From assembly GCA_902517885.1 (NCBI GenBank), contig CABYDZ010000002.1, forward strand, positions 135,805 to 198,812: a DNA stretch of 63,008 bases, read 5' to 3'. Below, piece after piece: positions 1 to 63,008 of the stretch. This stretch comes from an uncultured Pelagibacteraceae bacterium (GTDB lineage: Bacteria > Pseudomonadota > Alphaproteobacteria > Pelagibacterales > AG-422-B15). Within the stretch, counting starts at the first letter, position 1, and each line of letters begins with the position of its first letter. The translations under genes were made by a program, and so were the position numbers. Under the pieces are notes generated by a model. It searched no databases, was not told the DNA's origin, and saw only the letters and a program-made list of their open reading frames with translations.

Positions 1-234
1 GGAATTTATAATTTAACAAGTGGTTGCGCGGTGGTAACTTGCCAATCAACTCAACGTATTGCTCAAGTTCATCACCGTCAGCCATTGTTGTTAGAAGAAA
101 AACAGATACGTGAATGGCTTTCGGGCAAACATCAAGTAGAAAGAAAAAAAGACGATCTAGTAGATTTTTATGAGATATCTAAACAAATAAATAGTCCAAA
201 AAATAACAACAGCCAGTTGTTGGAGCAAATTTAA
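1..234 (+). CDS. SRAP-family (YedK/HMCES-like) protein, 3' end only
   Basis: The frame is open from base 1 to the stop at 232-234, giving the last 77 residues of a truncated gene. The stretch CAVVTCQSTQ...VHHRQPLLL...WL matches the central SRAP pattern in which a beta strand is followed by an I/V-H-x-R-x-P motif carrying the active-site His. SRAP proteins form a DNA-protein crosslink with abasic sites in single-stranded DNA through an N-terminal Cys, which lies outside this window. A low-complexity Lys/Asn-rich tail follows. Family assignment rests on this short motif only. Confidence 0.72.
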   Translation, partial: GIYNLTSGCAVVTCQSTQRIAQVHHRQPLLLEEKQIREWLSGKHQVERKKDDLVDFYEISKQINSPKNNNSQLLEQI

Positions 235-250
235 AATATATAATTCTTTC

Positions 251-1855
251 ATGACTAAGTTATATCATTTCGTAGACAGCACATTTATAGATTTAGGAAG
301 ACAGTTTAAACTAAGTTACTTACCACCACTCATGATCTACTTAGCTGCTGGTGTTGCTGGATTAACTGGTATTGTTGGAACTTTTTTTGTCAAGGACTAT
401 CTCAATTTATCTGCTGCATTTCTGGCAGGTCTTGGTTTTTGGGCTGGAATTCCGTGGGCCTTAAAAATGCCTTTAGGTCATTTGGTTGATTTGATATGGG
501 ATCAAAAAAATTACCTTGTGTACATAGGAGCGTCATTAATTGCCATAAGCCTAGGCATCATGTTCGGCCTTATTGCCCACACAAGCTTTATGTCACAATT
601 CCTTAATATTGAAACCTGGTATGTAATCAGTGTATTGCTAGCGCCGATCGGATACGTTGTGCAAGATGTCGTAGCTGATGCAATGACCGTTGAAGCGGTT
701 CCAAGTCTAGATGAACAGGGCAATCTTTATTCACCTGAGTTAATAAAAAATATGCATACCACTATGCAAACTTTGGGAAGATTTGCAATCATTGGAGGAA
801 CTGTTGTTGTCGCTCTGATTAATGTAATTATTTTTAGTAGTGTTGAAGCTGAAACTGAACAAGAAAAAATATTGCTATATGCAAATATTTACCTTTTTGC
901 ATTAATCATTCCTTTAATTTCAGTACTAGGCGTATTTCTCTCAATTTACCTTAAAAACAAAAGAAGAAATAAATTATCATATGCTGGCGTTGAAGAGAAG
1001 GTAGCAAGTGAGAAGACAAAAGTTGATTGGTGGATACTTGGGGGTTCACTTATTTTTGTCATATTTACTCTTACTGTAGGTGGCTTCAATCTTCCTTATG
1101 CTCAAGAGATCGTGTTTGTAGGATCAGTAAGTATTATTTTCTTCTTGATGGCTAAGTTAATGCGTGAGCTTCCTGAGTCAATGCGACTAACCATTTTAGG
1201 AACTGCAATCATAATATTTATTTTTAGAGCCATGCCAGGTCCTGGGGCAGGTTTGACTTGGTTTGAAATAGACAATTTAGGTTTTGATGAGCAATTTTTT
1301 TCAGTCCTTTCTTTACTCGCTTCATTTCTAACATTGCTGGGAATAATTGTTTTAAGACCGTTTATGGTAAATAACTCGATTGCAAAAATTATAGTTATTT
1401 TATCTATTGCTGGCGCAGTTTTATTTTTACCAAGTGTGGGCATGTATTATGGGTTTCATCAATGGACCGCCTCCCTAACCAATGATGTGGTTGATGCGCG
1501 TTTCATAGCTATTTTTAATACCGCGCTTGAATCACCTTTGGGGCAAGTATCGATGATTCCATTGCTTGCTTGGATTGCGAGAAATGCGCCCGCTCATCTT
1601 AAAGCGACGTTTTTTGCCGTATTTGCGTCTTTTACTAATCTTGCTCTATCCGCAAGTTCATTGTTTACAAAATACCTTAATCAAATTTATGAGGTCACAA
1701 GGGAAGTAAAAGACAAGATTACAAATGAAATTCTTTCAGTTGCAGATTACTCTGAATTGGGCATTTTATTAATTGCTGTAACACTTCTCACTCTTTTGGT
1801 CCCAATATTTTCTGTTATAATTATTCAGAGAACAAGGTTGAAAACAAATGAGTAA
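251..1855 (+). CDS. MFS carrier of the BT1 (folate/biopterin transporter-like) type
   Basis: A 534-residue polytopic membrane protein with about 12 or more hydrophobic segments. The motif DVVADAMTVE at residues 139-148 resembles the D-x-x-AD-x-x-V-E motif of the BT1 branch of the major facilitator superfamily, whose characterised members carry folates or pterins. A charged cytoplasmic loop (about residues 235-260, with KNKRRNK) separates the two halves. It starts 16 bases after the SRAP stop and is followed after 9 bases by a 55-aa membrane protein and a GST, so the run is probably co-transcribed. Substrate cannot be inferred; the family call is moderately sure. Confidence 0.72.
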   Translation: MTKLYHFVDSTFIDLGRQFKLSYLPPLMIYLAAGVAGLTGIVGTFFVKDYLNLSAAFLAGLGFWAGIPWALKMPLGHLVDLIWDQKNYLVYIGASLIAISLGIMFGLIAHTSFMSQFLNIETWYVISVLLAPIGYVVQDVVADAMTVEAVPSLDEQGNLYSPELIKNMHTTMQTLGRFAIIGGTVVVALINVIIFSSVEAETEQEKILLYANIYLFALIIPLISVLGVFLSIYLKNKRRNKLSYAGVEEKVASEKTKVDWWILGGSLIFVIFTLTVGGFNLPYAQEIVFVGSVSIIFFLMAKLMRELPESMRLTILGTAIIIFIFRAMPGPGAGLTWFEIDNLGFDEQFFSVLSLLASFLTLLGIIVLRPFMVNNSIAKIIVILSIAGAVLFLPSVGMYYGFHQWTASLTNDVVDARFIAIFNTALESPLGQVSMIPLLAWIARNAPAHLKATFFAVFASFTNLALSASSLFTKYLNQIYEVTREVKDKITNEILSVADYSELGILLIAVTLLTLLVPIFSVIIIQRTRLKTNE

Positions 1856-1864
1856 TATTAATTT

Positions 1865-2032
1865 ATGAAGAATGTACTGCAAATACTTGGAGTATTTTTT
1901 ATTGGTGCATTAATTGGTTTTATACTCATAGGTTTTGGTTTGTCAGTTGATGTATCGATGATGGCAGGTACAGCTGTGATATTGGTTTTAGCTTATTTAG
2001 TAACTAAGCAAAATAACAAGGGGAAGAAATAA
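1865..2032 (+). CDS. small membrane protein, 55 aa
   Basis: A short ORF (ATG 1865, TAA 2030-2032) fills the gap exactly between the MFS carrier and the GST; its stop directly abuts the GST start at 2033. The product has two hydrophobic stretches (about residues 4-23 and 28-46) and a basic tail ending NNKGKK, so a two-helix inner-membrane protein is likely. No family recognised. The exact fit between neighbours and its composition support a real gene. Confidence 0.6.
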   Translation: MKNVLQILGVFFIGALIGFILIGFGLSVDVSMMAGTAVILVLAYLVTKQNNKGKK

Positions 2033-2887
2033 ATGGCAACTATTCCAAGTGAGCAGATTAAAACTAAAGAAATATTAGACTGGAAGGGTTTACATTTACT
2101 CAATTTTAGAACATCTTCTTGTTCACAAAAACTTCGAATTTACCTTAACTTAAAAAAAATCAGTTGGACTTCGCACAGTGTAAATCTCGCAGCAGGAAAA
2201 AATTATACAGAATGGTTTTTAGGTATCAATCCTAAAGGGCTCATTCCAGTACTTGTGGATGATGGACATGTTGAAATTGAAAGCAATGACATACTGATGT
2301 ATCTTGAAAAAAAATACCCTCAAAATCCTTTATTCGACGATCATGAAGAGGAAAATATTAATACTCTTCTTAAAGATGAGGATGTTCTTCATGAAGACAT
2401 TAGAAACATTGCTTATCGTTATATGTTTGGTGGTCTAGGCAAAAAGAGCTCTAAGGGACTCGAAGTATTCAAAAACTATAAATCTTCTAATTCTGAACTT
2501 GATAAACTTAAGGTGAAAGAGGTCGAATTTTATGAAACCTACGACAAAGAAGGAATTACTGATGACGCTGTAAAACAGTCATTGGTTAAATTTTGTGACC
2601 GTTACGACAAATTTGAAGGCCTTCTAACTAACCAAAAATATTTAATGGGCGATAAGCTTTCGTTGCTAGACCTTGCATGGTTTATTTATTCATATCGGCT
2701 CTATGTATCTGGATTTCCTTTTCGTAAGTTATATCCACATGTATCAAATTGGTTTCATGACCTTTATTCACAAAATGAATTTTATAAGGAAGTAAACGAC
2801 CCTTTGATTCTAAAATTAATTAGACAGTATGCAAAAATAACAACAGCGCTTAATAGAAGATCAATAAAGGCATTAATGCCAAAATAA
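2033..2887 (+). CDS. glutathione S-transferase family protein
   Basis: 284 residues. The N-terminal thioredoxin-like domain shows TSSCSQKLRI at residues 27-36 (active-site region), GLIPVL at 69-74 with the cis-Pro at 72, and the ES pair at 83-84 that binds the gamma-glutamyl group of glutathione. An all-helical C-terminal domain follows, longer than usual because of an insertion at about 110-170. Family members conjugate or reduce substrates with glutathione, or act as isomerases; substrate unknown. The stop codon overlaps the start of the next gene by one base (TAATG), suggesting translational coupling. Confidence 0.85.
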   Translation: MATIPSEQIKTKEILDWKGLHLLNFRTSSCSQKLRIYLNLKKISWTSHSVNLAAGKNYTEWFLGINPKGLIPVLVDDGHVEIESNDILMYLEKKYPQNPLFDDHEEENINTLLKDEDVLHEDIRNIAYRYMFGGLGKKSSKGLEVFKNYKSSNSELDKLKVKEVEFYETYDKEGITDDAVKQSLVKFCDRYDKFEGLLTNQKYLMGDKLSLLDLAWFIYSYRLYVSGFPFRKLYPHVSNWFHDLYSQNEFYKEVNDPLILKLIRQYAKITTALNRRSIKALMPK

Positions 2888-4203
2888 TGACCAAAGATCG
2901 TGACGTTAAACTTGAGGGATATTACAAATCCCATTGGCCAGTAGAATGTGGAGGCAACCGCAGACAAAAAGCTGCCAATGGAAGATTGGATGTAAAAAAT
3001 AAACAAGCACGAGTAAAAAGCATTTGTAACGAAAGATGGAACGTTATGACCATTTTTCGAGAGCGCGAAGAACTTTTTCTTGGAGGCACTATGCCAAGTT
3101 TTACTGGTCCGCCTCCTTTTGGTTGGGTTCAAAAAATTGACCCTCAAACTCTTGAAGTTATTAATGAGACACCTCGACTTCCCTGCGGTGAGCATGTTTG
3201 GTGCGGGGCTATCGCTGCTCATCAAAATGGGAATATTATAAAAGTCAATGGCAATTACATGCACAGTATTTCGTCTAATTGTGAGGTTGAAATTGAAAAA
3301 AAGCTACCGATTGACCAAGCACATAACGGGTTATTGGTCTTGTCTGATGGTTCTATTGTAACTAAAGACCTTCGCCTAGAGGGCCAGGGCAGATCAACCA
3401 TTACGCGTTTGAATGATAAGCTAGAATTACTGCATGAACCTTTTTTATTGCCTGAAGGTTCAATGGGTAGGATCGCTTCAGATAAAAATGATGATGGTGA
3501 ATTTATCTACATACCTGGAATAAAAAAAATTTGGAAAATCAGGGCTGATGAAAAGCTCTCTGTGGATAGGAGCTGGTCGCCAACCTATCGTTCAACCGAT
3601 GATAATCAAGGCCTATCTTGGGATGGGTGTATTTCAGATGAATCGATGTGGTTAATGAATAATGGTGATATAGACTCACTAAGAGCAATATATTCAACGC
3701 ATCCTAATGGCAGGTTTAATAAGGCACCAAAGGAATTAAGTTGGAGAAGAAGTGCGCCATGGAGCTGTAAGCAGAGACTGTATAAGTTTGATCTTCACTC
3801 CGATGAGTTCCAGTTCATAGAGCCATTTGAAAAATCTGGTGGAGGCATAATAGCCCCACCTGTAAATATTCCAGAGCATAACATATGTGTCTGTTGGGAT
3901 AGTATAAATGGAGGATTAGCAGGCATTGATACTGCAGAAAAAAAATTAGATCTATCTTGGAAAATTGATCAAATTCGTCCGACGATGCAGCCTGTTGTAT
4001 TTCCTGAAAGTAAAGAATTAGTTATTAATAGTTTTGAAGATAATGACGATAAATTAGTTGTGATTGATTTAACTAATGGCAATATTTTAAGCAAAGTCTC
4101 CCTTAAGTCGCCGTTAGCAAATGGTATGTTTTTAACACCCGGTTTAAATAATGATATTTTTTACTGTTCGACAAGAACAGTAGCCAGAGTGAGTTGGACA
4201 TAA
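2887..4203 (+). CDS. predicted beta-propeller protein of unknown function
   Basis: 438 residues, no signal peptide and no membrane helix, so probably cytoplasmic. Repeated short beta-strand blocks with patterns such as G(S/N)I(V/I), WKI and LVVIDLTNG at spacings of about 45-60 residues suggest a six- or seven-bladed propeller resembling SMP-30/PQQ-like folds. Three Trp-rich or Cys-rich stretches (PCGEHVWCGA, LSWDGCISDE, SWRRSAPWSC) stand out. It is coupled to the upstream GST by a one-base overlap. No enzyme motif was identified; the fold is inferred from strand patterns, not from a recognised family. Confidence 0.55.
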   Translation: MTKDRDVKLEGYYKSHWPVECGGNRRQKAANGRLDVKNKQARVKSICNERWNVMTIFREREELFLGGTMPSFTGPPPFGWVQKIDPQTLEVINETPRLPCGEHVWCGAIAAHQNGNIIKVNGNYMHSISSNCEVEIEKKLPIDQAHNGLLVLSDGSIVTKDLRLEGQGRSTITRLNDKLELLHEPFLLPEGSMGRIASDKNDDGEFIYIPGIKKIWKIRADEKLSVDRSWSPTYRSTDDNQGLSWDGCISDESMWLMNNGDIDSLRAIYSTHPNGRFNKAPKELSWRRSAPWSCKQRLYKFDLHSDEFQFIEPFEKSGGGIIAPPVNIPEHNICVCWDSINGGLAGIDTAEKKLDLSWKIDQIRPTMQPVVFPESKELVINSFEDNDDKLVVIDLTNGNILSKVSLKSPLANGMFLTPGLNNDIFYCSTRTVARVSWT

Positions 4204-4281
4204 CATGCATTTAATTATTAGTTCTTTTCATTTGGTATATCTTTGAGCTAATATCTTGTTCTAAATTATAAAGGAGAAAAT

Positions 4282-4578
4282 ATGGAATTTTGTAATGCTG
4301 TGAGGGTTAAAGTTAAAGAAGGTTGTGAAGAAGAATATTTGGAAATCAATAAAGGCTTTGAAAATTTACCTGGTCAAAAAATGAGTCGTCTATTTAAAAC
4401 TGGAGACCGAACATATTGCTATATTGGCATTTGGGAATCAGAAGAAGCAATTGCTGCTCAGAGAGATGCAATGATTGCAAATTTGGATAAGATGAGACAC
4501 GTACTAGAGGAATTATCACCTGAATTAGGTGTAACTGATCCTGTTTCAGGTACAGTTGTTCTTGATTATGACGGATAA
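4282..4578 (+). CDS. ABM-like (antibiotic biosynthesis monooxygenase superfamily) protein
   Basis: 98 residues with the beta-alpha-beta-beta-alpha-beta layout of dimeric alpha-beta barrel proteins: MEFCNAVRVKVKEG, a helix, TYCYIGIWES, a helix with repeated hydrophobics, then GTVVLDYDG. The E/W in GIWESEEA is typical of the ABM family. A clear ribosome site (AAAGGAG, 4271-4277) precedes the ATG. Members include small cofactor-free oxygenases and regulators, so function is unassigned. Confidence 0.65.
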   Translation: MEFCNAVRVKVKEGCEEEYLEINKGFENLPGQKMSRLFKTGDRTYCYIGIWESEEAIAAQRDAMIANLDKMRHVLEELSPELGVTDPVSGTVVLDYDG

Positions 4579-4836
4579 ATCAGGTTAAAATCTCAGTATG
4601 AATATAGATCTACCTGAGTTGTTATTTGGTATTCCGTTACACTTAACACTTTTGTGTATTTCTAAACTATACGCAAACAGGTCATATGATGAAGCAGCAG
4701 GATATTTTAGTAAGGCGGGTAAAATTTAAAAATTTATTACCTCCTTTAATAAAGCTAGTCATCAAAAGAAAATGCAATCTATGTTTTATCGATTTAAACA
4801 AAGCTACGAGAGCTTCTAAAACATATCATTAATAAT
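4579..4836 (+). other. intergenic stretch with two short overlapping ORFs
   Basis: 258 bases with no convincing gene. Two overlapping short plus-strand ORFs exist: 4598-4729 (43 codons, MNIDLPELLFGIPLH at the N-terminus) and 4686-4832 (48 codons, basic, containing KLVIKRKCNLCF). Neither has a clear ribosome site and neither is recognised. They could be tiny genes, decayed remnants or chance. Nothing else was seen here. Confidence 0.25.
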
Positions 4837-5625
4837 ATGAGCTTAACCGACGAAGGACATTACGGTCCCAAACAATTAAATATGCTTAAAACCATCTGGG
4901 GTGAGGGATTTTTGTCACCGGGGGGCACTGATGAAATTGATCAAATTTTAAAAGGATTAGACTTAAAAGGGAAAAAAGTTTTGGATATTGGCTGCGGCAC
5001 AGGAGGAGCAGTTTTTCACATGATAGAAAAATATGGTGCTAATGAAGCAATTGGAATAGATCCAGAACCATTAGTTATCGAAACTGCAAATGATTTAGCT
5101 ATAAAGAAAGGCATATCTGATAGAGTGAAGTTTATCTGTACTAAGCCTGGTGAACATAAATTTGAAGATAAAAGCTTTCAAATTATCTTTAGTAAAGAAG
5201 CCTTTTTACATATCATTGATAAAAAAAAATTACTCCAAGAGATAAATGATATCTTAGTTGATGATGGAATCCTTTCCGTTGGAGATTGGATGCGTAATGA
5301 TGATAACGAACCATCGGAGGATATGAAGGAGTATATTGCAGCAGAAGGTCTAGATATGTTCATGTGCTCACTCGAGAAGTACGAAAGTCTTTTAAAAGAA
5401 ACAGGATTTAAAGTTCTCTCGTTAAATGATCGTAATAAATGGTACTTAGAAAAAGTTAAGACAGAAATATCAGATATAAAAGGCCCCCTTTATGATGAGG
5501 TGACAAGGCTAATCGGAAAGGAAGAAGCAGATGGAGCGCTTGAGATTTGGGAAAAATTGCTTGGTGTAGTTGAAAAAGGTGAACATCGCCCTGGTAATTT
5601 TCAAGCTATAAAGATATCAAACTAA
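4837..5625 (+). CDS. SAM-dependent methyltransferase, phosphoethanolamine/glycine N-methyltransferase-like
   Basis: 262 residues. Motif I VLDIGCGTGG at residues 48-57 and the acidic end of strand 2 (GIDPE, 73-77) bind S-adenosylmethionine. The preceding GEGFLSPGGTDEI and the following FSKEAFLHI (118-126) are the pattern of phosphoethanolamine and sarcosine/dimethylglycine N-methyltransferases, where the FS-x-E/D-x-x-LHI block lies near the active site. It could therefore make phosphocholine or betaine precursors, but residues that set the substrate were not checked. The next gene starts 2 bases after the stop. Confidence 0.7.
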   Translation: MSLTDEGHYGPKQLNMLKTIWGEGFLSPGGTDEIDQILKGLDLKGKKVLDIGCGTGGAVFHMIEKYGANEAIGIDPEPLVIETANDLAIKKGISDRVKFICTKPGEHKFEDKSFQIIFSKEAFLHIIDKKKLLQEINDILVDDGILSVGDWMRNDDNEPSEDMKEYIAAEGLDMFMCSLEKYESLLKETGFKVLSLNDRNKWYLEKVKTEISDIKGPLYDEVTRLIGKEEADGALEIWEKLLGVVEKGEHRPGNFQAIKISN

Positions 5626-5626
5626 T

Positions 5627-5866
5627 ATGGAGAATAAATTATCCCAGGGAGATACTGATCGTATTATTGAAATGGCTTGGGAAGATCGCACAACGTTTAC
5701 TGATATAAATAATCAATTTGGACTTAAAGAAAAAGAAGTGATAAAGATTATGAAAGATAACCTTAAACGCAATTCTTTTCTGAAATGGAGACAAAGAGTT
5801 AGGGGACGAAAAACAAAAATAAGTTCAATATCAGATCGTTTTAAATCTTCTAACCAAAAAACATAA
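5627..5866 (+). CDS. DUF2805 / TIGR03643 family protein
   Basis: 79 residues with the family pattern MAWEDRTTF...FGL-x-E-x-EVI-x-MK-x-NLK...FLKWRQRVRGRKTK (residues about 16-62). The layout resembles a small helix-turn-helix module with a basic C-terminus, so nucleic-acid binding is plausible but unproven. It lies 1 base after the methyltransferase stop and 4 bases before the rhodanese gene, a probable three-gene operon. Confidence 0.8.
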   Translation: MENKLSQGDTDRIIEMAWEDRTTFTDINNQFGLKEKEVIKIMKDNLKRNSFLKWRQRVRGRKTKISSISDRFKSSNQKT

Positions 5867-5870
5867 TAAT

Positions 5871-6248
5871 ATGAGCTCAATACAAAATATTTCATCTGAA
5901 GACTGCTTTAAAAAATTAAATGAAGATCAGAATTCTTACCTAATTGATGTAAGAAGTCCAACTGAGTGGAATGTTGATGGCATTCCGGATGAAGACTCTT
6001 TTGAAGGTATCCTCTTTAAATTAGCTATAAGAAATGAGGAAGGTATTCAAAACCCTAATTTTATTGAGGAATTTAATTCTCTTGAGATACCAAAGGACTC
6101 AAATATTTATTTTATTTGCAAATCAGGGGCACGTTCTAATCTTGCTGCCAACATGATCGAGATTGAAGGTTATAAAAGTCTATTTAATGTTGAAGATGGC
6201 TTTACTCTTGGTTGGAAGCCAAAAGGGCTTCCTTCATCAGAATATTAA
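5871..6248 (+). CDS. single-domain rhodanese-like protein
   Basis: 125 residues. LIDVRSPTEWNVDGIP (24-39) and the active-site loop CKSGARS (83-89, catalytic Cys83) are the hallmarks of rhodanese domains, which carry a persulfide sulfur on the Cys. No signal peptide, so cytoplasmic sulfur transfer is expected; the acceptor is unknown. Its last 4 bases overlap the 3' end of mlaC on the other strand, so the two transcription units converge here. Confidence 0.88.
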   Translation: MSSIQNISSEDCFKKLNEDQNSYLIDVRSPTEWNVDGIPDEDSFEGILFKLAIRNEEGIQNPNFIEEFNSLEIPKDSNIYFICKSGARSNLAANMIEIEGYKSLFNVEDGFTLGWKPKGLPSSEY

Positions 6249-6844
6249 TCAGAAACTGAAACAATTTTTTCAATTAGCTTATCCAAATCATAGTCATTGT
6301 TTGCAAGAAAAGACTGAAATTCTTCTCGCTGTGCAATCACAAGACTGATCCCCTCAATGTTTAAGTCAATGATTTTTATTTGATTGTCTTTATTCAGAAG
6401 TCTCCACTTAAGATTAATTTTGAGTGTGTCAGTTCCTTCTCTAATAATATTACTTTCGACAATCACGTATTTCCCAGCTTCTTGGGATCTAATTACATCG
6501 ACTTTTTCACCCGTGTATTGATCGAGCTTATTAGCGTATGAGCTTACAAAGTAGTCCTTGAACGCAATTAAATATGCTTCTTTCTGTTCGTCTGAAGCAT
6601 TTTTCCATGCTTTAGATAAAACAAATTTTGAAATTAAATTTAGATCAATTGATGACATTACTAATTCTGTAAAACTTGAAGTTCTTTCATACTCAGAAAG
6701 TGAATTATTACTTAAGATAGATATAGCTGAGTTAGCAAATGAAGTTACGAAATTTTCTTCTTCTGTGTAATTTGATGCTAAAACTGTTAGATTGAAACTA
6801 AAGCAAAGAAAAAGTATATAAATATGAAATCTAATTTTAGTCAT
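6245..6844 (-). CDS. mlaC: MlaC-type periplasmic phospholipid-binding protein
   Basis: 199 residues with an N-terminal signal peptide (about 1-24, ending VLAS). The rest fits the MlaC/Ttg2D family: helical SLSEYERTSSFTELV, the R-less variant of the ISKFVLSKAWKNAS block at about 75-90, then KYVIVESNI and WRLL strands and a C-terminal GISLVIAQREEF stretch. MlaC shuttles phospholipids between the outer-membrane lipoprotein MlaA and the inner-membrane MlaFEDB transporter. Its start overlaps the mlaA stop by 8 bases, so the pair is co-translated. The mlaFEDB genes are not in this window. Confidence 0.85.
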   Translation of the reverse strand: MTKIRFHIYILFLCFSFNLTVLASNYTEEENFVTSFANSAISILSNNSLSEYERTSSFTELVMSSIDLNLISKFVLSKAWKNASDEQKEAYLIAFKDYFVSSYANKLDQYTGEKVDVIRSQEAGKYVIVESNIIREGTDTLKINLKWRLLNKDNQIKIIDLNIEGISLVIAQREEFQSFLANNDYDLDKLIEKIVSVSD

Positions 6845-7658
6845 ATGTAATCTCTATATCTGGTCCTACATAGCTTTCATCTATCTCAAAGTCATCAAAA
6901 ATATCATTTTCTTGTTCAGATGAATCAATTTCAAGATTGCTAGCCGCTTGACTCTCCCTTCCCTGTGAGTAAAAACTTCGGACTGCTGCATAATAGTCGA
7001 CTGAATTATTCTGCAGGTCATCAAGTATTTCAACATTTTGAGATCTAAAATCAACAGCACCTGTTCCTAATCGATAAGTTCTCAATGAGTCAGGAGCGCT
7101 TCCCCCTCCGATTTGATACATTGGATCTAAAAGAGATGTTGACAGAAGTCCTGCAAAGTCTCGAGGATTAGATGGGCCCAAGAAAGGCAATACTACGTAT
7201 GGACCTGAGGAAACACCCCAAACAGATAGTGTCTGTCCAAAATCTTCAGTTTCTGTAACTAATCCCATGCTTGATGCTGGATCAAAGAATCCTAGCAATC
7301 CAACAGTTGAATTAATAATAAATCTTGATGATGATATTCCAGCTTTTCTGAGTTCTCCCTGAAGAAGATTGTTAACTGCAGTTATTGGCATGCTTAAATT
7401 ATTTAAGGAATATGTAATTCTATTTCTAACAAATCCAGGAACAATTGCTTTATAAGTTACAGCGATTGGCCTTAAAATGATTTTATCAAAGATAATATTA
7501 AAAGAAAATACAACTCTATTTACTTTTTCAAATGGATCATTAACTGTTGATACCTCTTGTTGTGATAAAGAGCTATTCAATTCAGTACTTTTGGAAGCAC
7601 AACCCTGAAAGACCAGAGTAGATCCAATAATTAGCACTAATAGTATTCTCAAGTTCAT
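6837..7658 (-). CDS. mlaA: MlaA (VacJ) outer-membrane lipoprotein
   Basis: 273 residues. Lipoprotein signal ending VFQGC with the lipidated Cys at 20. The VacJ core follows: DPFEKVNRVVFSFN, then FIINSTVGLLGFFDPAS, FGQTLSVWGVSSGPYVVLPFLGPS and an acidic C-terminal tail. MlaA forms a ring in the outer membrane that removes misplaced phospholipids from the outer leaflet and passes them to MlaC, encoded by the next, overlapping gene. It is divergent from the EamA gene, so the 95-base gap must hold both promoters. Confidence 0.92.
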   Translation of the reverse strand: MNLRILLVLIIGSTLVFQGCASKSTELNSSLSQQEVSTVNDPFEKVNRVVFSFNIIFDKIILRPIAVTYKAIVPGFVRNRITYSLNNLSMPITAVNNLLQGELRKAGISSSRFIINSTVGLLGFFDPASSMGLVTETEDFGQTLSVWGVSSGPYVVLPFLGPSNPRDFAGLLSTSLLDPMYQIGGGSAPDSLRTYRLGTGAVDFRSQNVEILDDLQNNSVDYYAAVRSFYSQGRESQAASNLEIDSSEQENDIFDDFEIDESYVGPDIEITYD

Positions 7659-7753
7659 TAGATTAATGCTATTCTATATAAATTTTGTAAACAAATTAAT
7701 ACTTTAATTGAGTTTAAATTTATGAGGCATTTTAGACAATAAATGGAACTATT

Positions 7754-8653
7754 TTGAGAACCAAAGATATCATTTTAGTATTAATGATAAATTTTGCTTT
7801 TAGTTTAGCGTTTATTTCAGCAAAGATTGGCGTAACAGAATTTCCTCCATTTCTCTTCACGACAATGCGCTTTTTTCTTATAGCCCTCATTTTAATTCCA
7901 TTTCTTAGGTTTCACAAAGGTCAGATGACTAATATTTTGATTGTTTCCATCCTTGGTGGAGGCATACATTTTGCATTCTTTTATTTAGCACTCGATAACT
8001 CTCAGTATATTTCATCCGTAGCGATCGTTCTTCAACTTGGAGTACCATTTGCAACTATATTGTCAGTGATATTTCTCAAAGAAGTGATCCGATGGAGAAG
8101 AATATTGGGTATCACCCTATCATTTGGAGGTGTAATTATATTAGTCTTTGAGCCAACAATTTTTTCCGATTTGGGAGGTGTCTATTTTGCTCTTCTTGCT
8201 GCTTTTTCTATAGCTGTAAGTCTATTATTTATGAAAAAATTAGAAAATATAAAAGTATTTGATCTGCAAGCGTGGATTGCATTTATTAGCTTTATTTTCT
8301 TAGCAACAGTCTCACTAGTTTTTGAAGATAATCATATTGAAGTAATAACAAATGCAAATTTAGTTGGTTGGTATGCAGTTTTATTTACAGCTTTTGCAGC
8401 AACATTAATAGGTCATGCAGGGTTTTATTATTTAATTACTAAGTATGAACTTTCCAAAGTAACACCTTTAACTCTTATGGCGCCTGCATTAGCTATAGTA
8501 AACGCATTTATAATATCTTTATTTTCATTGTATGAGGGTTTTGATGAGGTCATTACTGTGAAAATTATTTTTGGAGCTCTAATTACTTTAGTAGGAGTTG
8601 CAATAGTGATGACTCGTGAACCAGAAGAGAAAAAGGTTCCAAATTCGCCATGA
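7754..8653 (+). CDS. EamA/DMT-superfamily transporter
   Basis: 299 residues, about ten membrane helices in two homologous EamA halves; SAKIGVTEFPPFLFTTMRF in helices 1-2 and PLTLMAPALAIVNAFI in the C-terminal half are typical of drug/metabolite exporters. Start taken as TTG 7754 because no ATG or GTG lies upstream in frame before a stop; the ribosome site is weak. Substrate unknown. Its stop overlaps the amidase start (ATGA at 8650-8653). Confidence 0.85.
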   Translation: MRTKDIILVLMINFAFSLAFISAKIGVTEFPPFLFTTMRFFLIALILIPFLRFHKGQMTNILIVSILGGGIHFAFFYLALDNSQYISSVAIVLQLGVPFATILSVIFLKEVIRWRRILGITLSFGGVIILVFEPTIFSDLGGVYFALLAAFSIAVSLLFMKKLENIKVFDLQAWIAFISFIFLATVSLVFEDNHIEVITNANLVGWYAVLFTAFAATLIGHAGFYYLITKYELSKVTPLTLMAPALAIVNAFIISLFSLYEGFDEVITVKIIFGALITLVGVAIVMTREPEEKKVPNSP

Positions 8654-9381
8654 AATTTCAATTCTTAAATTCTCCCAATTTTGATAAAAGAAAATATAGA
8701 AAAATAAAATATCTTATAATTCATTATACAGGCATGCTTTCATCAGCTGAGTCCTTAAAAAGACTGCAATCAAAAAAAGCCAAAGTCAGTTCACACTATT
8801 TTATAAATGAATACGGAAAAATCATTCAGCTCGTAAAAGATCATGACATTGCTTGGCATGCAGGTATCTCTTTTTGGGGATCAGACAAAAATCTCAATTC
8901 AAAATCAATTGGAATAGAGATTCAGAATAAAGGTCAAGAATTTGGCTATCATAAATTTAACAAGTCTCAGGTAAATGCTATTGCAAAGTTAATATTATAT
9001 TTAAAAAATAAATATCAAATTAATGATGCGTTCATTTTAGGACACTCTGATATCGCTCCATTAAGAAAACTAGACCCTGGTTATTTGTTTCCCTGGAAAG
9101 CATTAAATAAAAAAGGCATAGGCTTGCTTCCAAAAAAGAATAATTCTAATAAAGAATTAAACCCATCAGATATAAAAAACCTACAAATGTTATTGAGTGA
9201 CTTTGGTTATAAAATTTCTATTAATGGATTAATGGACAAGGAAACCCTTCAAGTTATTCATGCTTTTGAAAGTCATTATTGCCCTGAAGAACTAGAAGAA
9301 TTCTCTGTTAAACATAAATTGATAGGATATCTGCGAAATTTATTAAAATTTAAACACAGAAGCTTGACCAAAAAACACTAA
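8650..9381 (+). CDS. N-acetylmuramoyl-L-alanine amidase (AmiD/AmpD type)
   Basis: 243 residues. Amidase_2 domain: IIHYTGM (zinc His near residue 25), SSHYFINEYG, IAWHAGISFWG, SIGIEIQN (catalytic Glu region) and GHSDIAPLRKLDPG (second zinc His and the conserved Lys/Asp). A short C-terminal helical region resembles a peptidoglycan-binding domain. It cleaves the amide bond between MurNAc and the stem peptide, in wall recycling or remodelling. No clear signal peptide, so it is likely cytoplasmic like AmpD. It sits next to rnpB and mraZ. Confidence 0.85.
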   Translation: MKFQFLNSPNFDKRKYRKIKYLIIHYTGMLSSAESLKRLQSKKAKVSSHYFINEYGKIIQLVKDHDIAWHAGISFWGSDKNLNSKSIGIEIQNKGQEFGYHKFNKSQVNAIAKLILYLKNKYQINDAFILGHSDIAPLRKLDPGYLFPWKALNKKGIGLLPKKNNSNKELNPSDIKNLQMLLSDFGYKISINGLMDKETLQVIHAFESHYCPEELEEFSVKHKLIGYLRNLLKFKHRSLTKKH

Positions 9382-9392
9382 GACTGTAAATG
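9364..9392 (+). promoter_or_regulatory. candidate promoter of rnpB
   Basis: TTGACC at 9364-9369 and TAAATG at 9387-9392 are separated by 17 bases. This places a start point 5-8 bases downstream, at the first bases of the P1 helix of RNase P RNA (9397 onward). The -35 lies inside the end of the amidase gene. The -10 is weak, so the call leans on the geometry. Confidence 0.4.
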
Positions 9393-9396
9393 ATAT

Positions 9397-9753
9397 TTGC
9401 CAGATAATTGGATGACTGCTTTACTTGTAAAGAGGAAAGTCCGGGCTCCACAAGACAATGGTGCCGGGTAATACCCGGCGGGGGCGACCCCAGGGAAAGT
9501 GCCGCAGAAAATAAACCGCCTTAATTGAAATTTATAAGGTAAGGGTGAAAAGGTGAGGTAAGAGCTCACCGCTTTTTTGGTAACAAAAAAGGCATGGTAA
9601 ACCCCGCCAGGAGCAAGATCAAATAGAGTTACAATAGTTAGTCTTGACTGTAACTGGGTTGATCGCATGATTCGTGTGGTAACACTCGAACTAGATGAAT
9701 AGTCATAGATTTTTATTAAATCACAGAACCCGGCTTATAGATTATCTGGCAAT
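9397..9753 (+). ncRNA. rnpB: RNase P RNA (bacterial type A)
   Basis: The conserved region GAGGAAAGTCCGGGCTCCAC (9431-9450) and the 3' element ACAGAACCCGGCTTA (9723-9737) are both present. P1 closes the molecule: TTGCCAGATAAT at 9397-9408 pairs perfectly with ATTATCTGGCAA at 9741-9752. Length and internal GGCGGGGGCGACCCC-type elements fit a type A ribozyme, which removes 5' leaders from tRNA precursors together with the RnpA protein. No U-rich intrinsic terminator follows. Confidence 0.97.
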
Positions 9754-9856
9754 TTTATATCTATTTATTTTCAATAACTTATAAAATTTGCTTAAAGTAA
9801 AAAATCACATAAGCTGCTGAAAAATATAACTAATCCAAAAAAAGCTATAGACATTA

Positions 9857-9900
9857 CCCATTAGATCCCATACTATCCCATGTAATCCCAATTTAACCCA
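9857..9900. promoter_or_regulatory. MraZ-type operator: five CCCA boxes at exact 10-base spacing
   Basis: CCCA occurs at 9857, 9867, 9877, 9887 and 9897, each box 10 bases from the next, with AT-rich spacers. Read on the minus strand this is TGGG-N6 repeated five times. MraZ proteins are known to bind tandem TGGG-containing repeats with one-turn spacing upstream of their own operon. The array ends 47 bases before the mraZ ATG, so autoregulation of the whole division cluster is likely. Repeat and spacing are seen directly; the function is inferred. Confidence 0.8.
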
Positions 9901-9947
9901 AACGAGGTAATTTGTTGATTATTTTAATAACTAACTTTTTTTATAAA

Positions 9948-10400
9948 ATGGCATTGTTTCTATCTACTTATATTAATCGCATAGACAAGAAAGGTCGTGT
10001 TTCAGTACCTTCATCATTCAGAAGTGTACTTGAACAAAATGGTCTTAAGGGAATGATTTGTTACCCTTCACCAACCCTTCAATCAATTGAAGGCTGTGCA
10101 ATTAATCGAATGCAGAAAATAAGTGATGCGATTGAGTCTGCTGGACCTTTTAGTGAAGAAAGAAATACTTTTTCATCTTCTATATTTGCAGACAGTCATC
10201 AAATTCATTTTGATCAAGAAGGTAGAGTAATAATACCTGGTGAATTAATTGTATCAGCAGGAATTATTGATCAAGTTTCATTTGTAGGGATGGGGGAAAC
10301 ATTTCAAATGTGGAACCCGACTACGTATGAAGACTATAAAAAAGATAAATCAAATAGTGCGAAGAATAATTTAGCAAATCTCAAATGGAGTAATCAATAA
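9948..10400 (+). CDS. mraZ: transcriptional regulator MraZ
   Basis: 150 residues from ATG 9948, chosen because MALFLSTYINRIDKKGRVSVP lines up with the N-terminus of alphaproteobacterial MraZ; an upstream in-frame TTG (9912 or 9915) sits behind a GAGG and cannot be fully excluded. Two AbrB-like double-psi beta-barrel halves are visible: RIDKKGRVSVPSSFR and HFDQEGRVIIPGELI. MraZ forms a ring and binds repeats upstream of its own gene, normally repressing the division cluster. Unusually the next gene is ftsZ, not rsmH. No strong ribosome site precedes this ATG. Confidence 0.93.
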   Translation: MALFLSTYINRIDKKGRVSVPSSFRSVLEQNGLKGMICYPSPTLQSIEGCAINRMQKISDAIESAGPFSEERNTFSSSIFADSHQIHFDQEGRVIIPGELIVSAGIIDQVSFVGMGETFQMWNPTTYEDYKKDKSNSAKNNLANLKWSNQ

Positions 10401-10425
10401 CTAATGAAAACAGGAGGGTAATTTC

Positions 10426-11955
10426 ATGGTTTTAAATTTAAGCGTTCCAGAACTAAAAGAACTTAAGCCTAAGATAACTGTGTTTGGAGTCGGAGGTGCA
10501 GGCGGCAATGCGATCAACAACATGATTGAAGCAGGTTTATCCGGTGTTGAGTTTGTGGCAGCCAATACAGATGCACAGGCCCTTTCTAAATCATTAAGTG
10601 ACTCTAAGATGCAACTAGGAGTTCAAGTAACAAAAGGTCTTGGCGCAGGTTCACATCCTGATATTGGAAAGTCTTCAGCTGATGAAACTAAGCATGAAAT
10701 CATGGAACGTTTAGAGGGAACTAATATGCTTTTCATCACGGCTGGTATGGGTGGAGGCACTGGTACAGGTGCTGCACCAGTAATTGCACGGGTAGCAAAA
10801 GAATTGGGCATCCTCACTGTTGCAGTTGTTACAAAACCATTTCAATTTGAGGGAGCTGGCAGAATGCGTATCGCTGAGCAAGGCCTCAAAGAATTAGAGC
10901 ATTTAGTAGATACAACAATTGTAATACCTAACCAAAACTTATTTAAAGTCGCTGATGAAAAAACAACTTTCGCAGATGCTTTTTCAATGGCGGATAATGT
11001 TTTACATGCAGGGGTAAGAAGTATTACAGATTTAATGGTTGTTCCTGGACTTATAAATTTAGATTTTGCAGATGTAAAAACAATCATGAATAACATGGGG
11101 CGCGCCATGATGGGAACAGGAGAAGCTTCTGGTGAAAATAGAGCCATTGAATGTGCCCATAATGCCGTAACGAACCCATTACTTGATGACTATTCACTTG
11201 ATGGAGCTAAAGGACTTCTCATTAATATAACTGGTGGGACTGACCTTACTCTTCATGAAGTGGACAAAATTACAAACGAGATTCGAGAACAGGTTCATCC
11301 TGATGCAGATGTAATTGTGGGATCAATTTTTGACGACAAACTTGAAGGCAAGGCAAGAGTTTCTGTTGTAGCCACAGGATTAGACTCACATCCAAAGCCA
11401 ACTAAATCAATTGTAGATTTACAAATAACAAGAAATTCTGCTGTATCATCAATGGCGGCTACACCAGCAGCAAATTCAAACTCAGTACAAGCTTCGTTAA
11501 GCAATGAAGAGATAAATGAAGAAGTAAATGAAAATTCTGATCCATATATGTTCATGGATAAGGAGGATTCTAATATTCACTCTGAAACTGATATTGAAGA
11601 TACCCAAGTTGTGATAGAACCAGAAATGGCAGCTGAAGAAGAAGTTGAGCCAGAGCCAATCACTGAACCAGAAATGGCAGCTGAAGAAGAAGTTGAGCCA
11701 GAGCCAATCACTGAGCCAGAGCCAATCACTGAACCAGAGATGGTTACTGAGGATGGGGCTCCTAATAGCATAATGGATTTAATAAATGCTAATAGAGAAA
11801 ATAATGAGTCAGATGCACCTGATCTTTTTAGTGGTCAAAACATTCATCAATTAGACGACATAAATGATACTAAGGATGAAGAAATAGCTGAAGAAAGTGA
11901 AACTGATCAGGATTTATTAGAAATTCCTTCATTCCTTAGAAGACAGAGTAAATGA
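10426..11955 (+). CDS. ftsZ: cell division GTPase FtsZ
   Basis: 509 residues with a strong ribosome site (AGGAGG, 10411-10416). GTP-binding G-box GGGTGTG at residues 109-115 and the catalytic T7 loop NLDFADV at 212-218 are intact. After about residue 330 comes a long acidic linker with a duplicated 16-residue block, then the conserved C-terminal peptide [10 protein letters not shown] (498-507) that binds FtsA and other partners. FtsZ polymerises into the division ring. It lies between mraZ and rsmH instead of after ftsA. Its last 4 bases overlap rsmH. Confidence 0.98.
11617..11730 (+). repeat. 48-bp tandem duplication in the ftsZ linker
   Basis: Bases 11617-11664 and 11665-11712 are identical 48-bp units encoding [16 protein letters not shown] twice. 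An 18-bp partial unit (EPEPIT, 11713-11730) and a diverged start of a further unit follow. Perfect identity at the base level points to a recent duplication that keeps the frame and lengthens the disordered acidic linker. Confidence 0.95.
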
Positions 11956-12875
11956 CGAGTAAAGAATTGGCTCACAAGCCAGTTCTTATAAATGAGATAA
12001 TAAAGTTAACCAGGCCTAAAGATAATGAAACGTACTTCGATGCAACATTTGGAAATGGAGGATACTCGAAAGAATTTCTTGAGCTCACTAACTGCAATAT
12101 TATTGCAATTGATAGGGATCCATTTGCTAATCAAATTGCTAATGAATTTAAAAAAAAATATGGCAAAAGGTTCGATTTTTTCCATTCTAAATTTAGTAAA
12201 ATTAACGAAGTTATGGAAAAAACCGAGGAAAAAGAAATTGACGGTTTCGTATTTGATATAGGAGTTTCATCAATGCAATTAGATTTTCCAGAAAGAGGTT
12301 TTTCTTTTATGAAAGAGGGTCCATTAGATATGCGAATGGGTCAAGAAGGAACAACTGCGTATGATGTGGTAAATTCAAAAAGCCATGAAGAATTAGCTGA
12401 TATCATTTATTATTATGGTGATGAAAAAAACTCCAGAAGAATTGCCCGAGAAATTGAAATTTACCGTAAATCAAAAAAAATTGAAACAACTTTAGAACTA
12501 GCAGAAGTTATCAAAAAATGTTCCTCAAATAAATATTATAAAAAACATCCTGCTACTAAAACTTTTCAGGCTTTAAGAATTTATATAAATAATGAATTAG
12601 AAGAACTACATTCTGGCCTTAATCACGCATTAAAATATTTAAAAAAAAATGGAAATTTATGTGTTGTTACCTTCCATTCGCTTGAGGATAGACTTGTGAA
12701 AAACTTTTTAAGAATAGCAAGTCAAAATAACAAGATAAATAAAGTTCTCAAACCTAGTAAAGAAGAGATTGAATATAATTCACGCTCAAGATCAGCCAAG
12801 CTAAGGTTTTACGAGAAGAATAATCTAGAATTTGGTTATGTACCTATTGAAGATTTGGGATTTAAACAATCATGA
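11952..12875 (+). CDS. rsmH: 16S rRNA m4C1402 methyltransferase RsmH (MraW)
   Basis: 307 residues. [10 protein letters not shown] at the N-terminus, [10 protein letters not shown] (SAM motif I), [13 protein letters not shown] and the C-terminal [13 protein letters not shown] are the RsmH signatures. It methylates N4 of C1402 in the decoding centre of 16S rRNA. It is coupled to ftsZ upstream (ATGA overlap) and ftsL downstream (4-base overlap at 12872-12875). Confidence 0.97.
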
Positions 12876-13216
12876 TTAGTGGTTTATTTAAAATTTTCTC
12901 AGTGATCATCTTATTAATAGGATTGCTTGCAATAATGATCATAAAAAATATCTCAGCTGAAAAACAAAACTATATCAATGAACTAGAAATTACCCTTAGA
13001 GAAGAGCAAAATAAGAGTGAGCTTTTTAAAATAGAATGGGATCATATGATCTCACCTATCAATTTAAAAAAGATATCTGAAATGGTCATATCCAATGATT
13101 ATACTAAATACTTCGTAGTTTTAGACAAAGATGATCTAGGTCAAGAAAATCAAGTATTCCAGGATATCATTGCAGTTGATATGCCTTCAAAGAAAATTAT
13201 AAGCCCTGCACGTTAG
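12872..13216 (+). CDS. ftsL: FtsL-like division protein
   Basis: 114 residues: one membrane helix (about 5-24) followed by a periplasmic helical region that looks like a coiled coil (about 27-60). Sequence is poorly conserved, as is usual for FtsL; identification rests on topology, size and position between rsmH and ftsI. FtsL joins FtsQ and FtsB to activate FtsWI septal synthesis. No ftsB gene is seen here. Confidence 0.75.
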   Translation: MISGLFKIFSVIILLIGLLAIMIIKNISAEKQNYINELEITLREEQNKSELFKIEWDHMISPINLKKISEMVISNDYTKYFVVLDKDDLGQENQVFQDIIAVDMPSKKIISPAR

Positions 13217-13222
13217 AATTTT

Positions 13223-15001
13223 GTGAGAAAGAGAAAAAATTCTGGAAAAAAGAAAATAGATATTTATCAAAAAAGTTTTTCATTTACTCATCGATACAAT
13301 GCTGAAAAATTTGCTATTGAGAAAATAAATTCAATAAAGCAAAGCTTCGCAATTAAGATTAATAATCGTCTAATTTTGTCAGCAATCATATTCAGTACTT
13401 TGTTTATTGCTATTACAATTAAAATGATTGAAATTAATCTCTTCTATGTTGAAAAAAACCGCTATTTTGTGTCATCGATAGATGAGGAAAGGCGTAATAT
13501 ATTAGATAGAAACAATATTTCTCTAACAGCTAACTTACAAATGTCTGATGTTGGTATTGATCCTAAAAAAATCTATGATCGTGAGTCATTCATAAAGAAA
13601 GTCTCATCTTTGTATTATGACATATCAGCAAATGATTTAGAAAATAGAATTAACTCTGGTAAATGGTTTTACTTGAAGCGCAATATAAGTCCCAATGAAC
13701 TTCAGAAAGTTATTGACCTTGGAGAAACTGGTATAGAGATTAAAGATATTTATAAGAGAAAGTATCTTCATAAAGAGCTATTTAGCCATCTGATAGGAAA
13801 AGTAGATATTGATAACGAGGGTGTTTCAGGAATGGAAAAATCATTCAACGCATCATTAAATAATCAAAATGAAAGCGATGTTATCTCCTCAGTAGATACA
13901 AGAATACAACATATAGTAAGAGATGAAATATTGGATTCTATGAAGTTATACAAAGCGACTGGTGGATCAGGGCTTGTTATGGAGGTAAATACTGGTGAAA
14001 TTTTGTCCATGGTTTCACTTCCTGACTTTGATCCTAATAGTAAAAATTTTGATGAAAATTCGACATTTAATAAAAACACTCTGGGTGTTTATGAATTTGG
14101 TTCAGTTATGAAAATATTTACAACCGCAATTGGAATTGAAGAAAATATATTTAAGCCTAATACACTTTATGAAATTGATGATCATATTTATATTGATAAG
14201 CATAAAGTGCATGATGTTCATCGCCCCTGTGAAACTAAAAAATGTACAGTTGAAGAAATATTTGTGCATTCATCTAATGTTGGCACTATTAAAATGATTA
14301 GAGATATTGGGCCTGATTTACAAAAAAAATATCTATTAGATCTCGGCTTATTGAATCAGGTAATTATTAATTTACCAGAACGAGCAGAACCACTCGTTCC
14401 TGATCCTTGGACAATGGCTAGTACTGAGTCCATCTCATATGGCTATGGACTTTCAATATCTCCTCTTCATTTAGCTTTAGCTACTTCAACGGTATTAAAT
14501 GGAGGTTACATAATAGAGCCGTCATTGATAAAAAAAGATAATCAATTATTCAAAAATCAAATATTTTCAGAACAAACAAGTGAGATTATGAGATACTTAC
14601 TCAATCGCGTCGTAGACGAAGGAACAGCAAAAGATGCCTTTGGTAAAGAGTCGAGTAAAAAATTCGTAGGTAAAGATAGTGATTACAGATACTTAGTTGG
14701 AGGAAAAACAGGCACTGCAGAGAAAATTAGTAATAAGGCATATTCAAGCGATAAATTAACTACTTTTATATCATCCTTTCCAATCAATAAGCCTAAATAT
14801 CTCGTGCTTGTTTCACTAGATAATCCAGAAGGAGTAATTGGTGAGTATGATACTCCTTATAATACATGGGGTTATAGCGATGCAGGATGGAATGTAGCTA
14901 GAACTTCACGATTAATAATTGATAGAATAAGTCCTATTTTAGACACAAAAAGTAAATATTTACCAAGTGATAATTTATTAATTAATACATCACTGCAATA
15001 A
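13223..15001 (+). CDS. ftsI: septal peptidoglycan transpeptidase FtsI (PBP3)
   Basis: 592 residues, GTG start. A basic cytoplasmic tail, one membrane helix (about 50-68), a PBP dimer domain, then the penicillin-binding transpeptidase domain with nucleophile motif SVMK (S294, K297), SSN (350-352) and KTGTA (495-499). It crosslinks stem peptides at the septum with its partner FtsW, encoded 5 kb downstream. The stop abuts the murE start. Confidence 0.96.
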   Translation: MRKRKNSGKKKIDIYQKSFSFTHRYNAEKFAIEKINSIKQSFAIKINNRLILSAIIFSTLFIAITIKMIEINLFYVEKNRYFVSSIDEERRNILDRNNISLTANLQMSDVGIDPKKIYDRESFIKKVSSLYYDISANDLENRINSGKWFYLKRNISPNELQKVIDLGETGIEIKDIYKRKYLHKELFSHLIGKVDIDNEGVSGMEKSFNASLNNQNESDVISSVDTRIQHIVRDEILDSMKLYKATGGSGLVMEVNTGEILSMVSLPDFDPNSKNFDENSTFNKNTLGVYEFGSVMKIFTTAIGIEENIFKPNTLYEIDDHIYIDKHKVHDVHRPCETKKCTVEEIFVHSSNVGTIKMIRDIGPDLQKKYLLDLGLLNQVIINLPERAEPLVPDPWTMASTESISYGYGLSISPLHLALATSTVLNGGYIIEPSLIKKDNQLFKNQIFSEQTSEIMRYLLNRVVDEGTAKDAFGKESSKKFVGKDSDYRYLVGGKTGTAEKISNKAYSSDKLTTFISSFPINKPKYLVLVSLDNPEGVIGEYDTPYNTWGYSDAGWNVARTSRLIIDRISPILDTKSKYLPSDNLLINTSLQ

Positions 15002-16438
15002 ATGACAAATAGTCGTCTCCTGAAAAAAATAAATTCAGACAAGGTTAAGTACAAAGATATTTGCTCTGACTCGAGAAAAATAAAGAAAGGTGACATTTTC
15101 TTTGCAATCCCCGGAAGTAATGCTGATGGGCTGAAGTATGTGAATGATGCAGTAGCTAAAGGTGCCTCTGCAATAGTTACTCCAATCAGAAAAAAAATAA
15201 AGATTTCATCAAATATCCCAATTTATAAGGTAAAAGATATTCGAAAAGAAATTTCTTTAGCAGCATTCGTAGTCCATAGTGAAACAATAGAAAAAAAAAT
15301 CGCTGTGACAGGAACAAATGGAAAAACATCAGTAACTTATTTTTTAAATTACATATTATCAAATTTAGGAGAAAAAACTGCAACAATAGGTACGTTAGGT
15401 AATTCTCTGATAAAAAAATTTAATACTGAAAATCTAACTTCTCCTGAGCCAGTTGACTTATCAAAACAGTTAAGAAAATTAAGTAATAATAAGATTAAGT
15501 ATCTTGTAATGGAAGCATCAAGTCATGGCTTACATCAAAAAAGGTTTTATGGATTAAAATTTGATGCTTGTGTACTTACAAACATTTCACAAGATCACTT
15601 AGATTATCATAAAACTATGTCACATTACATAATGAGTAAGCTCAAACTATTTTCTGATTATGTAAAAAAGGATAGTAAGATTATAGTTAACTCTGAAACT
15701 AAATATATTGATAGAGTTAAAAGATATTTAGAGAAAGAAAGCAATATTAGTCCAATATATTTTCAAAAAAATAATAAATTTAAAATAGTTAAGATAAAAA
15801 AAAATAAGTACAACGTAACGATAGTCGATGTAAAATTTGGTAAAGAGATTAAAAAATTTAAGTTTGCTAACTTTCCATTATTTCAAATACACAACTTCTT
15901 ATTGGCAACATTAACACTTTATTCTATGGGTCACAATTTAACTAAGATTCAAAAGTTAAGTCTAAAATGTCCTTCAGTACCAGGTCGCATGGAATTTGTT
16001 GGGAATACAAGAAACAGTGCCTCTGTATATATTGATTTTGCGCACACACCTGATGCTCTTCAAAATGCTTTAATAGAAGGTGGCAATCTTTGCAAATCAG
16101 AGCTGCATGTCGTTTTTGGATGTGGTGGAAACAGAGATTACTCAAAACGCCCAATAATGGGTAAAATTGCATCAAAATACGCAGATAATGTTGTTATCAC
16201 TGATGATAATCCACGCTTTGAGAATGCAAAAAAAATTAGAAAAGAAATCATTGATGATTGCAAAAACTTTTTGGAAATCTCAGATAGAAGAAAGGCCATA
16301 AAACATGCAATCAATCAACTAAGAAAAGGAGATTTACTAATTATTGCAGGTAAGGGGCATGAAAAAAATCAAATTATTAATGGCAAAGCTTACCCCTTTG
16401 ATGATGTGAAAATATCTAAAGGTTTACTAAAATTATGA
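15002..16438 (+). CDS. murE: UDP-MurNAc-tripeptide ligase MurE
   Basis: 478 residues. ATP-binding TGTNGKT at 103-109, central domain with MEASSHGL and NISQDHLDYH, and the substrate motif DNPR at 402-405, which in MurE enzymes selects meso-diaminopimelate. So the wall is predicted to be of the DAP type. It adds the third amino acid to UDP-MurNAc-L-Ala-D-Glu in the cytoplasm. Overlaps murF by 4 bases. Confidence 0.97.
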   Translation: MTNSRLLKKINSDKVKYKDICSDSRKIKKGDIFFAIPGSNADGLKYVNDAVAKGASAIVTPIRKKIKISSNIPIYKVKDIRKEISLAAFVVHSETIEKKIAVTGTNGKTSVTYFLNYILSNLGEKTATIGTLGNSLIKKFNTENLTSPEPVDLSKQLRKLSNNKIKYLVMEASSHGLHQKRFYGLKFDACVLTNISQDHLDYHKTMSHYIMSKLKLFSDYVKKDSKIIVNSETKYIDRVKRYLEKESNISPIYFQKNNKFKIVKIKKNKYNVTIVDVKFGKEIKKFKFANFPLFQIHNFLLATLTLYSMGHNLTKIQKLSLKCPSVPGRMEFVGNTRNSASVYIDFAHTPDALQNALIEGGNLCKSELHVVFGCGGNRDYSKRPIMGKIASKYADNVVITDDNPRFENAKKIRKEIIDDCKNFLEISDRRKAIKHAINQLRKGDLLIIAGKGHEKNQIINGKAYPFDDVKISKGLLKL

Positions 16439-17811
16439 AAGCAAGTCATATTTCAATTTTAGAGATTAATAATCTGTTTAATGCCAAGCACAGCGAAATA
16501 AAAATTACAGGTGCATCACTTGATACAAGAACCTTAAAAAAAGGAAATATTTTTTTTGCAATTAAAGGAAAAAATAATGACGGACATAAATTTATTAATC
16601 AAGCAGAAAAAAAGGGTGCATCTATAGCTTTTGTTCAAAAAATTAATTCTAAATCTAACCTTAAGCAAATTAGGGTAAAAAATACTCTATCTGCATTATT
16701 ATCTCTTGCTAAATACTACAGGTCCTTACTCAATACTCAAATTATTGGAATTACAGGCAGTGTAGGAAAAACTGGAACTAAGGATGCGATTTCGTTTATT
16801 TTAAAAGAGCATAAAAATATTTTTTGCTCGAGACAGTCTTATAATAATAAGTATGGAATGCCAATAGAAATTTTAAATATGCCAAGAAAAACAAAATTTG
16901 GTTTTTTTGAATTAGGCATGAATCATTCTGGAGAGATAAAAAGATTAGTAAAAATATTAAAACCAAATATTTCTATTATTTTAAATATTGAAAACGTACA
17001 CTTAGGTAATTTTAAATCTTTAAAAGAGATTGCTGTAGCGAAAAGTGAAATCTTTACATCTTCAGAAAATATTGATTCACTAATTCTTAATAAAGACACC
17101 AATCATTATAATTTGTTATATAGAAACTATAGAAATACTAAGATAAAAAATATTTATAATTATAGCAAAAAAAATAATTCAAATGTCTATATAAAAGAAA
17201 GAAAGGTAACAAAAAAAATTATACAGCTTAAAGTTAGTCTTCCAGGAGGCAAATTAGTTAGTTTTGGTGTCAGAATTGATCAGGAAAATCTAATCGATAA
17301 CTGCTTAGCAATTCTTACTTGCTTACATGCACTTAACATTGACCATAGATTTATTAAAAAGTTTAAAAACGTACCATTCACCAGTGGGCGAGGAAATATG
17401 ATTAGATGTAAATATAATAGTCACGAACTTAAGCTTTATGATCATTCATACAATGCAAGCCCAATTTCAATGAAGCAAACAATTGATATATTTGATAGCT
17501 TAAAAGAAAAGAATATTGTTTATTTGATTGGTGATATGAATGAACTGGGTCAAAAGGCTAGTTACTACCATACTAATCTAATTAAATTTTTAGATAAGAA
17601 AAAATTTGAAAAATGTTTATTTATTGGAAAGCATTTCAAAAAGTTAGAAAACAAAATTCATAATAATAAGATTTCTTTTTTTAAAGACATCAATCAGGTT
17701 ATCGACAATCTTGATGAAATAATAGAGAGTAATTATACAATTTTTGCTAAAGGATCTAATTCAATTAACATAAGAAGATTAATCACTCATCTTAAACAAG
17801 AAAACATATGA
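16435..17811 (+). CDS. murF: UDP-MurNAc-pentapeptide ligase MurF
   Basis: 458 residues. P-loop TGSVGKT at 107-113, ELGMNHSGEI and YNASPISM patterns characteristic of MurF. It attaches D-Ala-D-Ala to the tripeptide, completing the cytoplasmic precursor; the dipeptide comes from Ddl encoded at 24.7 kb. Very Lys/Asn-rich, like its neighbours. Overlaps mraY by 4 bases. Confidence 0.96.
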   Translation: MKASHISILEINNLFNAKHSEIKITGASLDTRTLKKGNIFFAIKGKNNDGHKFINQAEKKGASIAFVQKINSKSNLKQIRVKNTLSALLSLAKYYRSLLNTQIIGITGSVGKTGTKDAISFILKEHKNIFCSRQSYNNKYGMPIEILNMPRKTKFGFFELGMNHSGEIKRLVKILKPNISIILNIENVHLGNFKSLKEIAVAKSEIFTSSENIDSLILNKDTNHYNLLYRNYRNTKIKNIYNYSKKNNSNVYIKERKVTKKIIQLKVSLPGGKLVSFGVRIDQENLIDNCLAILTCLHALNIDHRFIKKFKNVPFTSGRGNMIRCKYNSHELKLYDHSYNASPISMKQTIDIFDSLKEKNIVYLIGDMNELGQKASYYHTNLIKFLDKKKFEKCLFIGKHFKKLENKIHNNKISFFKDINQVIDNLDEIIESNYTIFAKGSNSINIRRLITHLKQENI

Positions 17812-18890
17812 TATTATATATTTTAGAATACTTAAATATCCCAGGCTTATATAATTTCTTCAATTATCTGACTGTAAGAACTGGCTTCGCTCTTTTTACT
17901 TCTTTCTTCTTCATATTGTTATTTGGTCCTGCATTAATTAAAAAGATTAGTTCTTATCAGTCTATCGGACAGCCTATTAGGGAAGACGGGCCAGAGTCTC
18001 ATATAATAGCTAAAAAGGGAACGCCTACCATGGGTGGAATCATCATATTGCTTTCCATTGTTGGATCTATTTTGCTTTGGGTAAACCCAGAAAGCTTTAT
18101 ATCTTGGCCTGTTATATTTATACTAGTTTCTTTTGGCTTAATTGGATTTACAGACGATTTCAGTAAAGTTAAAAATAATTCAAGCAAAGGCATTTCAGCC
18201 AAAATAAGAATATTTCTTCAAATTATTGTTTCACTTATTTTTATATATTGGATAACTAAATACCATCACATTGATATTAAGCTCTTATCATTACCTTTTT
18301 TAAAAGATATTTTTATTAATTTAGGTCTGTTCGCAGTACCGTTTATTCTAATCGTTATCCTGGGATCAGCAAATGCAGTAAATTTAACCGATGGTCTAGA
18401 CGGGCTTGCAATTGTCCCTGTAATGATTGTTGCAGCAACATTCGCTGTAATTTGTTATTTGGCAGGCAATATAATTTTTGCTGAATATTTATACATAAAT
18501 TATTTGCCAGGGGCGGGTGAACTTACTGTATTGTGTGCAGCAATAATAGGATCAGCGCTAGGCTTTTTATGGTATAATGCTCCTCCTGCAATGGTGTTTA
18601 TGGGAGACACAGGCTCGCTTTCATTGGGAGCAGCATTAGGATCGATTAGTATTTTATTAAAACAGGAAATAGTTTTAGCCATTGTTGGAGGTATTTTTGT
18701 TGCTGAAGCAATATCTGTAATATTGCAAGTCTCATCTTTTAAATTAACTGGAAAAAGAATTTTTAAAATGGCACCATTACACCATCATTTTGAAAAAAAT
18801 GGTCTACCAGAATCAAAAATAGTTATTCGTTTTTGGATAGTTGCAATAATTTTAGCACTAATTGGGCTAGCGACACTTAAAATCAGATAA
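17808..18890 (+). CDS. mraY: phospho-MurNAc-pentapeptide translocase MraY
   Basis: 360 residues, ten membrane helices. The catalytic acidic motifs are present: GFTDDFSK after helix 3, NLTDGLDGLA, and the late MAPLHHHFEKNG loop. It transfers phospho-MurNAc-pentapeptide to undecaprenyl phosphate giving lipid I at the inner membrane. Located between murF and murD as in most dcw clusters. Confidence 0.98.
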   Translation: MILYILEYLNIPGLYNFFNYLTVRTGFALFTSFFFILLFGPALIKKISSYQSIGQPIREDGPESHIIAKKGTPTMGGIIILLSIVGSILLWVNPESFISWPVIFILVSFGLIGFTDDFSKVKNNSSKGISAKIRIFLQIIVSLIFIYWITKYHHIDIKLLSLPFLKDIFINLGLFAVPFILIVILGSANAVNLTDGLDGLAIVPVMIVAATFAVICYLAGNIIFAEYLYINYLPGAGELTVLCAAIIGSALGFLWYNAPPAMVFMGDTGSLSLGAALGSISILLKQEIVLAIVGGIFVAEAISVILQVSSFKLTGKRIFKMAPLHHHFEKNGLPESKIVIRFWIVAIILALIGLATLKIR

Positions 18891-18894
18891 ATAG

Positions 18895-20217
18895 ATGATT
18901 AAACTAAAATCATTTAAAAATAAACACTTCCTTATCATTGGAATGGGAATTACAGGTATTTCCGTTTCCAATTCACTGCTGAAAGGTGGTGCAAATGTTT
19001 ATTTTTGGGATGATGATCTTAATAAAAGAAAAGCATTAAGAAAAAAAGGTTATTCTCTAATTAACGATAAGAATCAAACTAACATAGAATATATAATGCC
19101 AAGTCCTGGTATTGCTACTGAAGGAAAAAATGTACATAAATACATTAAAAGATTAAAATCTAAAAAATGTAAGATAATTAGTGAACTTGATTTATTTCAA
19201 CATTTTATAAATAGCATAAATAAATTAAAAAAAATTAAGATTATCGGTATCACTGGAACTAACGGAAAATCTACAACTGTTTCCATGATTCATCATTCAT
19301 TAAAAAAAAATAACGTAAACTCAGTTTTGATAGGTAATATTGGACAACCTATATTTTCTTCAAAAAAGTTAAATCGTGGTGTCTATATTTTAGAACTTTC
19401 ATCATATCAGCTGGAGCAAGCAAAAATATTTAAGCCAGATATATCGTGTATATTAAACTTAACACCTGATCATTTAGATCGTCACATTACAATGCATAAG
19501 TATACTACCGCAAAGTGTAATATATTTCAAAATATAAGTGCTAGGGATGTTTGTTATTATGACTCCAATAAAAATATAAAAAAAATTGCTAATACGAATT
19601 TAGATAAGAAAAAACTTAAACTGCTAATTCCTGTAAAAAAAATTAGTAGCAGTTTTAAAAATAATAAAAAAATTAGCCTGATATCAAAAAAACACAATAT
19701 GCAAAACTTATATTTTTCTTTTTTAATATTAAAAAAATTAGGTTTAAAGACGTCAGATATTTATAAATCTTTCTCTTCATTTAGTGGACTGCCTCACAGA
19801 CAAGAGATAATTGTAAAAAGAAAGAACTTTATTGTAATAAATGATTCTAAATCAACAAATTTTGAATCTTTAGTGCCAGCGTTAAATAACTTCAAGAACA
19901 TAATTTTGATTTGCGGAGGACAAATTAAAAGTAAAAAAATCAATATATTAGATAAAAACCGACACAATGTCATTAAGGCCATTGTAATAGGTGAGACTAA
20001 AAATATTTTTTTCAATTATTTTAATAAGTATGTGGATACTTCATATGTAAAAACCTTAAATAAGGCAGTTAAAATGTCATTATCAATTGCAAATATTGTG
20101 AATGAGAATTGCACAATTTTATTTAGTCCTGGAGCCGCATCGTTTGATCAATACAATAATTTTGAAGAAAGAGGAGATGATTTTAGAAGAAAAATAAAAG
20201 TTGAGATTTTAAAATGA
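18895..20217 (+). CDS. murD: UDP-MurNAc-L-Ala D-Glu ligase MurD
   Basis: 440 residues. N-terminal Rossmann-like UDP-binding region (FLIIGMGITGIS), P-loop TGTNGKS at 120-126, ELSSYQLE and NLTPDHLDRH in the central domain, and NDSKSTN in the C-terminal domain. Adds D-glutamate to UDP-MurNAc-L-Ala. Overlaps ftsW by 4 bases. Confidence 0.97.
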   Translation: MIKLKSFKNKHFLIIGMGITGISVSNSLLKGGANVYFWDDDLNKRKALRKKGYSLINDKNQTNIEYIMPSPGIATEGKNVHKYIKRLKSKKCKIISELDLFQHFINSINKLKKIKIIGITGTNGKSTTVSMIHHSLKKNNVNSVLIGNIGQPIFSSKKLNRGVYILELSSYQLEQAKIFKPDISCILNLTPDHLDRHITMHKYTTAKCNIFQNISARDVCYYDSNKNIKKIANTNLDKKKLKLLIPVKKISSSFKNNKKISLISKKHNMQNLYFSFLILKKLGLKTSDIYKSFSSFSGLPHRQEIIVKRKNFIVINDSKSTNFESLVPALNNFKNIILICGGQIKSKKINILDKNRHNVIKAIVIGETKNIFFNYFNKYVDTSYVKTLNKAVKMSLSIANIVNENCTILFSPGAASFDQYNNFEERGDDFRRKIKVEILK

Positions 20218-21320
20218 CTAAGCCGCAAATAGAAAAATCCATTATAACTGATTGGATTTATGAAATTAATAAACCAATATTTTTTTGTGTACTTGTACTT
20301 ATTGCAATTGGACTATTTATAAGTCTTACGATTAATCCTGGTACATCAAGGTATTTAAACAATAATCTTTTTTCATACTTTAATATTCAGGCACTTTATT
20401 TATTGTCTGGTTTTATTATATTCATTTTATTTTCGTTTATTAATTATGAACGAATATCAAATATATCAATATTTGTGTTTGTAATTTTAATAGTCATTTT
20501 ATTTTTAACATTAATTTATGGAGTTGAGATTAAAGGATCGAAGAGATGGATTAATCTAAAATATTTCACAATCATGCCTATTGAATTAATTAAACCATTT
20601 TACTGTATCGTGCTTGCAGCTATTTTATATAACCCAAGTTTAAGAAATAGTTTTAGAAGTTATGCACTTAGTTTCAGTATTTATGCATTGATGGCTGCAA
20701 TATTAGTTTTTCAGCCAGACATTAGTCAATTATTTCTTGTTTCAGCAATATACTTTTCATCCATATTTATGAGCGGATTTAGTATAATTGTTCTTGCATC
20801 AATAATTTTTGTTGGTGGTATATTTTTTGTTTTTATTTATTTATTTAATTTTAATGTACAAAATCGAATTAATTCTTTTCTAGCGCCTAATGATTATGAT
20901 GCAACACAGACTGAATTATCACTTCAGGCAATCAAACAGGGCGGTTTCATAGGTGTAGGTCCAGGAAATGGTGTATTAAAAAATAAAATTCCTGAAGCGA
21001 ATTCAGATTATATATTCTCTGTTATTGCAGAGGAGTATGGTTTATTAGGATGCCTAATAATTTTAGCAATATTCTTTATTATTTCTTATCAAGGATTCAG
21101 AAAAATATACAGTAGCAATAACCACTTTATACAAATAAGTTTATTTACTTTAATAATATATTTTTGCCTTCAAGCTCTTATTCATATTGGAGTCAATATT
21201 AGACTGCTTCCAACAACTGGTATAACACTTCCTTTTATTAGTTATGGGGGCTCATCTGTTATAGGTATGTCAATCACATGTGGCTTAATATTATTATTAT
21301 CTAAAAATAGACATAGTTAA
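20214..21320 (+). CDS. ftsW: SEDS glycosyltransferase FtsW
   Basis: 368 residues, about ten membrane helices. The SEDS signature PTTGITLPFISYGGSS near the C-terminus and the KGSKRWINL block at about residues 103-111 are present. FtsW polymerises lipid II into septal glycan strands with FtsI. A second SEDS gene, rodA, lies at 54.1 kb; position in the murD-murG interval assigns this one as FtsW. Confidence 0.96.
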   Translation: MTKPQIEKSIITDWIYEINKPIFFCVLVLIAIGLFISLTINPGTSRYLNNNLFSYFNIQALYLLSGFIIFILFSFINYERISNISIFVFVILIVILFLTLIYGVEIKGSKRWINLKYFTIMPIELIKPFYCIVLAAILYNPSLRNSFRSYALSFSIYALMAAILVFQPDISQLFLVSAIYFSSIFMSGFSIIVLASIIFVGGIFFVFIYLFNFNVQNRINSFLAPNDYDATQTELSLQAIKQGGFIGVGPGNGVLKNKIPEANSDYIFSVIAEEYGLLGCLIILAIFFIISYQGFRKIYSSNNHFIQISLFTLIIYFCLQALIHIGVNIRLLPTTGITLPFISYGGSSVIGMSITCGLILLLSKNRHS

Positions 21321-21335
21321 TGAGTAAAAAATAGC

Positions 21336-22394
21336 ATGAAAAAATTCTTTCTTGTTGGCGGTGGAACGGGCGGTCATTGCATACCCATGAGTGTATTATA
21401 TTCTGAGATAATTAAAGAAAACGAATGCTACATTTTAACAGATGAAAGAGGGCAAAAATACTTTAAAGATATTTCAGATAAAAAAAAAATATTAATAAAG
21501 AATCTAATTAATAAGCAAGGTAAAATCTCTAATTTGATTAATCTTCCATATATTTTTATTCAGTCAATTCCATATTATTTAAGATTAAGACCTGATTTTG
21601 TCTTAGGCTTTGGTGGCTATTTTACTGTTCCTATCATAATTGCAGGATGGTTAATGCGGTTTAAAATCTTTTTACACGAAGGCAATGCGATTATCGGCAA
21701 AGCAAATAGATTTTTATTAAACTTTACTAAGGATCTACTAACAAGTTTTGAAAATACTTTAATCTCTGGAAAGAAAATAAATATTAATAATAAAATGGTA
21801 GGCCTTCCTATAAGAATAAATAATGATGATAAAGTTTTAAATAATAATTCTAGTAATGATTTTGTGATATGCATAATAGGCGGCAGCCAAGGAGCACATA
21901 ATTTATCTATTAATATTGCTGAATCCATTAAGAGTGTCCAGGATAACAGCGAAAAGAGGATTATAGTTTATCATCAGTGTAGATCAGAGGATTTAGAGCG
22001 TTTACAAGCTTTCTATCAGACTCATAATATCAATAATGATGTAAGAGTATTTTTTGATGAAATGGCACAAGTACTGTCAAAATCTAATTTAGTTATTTCA
22101 AGGTCAGGTTCATCAACAGTCAATGAAATTATATATTATTGTATTCCTTCAATACTGATACCTTATCCACATGCGTCGGATAATCATCAATATTACAATG
22201 CAAAAAACTTGAATACATCAGAATGTACAAAAATTATTTCCAACGATTCGGTAAATTTAGAAAATATTATTAATTCAATTAATGAAATAATGAATGATAA
22301 TGAAAGAGTGAATTTAATCAAAAAACGCTTGAAATCCAGACGCATAATTAATCCATCTAAAAACATAATAGATTATTTAGAAAGCCATTCGTGA
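21336..22394 (+). CDS. murG: lipid II synthase MurG
   Basis: 352 residues with GT-B architecture: GGGTGGHCIPM in the N-terminal domain, FVLGFGGYFTVP, GGSQGAHNLS in the C-terminal domain and ISRSGSSTVNEI for UDP-GlcNAc binding. It adds GlcNAc to lipid I on the cytoplasmic face. Overlaps murC by 4 bases. Confidence 0.97.
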   Translation: MKKFFLVGGGTGGHCIPMSVLYSEIIKENECYILTDERGQKYFKDISDKKKILIKNLINKQGKISNLINLPYIFIQSIPYYLRLRPDFVLGFGGYFTVPIIIAGWLMRFKIFLHEGNAIIGKANRFLLNFTKDLLTSFENTLISGKKININNKMVGLPIRINNDDKVLNNNSSNDFVICIIGGSQGAHNLSINIAESIKSVQDNSEKRIIVYHQCRSEDLERLQAFYQTHNINNDVRVFFDEMAQVLSKSNLVISRSGSSTVNEIIYYCIPSILIPYPHASDNHQYYNAKNLNTSECTKIISNDSVNLENIINSINEIMNDNERVNLIKKRLKSRRIINPSKNIIDYLESHS

Positions 22395-23782
22395 AAATTA
22401 CTAAAAATATATTGATACATATAATTGGAATTGGTGGAATTGGCATGAGCGGTATTGCCGGAATATTATCAGATATGCGGTATCATGTTCAGGGCAGTGA
22501 TATAAATATTAACTCAAACATACTTCGCTTAAACAAAAAAAATATTAAGACTTTCAAAGGACATAAACAAGAAAATTTAAAAAATGTTAACTTAATTGTA
22601 TATTCTACAGCTGTAAAAAAAAGCAATGTTGAATTAACATTTGCAAAAAAAAATAAAATTCCATCAATAACAAGAGCGGAAATACTATCTCAAATAGTAA
22701 AACTAAAAAATTCAATTACTATTTCAGGATCTCATGGAAAAACAACAACTACGTCTCTTATTTCTTCAATTTTGAATGCTGCTAAAATGAACCCAACGGT
22801 AATTAATGGAGGTATTATTAATCAGTTCGGTACAAATACAAGACTAGGTTCAGGAAAGTGGATGGTTGTTGAAGCGGATGAGTCAGATGGTACTTTCGTA
22901 AAACTACCTTCAACTATTGCTGTAGTAACTAATATTGATAAAGAACATCTAGATTTCTATAAAAATTATAATAATTTACTAATTCAATTTAAAAAATTCA
23001 TTACGCAAGTTCCATTTTATGGATTTGCCATAGTATGTATAGATGACCCATCAATAAGAAAAATAATAAATAAGATTACAACAGCAAATATAATTACATA
23101 CGGAGAGACTGAAAACAGTGACATACAGAGTAAAAAAATAAGGCACAATAGTAATGGAGTAGTTTTTAATGTTGAGTTAAAAAAAATTAATAAAACAATT
23201 AAAAATATAAGGTTACCTATGCACGGTAATTATAATATTAGTAATGCTTTAGCTGCTATAGCACTCGCTTCAGAACTCAATGTAAATCATGGCACAATAA
23301 AGAAAGCCTTATCTAAATTCAGTGGCGTACAAAGAAGACTTACGCAACTATGGAACAAAAAAAATGTTAAAGTTATAGATGACTATGCCCATCACCCAAC
23401 AGAAATTAAGAACGTTATAGAGGGTCTGAGTCATTCAAATCCAAAAAGAAAACTTATTATCATTTTTCAGCCTCATAGATATTCACGACTAATACATTTA
23501 AAAAAGGAATTTAGTAAATGTTTCGTGGAATGTGACCAGGTCTTTGTATCGAATGTTTATTCGGCAGGAGAAAAGATGCCACACAATTTTAAATTACAAT
23601 CACTCATAAAAGGTATTAAAAAAAACTCTAAAGTTAATACAGAGGCCTATGAAAATGATGAGCAGCTGCTTAAATTAATTAAATCTAGTAACGACAAACT
23701 CACTTTTTTATTTTTGGGCGCAGGAACAGTAACTCAGTGGGCTGCAGATTTTGCTAAAAACTTGAAAAAAATATATGAATGA
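22391..23782 (+). CDS. murC: UDP-MurNAc L-alanine ligase MurC
   Basis: 463 residues, GTG start at 22391 overlapping the murG stop. HIIGIGGIGMSGIA at the N-terminus, ATP motif SGSHGKTTTT, EADESDGTF, and DDYAHHPTEI in the C-terminal domain are diagnostic. Ligates the first amino acid, L-Ala, to UDP-MurNAc. Overlaps murB by 8 bases. Confidence 0.97.
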   Translation: MKITKNILIHIIGIGGIGMSGIAGILSDMRYHVQGSDININSNILRLNKKNIKTFKGHKQENLKNVNLIVYSTAVKKSNVELTFAKKNKIPSITRAEILSQIVKLKNSITISGSHGKTTTTSLISSILNAAKMNPTVINGGIINQFGTNTRLGSGKWMVVEADESDGTFVKLPSTIAVVTNIDKEHLDFYKNYNNLLIQFKKFITQVPFYGFAIVCIDDPSIRKIINKITTANIITYGETENSDIQSKKIRHNSNGVVFNVELKKINKTIKNIRLPMHGNYNISNALAAIALASELNVNHGTIKKALSKFSGVQRRLTQLWNKKNVKVIDDYAHHPTEIKNVIEGLSHSNPKRKLIIIFQPHRYSRLIHLKKEFSKCFVECDQVFVSNVYSAGEKMPHNFKLQSLIKGIKKNSKVNTEAYENDEQLLKLIKSSNDKLTFLFLGAGTVTQWAADFAKNLKKIYE

Positions 23783-24698
23783 GAACCAACAAATTCTAAA
23801 TGAAATATTTTTAAGAAATAAAGTTAAAGGTAAATACAAATTTGATTATAATCTATCTAAACATAGTTGGTTTGGAGTTGGAGGTAATGCCGAAATCTTT
23901 TATATTCCCTCAAGTTTTGAAGAATTGCAGTTAGTGCTTACTGCGAAAGAAGAAGATATAGATGTCTCAGTTATCGGTTTAGGTTCAAATATAATTATTA
24001 GAGACGGAGGTATTGCAGGCCTTGTCATCAGATTAGGCAATGGATTCAGTAATATTTATCATGATAAAAATATGGTTTTTGCAGGAGCGGCAGTGCAAGA
24101 TAAGATTTTATCAAAATATTGCTTGAAGAATTCAATAATAGGATTTGAATTTTATTCTGGGATACCTGGTACTGTAGGAGGGGCTGCATGCATGAATGCG
24201 GGATGTTTCGGATCTGAGACTAAGGATATTTTCATTAAAGCAAAATGCTTGAGTAATCAGGGAGAGCCCATAGAACTGAATTATTCTGAAGAATTATTTT
24301 CTTACAGAAAAAATAATTTTTTAGATAAACACATAGTCTGCGAGGTTCAATACAACAAAGAAATTGGAGATCCATTAATAATTAATAAAAGAATCGTTGA
24401 AATAAATGATCAAAGAAAAGAAACTCAACCTCAAAAAGTGATGACTGCTGGAAGTACATTCAAAAATCCTTTTGATCTTAGCGAGCTCAAAGCTTGGCAA
24501 TTAATCGATAAAGCTGGATTAAGAGAATATGAATTAAATGGAGTTTCATTCTCAGAAAAACATGCAAATTTTATAGTCAACAGACAGAAAGACTCTGCTA
24601 ATTTAATTGAAGATTTTGGTGAAAATATAAAAAAAGAAGTAAAGAGTAGATTGGGTATTGAATTAGAGTGGGAAATTAAAATTTTGGGTAATAGATGA
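23775..24698 (+). CDS. murB: UDP-N-acetylenolpyruvoylglucosamine reductase MurB
   Basis: 307 residues, FAD enzyme. GLGSNIIIRDGG and GIPGTVGGAACMNAG bind FAD; the active-site Ser is in AGSTFKNP, with KHANFIVN near the C-terminus. Reduces the enolpyruvyl group to give UDP-MurNAc using NADPH. Overlaps ddl by 4 bases. Confidence 0.97.
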   Translation: MNENQQILNEIFLRNKVKGKYKFDYNLSKHSWFGVGGNAEIFYIPSSFEELQLVLTAKEEDIDVSVIGLGSNIIIRDGGIAGLVIRLGNGFSNIYHDKNMVFAGAAVQDKILSKYCLKNSIIGFEFYSGIPGTVGGAACMNAGCFGSETKDIFIKAKCLSNQGEPIELNYSEELFSYRKNNFLDKHIVCEVQYNKEIGDPLIINKRIVEINDQRKETQPQKVMTAGSTFKNPFDLSELKAWQLIDKAGLREYELNGVSFSEKHANFIVNRQKDSANLIEDFGENIKKEVKSRLGIELEWEIKILGNR

Positions 24699-25606
24699 GT
24701 ATATTCAATAAAGTTATGTTGCTTTATGGAGGCGTATCGGCAGAAAGAGAAATAAGTATCATAACTTCCAAAGAAATATCTAGGGCGCTAGTGAGATTAG
24801 GCTATGAGGTAATTGAAATTGATGCAGACTTAGATCTTTCAGATCACATCTCCGAACATAAGCCAGATGTAATATTTAATGGCTTACATGGCACATGGGG
24901 AGAAGATGGAGAGGTTCAAAAAATTCTTGAATTAAATAATGTACCCTATACGCATTCAGGAATTAAAGCTTCTCAATTAGCAATGGATAAACATAAGTCC
25001 GCAGAACTATTTATTAAAAATAATTTTAATTACCCAATAACTAATCTGGTGAATATTAATAATATTAATGAACACGCATTTCCTGAGTATCCATTTGTTA
25101 TGAAACCTAGAAACGAAGGCTCCAGCGTAGGCGTTGGAATAATCAGGAATCAAGAAGAAAAAAAAAGATATTTAATGGATAACTCAGATAGAAATGAGAT
25201 TCTAGTTCAAGAGTTTATAGATGGCCAAGAAATAAATGTTGCTGTAATAGGAAATGAAAAGGCTGGTTCAATAGAGATTGATCCAAAAAACGAATTCTAT
25301 GACTATGAGTCAAAGTATTTTGATAACGGCAAGACTAAGCATATAATCCCACCAAGAATCAATAAAAATCAACTAGAAGAGGTAGAAGACCTAGCCTTAA
25401 AGGCGCATAAAATTCTCGGATGTAAAGGAATTTCAAGAACAGAGTTTATTTTGGAAAAAAATAGTAATCAGTTTTATATTCTTGAACTCAATACTCAGCC
25501 AGGAATGACACCAACTTCATTAGTGCCAGAAATAGCAAAAGACAAGGGAATAGAATTTGATGAACTTATTAATTGGATCTTAGAGGATGCAGGAACAAAC
25601 CGTTAA
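24695..25606 (+). CDS. ddl: D-alanine--D-alanine ligase
   Basis: 303 residues, ATP-grasp fold. LLYGGVSAEREIS at the N-terminus, LHGTWGEDGEVQ, KPRNEGSSVGVG in the ATP-binding loop and ELNTQPGMT at the metal site. Makes the D-Ala-D-Ala used by MurF. Its 3' end overlaps ftsQ by 20 bases. Confidence 0.97.
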   Translation: MSIFNKVMLLYGGVSAEREISIITSKEISRALVRLGYEVIEIDADLDLSDHISEHKPDVIFNGLHGTWGEDGEVQKILELNNVPYTHSGIKASQLAMDKHKSAELFIKNNFNYPITNLVNINNINEHAFPEYPFVMKPRNEGSSVGVGIIRNQEEKKRYLMDNSDRNEILVQEFIDGQEINVAVIGNEKAGSIEIDPKNEFYDYESKYFDNGKTKHIIPPRINKNQLEEVEDLALKAHKILGCKGISRTEFILEKNSNQFYILELNTQPGMTPTSLVPEIAKDKGIEFDELINWILEDAGTNR

Positions 25607-26324
25607 ATATATAAATATTATATGTTCTATACTGATTACATTTATTTTACTAATTTCAGTATTGATATATTACTTTCCAAACTTAGCATCAAAATATTTT
25701 ATTTTATCTCAAATAACCATTAACGGTTCAGAAAAATCAAATATAAATATAATTAAAAAAGAAATATATAATCATACCTCTGATTTATTATCTTTAGATT
25801 TAAAAGAAATTAAAGAAATTCTTGAGCAAGAGCAATGGATCAAAAGAGTAAACCTAAAGAAAGTTTATCCATCCACATTAGTATTAGACATTATTGAAAA
25901 TGATCCATATGCAATTTTAAGAGATAAAGGTAAATATTATCTAGTGGATATTGATGGAACAATTATTATTGAGAAAAATAAAGATTATGAACTTGAAAAT
26001 TTTATTATTATTTCAGGTGATGAGTCTCATCTAGCACTTAAAGGTCTTGTTAAGGAGCTGAATATTCATTTTTCTGAACTGATATCACAACTGAATAAAT
26101 TAGATTTTATAGAGAGAAGAAGATGGAATATAACTTTAAAAAATAATTTATTAATAAAATTACCCGATTCAAAAATTGATAAAGCACTAGAAAACTTAAA
26201 GAATCTATTTGTTAATGAAAAAGTATTGCAGAGCAATATAATTGAAATTGACTTAAGAATTGAGGGTAGGGCATCGTTAAAGGTAGATCAGGGAAAGATT
26301 AATTATGGTTTAAATGATATCTAA
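25587..26324 (+). CDS. ftsQ: cell division protein FtsQ
   Basis: 245 residues: short cytoplasmic tail, one membrane helix (about 8-27), a POTRA domain starting at QITINGSEKSN (about 45-110) with the WIKRVNLKKVYPSTL strand-turn, then the FtsQ domain. It anchors the FtsQLB complex at the septum. The start codon follows AGAGG very closely inside ddl; the stop overlaps the ftsA start by one base. Confidence 0.9.
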   Translation: MQEQTVKYINIICSILITFILLISVLIYYFPNLASKYFILSQITINGSEKSNINIIKKEIYNHTSDLLSLDLKEIKEILEQEQWIKRVNLKKVYPSTLVLDIIENDPYAILRDKGKYYLVDIDGTIIIEKNKDYELENFIIISGDESHLALKGLVKELNIHFSELISQLNKLDFIERRRWNITLKNNLLIKLPDSKIDKALENLKNLFVNEKVLQSNIIEIDLRIEGRASLKVDQGKINYGLNDI

Positions 26325-27514
26325 TGTCACAAAGAAATATTTTCAGCGCAATTGATATACGTTCCGATAAAATAATTTGTTTAATTGCGCAAGAGTTGGA
26401 AATTATAAATCGTGGTAAAATTCTTCAATTAATTGGTATTGGCATCTCAAAACTGCCAATAAATTGTATCAAGCCGCTCTCACTGCCACACGTGGAAATT
26501 AGCGATTATATAAAAAGTGCAATTACAAAGGCTGAATATGAGGCAAATGCAAAAATATCAGATGTTTTTGTAAGTATCTCAGAAAATATGACTTCAGAAT
26601 ATATTGATTTTAAAATTGAGAATGAAAATAATTTGATTGGCGAAGATCACATAAAAGATTTTTTTAGGTCAAAATTATTTACTGGTTTATACACAAAGTT
26701 AAAAGAGCCATTGCATTCTTTTCCGATAAGTCACCGTATTGATAACAAAAAAAGTGTATCAGATCCTATTGGAATGAAGGCTAATAATCTTCTTACAAAA
26801 TGGCATATAATCTCAGTATCAAAAGATTATCTTGAAATAATATATAAAACATTTCTTGAGATGGATCTAAATTTAAAACAAATAGTTTCTAGTAATTATT
26901 CAACAAGTCTAGCAGTATTAAATGAAGAAGAGTCTGACCAAGGCGCTATAACTATTGAAGTACAAAAAAATAAAACGGTCTTATCTTATACTTTTGATGG
27001 TCAATTAATTGGATTTGATATAATAAGAATTGGAACCTTCCATTTCACCAATGATATATCACAAATAAAATCTCTTACACTTGCGGAGGCTGAGAGTATT
27101 AGAAAAAAGATTGATTTTTTTGATAAAGATAAAAAAAAGGATAAAGAACTCGATAAATATTATGATATTTATTTGTCTCGAGCTGAAGAGCTGACAAAAA
27201 TTATTTCGACTACAGTAATGAAATCAAGATTTAATTCGTTAGTATCAAACTCAATTATACTTACAGGGTACGGAGCAAAATCTATTAGCATTCAAAAATT
27301 AATTAAAAATAAATTTACTAATTCATCATTCAGATTGGGTTCAACTAGAAAAATAAATGGTTCCAAGACCTTTCTCGACAATCCGTCATTAACTTCAAGC
27401 TTCGGTTTACTTTCTTATGCTACAAATCACGACTTAGAGGGTGAGACAAGCGATGAAAATCCTCCAAAAAAACCAATATTATCAATAATTTATAATTTTT
27501 TTCGAAACTTATAA
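26324..27514 (+). CDS. ftsA: divergent FtsA
   Basis: 396 residues. The FtsA-specific FPISHRIDNKK-x-VSDPIGM stretch and the C-terminal amphipathic helix (ILSIIYNFFRNL) that tethers FtsZ to the membrane identify it, as does its place after ftsQ. However, the actin-fold ATP motifs are eroded: phosphate-1 reads AIDIRSDKIICL (Gly replaced by Arg), phosphate-2 reads AITIEVQKNKTVLS instead of a D-x-G-x-x-T type loop, and the adenosine loop reads LTGYGAK instead of the usual double/triple Gly. ATP binding is therefore doubtful. Confidence 0.87.
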   Translation: MSQRNIFSAIDIRSDKIICLIAQELEIINRGKILQLIGIGISKLPINCIKPLSLPHVEISDYIKSAITKAEYEANAKISDVFVSISENMTSEYIDFKIENENNLIGEDHIKDFFRSKLFTGLYTKLKEPLHSFPISHRIDNKKSVSDPIGMKANNLLTKWHIISVSKDYLEIIYKTFLEMDLNLKQIVSSNYSTSLAVLNEEESDQGAITIEVQKNKTVLSYTFDGQLIGFDIIRIGTFHFTNDISQIKSLTLAEAESIRKKIDFFDKDKKKDKELDKYYDIYLSRAEELTKIISTTVMKSRFNSLVSNSIILTGYGAKSISIQKLIKNKFTNSSFRLGSTRKINGSKTFLDNPSLTSSFGLLSYATNHDLEGETSDENPPKKPILSIIYNFFRNL

Positions 27515-27582
27515 TACGTAACAAAAAGTAATAATCTTTGTCTATCACAAGAGTGATATTCAAATTATAAAATTTGATAGGC

Positions 27583-28512
27583 ATGCAAAAAACCCTTAAA
27601 AAAAATTTTACACTATCAGGCATTACTTTACATAGTGGCGAAATCAGCAATATAAAAGTTAACCCAGCTCCTGCAAACACTGGAATACTATTTAAACGCA
27701 CAGACCTTAAAGTGTCTCATATTGAGACTTTGTTGAATGCAAAAATTGAAAACGTTGTGTATTCTGAATTATGTACTAAATTGTCTAACGAATATGGTCA
27801 CACCGTGTCAACTATCGAGCACTTGATGTCTGCGTTCCATGGTTTGGGAATAGATAATGCAATTGTTGAGATAGATAAAGCAGAGCTCCCAATTCTTGAT
27901 GGCAGCTCTTTAGAATATGTATTAGAAATAGAAAGAGCAGGTATTAAAAATTTACAGGCAAAAAGAAAAATTGTTAATATTACCCGACCTATCATATTTA
28001 GAGATAATGATAGCTACATAAAAGTTACCCCAGCAAATAATATGTCAATTAATTATACAATAGTTTATGATCATAAATTAATTAATGAGCAAAATTTTAT
28101 ATTTGATCTAGATTCAACATACAATTATAGAAATATTATTAGCAATAGCAGAACTTTTGGATTTAAGGACGAGGTAGAATTTCTTAGAGACAAAGGGCTC
28201 ATAGCTGGCGGCTCTCTTGAAAATGCAATTGTTCTAGATAATGATGGAATAATGAACCAATCAGTACTTAGACATGATGACGAGTTTGTGAGACACAAGG
28301 TACTCGATTTTATCGGTGACATATACTTACTTGGACATAGAGTAAAAGGAAGTTTTGAAATATTTAAAGGAGGACACAGACTTACCCACGAACTTGTAAA
28401 GTCAATTATGTCTGATAACTCTAATTGGAAATATGATTATGACAAATCTGATTTAGATGATCTAACATTTTCAACTTTAGACCATAAAAAAGAGCTCTCA
28501 GCGTCATTATAA
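27583..28512 (+). CDS. lpxC: UDP-3-O-acyl-GlcNAc deacetylase LpxC
   Basis: 309 residues from ATG 27583; an in-frame TTG at 27574 would add three residues, but MQKTLKKNFTLSGITLHSGE fits the family start. Zinc ligands and catalytic residues are in TIEHLMSAFHGLGIDN, HKVLDFIGD and GGHRLTH. It catalyses the committed step of lipid A synthesis, so the organism makes lipopolysaccharide. Position after ftsA is alphaproteobacterial. Confidence 0.96.
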   Translation: MQKTLKKNFTLSGITLHSGEISNIKVNPAPANTGILFKRTDLKVSHIETLLNAKIENVVYSELCTKLSNEYGHTVSTIEHLMSAFHGLGIDNAIVEIDKAELPILDGSSLEYVLEIERAGIKNLQAKRKIVNITRPIIFRDNDSYIKVTPANNMSINYTIVYDHKLINEQNFIFDLDSTYNYRNIISNSRTFGFKDEVEFLRDKGLIAGGSLENAIVLDNDGIMNQSVLRHDDEFVRHKVLDFIGDIYLLGHRVKGSFEIFKGGHRLTHELVKSIMSDNSNWKYDYDKSDLDDLTFSTLDHKKELSASL

Positions 28513-28564
28513 ATCAACAGATTTACTCTTTAATCTTAAAAAATATTCATTAAAATCAATTCTA

Positions 28565-29323
28565 ATGTCTTATCTTAGAGTCAATACTTTCTTATTTGTA
28601 ATCTTTATCGTATTCACTGCTTGCTCAGACACTAAACTTATAACTCCAGAAACAGAAGGAGAAAAGCTTCAGATTTTATATAATGATGCAATGGAACTTG
28701 TTAAGAAAAGAGATTTTGTTGATGCTGCTGCATTATTTGAAGATATTGAAAGACAATATCCTTATTCCAAATGGTCAAACCAGGCTCAATTAATGTCAGG
28801 TTTTTGTTATTATAAATCTAATATGTATAACGATAGTTTAGATGCACTTGAGAGATTTATAGCTCTTTATCCTGGAAGTAGCAAAATCTCTTACGCGTAT
28901 TATCTTCGAGCTTTAAATTATTATGAACAAATAAATGACATTGAAAGAGACCAAGAAACCACATCAAAAGCAAAAAAAGCCTTTAACGAGGTTATAAGTA
29001 AATTTCCTGAATCTGAATTTGCAATAGATGCTCTTACTAGAATAGACATCTTAGATGACAGGCTTGCAGCTAAGGAAATGGAAATTGGAAGATTTTATCA
29101 GTTTGATCATCAATGGATATCTGCAATAAATAGGTACAATGTAGTTTTGAATGAGTATAAAACATCAATTTACACTGAGGAGGCTTTGCATAGACTTGTA
29201 GAGATATATTATTCACTTGGTCTTCATGAAGAAGCAAAAAGATACGCTGCCACCTTACAATTTAATTTTCCTGGAAGTGACTGGTATATAAAAAGCTATG
29301 AACTTGTAAAAGATCTTTCATAA
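28565..29323 (+). CDS. bamD: outer-membrane assembly lipoprotein BamD
   Basis: 252 residues with a lipoprotein signal ending VFTAC (lipidated Cys20), followed by five TPR-like helical pairs, including DAAALFEDIERQYPYSKW and FNEVISKFPESEF. BamD is the essential partner of BamA in inserting beta-barrel proteins. Its neighbours lpxC and ligA match the alphaproteobacterial order, but recN, usually next, is absent. Confidence 0.92.
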   Translation: MSYLRVNTFLFVIFIVFTACSDTKLITPETEGEKLQILYNDAMELVKKRDFVDAAALFEDIERQYPYSKWSNQAQLMSGFCYYKSNMYNDSLDALERFIALYPGSSKISYAYYLRALNYYEQINDIERDQETTSKAKKAFNEVISKFPESEFAIDALTRIDILDDRLAAKEMEIGRFYQFDHQWISAINRYNVVLNEYKTSIYTEEALHRLVEIYYSLGLHEEAKRYAATLQFNFPGSDWYIKSYELVKDLS

Positions 29324-29332
29324 TTAACCTAA

Positions 29333-33075
<3,743 letters not shown>

Positions 33076-33082
<7 letters not shown>

Positions 33083-35301
33083 GGCTTTAAGAAATCAGAA
33101 ATTAGCTTTTTTTTACCGTATTTGTCAAAATCAACAATGGCTTTTGTTCCATCTATGTCTTGTATTGTCCCAATGCCAAACTTTTTATGTTCAACAGTTT
33201 GTCCAATTTGCAGGATAAGATCATCATTTATATCTCTTACATTTTCAATCTCCATATCTACGACAGTTCTATAGCTAGATACCTCATTATCTTGAAATGA
33301 AATCTTTTTTGGTTTTAAACCATAATCTTGGTTATATTCGTCAAAATGAGGTTCTTGAAAAGAATTCAAATGATGAGAAGCGTGGTTGATTGTCTTTATG
33401 ATTTCTTGATCCAATTCATCAATAAACCTTGATTGAAGTGAAGGCATCCAATTATTTTGAAAACGTCTCGTCATGGACGTTATAATATTAATTTTTTTCT
33501 TAGCTCTGGTTATTCCTACATAAGCCAGCCTTCTTTCTTCTTCTATGCCCTTATTGCCGCTTTCATCTATTGTTTTTTGATGCGGAAACAATCCTTCTTC
33601 CCACCCTGGCAGAAAAACAAAGTCATACTCAAGTCCTTTGGCAGCATGCAATGTCATTATACTTACTTTATTATCTGCATTATTTTCATCTACTGCAGTT
33701 ACTAATGAAATATGCTCTAAAAATTCCTCAATACTATTGTAGTCTTGCATTGCAACTATAAGTTCTTTTATATTTTCAATTTTTGTTTGAGCAGATACAT
33801 TTTTATCATTCTTAAGCATATTCATATATCCAGACTCATCTAATAAGACTTTCAAAATATCATAGAATGGAACACTCTCGATCATTGACTTGCCTCTATC
33901 TATAACTCCAATAAATAATTTTAAACTTTCCGAAATTTTTTTTGTTAGTTCATCAGTATCAATCATATTTTTAGAAGCTTGGTACAGGGAAATTTTATTT
34001 CGATTTGCAAGTGAGAGGATATGATTAAAGGACTTTTCACCTATACCTCTTTTTGGAACTGTGAGCGCTCTTTCAAAGGCGACATCGTCCTGACTTTCAT
34101 AGACTAATCTTAAATAAGAAACTGCATCTTTTATTTCAGATCTCTCATAGAATTTAATTCCACCTATAATTCGATATGGAATAGAATACTTTATTAAAGA
34201 TTCTTCTATTTCTCTAGATTGAAAAACAGCTCTAACTAAAATGGAAATGTTATTTAAATCAGTATTATCTTTTTTATAATCCAAAATTTCTTGTGCAACG
34301 AGATTGGCTTCGTCACGACTTGAATTAACTAAATGTAGATAGATTGGTTCGCCAGTTCCTTGATCAGATATTAATTCTTTTCCAAGTCTCATTTCGTTAT
34401 AACTTATGAGGGATGATGCAGATTTTAAGATATTATTTGTTGATCTATAATTTTGTTTTAATCTTATTACTTTTGCGTTCTCGAATTCTTTTTCAAATTT
34501 TAGCATGTTATCTACTTCAGCTCCGCGCCAACTATAAATGGATTGATCATCATCACCGACGCAGCATATGTTAAGGTGTTCAGACGCGAGAAGCTTTAGC
34601 CATATATATTGTGCTGCATTCGTATCCTGATACTCATCCACATGTATATATTTAAAATTTGATGAATATCTTTTTAAAATATCATCTCTCTTGAATAGAT
34701 TTATACATTGCAGAAGTAAATCTCCAAAATCTAAGCAATTAATTTCAAATAATCGTTGCTGATAGATTTTGTAAATTGTCGAACTTTTTTCATCAATAAG
34801 ACTATCAAGACTCTCAGCTTTAATATCATCCGGGTTCAATGCTTTATTCTTCCATTGGTCAATTTTTGATTGAATAAGTTTGGGTGAGAATTGAGATTGA
34901 TCTAGGTTTTCAGCTTTAATAATTTGTTTTATGAGAGAAAGCTGATCATCTTTATCCAATATTGTAAAACTTGACTTAAGACCTAATACCTCGGCGTGAT
35001 TTCTAATAATTTTTGCTCCAATTGAGTGAAATGTGCCGATCCAGGGAATTCTATCCATACTTTGATTTACAAGCTGCTGAACTCTATCAGCCATCTCACG
35101 AGCAGCTTTATTGGTAAATGTAACGCAAAGTACTTGAGATGGAAAAGCAAGGTTAGTCTCTACAATATGCGCCACACGTGCTGTCAAAACTCTTGTTTTT
35201 CCTGTTCCTGCTCCTGCAATAATTAGGTTTGGACCTTCAGTGCTGCATACTGACTCATGCTGTAATTCATTTAAATTGTCTAGGTATTGGGTATTGCTCA
35301 T
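33076..35301 (-). CDS. uvrD: UvrD/PcrA/Rep-type superfamily 1A DNA helicase
   Basis: 741 residues. Walker A AGAGTGKT near residue 30, motif II DEYQDTN, motif III GDDDQSIYSWRGAE, motif IV LKQNYRS, VSIMTLHAAKGLEYDFVFLPG and EERRLAYVGITRA in order. The C-terminal part carries a Tudor-like domain (VEHKKFGIGTIQDID) typical of PcrA/UvrD that contacts RNA polymerase. A 3'-5' helicase in excision repair and replication restart. Overlaps the RHH gene by 4 bases upstream. Confidence 0.95.
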
Positions 35302-35513
35302 TTTCGATTTTTTAAGTGATTCAAGACGTATAGTCTAATAGCACTTGATAAATTTGAAGTTGTTTTTTTCTGATCAATGTCAGAAATAAGTCGATCGGGT
35401 GTAGTATTGTTTTGCTTACTTAAAGAAACTATTTCTTCCCAAAATTCTTTTTCTAAAAATACACTCGTAATATGACCATCTAGATTGACTGTACGCTTTT
35501 TAGAGTTCTGCAT
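35298..35513 (-). CDS. ribbon-helix-helix protein (RHH_4 type)
   Basis: 71 residues from the ATG at 35513; an upstream in-frame TTG at 35525 would add four residues. The pattern KRTVNLDGHITSVFLEKEFWEEI...LI-x-x-ID...NLSSAIRLYVLNHL is that of the RHH_4 family common in alphaproteobacteria, with an N-terminal beta strand that would insert in the DNA major groove as a dimer. Target unknown. Sandwiched between fumC and uvrD with overlaps, so in the same operon. Confidence 0.85.
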   Translation of the reverse strand: MQNSKKRTVNLDGHITSVFLEKEFWEEIVSLSKQNNTTPDRLISDIDQKKTTSNLSSAIRLYVLNHLKNRK

Positions 35514-35521
35514 TGAGCCAA

Positions 35522-36916
35522 TCAATACGAAGAGATCATCTTACTGGGACTGAGAAGTAATTTAATTTTCTTAGTTTCTAAATATTTCAAAATTTTATTT
35601 GCCTCTACAAGTGATATATTTTTCTTATGGGCTAATTTTGCCAACTCAGCAGCTTTAGTGTAGCCAATCTCTGGGGCTAAAGCCGTTACAAGCATTAGTG
35701 AATTTTCTACTCCTTGCTTAATATTTTTGACATTAGGCTTGATCCCTTTAAGGCATTTATCATTAAAATTATTAATCGCTGAAGCAAGTAAATTAATTGA
35801 ATTAATTATATTTAGGCCGATGAGTGGTTTAAATGCATTAAGTTCAAAATGACCTTGTGAACCTGCCATTGAGATAACATTATGGAAACCCATGACTTGT
35901 AAGCATACCATTGTTAGAGCTTCACTTTGAGTAGGGTTTACTTTACCTGGCATGATAGATGACCCTGGTTCATTTTCAGGCAAACTGAGCTCACCTAAAC
36001 CTGAACGAGGACCTGATGCCAGAAGGCGAATATCATTTGCAATTTTAAATAGATCAGTGGCAATAACATTAAGTACTCCAGATAGTTCTACTATTGAGTC
36101 ATGAGATGCCAGTGCTTGAAACTTATTCGCAGCAGGTTTGAATTTTACTTTAGTTATCTTACTTATTTCTGAAACCACCAGTCGGTCAAATCCACGCTTC
36201 GTATTTAGTCCAGTACCTACAGCGGTTCCTCCTTGAGCAAGGTAACTTAAGTTCGTTAAACTTCCCTCAACTCTTCGTATATTTGAATTAATCTGGGCTT
36301 GATATCCAGAGAATTCTTGTCCAAGTGATAGAGGAGTTGCGTCTTGCAAATGAGTTCTTCCAATCTTTATAATAGCTTTCCATTTCTGAGATTGGGATTT
36401 TAATACTTTTTCCATACTTTTCAGCGCTGGAACAAGTTCACTTAGAATTTTCAATTTAGATGCAATATTTATAGCTGAAGGGAAGCTGTCGTTAGTTGAC
36501 TGACTCTTATTAACATGATCATTTGGATGAACAGGGGAATTTGTGCCAAGTGTTTTTGATATTTTCTTATTTGCTATATTGGCAATAACTTCGTTTACGT
36601 TCATATTTGTTTGTGTTCCAGATCCAGTCTGCCAAACGGAAAGGGGAAAATGTTCGTCATATTTTCCTAAATAAATTTGCTTTGCGGAATCAATAATTGC
36701 ACTAGCTATTTTAGGGCTTAGAAGTTTTTGTTTTTGGTTCGTTTTTGCACATGACATCTTAATAATGGCTAAGGCATGTATTATCTCAATTGGCATTATG
36801 TCGTTGCCAATTCTAAAATTCTTTAATGATCTCTGTGTTTGTGCTCCCCATAGATTGCTGTTGGCAACTTTAATTTTGCCTAAACTGTCCTGTTCTTGTC
36901 TTGTTTTTTGACTCAT
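35522..36916 (-). CDS. fumC: class II fumarate hydratase
   Basis: 464 residues of the fumarase/aspartase superfamily. SGTQTNMNVNEV, GRTHLQDATPLSLGQEFSGY and the signature loop GSSIMPGKVNPTQSEA (catalytic Ser) are present. Interconverts fumarate and malate in the TCA cycle without an iron-sulfur centre. It is the first gene of the minus-strand run; a perfect 12-bp palindrome lies just upstream of its start. Confidence 0.97.
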   Translation of the reverse strand: MSQKTRQEQDSLGKIKVANSNLWGAQTQRSLKNFRIGNDIMPIEIIHALAIIKMSCAKTNQKQKLLSPKIASAIIDSAKQIYLGKYDEHFPLSVWQTGSGTQTNMNVNEVIANIANKKISKTLGTNSPVHPNDHVNKSQSTNDSFPSAINIASKLKILSELVPALKSMEKVLKSQSQKWKAIIKIGRTHLQDATPLSLGQEFSGYQAQINSNIRRVEGSLTNLSYLAQGGTAVGTGLNTKRGFDRLVVSEISKITKVKFKPAANKFQALASHDSIVELSGVLNVIATDLFKIANDIRLLASGPRSGLGELSLPENEPGSSIMPGKVNPTQSEALTMVCLQVMGFHNVISMAGSQGHFELNAFKPLIGLNIINSINLLASAINNFNDKCLKGIKPNVKNIKQGVENSLMLVTALAPEIGYTKAAELAKLAHKKNISLVEANKILKYLETKKIKLLLSPSKMISSY

Positions 36917-36923
36917 GATGAAT

Positions 36924-36935
36924 GTACTATAGTAC
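36924..36935. promoter_or_regulatory. 12-bp palindrome upstream of fumC
   Basis: GTACTATAGTAC is a perfect palindrome ending 8 bases before the fumC ATG. On the minus strand it contains TACTAT, which could act as a -10 element giving a nearly leaderless mRNA, or it could be an operator half-site pair. No matching Shine-Dalgarno sequence lies between it and the ATG. Confidence 0.35.
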
Positions 36936-37154
36936 CTTAATATATTACATATGGTAAGTGATTACACTTTTTCAATGATAATTCTGTTATACTACTGCAA
37001 ATCCGAAATGAAATGCCAGTAATAACAAGAAAATTAGTGAGAGTGCAGCTAGGTAGTAAGGAATCATAAATTTCAATTATCAGAGTCCATAATTTTTAAA
37101 ACTAGTAATTTTTAGACATTTTAAAAGTGAATAAGTAATTTAAGCTTAACTTTT

Positions 37155-37550
37155 ATGTTTAAAATACGACAGGAAAGTCCGTCAGGTAAATTTTTAAGTT
37201 TTGAATTGATTAGAGAAGAGAACGGAATTTTCTTTTTTGAAATAATTTTTCCACCCGAGACGGCAAGTCCACTCAATTTAGTTCAAGGCGGGATGATCGA
37301 TGCTGCTTTAGACGAGGCCACATCTATGACAGCATATATTGCTTTTAAAGAGGAAAAACTTCCACTTACTACGGATCATCATGTTTTATTTCATAGGCCT
37401 ATGCCCTTAGGTAAAGCTACTATGCAAACTAAAATCATTAAATACGGTAAAACGGTTACGACCATTGAGGGAAAGTTATTTGATCAAAATGAAAGGTTAG
37501 TCGCAACCATGCTACATACAGCTTTGCCCACTAATATTCCAAATCAATAA
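37155..37550 (+). CDS. PaaI-type hotdog thioesterase
   Basis: 131 residues with the hotdog pattern NLVQGGMIDAALDEATSMTAY (glycine turn then central helix) and the strand LTTDHHVLFHRPMPLGKA. These proteins usually hydrolyse acyl-CoA thioesters in the cytoplasm; the acyl group cannot be predicted. Single gene between two outward-facing regions, with a 238-base upstream gap in which no gene was found. Confidence 0.85.
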   Translation: MFKIRQESPSGKFLSFELIREENGIFFFEIIFPPETASPLNLVQGGMIDAALDEATSMTAYIAFKEEKLPLTTDHHVLFHRPMPLGKATMQTKIIKYGKTVTTIEGKLFDQNERLVATMLHTALPTNIPNQ

Positions 37551-37559
37551 GCAAGTATT

Positions 37560-37727
37560 TTAATCAAAGCATTCGGCTGCGGTAAATGCACATGTTGAGT
37601 AATGAAATATTGAGCTAGCAGTATCTGTTACTGTTGAAGCAATTGTATCAGCAGTTTTTACCGCAGTACACCCACTACAAAACAAGAATATTAGTAAAAT
37701 AGTTATTATTTTTTTGTTATCATTCAT
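37560..37727 (-). CDS. small predicted lipoprotein, 55 aa
   Basis: ATG at 37727, TAA at 37560-37562, directly downstream of the tmRNA. Two Lys then a hydrophobic core IITILLIFLF and CSGC give a lipoprotein-like signal with the likely lipidated Cys at 20. The mature part is Thr/Ala/Ser-rich (TAVKTADTIAS) and ends with two more Cys (YSTCAFTAAEC). It resembles small entericidin-like lipoproteins only in size and composition; no family is claimed. It could share the tmRNA transcript. Confidence 0.6.
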   Translation of the reverse strand: MNDNKKIITILLIFLFCSGCTAVKTADTIASTVTDTASSIFHYSTCAFTAAECFD

Positions 37728-37734
37728 ATTATTA

Positions 37735-37975
37735 AGTGGGAGACTTCTGTTGCCCGGCGTCTCCCAAACCGCGCTTGCCTAATTATATTAAGCAGCGAGC
37801 GCTAATTTATTGTTAGCATTTAAAAGTTAGCCCGATAACGGCGGTACAATGCCGAGAGAAAAACTTACCTTTAAACATTCGTCGATCCTATATCACCCCC
37901 TAAGAAATGGTGGAGGTGCCGGGTACCGCCCCCGGGTCCGTAATGGGTATTATGTAAGCCGTTTATCTCTATAGC
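37735..37975 (-). ncRNA. ssrA: circularly permuted (two-piece) tmRNA
   Basis: Read on the minus strand, the acceptor piece comes first (about 37975-37908), with CCCGGGGGCGGTACCCGG and the 3' end CACCTCCACCA at 37918-37908. A 7-base spacer (37907-37901) follows, then the coding piece begins GGGGGTGATATAGGATCGACG at 37900. GGGGGTG pairs with CACCTCC, including the G3-U pair read by alanyl-tRNA synthetase. The tag frame at 37817-37788 encodes ANNKLALAA then TAA. GGGAGAC/GTCTCCC (37738-37744 and 37759-37765) form a late hairpin. tmRNA rescues stalled ribosomes and tags the product for proteolysis. The outer ends are approximate. Confidence 0.95.
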
Positions 37976-38071
37976 TAGGATATCCCCAGCAATCTGAATA
38001 TAGTTTGATATTGAATCTTTTTAAAGAGGCTATTCTTATTATAATATGCCATTAATATTTGATTCACAAAA

Positions 38072-39007
38072 ATGCCTGTAAATAAAGAACAACTTGAAGA
38101 GATAGAAGCTTTACGCTCTGAAAAAACTGAGACTGCCAGAGTTACTGCTCCAGAGTTAGAGGCTGTTTTGTACCAGCCCATTGAAGTTCTTGACCATGGC
38201 TTCGTTCGCGTTATTGATTATATGGGTGATGACAGTTCTGTTGTTCAATCAGCAAGAGTTTCTTATGGTAAAGGTACAAAGAAAATTTCAAATGATAAGG
38301 GTCTAATTAAATACTTGATGAGACATCGCCACTCAACGCCATTTGAAATGTGTGAGATTAAGTTTCATATAAAGTTACCAATTTTTATTGCCCGTCAGTG
38401 GATTAGACATAGAACTGCGAATGTGAATGAATATTCAGCTAGGTATTCAATACTTGATAAAGAGTTCTATATACCTTCTGCAGAAAATTTAGCAGCCCAA
38501 TCACAGATTAACAATCAGGGTCGGGGAGATGCGCTAACTGATGACGAAGCATCAAATGTTATTCAAATTTTAAAAAATGATGCAGAACAAACGTATGCAA
38601 ACTATGAGACACTTTTAAATGAAAATTCCTCAGGAGGAGTTTTAGATGAGAGCAAGTCAGGTATTGCTCGCGAACTTGCTAGAATGAATCTTACATTAAA
38701 TACGTATACGCAATGGTACTGGAAAATAGACCTTAACAATTTGCTCCATTTTTTAGCTTTAAGAGCCGATGATCATGCTCAATACGAAATTAGAGTTTAT
38801 GCCGATGTAATGCTTGATCTCGTAAAAAAATGGGTTCCTTTAACTTATGAGGCATTTGAAGACTATCGAATGGGCGGAACCGAGTTATCTGCAAAAGAAA
38901 TTAAATTAATGCGAAAACTTCTTAAGGGAGAAAAAGTTTCATTTGAAAAAGAAGGTTTATCTAAAAGAGAGTGGAGCGAGCTTCAAAGAAAATTTGACAT
39001 TAATTAG
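38072..39007 (+). CDS. thyX: flavin-dependent thymidylate synthase ThyX
   Basis: 311 residues. The ThyX motif RHR-x7-S is at 112-122 ([11 protein letters not shown]), preceded by [12 protein letters not shown], which also binds FAD/dUMP. It methylates dUMP using methylenetetrahydrofolate and NADPH through FAD. No ThyA gene is in the window. The start has no clear Shine-Dalgarno sequence. The 3' end overlaps the convergent mrp gene by 8 bases. Confidence 0.97.
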
Positions 39008-40085
39008 TATTGGATAGTTTTTCTAGCTTTAGCCTTTTAATTAAAGTCTCTGCTAACTCATTAAATATTTTACTCACTTTGTGGTCTGGCACTAAATCGG
39101 TTAAAGGGTGACCTTTATCACTTTGCTCCATGAGCAATGGGTCATGAGGTAAATTAGCTAAAATTTCATAATCATATTTTTCAGCTATATCTTTGGTTTT
39201 GCTTTCACCATAAAGGCTGTACTCTTTTCCAGTATCTGGCGCTAAAAAATAACTCATATTCTCGACTATACCAAGAATAGGTACTTTAGTTTTTTCAAAC
39301 ATTTTTAAACCGCGTACTACATCGATCAAAGCAATATCTTGAGGCGTCGTTACGATAACACTACCTGAGATACTAATTTTTTGAATAAGTGATAATTGAA
39401 CGTCGCCAGTGCCAGGAGGTAAATCAATGACCATTATATCAGCATCTCCCCAATTAACTTTGTCGATCAATTCATTAATTGCTTTCATGACCATAAGACC
39501 ACGCCAAATTATAGGATTTTCATCATTCACCATATAGCCCATAGACATTGTGGAAATACCATATCGATCTATAGTTTCTATTTTTTCTCCATCAGAAGAT
39601 GGCTTTTCATTCACGCCAATCATTTTAGGAACTGACGGCCCATAAATATCTGCATCTAAAAGACATGTTTTAAGACCTAGAGATTTGAAAGCGCAAGCAA
39701 GGTTTACAGCCACAGTTGATTTGCCAACACCTCCTTTTCCAGAAGCTACAGCCAGAATATATTTTATTTTAGAAGTACCAGCGTTATTTGATTTTTTTAT
39801 CTGAGCGGTATTATCTTTTTCATTAGCTAAATTTTCTTTATGGTAAGTTGTAATAATATTTACTTTTGTAATCCCTGGAATTTCATTAAGGGCAGCCTGA
39901 GCATCATTAAAGATTTTTTCGTTCTTCTTTTGATCAATTTCATCAAATTCTAATATACAATCGATTTTACCTTCAGCTGCATTGATATTTTTTACCATAC
40001 CTAGAGCAACGATATTCTCGCCTTTGCTGTCATTCATTACTTGTCCAAGTAAGTGTAATGCCTGATTTTCTAGTGTTTCTACCAT
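39000..40085 (-). CDS. mrp: Mrp/ApbC (NBP35-type) iron-sulfur cluster carrier ATPase
   Basis: 361 residues. An N-terminal MIP18/DUF59-like domain (about 1-85) is fused to a deviant Walker-A P-loop domain, GKGGVGKST at 116-124, with [12 protein letters not shown] and the [11 protein letters not shown] switch region. Family members bind and deliver Fe-S clusters to apoproteins. The C-terminal Cys pair typical of many homologues is not evident (the region reads [15 protein letters not shown]), so cluster ligation may differ. Confidence 0.93.
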
Positions 40086-40184
40086 TTTTTTGAACTTGTA
40101 TTATAGTAATTAATCACAATATGTAATATGTATACTTGTAATTAATTGCTTTTAATCATTTTTACCATATATAAATAATTCAAT

Positions 40185-41255
40185 ATGTCTTGGTCTGATA
40201 ATAATAATAATGATCCCTGGGGATCCTCTGGTAACGGTAGCGGTAGACGCGGTCCTGGTCCAAATATGGACGATGTAATCCGTAATGCGCAAAATAAATT
40301 CAAAGGCATGATGCCTGGCTCCTTCTTTGGTAAACTGGGACCAATGGTAATTATTGGAATTTTAATATTAATTTGGTTAGCAAGTGGTTTTTACAGAGTA
40401 CTCCCTGATGAACAAGGGGTAGTACTTCAGTTTGGAAAATATACTAACACCACTCAACCTGGATTAAATTATCATCTCCCTTATCCAATTGAGAGAGTTT
40501 TTACTCCAAAAGTTACAAAGATTAATAGAATAGATGTTGGCTATCGTCAAAGCCCTGACTCACGGGTTACGGCAATTCGTGATGTTGAAGAAGAAAGCCT
40601 GATGTTAACTGGAGATGAAAATATTGTAGACATTGATTTTTCTGTTTTTTGGTTAATAAATGACGCTGGCAAATTTTTATTCAATGTTCAGTCTCCAGAA
40701 TTAACTGTAAAAAGTGCAGCTGAAACTGCTATGCGTGAATCTATAGGTCAAGCTTCAATACAATCTATATTAACTGAGGGTAGAACTGAAATTGAAGACA
40801 AAACCCGAATCTTAATTCAAGAAATACTCGACGAGTATGGAACTGGAATTACAATAACACAAGTTCAAACACAAAAAGCTGATCCACCTGCTCAAGTAAT
40901 TGACGCGTTTAGAGATGTCCAAGCTGCACGTGCCGATAGGGAGAGACAGAGAAACGAGGCAGAGTCTTATGCCAATGATATTATCCCAAGAGCACGAGGA
41001 GAAGCAGAACAGATACTTCAATTGGCTGAAGGTTATAGGCAAAAAGTGATAGCTGATAGTGAAGGTAAGGCTGCGAGATTTTTATCAATTCAGGCCGAGT
41101 ATGCAAAAGCTCCATCTGTAACTAAAAAAAGAATTTTTTATGAGACAATGGAAGATGTTTTCTCAGACATGGATAAAGTAATTATTGATAAAACAGGCGG
41201 TGACTCCGTAGTACCTTACTTGCCATTACCAGAATTAAAGAAAACACAGGATTAA
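40185..41255 (+). CDS. hflK: HflK, SPFH-domain membrane protein
   Basis: 356 residues. Asn/Gly-rich N-terminus (1-25), one membrane helix (about 53-70) and a band-7/SPFH domain starting RVLPDEQGVVLQFGKY, followed by an Arg/Glu/Ala coiled coil (VQAARADRERQRNEAESYA). HflK and HflC form a cage around the FtsH protease and modulate membrane-protein turnover. Three bases separate it from hflC. Confidence 0.96.
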   Translation: MSWSDNNNNDPWGSSGNGSGRRGPGPNMDDVIRNAQNKFKGMMPGSFFGKLGPMVIIGILILIWLASGFYRVLPDEQGVVLQFGKYTNTTQPGLNYHLPYPIERVFTPKVTKINRIDVGYRQSPDSRVTAIRDVEEESLMLTGDENIVDIDFSVFWLINDAGKFLFNVQSPELTVKSAAETAMRESIGQASIQSILTEGRTEIEDKTRILIQEILDEYGTGITITQVQTQKADPPAQVIDAFRDVQAARADRERQRNEAESYANDIIPRARGEAEQILQLAEGYRQKVIADSEGKAARFLSIQAEYAKAPSVTKKRIFYETMEDVFSDMDKVIIDKTGGDSVVPYLPLPELKKTQD

Positions 41256-41258
41256 TTT

Positions 41259-42128
41259 ATGAGAGCATCTAGAATTTCACTTATTATAGTCGGTTTAATT
41301 GCGGTCATTTCATACTTTACTTTGTTTACGGTACTAGAGGTAAAAAATGCAATAGTACTTCAGTTTGGTGATCCAAAAAGAGTTATAACTGAACCGGGTT
41401 TGAATTTTAAAATTCCATTCATTCAGAACGTTATATTTATCGATAATAGGATACTTGATATTGACGCCCCTGCTGCTGAGATTATAGCTTCAGATCAAAA
41501 GAGACTCATAGTTGATGCATTCGTAAAATTTAAAATTGTTGATGTATTAGAGTTCTACAAAGCTCTTGGAAATGAAAATGTCGCAAGATCAAGAATATCT
41601 GCAGTTGTAAACTCAAGAATTCGTGGTGTTCTTGGTGAAGAACCTTTAGCTGCAGTACTTTCAGAAAGTAGATCAAAGTTAATGAAACAAATTACATCAC
41701 TTGTTGAAGCAGAAGTTAAAGACTTCGGTATTGAGATAGTTGATGTAAGAATAAAGCGCGCCGATCTTCCTGAGGCAAACAGCCAGGCGATTTTTGCTAG
41801 AATGCAAACGGAAAGAGAGAGAGAAGCAAGAGAATTTAGAGCACAAGGCGCAGAAATGGCACAAAAGATAAGATCAACTGCTGATAAAGAAGTTACGATT
41901 ATTAAATCGCAAGCAGAAAAAGAAGCGAACATTATTCGTGGTGAAGGTGACGGCATGGCCAACAAAGTTTTTGCTGAAGCATTTGGTAAAGATCCTGAAT
42001 TCTTCGGTTTCTATAGGGCTATGCAGGCCTATACAGAAGGTCTTAATAGTAATGATACAACAATGATTTTATCTCCTGAGAGTGAGTTTTTTGAATACTT
42101 TGGAGACTTTGGCGGATCAGATAATTAA
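41259..42128 (+). CDS. hflC: HflC, SPFH-domain membrane protein
   Basis: 289 residues: N-terminal membrane helix (about 5-25), SPFH domain beginning VLEVKNAIVLQFGDPKRV and the DVRIKRADLPEANSQAIFARM stretch typical of HflC, then a charged coiled coil. Partner of HflK encoded just upstream. The acidic/Gly C-terminus (GDFGGSDN) ends 24 bases before the DUF2065 gene. Confidence 0.96.
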   Translation: MRASRISLIIVGLIAVISYFTLFTVLEVKNAIVLQFGDPKRVITEPGLNFKIPFIQNVIFIDNRILDIDAPAAEIIASDQKRLIVDAFVKFKIVDVLEFYKALGNENVARSRISAVVNSRIRGVLGEEPLAAVLSESRSKLMKQITSLVEAEVKDFGIEIVDVRIKRADLPEANSQAIFARMQTEREREAREFRAQGAEMAQKIRSTADKEVTIIKSQAEKEANIIRGEGDGMANKVFAEAFGKDPEFFGFYRAMQAYTEGLNSNDTTMILSPESEFFEYFGDFGGSDN

Positions 42129-42152
42129 AACTCATATCTTTCAAAATTAAAT

Positions 42153-42341
42153 ATGACTCAATTCATATTAGGTTCCTTAGGCATGTTACTGATAATTGAA
42201 GGTCTTCTTTACGCCTTATTTCCAAGTAGAATGAAAGCAATGATTACCAGTATGTTGAATATGGAAAATGACAAATTAAAATGGGGTGGACTAATGTCAG
42301 CAATATTGGGCTTTATAATGCTGTGGTCTGTAATCGAATGA
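42153..42341 (+). CDS. DUF2065 (YjeT-like) small membrane protein
   Basis: 62 residues, two hydrophobic helices (about 3-20 and 42-60) joined by a basic loop (PSRMKAM), with LLIIEGLLYALFPSRMK matching DUF2065. It follows hflKC and precedes degP as in many alphaproteobacteria. Function unknown. The TGA stop overlaps an ATG (ATGA, 42338-42341) that is the natural start of degP. Confidence 0.88.
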   Translation: MTQFILGSLGMLLIIEGLLYALFPSRMKAMITSMLNMENDKLKWGGLMSAILGFIMLWSVIE

Positions 42342-43742
42342 TAAAAAAAATATTTTATTTTTCCATTATCTCTATTCTTATACCTGAATGGTATAATCAT
42401 TACGTTTGCCTTCACAGGCCCAGACACATTTTCTGACTTAGCAGAGAGCGTGTCTCCATCAGTAGTAAATATTTCTACAACTGGTGTAATAGAGCAAACA
42501 GGACCTGAAGTACCATCTATAGAAGATTTTTTTAACTTCCCGTTTAATATGCCACGATCGGAACCCTCTGAACGGGAGTTTAGTTCTTTGGGCTCTGGTT
42601 TCGTTATATCTGAAGATGGCTTTATAGTTACCAATAACCACGTAGTTGAAAATGCATCTGATATACAAGTAACATTTACAGATGGTACAAAAATAGAGGC
42701 GGAGTTGATCGCGGCTGATGCTGAAACTGATCTAGCTCTTTTAAAGGTTAATGCAAATAATCTTGATTATCTAGAATTTGGTGACTCTGATACAGCTAAA
42801 GTTGGAAACTGGGTCATGGCAATTGGAAATCCACATGGTTTAGGGGGAACTGTCACTGCTGGGATAGTCTCTGCAAGAGGTAGAATGTTAGGAGGGAGAT
42901 ACGATGACTTCATTCAAACGGACGCCTCAATTAACAGGGGTAATTCCGGTGGACCACTTTTTGATTTAGATGGTAAGGTAATAGGAGTGAATTCTATGAT
43001 TATTTCACCTAGTGGCGGATCAATTGGTATTGGTTTTGCAATTCCTTCTAACCTAGCGAAAAATATTATTGATCAACTAAAGGATACTGGAGAAATAGAA
43101 AGGGCATGGTTAGGGGTAAGAATTCAAGAAGTAACCGAAGAGATAGCCCAAAGCCTGGGTCTTACTAAAACTTATGGAGCTTTAGTTCAAGGCTTAACAC
43201 CAGACAGTCCCGCTCTTAGCGGTGGTGTAAAAGAAGGCGATATAATTATTGAGTTTAATGGCAAAGAAGTTGAGTCAGTTCAAACACTTCCCAAATTAGT
43301 TGCTGAGGCGAATATAGGTGAACAAAGCACTGTTGTTGTGTGGAGAGATGAAAAAGAAGTTTTATTAAATGTCAATCTTGGTAAACAGCCGTCTCTTGAA
43401 GAGCTTGCTAGTATTGAAAATAATGGATCATCAATTAACGTAGCTGAACTTGGCATTAAAATACGAACAATTTCAGATGAAGACAAAGACAGACTGCAAC
43501 TGCCGTCAACTCAGCAAGGTGTTGTAATATCTGAAATAGATAACGACTCATTTCTGATAAGGCAAAATATAAAAAAAGATGACATCATAATTGAAATACA
43601 AAATAAAGTTGTAAGTTCAACAGGAGATGTTTTAGAAATTATTGATGAAGTAATTGCTCAAGGTAAAGAAAATATTTTGATAGTTTTTTATGCTGGTCCT
43701 AATTCAAGAAAATACATAGGCGCAAAACTATCACTTGATTGA
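42338..43742 (+). CDS. DegP/DegQ-type periplasmic serine protease, frameshifted at the signal peptide
   Basis: The protease core is in the frame open from 42345 (usable GTG at 42450). Numbering from that GTG, the triad is H64 (TNNHVV), D94 (ETDLALL) and S166 (GNSGGP), followed by two PDZ domains (about 230-320 and 340-430). The expected start ATG at 42338, overlapping the DUF2065 stop, lies in another frame. Removing one A from the A8 run at 42343-42350 joins them and gives MIKKYFIFPLSLFLYLNG..., a normal signal peptide. So this is a sequencing indel, a slippage-dependent gene, or a mutation. From the GTG alone there would be no secretion signal. Confidence 0.85.
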
Positions 43743-43748
43743 TTATAC

Positions 43749-44624
43749 ATGTCTAAAGATTTAATAGTTATCTTTGGACCTACAGCAAGTGGAAAATCAA
43801 AAAAAGCAATCGACATCGCTTTAAATCATAAATCATCAATCATTAACTTGGATAGCATGCAGGTTTATAAAGATTTAAAAATCTTAACTGACAGGCCTAC
43901 TGAAGTAGACTTAGGTAAATGTGATCATATTCTATATGGTTATCTTAATGGAAATGAAAAAAATACCGCAGCATCGTGGTTAAATGATGCTGTAGATGAG
44001 ATTAAGAAATGTTTCTTAAGCAAAACACTCCCTATTTTGGTAGGTGGCACTGGAATGTATTTGAATGCTTTAAAGAATGGTTTAGCTGATATTCCAGATA
44101 TCAATGCAGCAACAAAAAATGAAACTCAAAAACTATTTGACAATCATGGTCTCAGCTTTTTATATGATGAAATAAAGAAAAACTATTCATCAACTAAAAT
44201 TCAAGAAAACGACAGACAAAGAATATTCAGAAGCTATTCTCTTTTGAAGCAAACAGGCAAGGTATTAGAACAATGGCAATTCAATACCTCTCCAGAAATT
44301 GATGATATAGATTACCAAATATTACTAACCACTACTAATAGAGATGAATTGTACCCTAAAGCTGAGCTAAGAGTAGATCGTATGTTTGAAGATGTTGTAA
44401 TAGATGAGGTAAATGAATTATTAGGCAAAGGTTATGACAATAATTTGCCAATCATGAAAGCTATTGGAGTTAGAGAAATAAGCAGGTTATTAAATAAAGA
44501 AATTGATCTCGAAGAGTGCAAAAATATTATCAAAAAAAATACCCGAAATTACATCAAAAGACAGATAACTTGGATAAAAGGTAATAATATTACGCAAAAT
44601 ATAGATAATAAGAAATATATGTAA
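43749..44624 (+). CDS. miaA: tRNA dimethylallyltransferase MiaA
   Basis: 291 residues. P-loop GPTASGKS at about 10-17, NLDSMQVYKDLKILTDRPT (substrate Asp), GGTGMYLNAL and the C-terminal RQITWIKG. It prenylates A37 of tRNAs reading UNN codons. Starts 6 bases after the protease gene, followed by ilvB as in other alphaproteobacteria. Confidence 0.95.
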   Translation: MSKDLIVIFGPTASGKSKKAIDIALNHKSSIINLDSMQVYKDLKILTDRPTEVDLGKCDHILYGYLNGNEKNTAASWLNDAVDEIKKCFLSKTLPILVGGTGMYLNALKNGLADIPDINAATKNETQKLFDNHGLSFLYDEIKKNYSSTKIQENDRQRIFRSYSLLKQTGKVLEQWQFNTSPEIDDIDYQILLTTTNRDELYPKAELRVDRMFEDVVIDEVNELLGKGYDNNLPIMKAIGVREISRLLNKEIDLEECKNIIKKNTRNYIKRQITWIKGNNITQNIDNKKYM

Positions 44625-44663
44625 TATATTAATCTTATATTCTTTTCATTAATTTAAAAATAT

Positions 44664-44692
44664 TTGACATTTATTATAAATCTTCATAGAAG
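44664..44692 (+). promoter_or_regulatory. candidate promoter of the ilvBNC operon
   Basis: A perfect TTGACA (44664-44669) is followed after 17 bases by TAGAAG (44687-44692), a weak -10. It lies 26 bases upstream of the ilvB start and its AGGGG ribosome site. The short leader has no room for a leader peptide, so this operon seems not to use attenuation. Confidence 0.45.
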
Positions 44693-44717
44693 ATCACTTC
44701 AAACATAAGGGGAATTT

Positions 44718-46486
44718 ATGGTTAATATTCAGATGACAGGCGCTCAAATGGTTTTAAAAGCATTTGAAGACCATCAAGTAGATACAATTTTTGGTTACCC
44801 TGGCGGGGCAGTTTTACCTATATATGATGAGTTAGCCAAGGAAAGAGATACCAACCAGCCTATTAGGCACTATTTAGTTAGGCACGAACAAGGCGCATCT
44901 CATTCTGCAGAGGGATATGCTAGATCAAGTGGTAAAGTTGGGGTCATGCTTGTTACGTCTGGTCCTGGGGTTACTAACTCGGTTACCGGTTTAACTGATG
45001 CCATGATGGACTCTATACCAATTGTTTGCATAAGCGGGCAAGTACCCACCCACCTAATTGGCACTGATGCTTTTCAAGAATGTGATGCTGTAGGCATCAC
45101 AAGACCATGTACAAAACATAATTGGCTTGTTAAAGATATCAATGATCTCTCTAGAATTCTGCACGAAGCTTTTTACGTTGCTTCAAGTGGAAGGCCAGGA
45201 CCAGTTTTAGTTGATATACCAAAAGATATTCAATTTCAGACAGGAACATATATAGGACCTGAGACTGTAAAACATAAATCGTATAGACCGAAGTTAAAGG
45301 CAAATATTGATCAAATTGATGATGCACTAAAATTAATTGCAGAAGCTGAAAAACCTATTTTTTATACTGGTGGAGGAGTGATTAATTCTGGTAATGCTGC
45401 TGTTCAATTACTAAGAGAATTCGTTCGGCTAACCGGTTTTCCTATTACATCTACGTTACAGGGATTAGGAGCCTATCCTGGTGATGACTCACAGTTTATT
45501 GGCATGTTAGGCATGCACGGCACTTACGAAGCTAATATGGCTATGAACGAATGTGACTTAATGATTAACATTGGAGCCAGGTTTGACGATAGAATAACTG
45601 GTAAAATAGATGATTTTTCTCCAAACTCGAAAAAAATCCATATTGATATTGATCCTTCATCAATCAACAAGATTGTTAAAGTTGATGTGCCATTAATAGG
45701 TGATGTTGCTCATGTACTAGAAGACTCAATAAAATTATGGAAATCTAAAGTTTATAAAATTAATAAGACTCCTCTTAAGGAGTGGTGGAAAACTATTGAT
45801 AAATGGAAAGAAAAAGATTCACTCAAATTCGCTAGTGACAAAAACACTATAAAACCACAATACGCGATCCAGAGACTTTATGAGTTAACAAAGGAAAAAG
45901 ATGTATTTGTTACAACTGAAGTTGGTCAGCATCAAATGTGGGCTGCACAATATTATAAATTTTCAAAGCCTAATAGATGGATAACATCGGGCGGCTTAGG
46001 AACAATGGGTTTTGGCTTACCTGCCGCGATTGGAGCACAGGTAGCTCATCCTGATAAACTTGTTATTGATATAGCGGGTGAAGCTTCTATTTTGATGTGT
46101 ATTCAAGAAATGTCGACAGCAATTCAACATAAGCTTCCTGTTAAAATATTTATTATCAATAATCAATACATGGGTATGGTTAGACAGTGGCAAGAGTTAT
46201 TGCATGATCAGCGTTACTCCCATAGTTATACTGATGCATTGCCAGATTTTGTTAAACTGGCTGAAGCTTATGGCGCTAAGGGTATAAGAGTACAAAAACC
46301 TAATGAGTTAGATAAAGCGATAAATGAAATGATCGAATATGATGGTCCAGTAATATTTGATTGCGTTGTTGAACAGAATGAAAATGTTTATCCAATGATT
46401 CCATCTGGTAAGGCCCATAATGAAATGCTACTTGGGGACGAAACAAAAAAAGAAGAAATTTCAGATGAAGGAAAAGTTTTAGTTTA

Positions 46487-46487
<1 letters not shown>
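44718..46487 (+). CDS. ilvB: acetolactate synthase large subunit
   Basis: 589 residues, TPP-dependent. GYPGGAVLPIYDEL at the N-terminus, the catalytic Glu in RHEQGASHSAEGYARSSGK, the FAD-binding middle domain with GARFDDRITGK, and the TPP motif region DIAGEASILMCIQEMSTA, where the usual Asp of GD-x-S is Glu. It condenses pyruvate (or pyruvate plus 2-oxobutyrate) as the first common step to Val, Leu and Ile. Overlaps ilvN by one base. Confidence 0.97.
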
Positions 46488-48023
<1,536 letters not shown>

Positions 48024-48160
48024 TTATTTTTTAGTTTTCAGACATAAAAGATACGATATAGCCCAATATTTGTTCAATTTTGAGTAATTTATTGCGAATT
48101 TCTGAATATTCATATATTTATCCTTTATCTTTGAAAACTAACTAAAGTGCATATTTTGCA

Positions 48161-48262
48161 ATGAAAAAAATATATTTAACTAATTTCTGCATATCATTAG
48201 GGGAATGCACTCTTCTATCTCTCTTGCTGTTAAAACTGCTTAGCAGCCCCCGGGCGACTTAA
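48161..48262 (+). CDS. leuL: leucine-rich leader peptide of leuA (attenuator peptide)
   Basis: A 33-codon ORF upstream of leuA. Codons 18-27 read L-L-S-L-L-L-L-K-L-L, eight Leu in ten codons, and the run uses all six Leu codons (CTT, CTA, CTC, TTG, CTG, TTA). The stop at 48260-48262 lies inside the following hairpin. This is the layout of ribosome-mediated attenuation: scarce leucyl-tRNA stalls the ribosome and should change downstream folding. No strong ribosome site is visible before its ATG. leuL is used as a functional label. Confidence 0.85.
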   Translation: MKKIYLTNFCISLGECTLLSLLLLKLLSSPRAT

Positions 48263-48278
48263 AACTTGCCTCAGGGGG
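48236..48278 (+). terminator. attenuator hairpins of the leuA leader
   Basis: CTGC-TTA-GCAG (48236-48246) forms a small hairpin over the last leader codons. Next, CCCCCGGGC (48247-48255) can pair with GCCTCAGGGGG (48268-48278), with a CA bulge and one G-U pair. The GC-rich stem ends 45 bases before the leuA ATG and is followed by ATACTTAATTTT, only a moderate U tract. Shared bases with the leader codons allow alternative folds. Pairing was done by eye. Confidence 0.6.
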
Positions 48279-48323
48279 ATACTTAATTTTAACACAATTT
48301 ATATATAACCAAGGGATTTAAAG

Positions 48324-50932
<2,609 letters not shown>

Positions 50933-50950
50933 ATTAAAAAAGGTTTGAAA

Positions 50951-51793
50951 GTGAGGCTTTCAAGAAATTTAAGAGTCCAAAAAATACTAAATCCAAGTAG
51001 CAGGGTTTTTATTTTTGCAATTATACTCTTTGCCTTCTCAGTTATTTTATTTATTGGAAGGTTTGAATTAACACAAACGGCAAAGAACTTGAGATCACAA
51101 GTTACCAGTGTCTCTTATTCTATTTCACATATTGTATCAATGCCGTCAAACTTAATAAATTCAGGAATACAATCTATTATAGATTTAAAAAAAATTTATC
51201 AGCAACTTGAAAATTATAAAAAAAATCAACTCAGTAACTCTTCTTCATTTCAAGATATTGTTTCTATGAAATTAAAAATTGCTCAATATGAAGAGCTATT
51301 AAATCTAACAGCTGACCTAGAATATGATTTTATTACTTCGAGAATAGTGGCAGATTTTTCAGATAAAATTATTGGGACCATCTTAATAAAATCTAATGAA
51401 ACTGAAAAACTATTTGTTGATATGCCAGCCACAGGCCCGACTGGCATTTTAGGTAGAGTATCATCAGTAGATAATAAAATTGCAAGAATATTACTGCTCA
51501 ATAATATTAATAGTAGGTTGCCAGTCAGTATTTCTGAAAACGCGTATCAAGGAATTATGATTGGGCAGGGTCAAAAAAACCCAATAGTTGAGTATGTTAG
51601 GGAATATAAAAACATAAACGTTGGAGATATAGTTTCAACTTCTGGAAAGGGAGGAATTTTTCCACCCTACTTAGTTGTAGGGCAAGTCGCAAGTATAGAT
51701 GGTGAAAGGATTGAGGTTGAATTAATTGAAGACATTAGTCAACTAACACACATAAGATTGTTAAACTATAAATTTAATCAGAATAATGAGTAA
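50951..51793 (+). CDS. mreC: rod-shape protein MreC
   Basis: 280 residues from GTG 50951, favoured over TTG 50945 because the AAAAAAGG site (50936-50943) is correctly spaced for the GTG. One membrane helix (about 17-37), a coiled coil, then the periplasmic beta-barrel domain with ATGPTGILGRVSSVDNKIARILLL. It activates PBP2-RodA in the elongasome. Confidence 0.92.
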   Translation: MRLSRNLRVQKILNPSSRVFIFAIILFAFSVILFIGRFELTQTAKNLRSQVTSVSYSISHIVSMPSNLINSGIQSIIDLKKIYQQLENYKKNQLSNSSSFQDIVSMKLKIAQYEELLNLTADLEYDFITSRIVADFSDKIIGTILIKSNETEKLFVDMPATGPTGILGRVSSVDNKIARILLLNNINSRLPVSISENAYQGIMIGQGQKNPIVEYVREYKNINVGDIVSTSGKGGIFPPYLVVGQVASIDGERIEVELIEDISQLTHIRLLNYKFNQNNE

Positions 51794-51801
51794 GAAATTT
51801 T

Positions 51802-52287
51802 ATGATTGATCTTAAAATAGGCAATTTATTAATTTATCTTATTTTATTTTTTACTACATCATCAAATCTTGTATTCAGTTCGACTTATTTTGACCTTACA
51901 TTGATTAGCTGCTTGATAATATATGTTTTAAGGTGGAATGAAGAGAATTGGTTCATCTGTATCATATTATTTATGTTAGGAATCTATAATGATATCTTAA
52001 TCTCAACTCCTTTTGGCTATACAAGTTCTCTATTCCTTTTCTTTTATTTAATAGATCGAGTAGGAAATTTCTTAAGTATACCATCAAATACAAACATCAA
52101 ATTTATTATATTTTCATTATTCGTACTAATATTGTTTTCCATAAATTACTTTACGATTTATTTTATCTATAGCACATCAATACCGTTCTTTGTAAATCTT
52201 GCATCTTATATGGCAGTAATATTATTATACTATCCGTTAAATTTTATAATTGAATCAATTCAAAATAAATATGTCAGAGTCAAATAA
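51802..52287 (+). CDS. mreD: rod-shape protein MreD
   Basis: 161 residues, five or six hydrophobic helices with almost no soluble part. Identified mainly by size, topology, the GIYNDILISTPFGYTS stretch (helix with conserved Asp near residue 60) and its place between mreC and mrdA. It overlaps the mrdA start by 17 bases. Confidence 0.85.
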   Translation: MIDLKIGNLLIYLILFFTTSSNLVFSSTYFDLTLISCLIIYVLRWNEENWFICIILFMLGIYNDILISTPFGYTSSLFLFFYLIDRVGNFLSIPSNTNIKFIIFSLFVLILFSINYFTIYFIYSTSIPFFVNLASYMAVILLYYPLNFIIESIQNKYVRVK

Positions 52288-54142
52288 ATTTATCTTTAAG
52301 AAATATGATGCAAATGTGTCAATTAACAGAAGAACAGCAATTATAACAATTGCAAAAGCTGGATTATTTTCAATACTAGGCGCAAGACTTGCTTACCTCC
52401 AGATTGTAGATAAAGATAAATACGAAATACTTTCAGATAATAATCGAATTACTCATCGTTTAATAGAGCCTCAAAGGGGAATTATATATGACCTACAAGG
52501 TAAGCCTTTGGCAATTAACCGTCAACGATATGAAGTTGTAATTATTAGAGAAGAAACTTCAGACTATATAAAATCTATTGAAAATTTAAAAAAAATATTA
52601 CCTGATGTAAATATAGATACCGAGAAACTGTATTCAGAAATAAAAAAAACAAAAAAATTTATTCCAATAAAAGTGTTAGATGATTTATCTTGGGATCAAT
52701 TTTCCCGACTTAACGCCAACATTCATAAAGTTGATGGACTATATCCTCAAATTGGTTTTAAGAGATATTATACAAGTGGACAATCTCATTCTCATATTAT
52801 TGGGTATACAGCTCCTCTCGATAAAAAAGAAAAAGACACTAATACATTAGCTGATTTAAGTTCAGCAAAATCAGGAAAACTAGGAATTGAAAAAGCCAAA
52901 GACGTCAGTTTAAGAGGTAAATTGGGCAATAAAAATGTTGAAGTTAATGCAAACGGGAGAGAAATTCGAGAATTAGACAGATATGAAAGCATTCATGGTG
53001 AAAATATTCAACTTACAATTGATTCAGACCTTCAAGACTATTGCTACAAAAGCTTGAATGATCAAAGTGGATGTGTGGCGGTTACAAATATTAAGACTGG
53101 AGAATTTTATGCATTAGTCTCATCACCATCATATGATCCCAACTTGTTTTCCAAGAGTATATCATCAGAAAAATGGAATTCTCTTACAGAAAATATTTAT
53201 AAACCTCTAATAAATAAATCAATTTCAAGTCAATACCCCCCCGGTTCGACAATTAAACCATTTGTGGCACTTGCGGCATTAGAAAATGGTGTCAGTGAAA
53301 AAAGAGAAGTTTATTGTAACGGAAAACATGAAATTAAAGATACAAGTCTTGAATCAGGCATTAAAACTTTTCACTGTTGGAAAGAAGAAGGTCACGGTAA
53401 CGTCAACATGAATGAGGCACTAAAAGTTTCGTGCGACGTATATTTTTATCAAATATCTAGAGAAATTGGCATCAACAAAATTGCTGAAGTATGTAAAAGG
53501 TTTGGGTTTGGGCAAAATGTTTTTAATTCATTTTATGAGGAAAAAAAAGGAATTGTTCCTTCAAAGAATTGGAAGTTAGAGTCTATTGGTACACCTTGGA
53601 TGGTTGGAGAAACCCTCTCAGCAGGAATTGGACAAGGTTATTTTCTTACAACCTCTGCACAATTAAGCCTTGCATTAGGTCAATTAATCAATGGAGGAGA
53701 GAAAATAATTCCTACAATTGTTATGGATAAAAATAAGGATGTTCAGAAAAATCAAAAAATATCTTTAAATCCGAAGCATCTAGCTATCATCAAAAAGGGT
53801 CTTGAGGATGCAACCAATACACAAGGTGGAACATCATTTAGATCACGTATTCCCGGCAATCTAAAAATGGCTGGTAAAACTGGCACTTCTCAAGTTAGAG
53901 TTATTAGCTCGCAAGAAAGAGAAGAGGGCTTAAAAAAGAACAATGAGTTACCGTGGGAAAAACGTGATCATGGTTTATTTATTGGATATGGACCAATAAA
54001 TAATCCTCAATATGCAGTATCAGTAATAATAGAACATGGAGGAAGTGGCTCTGGAGCCGCAGCACCAGTTGCTTCAAAAATATTCAAATATTTGTTTGAT
54101 AATAAGTTAAACTTAAAAAGTAAGAGCATTTCCAATGTTTAG
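52271..54142 (+). CDS. mrdA: elongation peptidoglycan transpeptidase PBP2
   Basis: 623 residues from ATG 52271; the frame is open slightly upstream within mreD. One membrane helix (about 27-45), pedestal domain with RGIIYDLQGKPLAINR, and the transpeptidase domain: STIK (S326, K329), SCD in KVSCDVYFYQ and KTGTS. Crosslinks lateral-wall glycan with RodA, encoded next with an 8-base overlap. Distinguished from FtsI by the mre context. Confidence 0.96.
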   Translation: MSESNKFIFKKYDANVSINRRTAIITIAKAGLFSILGARLAYLQIVDKDKYEILSDNNRITHRLIEPQRGIIYDLQGKPLAINRQRYEVVIIREETSDYIKSIENLKKILPDVNIDTEKLYSEIKKTKKFIPIKVLDDLSWDQFSRLNANIHKVDGLYPQIGFKRYYTSGQSHSHIIGYTAPLDKKEKDTNTLADLSSAKSGKLGIEKAKDVSLRGKLGNKNVEVNANGREIRELDRYESIHGENIQLTIDSDLQDYCYKSLNDQSGCVAVTNIKTGEFYALVSSPSYDPNLFSKSISSEKWNSLTENIYKPLINKSISSQYPPGSTIKPFVALAALENGVSEKREVYCNGKHEIKDTSLESGIKTFHCWKEEGHGNVNMNEALKVSCDVYFYQISREIGINKIAEVCKRFGFGQNVFNSFYEEKKGIVPSKNWKLESIGTPWMVGETLSAGIGQGYFLTTSAQLSLALGQLINGGEKIIPTIVMDKNKDVQKNQKISLNPKHLAIIKKGLEDATNTQGGTSFRSRIPGNLKMAGKTGTSQVRVISSQEREEGLKKNNELPWEKRDHGLFIGYGPINNPQYAVSVIIEHGGSGSGAAAPVASKIFKYLFDNKLNLKSKSISNV

Positions 54143-55268
54143 TGAAAGTAAAGCTGAACTAACGATCTTTGATAAACTTAGATCTATAAATTATTTTTTA
54201 CTATTTCTTATATGTACTATATTTTTCATTGGGACTCTTGCGTTATACAGTATTTCTAATGGCAATTTCAGTGAATGGCCCATAAAGCATCTGCAAAGAT
54301 TTATCCTCGGCCTAATTATTTTTTTTATTGTAGCATTGTTAGATTTGAAAATAATTTTTAGATTTGCATATCTGATCTTTATCGCCAGTATTGCCGCGCT
54401 AATAATTCTTCTAATAGTTGGAGATGAGATTAATGGTGCTAAACGATGGATAAGTTTTGCAGGATTCAGTTTACAACCATCAGAATTTGTAAAATATACT
54501 TTAATCTTGGCTCTAGCTAAATATTTTCATTCTATGGAGGATTATCACGAAAATTTTATTTCTAAATTAATCATACCTAGTTTTATAGTAATTATACCAG
54601 TTGCATTTGTTGTAATTCAGCCTGATCTGGGAACAGCATTAGTGATCTTTTTAGGTGGTGTGAGTGTCATATGGATCTCAGGCCTTAATTATAAATATTT
54701 TATCTCTGGGATTTTAGGGTTCATACTATCTTTACCAATCTTGTGGCAGTATTTAAAGGAATATCAAAAAGACAGAGTTTTCACTTTTTTTAATCCAGAG
54801 AGGGATCCTCTTGGAAATGGTTATCATATCACTCAATCTAAGATTGCTTTAGGATCGGGAGGCATTTTTGGTAAAGGATATATGGAAGGCACTCAAAGCC
54901 ATCTTAACTTTCTCCCTGAAATGCAAACAGACTTTATTTTCACAATGTTTGGAGAAGAATTTGGATTTATTGGATCTATAATTTTGATTTTACTTTACAT
55001 GGCACTGATTGGTATCGCTATCAGAATGGCACTGACGTCAAAGAGTTTATTTAGTAAATTTTTATCTTTAGGAGTTTGTTCAGTATTTTTTATTTATGTT
55101 TTTGTTAATATTGGCATGGTGACAGGACTTTTACCTGTAGTTGGAGTACCTTTGCCGTTTATATCATATGGAGGAAGTTCTATGTTAGCCGTGATGTTTG
55201 GATTTGGGTTACTGACTAATTGTTATATTAATTATAATACAACTTTAACAAAGGGTAGCTTTATATAA
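54135..55268 (+). CDS. rodA: SEDS glycosyltransferase RodA
   Basis: 377 residues, about ten membrane helices. GAKRWISFAGFSLQPSE, VIQPDLGTALVIF (catalytic Asp region) and GVPLPFISYGGSSM are SEDS hallmarks. It polymerises lipid II in lateral-wall synthesis with PBP2. Ends 3 bases from the convergent amidinotransferase gene. Confidence 0.97.
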   Translation: MFSESKAELTIFDKLRSINYFLLFLICTIFFIGTLALYSISNGNFSEWPIKHLQRFILGLIIFFIVALLDLKIIFRFAYLIFIASIAALIILLIVGDEINGAKRWISFAGFSLQPSEFVKYTLILALAKYFHSMEDYHENFISKLIIPSFIVIIPVAFVVIQPDLGTALVIFLGGVSVIWISGLNYKYFISGILGFILSLPILWQYLKEYQKDRVFTFFNPERDPLGNGYHITQSKIALGSGGIFGKGYMEGTQSHLNFLPEMQTDFIFTMFGEEFGFIGSIILILLYMALIGIAIRMALTSKSLFSKFLSLGVCSVFFIYVFVNIGMVTGLLPVVGVPLPFISYGGSSMLAVMFGFGLLTNCYINYNTTLTKGSFI

Positions 55269-55271
55269 AAT

Positions 55272-56378
55272 TTACTGTTTTGGAAAGTAATCTTCCTTTT
55301 GACCTTCACGATATACATCTGTGGTTGCGCAGTGAAGTGCGCCACCGAACGGATAAGCATCTCTAAAAGGAATAGGAATAACTTCAAAACCTAATTTACT
55401 AATTTGTTCACATTGATAGACCTCACTCTCTTCTACACACACAGTTTTTGGATCTATAACCAAAACATTCATGCTCAACCAAATGCTAGAATAGCATAAA
55501 GGAGGTGGTTCATTATGTGCGGGCTGAGCAGCATCAATAATTTGCCATTCGTTTTGTTCAAAAATTTTTCTCTGCTCGTCAGGTAATCGCCTTGTTGGGT
55601 TATTAATTATGAGACCTGGTTTTAAAGGAGTGAATGTTGCATCTATGTGAATAGGATAGGGATCACCTGGAAAATTTAAGGTATGAATTCTATGTTCCTT
55701 GAAGTGCCTCTTGAGCCAATTGCTTCCTTTTAAATTAGTTGTAAACCCATGTTGTACAAATAAATCTTTTCCCATTCTTAAAATATCTGCGGCATCAAAT
55801 AGTATTTCTTTTTCGGTTGTCACGAATTCCCTTTTTGCAACCATATCTAATCGTTCATCTAACGATATTTCATCATTTAAATAATTTTCTCGATAGCTAC
55901 TATCTGTTAATCTTGGTTTGGGTGCAGTTTCCATTCTCATATCTGGATCTTCATTGTAATATTTTTCTAATAATGGTCTGTAACAAAGATATTCAAACCA
56001 TCTCGACCTATAGGACATTGTGGCTTCAAGCATTTCATTCCCAAGAGTAAGAATAACATCTCGAGGAGGCATGCAGCCAAACATTGATCCATTTTCCCAG
56101 TCGGGTGTCGAAATTTTTTGATTAAAGTCAAGCGGAGTAGGTCGATCAACTTTTATTCCTCTTTTTTCTAAAATATTTGAAAAATTATCCAGTTGATAGT
56201 TAGCCTTATGTATAGATTCTTCACTTCGGGGGCCATGCATTCCCTTCATATCACTATCCTCAGGTATCTTTGGATCAGTTGCAGGTTCGGCAGGTGGTAT
56301 GCAACAGTTATCTGCTTTTCCAACTATTATGTGTTTGAGTGGATCCCACTCATTCCAGGAATTTACAATTTTAACCAT
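55272..56378 (-). CDS. glycine amidinotransferase (AGAT)-family enzyme
   Basis: 368 residues. WDPLKHIIVGKAD at the N-terminus and the catalytic set of the L-arginine:x amidinotransferases: FDAADILRMGKDLFVQ (Asp), HIDATFTPLKPG (His) and GGALHCATTDVYR (nucleophile Cys350). These enzymes move the amidino group of arginine to an amine such as glycine, giving guanidinoacetate, or to an inosamine. The acceptor cannot be fixed from sequence. It is divergent from the flavoprotein-like gene, which may share its control region. Confidence 0.88.
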   Translation of the reverse strand: MVKIVNSWNEWDPLKHIIVGKADNCCIPPAEPATDPKIPEDSDMKGMHGPRSEESIHKANYQLDNFSNILEKRGIKVDRPTPLDFNQKISTPDWENGSMFGCMPPRDVILTLGNEMLEATMSYRSRWFEYLCYRPLLEKYYNEDPDMRMETAPKPRLTDSSYRENYLNDEISLDERLDMVAKREFVTTEKEILFDAADILRMGKDLFVQHGFTTNLKGSNWLKRHFKEHRIHTLNFPGDPYPIHIDATFTPLKPGLIINNPTRRLPDEQRKIFEQNEWQIIDAAQPAHNEPPPLCYSSIWLSMNVLVIDPKTVCVEESEVYQCEQISKLGFEVIPIPFRDAYPFGGALHCATTDVYREGQKEDYFPKQ

Positions 56379-56473
56379 AGTTTTCTGACAATAAATTTGA
56401 AAAAATATTGCCTTGAATTCAAGCTAAATTGAAAGTAAGAGTCAAGCAATTTTCATTAAACAAGGAGTTGATC

Positions 56474-57994
56474 TTGGTAAATAATAATGAGAGTTTTGAC
56501 ACTGTTATCGTTGGCTCAGGGCTATTAGGGCAGATTTGTGCACTGCTGTGTAGTAAATTTAATTTAAAAACATTATTAATCTCAAAAAACTCTATTAATG
56601 AAAACGCCTTAAAAGAGATCTCGTTTGATGAAGAAACAGCAAGATTGTTAGACGGCATTGGAGTTTATTCCAAGATTAACGATTTAATCAATATGCCTAC
56701 ATATACTGATTTAGTAACTACAGACTCTACTATTGTGCAACGTAGTCCTGTCATTAAAGCAAAGAATAGCTTTCCTTCTTTAATGACATTTATTCCAGGC
56801 GATCTTGAAGAAGAAATGCTTAAAAGTTGCAGTGAAGATCCAAATATAAAGGTGTTAGATAATTTTTTTATTTCTCATTTTGAGAGTGGTACAAATTCTT
56901 ATTCTCTCAAAAATGCTAATAGCACAATCAAAGTTGAAGCACCTTTTTTGATTTGCTCAGACGAAAGTGATGAATTTGTAAATAAAAAATTAAATATCAA
57001 TTATGATGACCTTGGTTACGCAAGAGAGTGGCTTATAGTAGATATTTCTCTTAAAAATAGAGATGATCTAGAAAACGTTTTTAGACAGATATGCGATCCG
57101 ATCAGACCAACATCATATATTGCACTTTCTGAGATACGATACCGATTTCAATTTCAGCTATTAACTGGAGAAAAAAAAGAGGATATGTGTTCAATAAGTA
57201 AAGTTCATGATTTAATCTCAAATTGGCTTACTCCCCATCAGTACAACATTGAATATTTAACAACTTTTGAGTTTAAGGGTAGGTGTGCATATAATTTTCA
57301 AACGGAAAATATTTTTCTAATTGGCAAGGCTGCATATCAGATTCCGCCATATGCAGCACAAAGTTTAAATAGTGGAATAAGAGATTTAGTAAACCTAATT
57401 TGGAAAATAAATTTAATAACAAATTACAAAGCTAAAGATAAGATTATTTATTCTTATAATGTCGAACGAAATGCAAAAATTAGGCAAACAATCAAGTCCT
57501 CTATTGTGCTAGGACAGCTAATCGATTCTATTTCTGTTGCTCTTCAAAATAATACTCCTCTTGAAGAAGCCATAGCACCTGAAGCAAGAGAGCAGGCATT
57601 TGGTAAGATGAGTAAATTTAGTGATGATATTAATGAGCCAGGCATTTACAATTCTATAGCTCACGATATCTATACAGGAAAACGTTTAGCAAAAAACTTA
57701 AGAGATAAAAATAATACCCTTATAGATATGGATAAAAACATAGGTTTTAATTTTTCTATAATTTCGAAAAATAATATATTCGATCACCTTGAACATGATA
57801 CTGTTAGTAAATTAAAAGAACTTGGTTTTAAATTTCTATGTAATATTCAAGAAATTGATTCAGACCTAAATCTAACAGAGGTTTTGACATTGGGAGATAT
57901 TATTGTAAGGCCTGATATGAAAATATTTGGCGTATCTTCGGAGAAATTATCTATCGAGCAAATGTGCCAGGATTTATTGAGCCAAATCACTTAG
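56474..57994 (+). CDS. degenerate FAD_binding_3 (MhpA/PheA-like) aromatic hydroxylase relative
   Basis: 506 residues from TTG 56474, chosen because AAGGAG (56462-56467) sits 6 bases upstream; the frame is open further upstream. VIVGSGLLGQ (GSGLLG at 14-19) keeps the dinucleotide fold, and PPYAAQSLNSGIRDLVNLIWKI matches the MhpA class of single-component hydroxylases. But the FAD motif normally reading GD-x-AH is GKAAY here (G284, K285), the DG motif reads SDESDE, and the ribose-binding acidic residue after strand 2 is Ser. Normal flavin binding is doubtful; a pseudoenzyme or a changed cofactor is possible. Confidence 0.75.
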   Translation: MVNNNESFDTVIVGSGLLGQICALLCSKFNLKTLLISKNSINENALKEISFDEETARLLDGIGVYSKINDLINMPTYTDLVTTDSTIVQRSPVIKAKNSFPSLMTFIPGDLEEEMLKSCSEDPNIKVLDNFFISHFESGTNSYSLKNANSTIKVEAPFLICSDESDEFVNKKLNINYDDLGYAREWLIVDISLKNRDDLENVFRQICDPIRPTSYIALSEIRYRFQFQLLTGEKKEDMCSISKVHDLISNWLTPHQYNIEYLTTFEFKGRCAYNFQTENIFLIGKAAYQIPPYAAQSLNSGIRDLVNLIWKINLITNYKAKDKIIYSYNVERNAKIRQTIKSSIVLGQLIDSISVALQNNTPLEEAIAPEAREQAFGKMSKFSDDINEPGIYNSIAHDIYTGKRLAKNLRDKNNTLIDMDKNIGFNFSIISKNNIFDHLEHDTVSKLKELGFKFLCNIQEIDSDLNLTEVLTLGDIIVRPDMKIFGVSSEKLSIEQMCQDLLSQIT

Positions 57995-58133
57995 AATCAA
58001 ATATTTAAAATACACTTAAAAATGAGTGGTATAAATATCACAATTTTTCATAGCATGTGAATAATCAAGTAAAATCAATATCTTAAAGATTACAAGAACC
58101 TTGTTTAGCTATATTTTGAAGTTAAAGTCTGTA

Positions 58134-58155
58134 TAAATACTACATATAGTATTTA
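58134..58155. promoter_or_regulatory. 22-bp inverted repeat upstream of the small membrane genes
   Basis: TAAATACTA (58134-58142) and TAGTATTTA (58147-58155) are a perfect 9-bp inverted repeat around CATA, 25 bases before the ATG at 58181. The position suits an operator or an overlapping promoter. It is AT-rich, so chance is possible. Confidence 0.4.
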
Positions 58156-58180
58156 ATAACATGACAAATAAGGGGGAGTT

Positions 58181-58396
58181 ATGATTAGAAACGCACAAAA
58201 CGCAATAAAAGCCTTAACGAGTCTTGGGCTTTCATTATTAGCACTGGGAATTGTAATAGGTCTATTAAGTGGTGGTAGTCTGCCATTTGTAGGAAATATT
58301 GCCAGCAATATAGTTTCTCTTGTAAGCCAATTAGGTAATGCAGGTGTAGTCGGGTTGATTGCAGTTGGTGTTATTCTTTGGTTGTTCAGAGACTAA
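58181..58396 (+). CDS. small two-helix membrane protein A (tandem paralogue 1)
   Basis: 71 residues with a strong ribosome site (AGGGGGAG). Two membrane helices (about 14-29 and 53-69) flank a loop reading SLPFVGNIASNIVSLVSQLGNAGVVGLIAVGVILWLF. The block PF-(V/L)-G...N-(I/L)-V-x-L...LG-x-x-GVVG-(L/I)-I is shared with the next gene, showing ancient tandem duplication. No family recognised. Short basic N-terminus suggests a cytoplasmic N-end. Confidence 0.8.
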   Translation: MIRNAQNAIKALTSLGLSLLALGIVIGLLSGGSLPFVGNIASNIVSLVSQLGNAGVVGLIAVGVILWLFRD

Positions 58397-58403
58397 TTAA
58401 ACT

Positions 58404-58433
58404 TTCACTTCCTTGCATTAGCAGGGAAGTGAA
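58404..58433 (+). other. intercistronic 13-bp hairpin between the two small membrane genes
   Basis: TTCACTTCCTTGC (58404-58416) pairs with GCAGGGAAGTGAA (58421-58433) around the loop ATTA, with a single G-T pair. There is no following T tract, so it is more likely an RNA-stabilising or processing hairpin than an intrinsic terminator. It fills most of the 50-base gap between the genes. Confidence 0.7.
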
Positions 58434-58446
58434 TTTAAGGTAACTA

Positions 58447-58674
58447 ATGATATCCAGAATTAAGCAAATATTGAGAGAAATCATAGACTTTGGTCTATTA
58501 CTGATTGCTATAGCAATAATTTTGGAAGTACTTTTTGGCCCTTCATCTCCATTTTTAGGTAAAGGTATTACTGATAACTTAGTTGGATTATTCAACAGAC
58601 TTGGAAGTGAGGGCGTTGTCGGGATTATATCTGTTGCAATAATAATTTATCTTTGGAACAGACTGCAGAGATAA
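58447..58674 (+). CDS. small two-helix membrane protein B (tandem paralogue 2)
   Basis: 75 residues, paralogue of the protein encoded at 58181. Helices at about 13-29 and 54-71 surround SPFLGKGITDNLVGLFNRLGSEGVVGIISVAIIIYLW. Differs by a longer, amphipathic basic N-terminus (MISRIKQILREI) and a basic C-terminal end (NRLQR). An AAGG lies before its ATG. The next gene, 84 bases on, is the solute-binding protein of an amino-acid transporter. Function unknown. Confidence 0.78.
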   Translation: MISRIKQILREIIDFGLLLIAIAIILEVLFGPSSPFLGKGITDNLVGLFNRLGSEGVVGIISVAIIIYLWNRLQR

Positions 58675-58758
58675 TACTGAAAAACTAACATTTTTCTTGC
58701 TCATTTCATTTTTTTATTAGAACCTAGCAATCTATTATTACAATTTGGAGGTATTTAA

Positions 58759-59592
58759 GTGAGAAATTTAAAATCAATAATGGTAGGGCTAATGATATCA
58801 GCTTTATCGACAGCTGCATTTGCTGACGGTCACTGGTCTACAATAAAAATTGGCACTGAGGGTGCTTATGAACCATGGAACTTTACAGACTCAGACGGCA
58901 ACCTAGTTGGAGCTGAATTAGATCTTGCAAGAGACTTATGTGCTCGCATGAACGCTGAATGTGAATTTGTACAACAAGACTGGGATGGAATCATTCCTGC
59001 ATTGGTAAATGGTAAGTATGATGTAATCATGGCTGGGATGTCTGTTACTGAAGAGCGAAAAAAAACAATAAGCTTTTCTAAAGCTTATATGACTGAGCCA
59101 GCGAGATTTTTCGCATTAAATAGCTCGCCATTGAGTACGTTTTCATCGGCAAAAAATTTGAATTTGGATGATGATGGGGATTCAACTTCTGGAACTATTA
59201 GTGCTCTAAATAATGCAATGAAAGGCATGAATGTTGGTGTTACAGTTGCAACAATCCATGAGGATTTTGCAAATAAATACCTTGATTCAAATCTGAAGGT
59301 TTATCCAACTCAAGATGAAATGAACCTTGATTTAGCGGCTGGTAGAATCGATGCAATGTTATGTGACGTTGGTACAGCTGAAGCATTTATGGAAACAGCT
59401 GGTGGTTCAGATGTAGTAACTTTTGGTCCAAATGTATTTGGAGGGTTACTCGGTGAAGGTGTAGGAGCTGGAATCAGACAAGGTGATGCAGATTTAAAAG
59501 CAATGTTTGATAAAGCTATTGCTGATGCAGCTGCTGATGGAACTATTTCTAAAATTTCTATGCAATGGTTTGGAAAAGACTTGGCTCCATAA
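58759..59592 (+). CDS. amino-acid ABC transporter solute-binding protein (SBP_bac_3)
   Basis: 277 residues, GTG start with GGAGG upstream. Signal peptide ends AAFA (about residue 23). The mature part shows KIGTEGAYEPWNFTD, GAELDLARDLCARM, DWDGIIPALVNGKYDVIMAGMSVTEERK and a late GVGAGIRQGDADL, as in the Lys/Arg/Orn- and His-binding family 3 proteins. It captures a polar amino acid or opine in the periplasm. A strong terminator follows before the permease genes. Confidence 0.95.
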   Translation: MRNLKSIMVGLMISALSTAAFADGHWSTIKIGTEGAYEPWNFTDSDGNLVGAELDLARDLCARMNAECEFVQQDWDGIIPALVNGKYDVIMAGMSVTEERKKTISFSKAYMTEPARFFALNSSPLSTFSSAKNLNLDDDGDSTSGTISALNNAMKGMNVGVTVATIHEDFANKYLDSNLKVYPTQDEMNLDLAAGRIDAMLCDVGTAEAFMETAGGSDVVTFGPNVFGGLLGEGVGAGIRQGDADLKAMFDKAIADAAADGTISKISMQWFGKDLAP

Positions 59593-59616
59593 TTTTGTTA
59601 ACAATAATATAAAAAG

Positions 59617-59649
59617 ACGGCTGTTTTCTTAAAGCAGCCGTTTTTTTTT
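59617..59649 (+). terminator. intrinsic terminator between binding protein and permease genes
   Basis: ACGGCTG (59617-59623) pairs with CAGCCGT (59635-59641), followed by nine T residues (59641-59649). It lies 25 bases after the binding-protein stop and 11 before the first permease. Partial read-through would give more binding protein than permease, a common arrangement in ABC importers. Confidence 0.9.
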
Positions 59650-59659
59650 ATCTAAATAT

Positions 59660-60373
59660 ATGTTTGATGTTTTTGCATTAGGTCCAACAGGATGGGGAGA
59701 CGAAATGCTCATGGGTGCCGTAATGACGGTTCTTGTCAGTTCATCATCATTATTACTTGGAATAACACTAGGAATAGTCTTCGCGGCATGCAAGCTATCT
59801 AATTTTTTCATTCTAAGAGCTATCGCAGCAGTTTATACAACAATTATTAGAGGCATACCTGAGCTATTAGTAATCTATTTACTTTTTTTTGGAGGTAGTA
59901 GTGCCGTTATGTATCTAGCTAAGATATTTGGATACATGGGTTATATTGAACTTAATGCTTTTACAATTGGTACGATTGCTGTTGGAGCAATCTCAGGTGC
60001 ATATTCGACAGAGGTCATAAGGGGAGCAGTCAACTCAGTGCCTAAAGGACAGTTTGAGGTTGGTAAAACGCTGGGTCTCAGCGGATATAGTTTATATGGA
60101 AAAATAATTTTTCCTCAAGTTGCTCGTATTGCATTGCCAGGCATAGGGAACGTTTGGCAAATCACGTTGAAAGATACGGCACTAATAAGTGTAACAGGTC
60201 TTGTAGAAATTATGAGACAGTCACGTATTGCTGCTGGCTCAACTCATGAACCATTTATATTTTATACTGCAGCGATAATCTTATATTTACTGATAACTCG
60301 TCTTTCGAATATTTTTTTCGATAGCGCTGAAAAGAAATACTCAAAAGGCTATGTTGCTAAGGAGGCTTTATGA
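59660..60373 (+). CDS. amino-acid ABC transporter permease (HisQ-type)
   Basis: 237 residues, five membrane helices. The ABC-permease loop GAVNSVPKGQFEVGKTLGLSGYSLYGKIIFPQ contacts the ATPase. With IIRGIPELLVIYLLFF near residue 72-87 it fits the polar amino-acid permease family. Overlaps the second permease by 4 bases. The symbol is not given because substrate is unknown. Confidence 0.94.
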   Translation: MFDVFALGPTGWGDEMLMGAVMTVLVSSSSLLLGITLGIVFAACKLSNFFILRAIAAVYTTIIRGIPELLVIYLLFFGGSSAVMYLAKIFGYMGYIELNAFTIGTIAVGAISGAYSTEVIRGAVNSVPKGQFEVGKTLGLSGYSLYGKIIFPQVARIALPGIGNVWQITLKDTALISVTGLVEIMRQSRIAAGSTHEPFIFYTAAIILYLLITRLSNIFFDSAEKKYSKGYVAKEAL

Positions 60374-61053
60374 GATTTGAGCTAATGTATGAGTCATTCT
60401 TTAAAATAGTTGAAGGAATCCCTCTTACTTTGCAGGTAGTCTCAATCTCTACAATATTAGGTATTTTTCTTGCGGTAGCAGTTGCATTAATGAGAATTTC
60501 TGGAAATAGATTAATGTCATTACCCGCTTATTATTTTGTATATCTCATAAGAGGCACACCTCTGCTGTTACAACTTTACTTTGTTTACTATGGACTAAGT
60601 CAATTTGAGGTTATTAGAGAGAGTATACTATGGCCAATATTAAAAGAACCTTACTGGTGTGGAATTATCACACTAACCATAAGTACAGGAGCATATTCTT
60701 CAGAAATAATTCGTGGGGGAATATTATCCGTTTCAAAGAATTATATTGAGGCTTCAGGAGCTCTTGGATTATCGCAGATAAAAACTTTCATCCTAATTAC
60801 ATTGCCAATTACGGTGAGACAAGCGCTTCCAGCATATGGCAATGAACTTATTTTAATGGTTAAAGCAAGTTCTCTCATTTCTATTGTTACCTTGATGGAA
60901 ATAACTGGAATAGCGAGAACAATTATATCTAAAACCTATGCTCCAGTTGAAATATTTCTCGTAGCTGGTTCAATTTATTTGGTGATAAATTTCATAATTG
61001 TCATCTTTGTCAACCTTGCAGAAAGAAGGCTTGGAATAGAAAAGGCTACGTAA
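60370..61053 (+). CDS. amino-acid ABC transporter permease (HisM-type)
   Basis: 227 residues, five membrane helices, with IRGTPLLLQLYFVYYGL and the EAA-type loop GGILSVSKNYIEASGALGLSQIKTFILITLP. It should form a heterodimer with the upstream permease. No ATP-binding subunit gene follows; the next gene is on the other strand, overlapping by 8 bases, so the ATPase must be encoded elsewhere. Confidence 0.94.
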   Translation: MRFELMYESFFKIVEGIPLTLQVVSISTILGIFLAVAVALMRISGNRLMSLPAYYFVYLIRGTPLLLQLYFVYYGLSQFEVIRESILWPILKEPYWCGIITLTISTGAYSSEIIRGGILSVSKNYIEASGALGLSQIKTFILITLPITVRQALPAYGNELILMVKASSLISIVTLMEITGIARTIISKTYAPVEIFLVAGSIYLVINFIIVIFVNLAERRLGIEKAT

Positions 61054-61519
61054 GGTTTTTTACGAAATTATATTCTACAGTATCACTGATGTCATACAAT
61101 CTTCTTGTCTTCTTTGATTTTTCATAATCCATTTTTAAATACATCTTATGAGCTTCCTTAAACCTAGTATCTGTCCACAAGATTACTTTTGATTTATTCT
61201 CTCTCACGGCAATATTTTCAACTTTTTTAACCAAATGTTTTGCCAATCCTTTTCTTCTAAATTTTTGGTCAATGTATAGTTTATGGATTTCAATTTCATT
61301 TTTTTTACTCGGAAGATAACCCATACATCCAATAATTTTATTTTTATCTTCTACAACCCAAAACTTCCCTCTTTGTCTGCGGAAATAAGAGTAAATATAC
61401 TTTAGTTCTGGTGAGTCATTGTCAACATCGAGAAAGCAGTTTTGATAGTCTTTAAAACATTTTCTGATTAATTTAATAATCTGTTCTGAGTCTTTATTTC
61501 TTGCTAGTCTGAGATTCAT
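61046..61519 (-). CDS. GNAT-family N-acetyltransferase
   Basis: 157 residues. Motif A KLYIDQKFRRKGLAKHLVKKVE, with R-R-x-G-L-A forming the acetyl-CoA pyrophosphate loop, and motif B KSKVILWTDTRFKEAHKMYLKMDYEKS. Acetylates an unknown amine. Divergent from the SDR gene 20 bases away. Confidence 0.9.
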   Translation of the reverse strand: MNLRLARNKDSEQIIKLIRKCFKDYQNCFLDVDNDSPELKYIYSYFRRQRGKFWVVEDKNKIIGCMGYLPSKKNEIEIHKLYIDQKFRRKGLAKHLVKKVENIAVRENKSKVILWTDTRFKEAHKMYLKMDYEKSKKTRRLYDISDTVEYNFVKNLT

Positions 61520-61539
61520 AAGATTTAATTATACTTTAA

Positions 61540-62349
61540 ATGAGCTATTTTAATAATAAAACGATATGGATTACAGGAGCTTCTTCTGGAATAGGCGAGG
61601 CATTGGCCGTACATCTTTCAAAACTAAATGCGAACCTCATTCTTACTGCTAGACGAAAAGACGAACTAGAAAGGGTCAAAAATAGATGTGGCAACAGCAA
61701 TGTGCATATTTTTCCTTGTGATCTAGAGAATATAGATAATATAAATGAACTATCAAACAAAGTTCATGCTCAGTTTAAACAAATCGATATTTTGATAAAT
61801 AATGCAGGAGTATCAGCATGGTCATCTATAAAGGATACAGATTTTGATGTATTTGAAAAAGTTATGAAACTCAATTATTTGTCTGTCGTTAAATTAACAC
61901 AGTCTGTACTGCCAAAAATGATTGAACGTAAGTCTGGGCAAATAGTCGCAAATACAAGTTTATTAGGCGTTTTAGCAATAAAAAATAGAGGAGTATACGC
62001 ATCTTCTAAGCACGCAATGCATGGCTTCATGAATGTTCTGCGGGCAGAAATGCATGAACACAACATCAAAGTGAACACTGTCGCCCCGGGTTTAGTGGAT
62101 ACAGAAGTTGGGGTTAAGGCCTTAACTGAAGATGGCTCAACATATGGAAAAAATGATAGAGGTCATGCTACTAAGGGAATGTCAGCAGAAGATGCTGCTA
62201 ACATGATATTGAATGCAATAAGAAAAGATAAAAGGGAAACTTATATCATTCCAATGTTTAGTATTTCAAAAATTGCAATTTATCTAAACAGGTTTTTGCC
62301 TGGCATAGCATCAATATGGTCACGAAACTATAATGAAGTAGAAGATTAA
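61540..62349 (+). CDS. short-chain dehydrogenase/reductase (SDR)
   Basis: 269 residues. Cofactor motif TGASSGIG at 12-19, NNAG in LINNAGVSAW, catalytic Ser in NTSLLG, and Y153/K157 in YASSK. The basic residue pair after strand 2 (ARRKDEL) suggests NADPH. The hydrophobic C-terminal region (IYLNRFLPGIASIW) is like SDRs that act on lipids at the membrane. Substrate unknown. Confidence 0.93.
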   Translation: MSYFNNKTIWITGASSGIGEALAVHLSKLNANLILTARRKDELERVKNRCGNSNVHIFPCDLENIDNINELSNKVHAQFKQIDILINNAGVSAWSSIKDTDFDVFEKVMKLNYLSVVKLTQSVLPKMIERKSGQIVANTSLLGVLAIKNRGVYASSKHAMHGFMNVLRAEMHEHNIKVNTVAPGLVDTEVGVKALTEDGSTYGKNDRGHATKGMSAEDAANMILNAIRKDKRETYIIPMFSISKIAIYLNRFLPGIASIWSRNYNEVED

Positions 62350-62358
62350 AATTTGAGT

Positions 62359-62943
62359 TTATTTCTGAATATCTTCAATTAAAAATTTCATACTGTCTAT
62401 GCCCCAAAACATTTCATTTTCAAGATAGAATGTAGGCACACCAAATGATCCTTTTCCAATAGCAAACTCAGTATTTTCCCTTAATTTGTTTTTTGTTTCA
62501 TCACTTGATATGCCCTCAGAAAATACATTAGCATCAATTCCAGATTGGTTTGCAACTTGGGTTAATATTTCTTGATCATTTAAATTCATTGCTTTCACCC
62601 AAATAGACTCAAACATCGTTTCCATGTATTTTTCTAAAAGCCCTTCTTTTTGTGCTAATACTGCGCCTCTCATATGAGGAACAGTAAGAATTGGAAAGTA
62701 AGGATTCATTTTGAATGGAATATCTAACTTCTTTGACCAACGAGTAATATCCTTAAACATGTATTCACCTTTTTTTGGCACTGAAGCAGGAGGTTGGTTT
62801 CCTGTAGCCTTGAAAATACCACCAAGTAAAACAGGCAATATTTCAACTGATGCTCCAGCATCTTTAAGAGCACTTAAGTTATTATAGGCCAAATAAGAGT
62901 AGGGACTTCCAAAATCAAAGCAAAATGTTACGTTTTTAGACAT
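62359..62943 (-). CDS. DsbA-like / 2-hydroxychromene-2-carboxylate isomerase family protein
   Basis: 194 residues. Thioredoxin fold with FCFDFGSPYSYLAYNNL at the N-terminus, where Ser replaces the redox Cys as in kappa-class GST/HCCA isomerases, then LLGGIFKATGNQPP and a C-terminal GSFGVPTFYLENEMFWGID with the cis-Pro. Likely a glutathione-dependent isomerase or conjugating enzyme; natural substrate unclear. Confidence 0.9.
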   Translation of the reverse strand: MSKNVTFCFDFGSPYSYLAYNNLSALKDAGASVEILPVLLGGIFKATGNQPPASVPKKGEYMFKDITRWSKKLDIPFKMNPYFPILTVPHMRGAVLAQKEGLLEKYMETMFESIWVKAMNLNDQEILTQVANQSGIDANVFSEGISSDETKNKLRENTEFAIGKGSFGVPTFYLENEMFWGIDSMKFLIEDIQK

Positions 62944-62984
62944 ATTTGATGGTATATATATAAAGAAAAAAAATAAATAGTAAA

Positions 62985-63008
62985 ATGAAGATTGCAGTAA
63001 TTACAGGA
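62985..63008 (+). CDS. start of a gene cut by the window end, possibly an SDR
   Basis: Eight codons, MKIAVITG, run to the window edge. The strand followed by TG resembles the start of a Rossmann-fold short-chain dehydrogenase. It is divergent from the HCCA-isomerase-like gene. Too short for more. Confidence 0.4.

Follow-up and report, generated by a model that had tools for sequence, protein, structure and literature searches.

The textbook control of proteobacterial amino-acid operons is transcription attenuation. In the enterobacterial leu operon attenuator (leuL, Rfam Leu_leader), a leader peptide with tandem Leu codons and a hairpin come before the leucine genes. In the translational attenuation of erm and cat genes, for which the signal is an antibiotic, a ribosome stalled on the leader frees the Shine-Dalgarno of the next gene. 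Vitreschak is said to have reported ilv leader attenuators of Alphaproteobacteria in 2004. The C. crescentus ilv leaders are described as transcription attenuation in the accessible part of PMC4117421. The actinobacterial LEU element has a run of Leu codons said to pair with the leuA Shine-Dalgarno, according to the part of Seliverstov et al. 2005 (PMC1262725) available to us, in which the authors cite evidence that mutations in the Leu codons do not matter and favour a protein. In the literature searched, parts of which were accessible only as excerpts, we found no description of an alphaproteobacterial leuA leader, and an earlier description is possible; the word leuA is absent from the accessible main text of Corbino 2005 and Meyer 2009.

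Here we describe a leader before leuA in a 63,008-nt stretch of DNA from an uncultured Pelagibacteraceae bacterium, which we call the window (positions are counted from its first letter). It is a real, conserved leucine leader, and we hold with moderate confidence that it responds to leucine, most likely by controlling the translation of leuA. In Table 1 we report the features of the locus. An earlier reading of the sequence alone had singled out a 33-codon ORF with eight Leu in ten codons, using every synonym, and this is what we find. The ORF translates as MKKIYLTNFCISLGECTLLSLLLLKLLSSPRAT*, its leucine run reads CTT CTA TCT CTC TTG CTG TTA AAA CTG CTT and so contains all six Leu synonyms, and a scan of the six frames finds at least 8 Leu per 10 codons at this single place in the 63 kb. 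The suggestion that using all six codons would let the leader sense every isoacceptor is unsupported. The chance of all six codons among eight Leu is about 0.02 under the window's codon usage, and such usage occurs in 6 of 40 leaders of the window's family and in 0 of 100 other leaders; since it is present in 6/40 of the family it is not a conserved feature, and we reject its significance as weak and not conserved. The same reading placed a small hairpin and a GC-rich stem after the ORF. Both are there, but the stem starts inside the ORF and has the stop codon in its loop. The weak U tract after the stem (GGGGG-ATACTTAATTTT) and the absence of a clear ribosome site for the leader, also pointed out before, are both visible in the sequence, and the downstream gene named as leuA indeed matches the 2-isopropylmalate synthase model.

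Upstream of leuA are the genes for the acetolactate synthase subunits and ilvC, and the order ilvC-leuA-mreB-mreC is found in 14 of the 14 family loci examined. The promoter-like element of Table 1 is not listed by a consensus scan, which demands spacers of 16-18 nt; TTGAAA-N15-TATAAT, with equal spacing, is visible in relatives such as L014 and L034. Elsewhere in the window there is an alphaproteobacterial tmRNA on the minus strand (37735-38029, where the permuted tmRNA family matched too) and an RNase P RNA at 9400-9753.

Table 1. Features of the leuA leader locus, in window coordinates.
Feature	Position	Strand	Description	Basis
Promoter-like element	48092..48118	+	TTGCGA 48092-48097, 15-nt spacer, TATATT 48113-48118	putative, from reading
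Helix P1	48146..48211	+	AGTGCAT 48146-48152 with ATGCACT 48205-48211	
Leader ORF	48161..48262	+	33 codons, stop TAA 48260-48262	ORF listing, family comparison
Leucine codon run	48212..48241	+	8 Leu in 10 codons; final codon CTT 48239-48241	
Candidate Shine-Dalgarno-sequestering helix	48220..48316	+	TCTCTTG 48220-48226 with CAAGGGA 48310-48316; GTTA 48229-48232 with TAAC 48306-48309	
Helix P0	48229..48293	+	GTTAAAA 48229-48235 with TTTTAAC 48287-48293; closes both hairpins	
Small hairpin P2	48236..48246	+	CTGC-TTA-GCAG	fold
GC-rich hairpin P3	48247..48278	+	arms 48247-48257/48266-48278; leader stop codon in loop	
Block ACTTAATTTTAACA	48281..48294	+	almost invariant in the window's family; may serve as P0's 3' strand or as a weak U tract	
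leuA Shine-Dalgarno AAGGG	48311..48315	+	8 nt 5' of start codon	
leuA, 2-isopropylmalate synthase	48324..49874	+	TIGR00973, 705 bits	
mreB	49892..50932	+	17 nt 3' of leuA; mreC next	

As the window's family we take 40 loci (L003-L042) with LeuA 81-99% identical, the nearest relatives being Pelagibacterales or Pelagibacteraceae. One locus (L004) has no upstream DNA, which leaves 39 relatives to compare and, with the window, 40 leaders. In the alignment of relatives that the sequence-only reading had proposed, 39/39 keep the hairpin, the run of Leu codons and the CTTA motif, which is CTGA in L042. All 38 relatives that can be judged (the contig of L007 is cut) read without interruption from a start codon at least 20 codons ahead of the last Leu. 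The last ten codons hold 5 to 8 Leu in 40/40 leaders, and the final Leu codon is CTT in 39/40 (CTG in L042). The start is more variable: of the 15 representatives, 7 (the window, L008, L010, L013, L014, L018 and L027) have ATG or GTG exactly 26 codons ahead of the last Leu, and the other 8 start elsewhere. By eye, the 330 nt upstream of leuA in the sister family f2 (L125-L165, with L162 unusable) contain no such leader. What many f2 leuA genes do share, again by eye, is TTATTTTGCAATCT..AGATTGTATTAT, which resembles a promoter; the inverted repeat lying between its two hexamers may be an operator.

The leader is also structured. Folding the region, likewise a suggestion of the earlier reading, gives 48225-48300 a better fold than any of 200 shuffles (z -3.6). 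Helix P1, which joins the leader start region to the segment preceding the Leu run, is supported by a swap test on the 15 representatives: own pairs give -12.35 and swapped pairs -9.31 kcal/mol, 1 of 20000 swaps does as well, and two other pairings used as controls give z of +2.3 and +0.6. In the window P1 is extended by AATGA (48160-48164, containing the leader start codon) with TCATT (48194-48198). For P0, 87.5% of the cells in the 39 alignment rows are paired, the innermost pair is unpaired in 23/39, and one pair is compensated, with both sides changed (AU to UA, 5 rows). The four pairs of P2 are unchanged in 37 to 39 of the 39 rows (L034 is broken and L008 has one mismatch). In P3, alignment columns 137/162 are UA in 28 rows, CG in 10 and AU in 1. 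Covariation in the family alignment is thin overall, with 2 pairs changed on both sides versus 1.7 in shuffles. The candidate helix sequestering the Shine-Dalgarno in the window has 11 bp and a 2-nt bulge (CT), and the duplex including flanking pairs reaches -11.5 kcal/mol. The block at 48281-48294, 3' of P3, reads ACTTAATTT[T/A]AACA across the window's family with almost no variation.

A similar leader is found well beyond the window's family. Amongst 40 further alphaproteobacterial leuA loci (L043-L082), 23 have a leader of the form ..CTTANNNGCCCC(TGA)..GGGG, of which a pattern search found 22, while L062, which differs by one base, was recognised by eye; 17 are without it. The class consensus is ..CTK-CGA-CTT-ANN-NGC-CCC-TGA, with the stop codon within a CCCC/GGGG hairpin that mostly has no U tract. 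A covariance model (R1), built from 26 sequences of which 8 belong to the window's family, matches 122 of 385 alphaproteobacterial genomes, the window's own included. We fetched 110 of the 124 R1 matches, and a leuA-like frame follows in 107; at the remaining three places, a small cupin gene comes after L210 and L255, and neither leuA nor cupin is found at L272. In the phylum, a second model built without sequences of the SAR11 order (R2) matches 71 genomes out of 398, and 70 of those lie within the class. The sole match outside it (L299) has no leuA or cupin match. From the class we fetched 19 R2 places of one family, of which 18 lie before leuA and one (L292) before the cupin gene. Ahead of the small cupin-domain gene, in L210, L255 and L292, the leader occurs in a CCTCTGAG variant. 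A Paracoccus denitrificans plasmid (L276, 641-915) carries a variant leader ending GLLLLTLR*, read by eye, in which TCCTTCTTC is complementary to GAAGAAGGA before leuA; the covariance model finds no match there. It does match in Phaeobacter inhibens and Methylobacterium bullatum, and it gives nothing at the plasmid copy of leuA in Rhizobium tropici.

R2 has zero matches in the 7 f2 loci tested. It matches 8 of 13 loci of the window's family weakly (E 0.023-1.3) and gives no match to the window at E up to 5, nor any in the window's genome (G000). For a common origin of the window's leader and the class leader the argument is therefore their shared anatomy, which makes it likely without proving it. 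The window carries the CTTANNNGCCCC motif with the stop codon inside the next hairpin. We counted this anatomy in 107 thinned leaders, 100 of them from families other than the window's. The final Leu codon is CTT in 103 and CTA in 4, a count that is partly built in because the pattern used for placing most of them required CTT or CTA followed by A; by eye, the six leuA-linked loci failing the pattern have CTT or CTA there as well. The stop codon lies four codons past the last Leu in 94/107, and Pro is the last residue in those 94. From -18 to -4 relative to the last Leu codon, a span of five codons, Leu occurs on average 2.19 times in frame; the other two frames give 0.32 and 0.14.

Sealing of the leuA Shine-Dalgarno by the Leu codons predicts that the two segments of one leader fit each other better than segments swapped between leaders. 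For the 107 leaders, the Leu-codon segment and the Shine-Dalgarno region give -12.73 kcal/mol for own pairs and -10.23 for swapped pairs (sd 0.27), that is, z -9.4 with 0 of 20000 swaps as good. Control windows give z of +0.3, -2.3 and -1.7, and the segment adjoining the Leu run on its 5' side gives -3.9. The signal stays without the window's family (n=100, z -8.6), is concordant with an earlier test on 23 loci, and is replicated in 22 leaders outside the set of 107, 21 of them from one family (z -4.6, 0/20000; controls +0.8 and -1.3). In the cupin-gene leaders L210 and L255, 8 uninterrupted pairs form with the Shine-Dalgarno of the cupin gene, and L292 pairs with loops. A map by position (100 leaders) shows the signal at -14 and from -7 to +3 around the CTT; it also peaks at -57 and -56, which is unexplained. 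In part of the class the CGACTTANNN of the motif pairs with the nucleotides that separate hairpin and Shine-Dalgarno (z -6.6, 105/107 usable), a pairing nearly absent in the window (0.4 kcal/mol), L038 (0.0) and L014 (-0.8). Within the window's family the test is not significant in the 15 representatives (z -1.2, 2217/20000); for the 40 unthinned rows it gives 701/20000. The register of the Shine-Dalgarno pairing slides between clades of this family, and L035 has a longer helix than the window's.

We then asked what a stalled ribosome would do to this pairing, masking its footprint and comparing the cost of opening the Shine-Dalgarno region. With the modelled stall at the last Leu codon, the mean opening cost changes by -2.41 kcal/mol; it drops by more than 1 in 69/107 leaders, fails to do so in 38/107, and is raised in 5. 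An upstream mask gives a mean drop of 1.21 kcal/mol (more than 1 in 40/107), and a ribosome at the stop codon a mean drop of 1.89 (more than 1 in 65/107). By these figures the stalled leader is clearly separated from the free one, and the stalled ribosome only modestly from the terminating one. In 37 distinct leaders of the window's family, many of them close kin, a stall four codons before the CTT gives a drop of more than 1 kcal/mol in 25 and a rise of more than 1 in 3; the drop occurs in 18/37 with the stall at the CTT and in 2/37 with the upstream mask. In the window, placing the A site from -24 to -3 relative to the CTT reduces the cost of 4.3 kcal/mol to 2.5-2.8. For the longer leader a stall at the last CTT or one codon on brings no gain (4.1 and 4.6), though for a shorter leader the stall at the last CTT lowers the cost from 4.39 to 2.96. 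In L038-L042 the Shine-Dalgarno is open regardless (0.9-2.1), with little sequestration, and in L012 the cost is worse at 8 of 16 stall positions.

Leu codons that are complementary to the leuA Shine-Dalgarno and coevolve with it point to translational attenuation, which is most likely the mechanism at the level of the class and probably that of the window too. The sequence-only reading had proposed ribosome-mediated attenuation and had warned of a possible departure from the classical mechanism. The conserved leader peptide with its Leu codons is supported (39/39). The classical mechanism is not, as we find no antiterminator, the U tract is weak, and the stop codon of the leader falls in the loop of the supposed terminator. 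The coevolution of Leu codons and Shine-Dalgarno bears out the caution at class level. Transcription attenuation could still take another form: P3 would terminate together with the U-rich stretch, and a ribosome halted at the last Leu codons would cover the 5' arm directly, with no need of an antiterminator. In its favour, P3 is a strong hairpin whose arms coevolve (z -3.3 in 15 family representatives), the T-rich block 3' of it hardly varies, P0 joins that block to the Leu codons, with its one compensated pair, and a ribosome with the CTT in its A site would reach the CCCC arm (a ribosome covers ~12 nt downstream of the codon, according to the accessible part of PMC4833913). We consider this form rather unlikely, but a serious rival in the window's family. 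The first 8 nt 3' of P3 are ATACTTAA, with 3 T, a terminator scan of 46400-50200 found none, and in 97 of the 107 thinned class leaders no 8-nt stretch of the 12 nt 3' of the hairpin holds more than 4 T. No partner coevolves as an antiterminator: the upstream leader against the two P3 arms gives z of +0.6 and +0.4 in the 15 family representatives (14283 and 13217 of 20000), and folds of the window region contain none. In this scheme a ribosome halted at the first Leu codons would leave the hairpin uncovered, the reverse of what is needed, and mreB and mreC, if lacking a promoter of their own, would be lost along with leuA. A GGGG upstream in the window, considered as an antiterminator against the CCCC arm, was rejected, as it is not kept in relatives and neither arm of the stem has a coevolving partner. 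Rfam at the gathering threshold finds no leader family in the window or in 14 relatives, and at E up to 10 in 47900-48500 it gives only five sub-threshold matches to unrelated families and no leader family.

Two other explanations put the weight elsewhere than on base pairing with the Shine-Dalgarno. The leader could be an RNA element of LEU type recognised by a protein or another factor, with the leader peptide secondary, as has been argued for Actinobacteria in the accessible part of PMC1262725. The strong nucleotide conservation of CTTANNNGCCCC and CCCC/GGGG would suit such a factor, but the Leu excess in one frame only and the near-constant distance from the last Leu to the stop codon make it improbable. 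It is more improbable still that the conserved C-terminal L-x-L-x-x-P, just ahead of the stop codon, is an arrest peptide that slows termination, possibly sensing leucine directly: the near-constant terminal Pro would fit, but its codon doubles as an arm of the CCCC stem, and the window's family runs two or three codons beyond it.

For translational attenuation, we propose that the leader ORF would be translated by a ribosome which, when charged tRNA-Leu is short, would stall at the Leu codons. The stalled ribosome would cover the segment otherwise paired with the leuA Shine-Dalgarno, and leuA would be translated. With leucine plentiful, the ribosome would translate as far as the stop codon in the CCCC/GGGG hairpin, then leave, and the freed Leu codons would pair with the Shine-Dalgarno region and shut leuA. 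We infer that the window works as its more distant relatives would. As mreB starts 17 nt past leuA, control at the level of translation would spare it, which would explain how a gene directly before mreB can be regulated with the cell-shape genes untouched. More tentatively, and as a possibility rather than an expectation, this could be one translational attenuation device for leuA shared by Alphaproteobacteria (down to the streamlined marine Pelagibacterales) and Actinobacteria. In it a conserved CUU beside the CCCC hairpin would act as the switch between Leu codons that seal the ribosome-binding site of the gene and Leu codons that leave it open, and the device could move as a module to other genes, such as the small cupin gene in one alphaproteobacterial family. 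If the proposal is right, translational attenuation by amino-acid starvation would be a major mode in Alphaproteobacteria, and a widespread class leader without an Rfam match would use its sensing codons also as an anti-Shine-Dalgarno. It would also provide a link to the actinobacterial LEU element.

That LEU element is the closest known relative, and the proposed architecture is alike. Going by the accessible part of its description, both have a leader ORF with a Leu run ahead of leuA, in both the Leu codons and the leuA Shine-Dalgarno would make up the base stem, and other attenuator parts are said to be missing from the LEU element, as they largely seem to be here. The pairing itself coevolves across the class; in the window it is present, but it is not significant in the window's own family. 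The LEU element belongs to Actinobacteria and is described, in the same part, with a pseudoknot, whereas our leader belongs to another phylum and has a CCCC/GGGG hairpin holding the stop codon. Streptomyces LeuL1, given as MRFGLLLLSCRGEGL in the accessible part of PMC8079986, recalls the ..LLLSCP* of L061. With the leuL attenuator our leader shares tandem Leu codons in a leader peptide and a hairpin before leucine genes; it is unlike leuL in that we find no antiterminator, the U tract is weak or absent, and there is no Rfam leader match. The ilv leaders of Alphaproteobacteria are of the same class and also encode branched-chain amino acid leader peptides, but they precede a different operon and, as far as the accessible descriptions go, act by transcription attenuation. 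The likeness to erm and cat is in the proposed mechanism, a stalled ribosome that would free the Shine-Dalgarno, with uncharged tRNA-Leu as the signal in place of an antibiotic.
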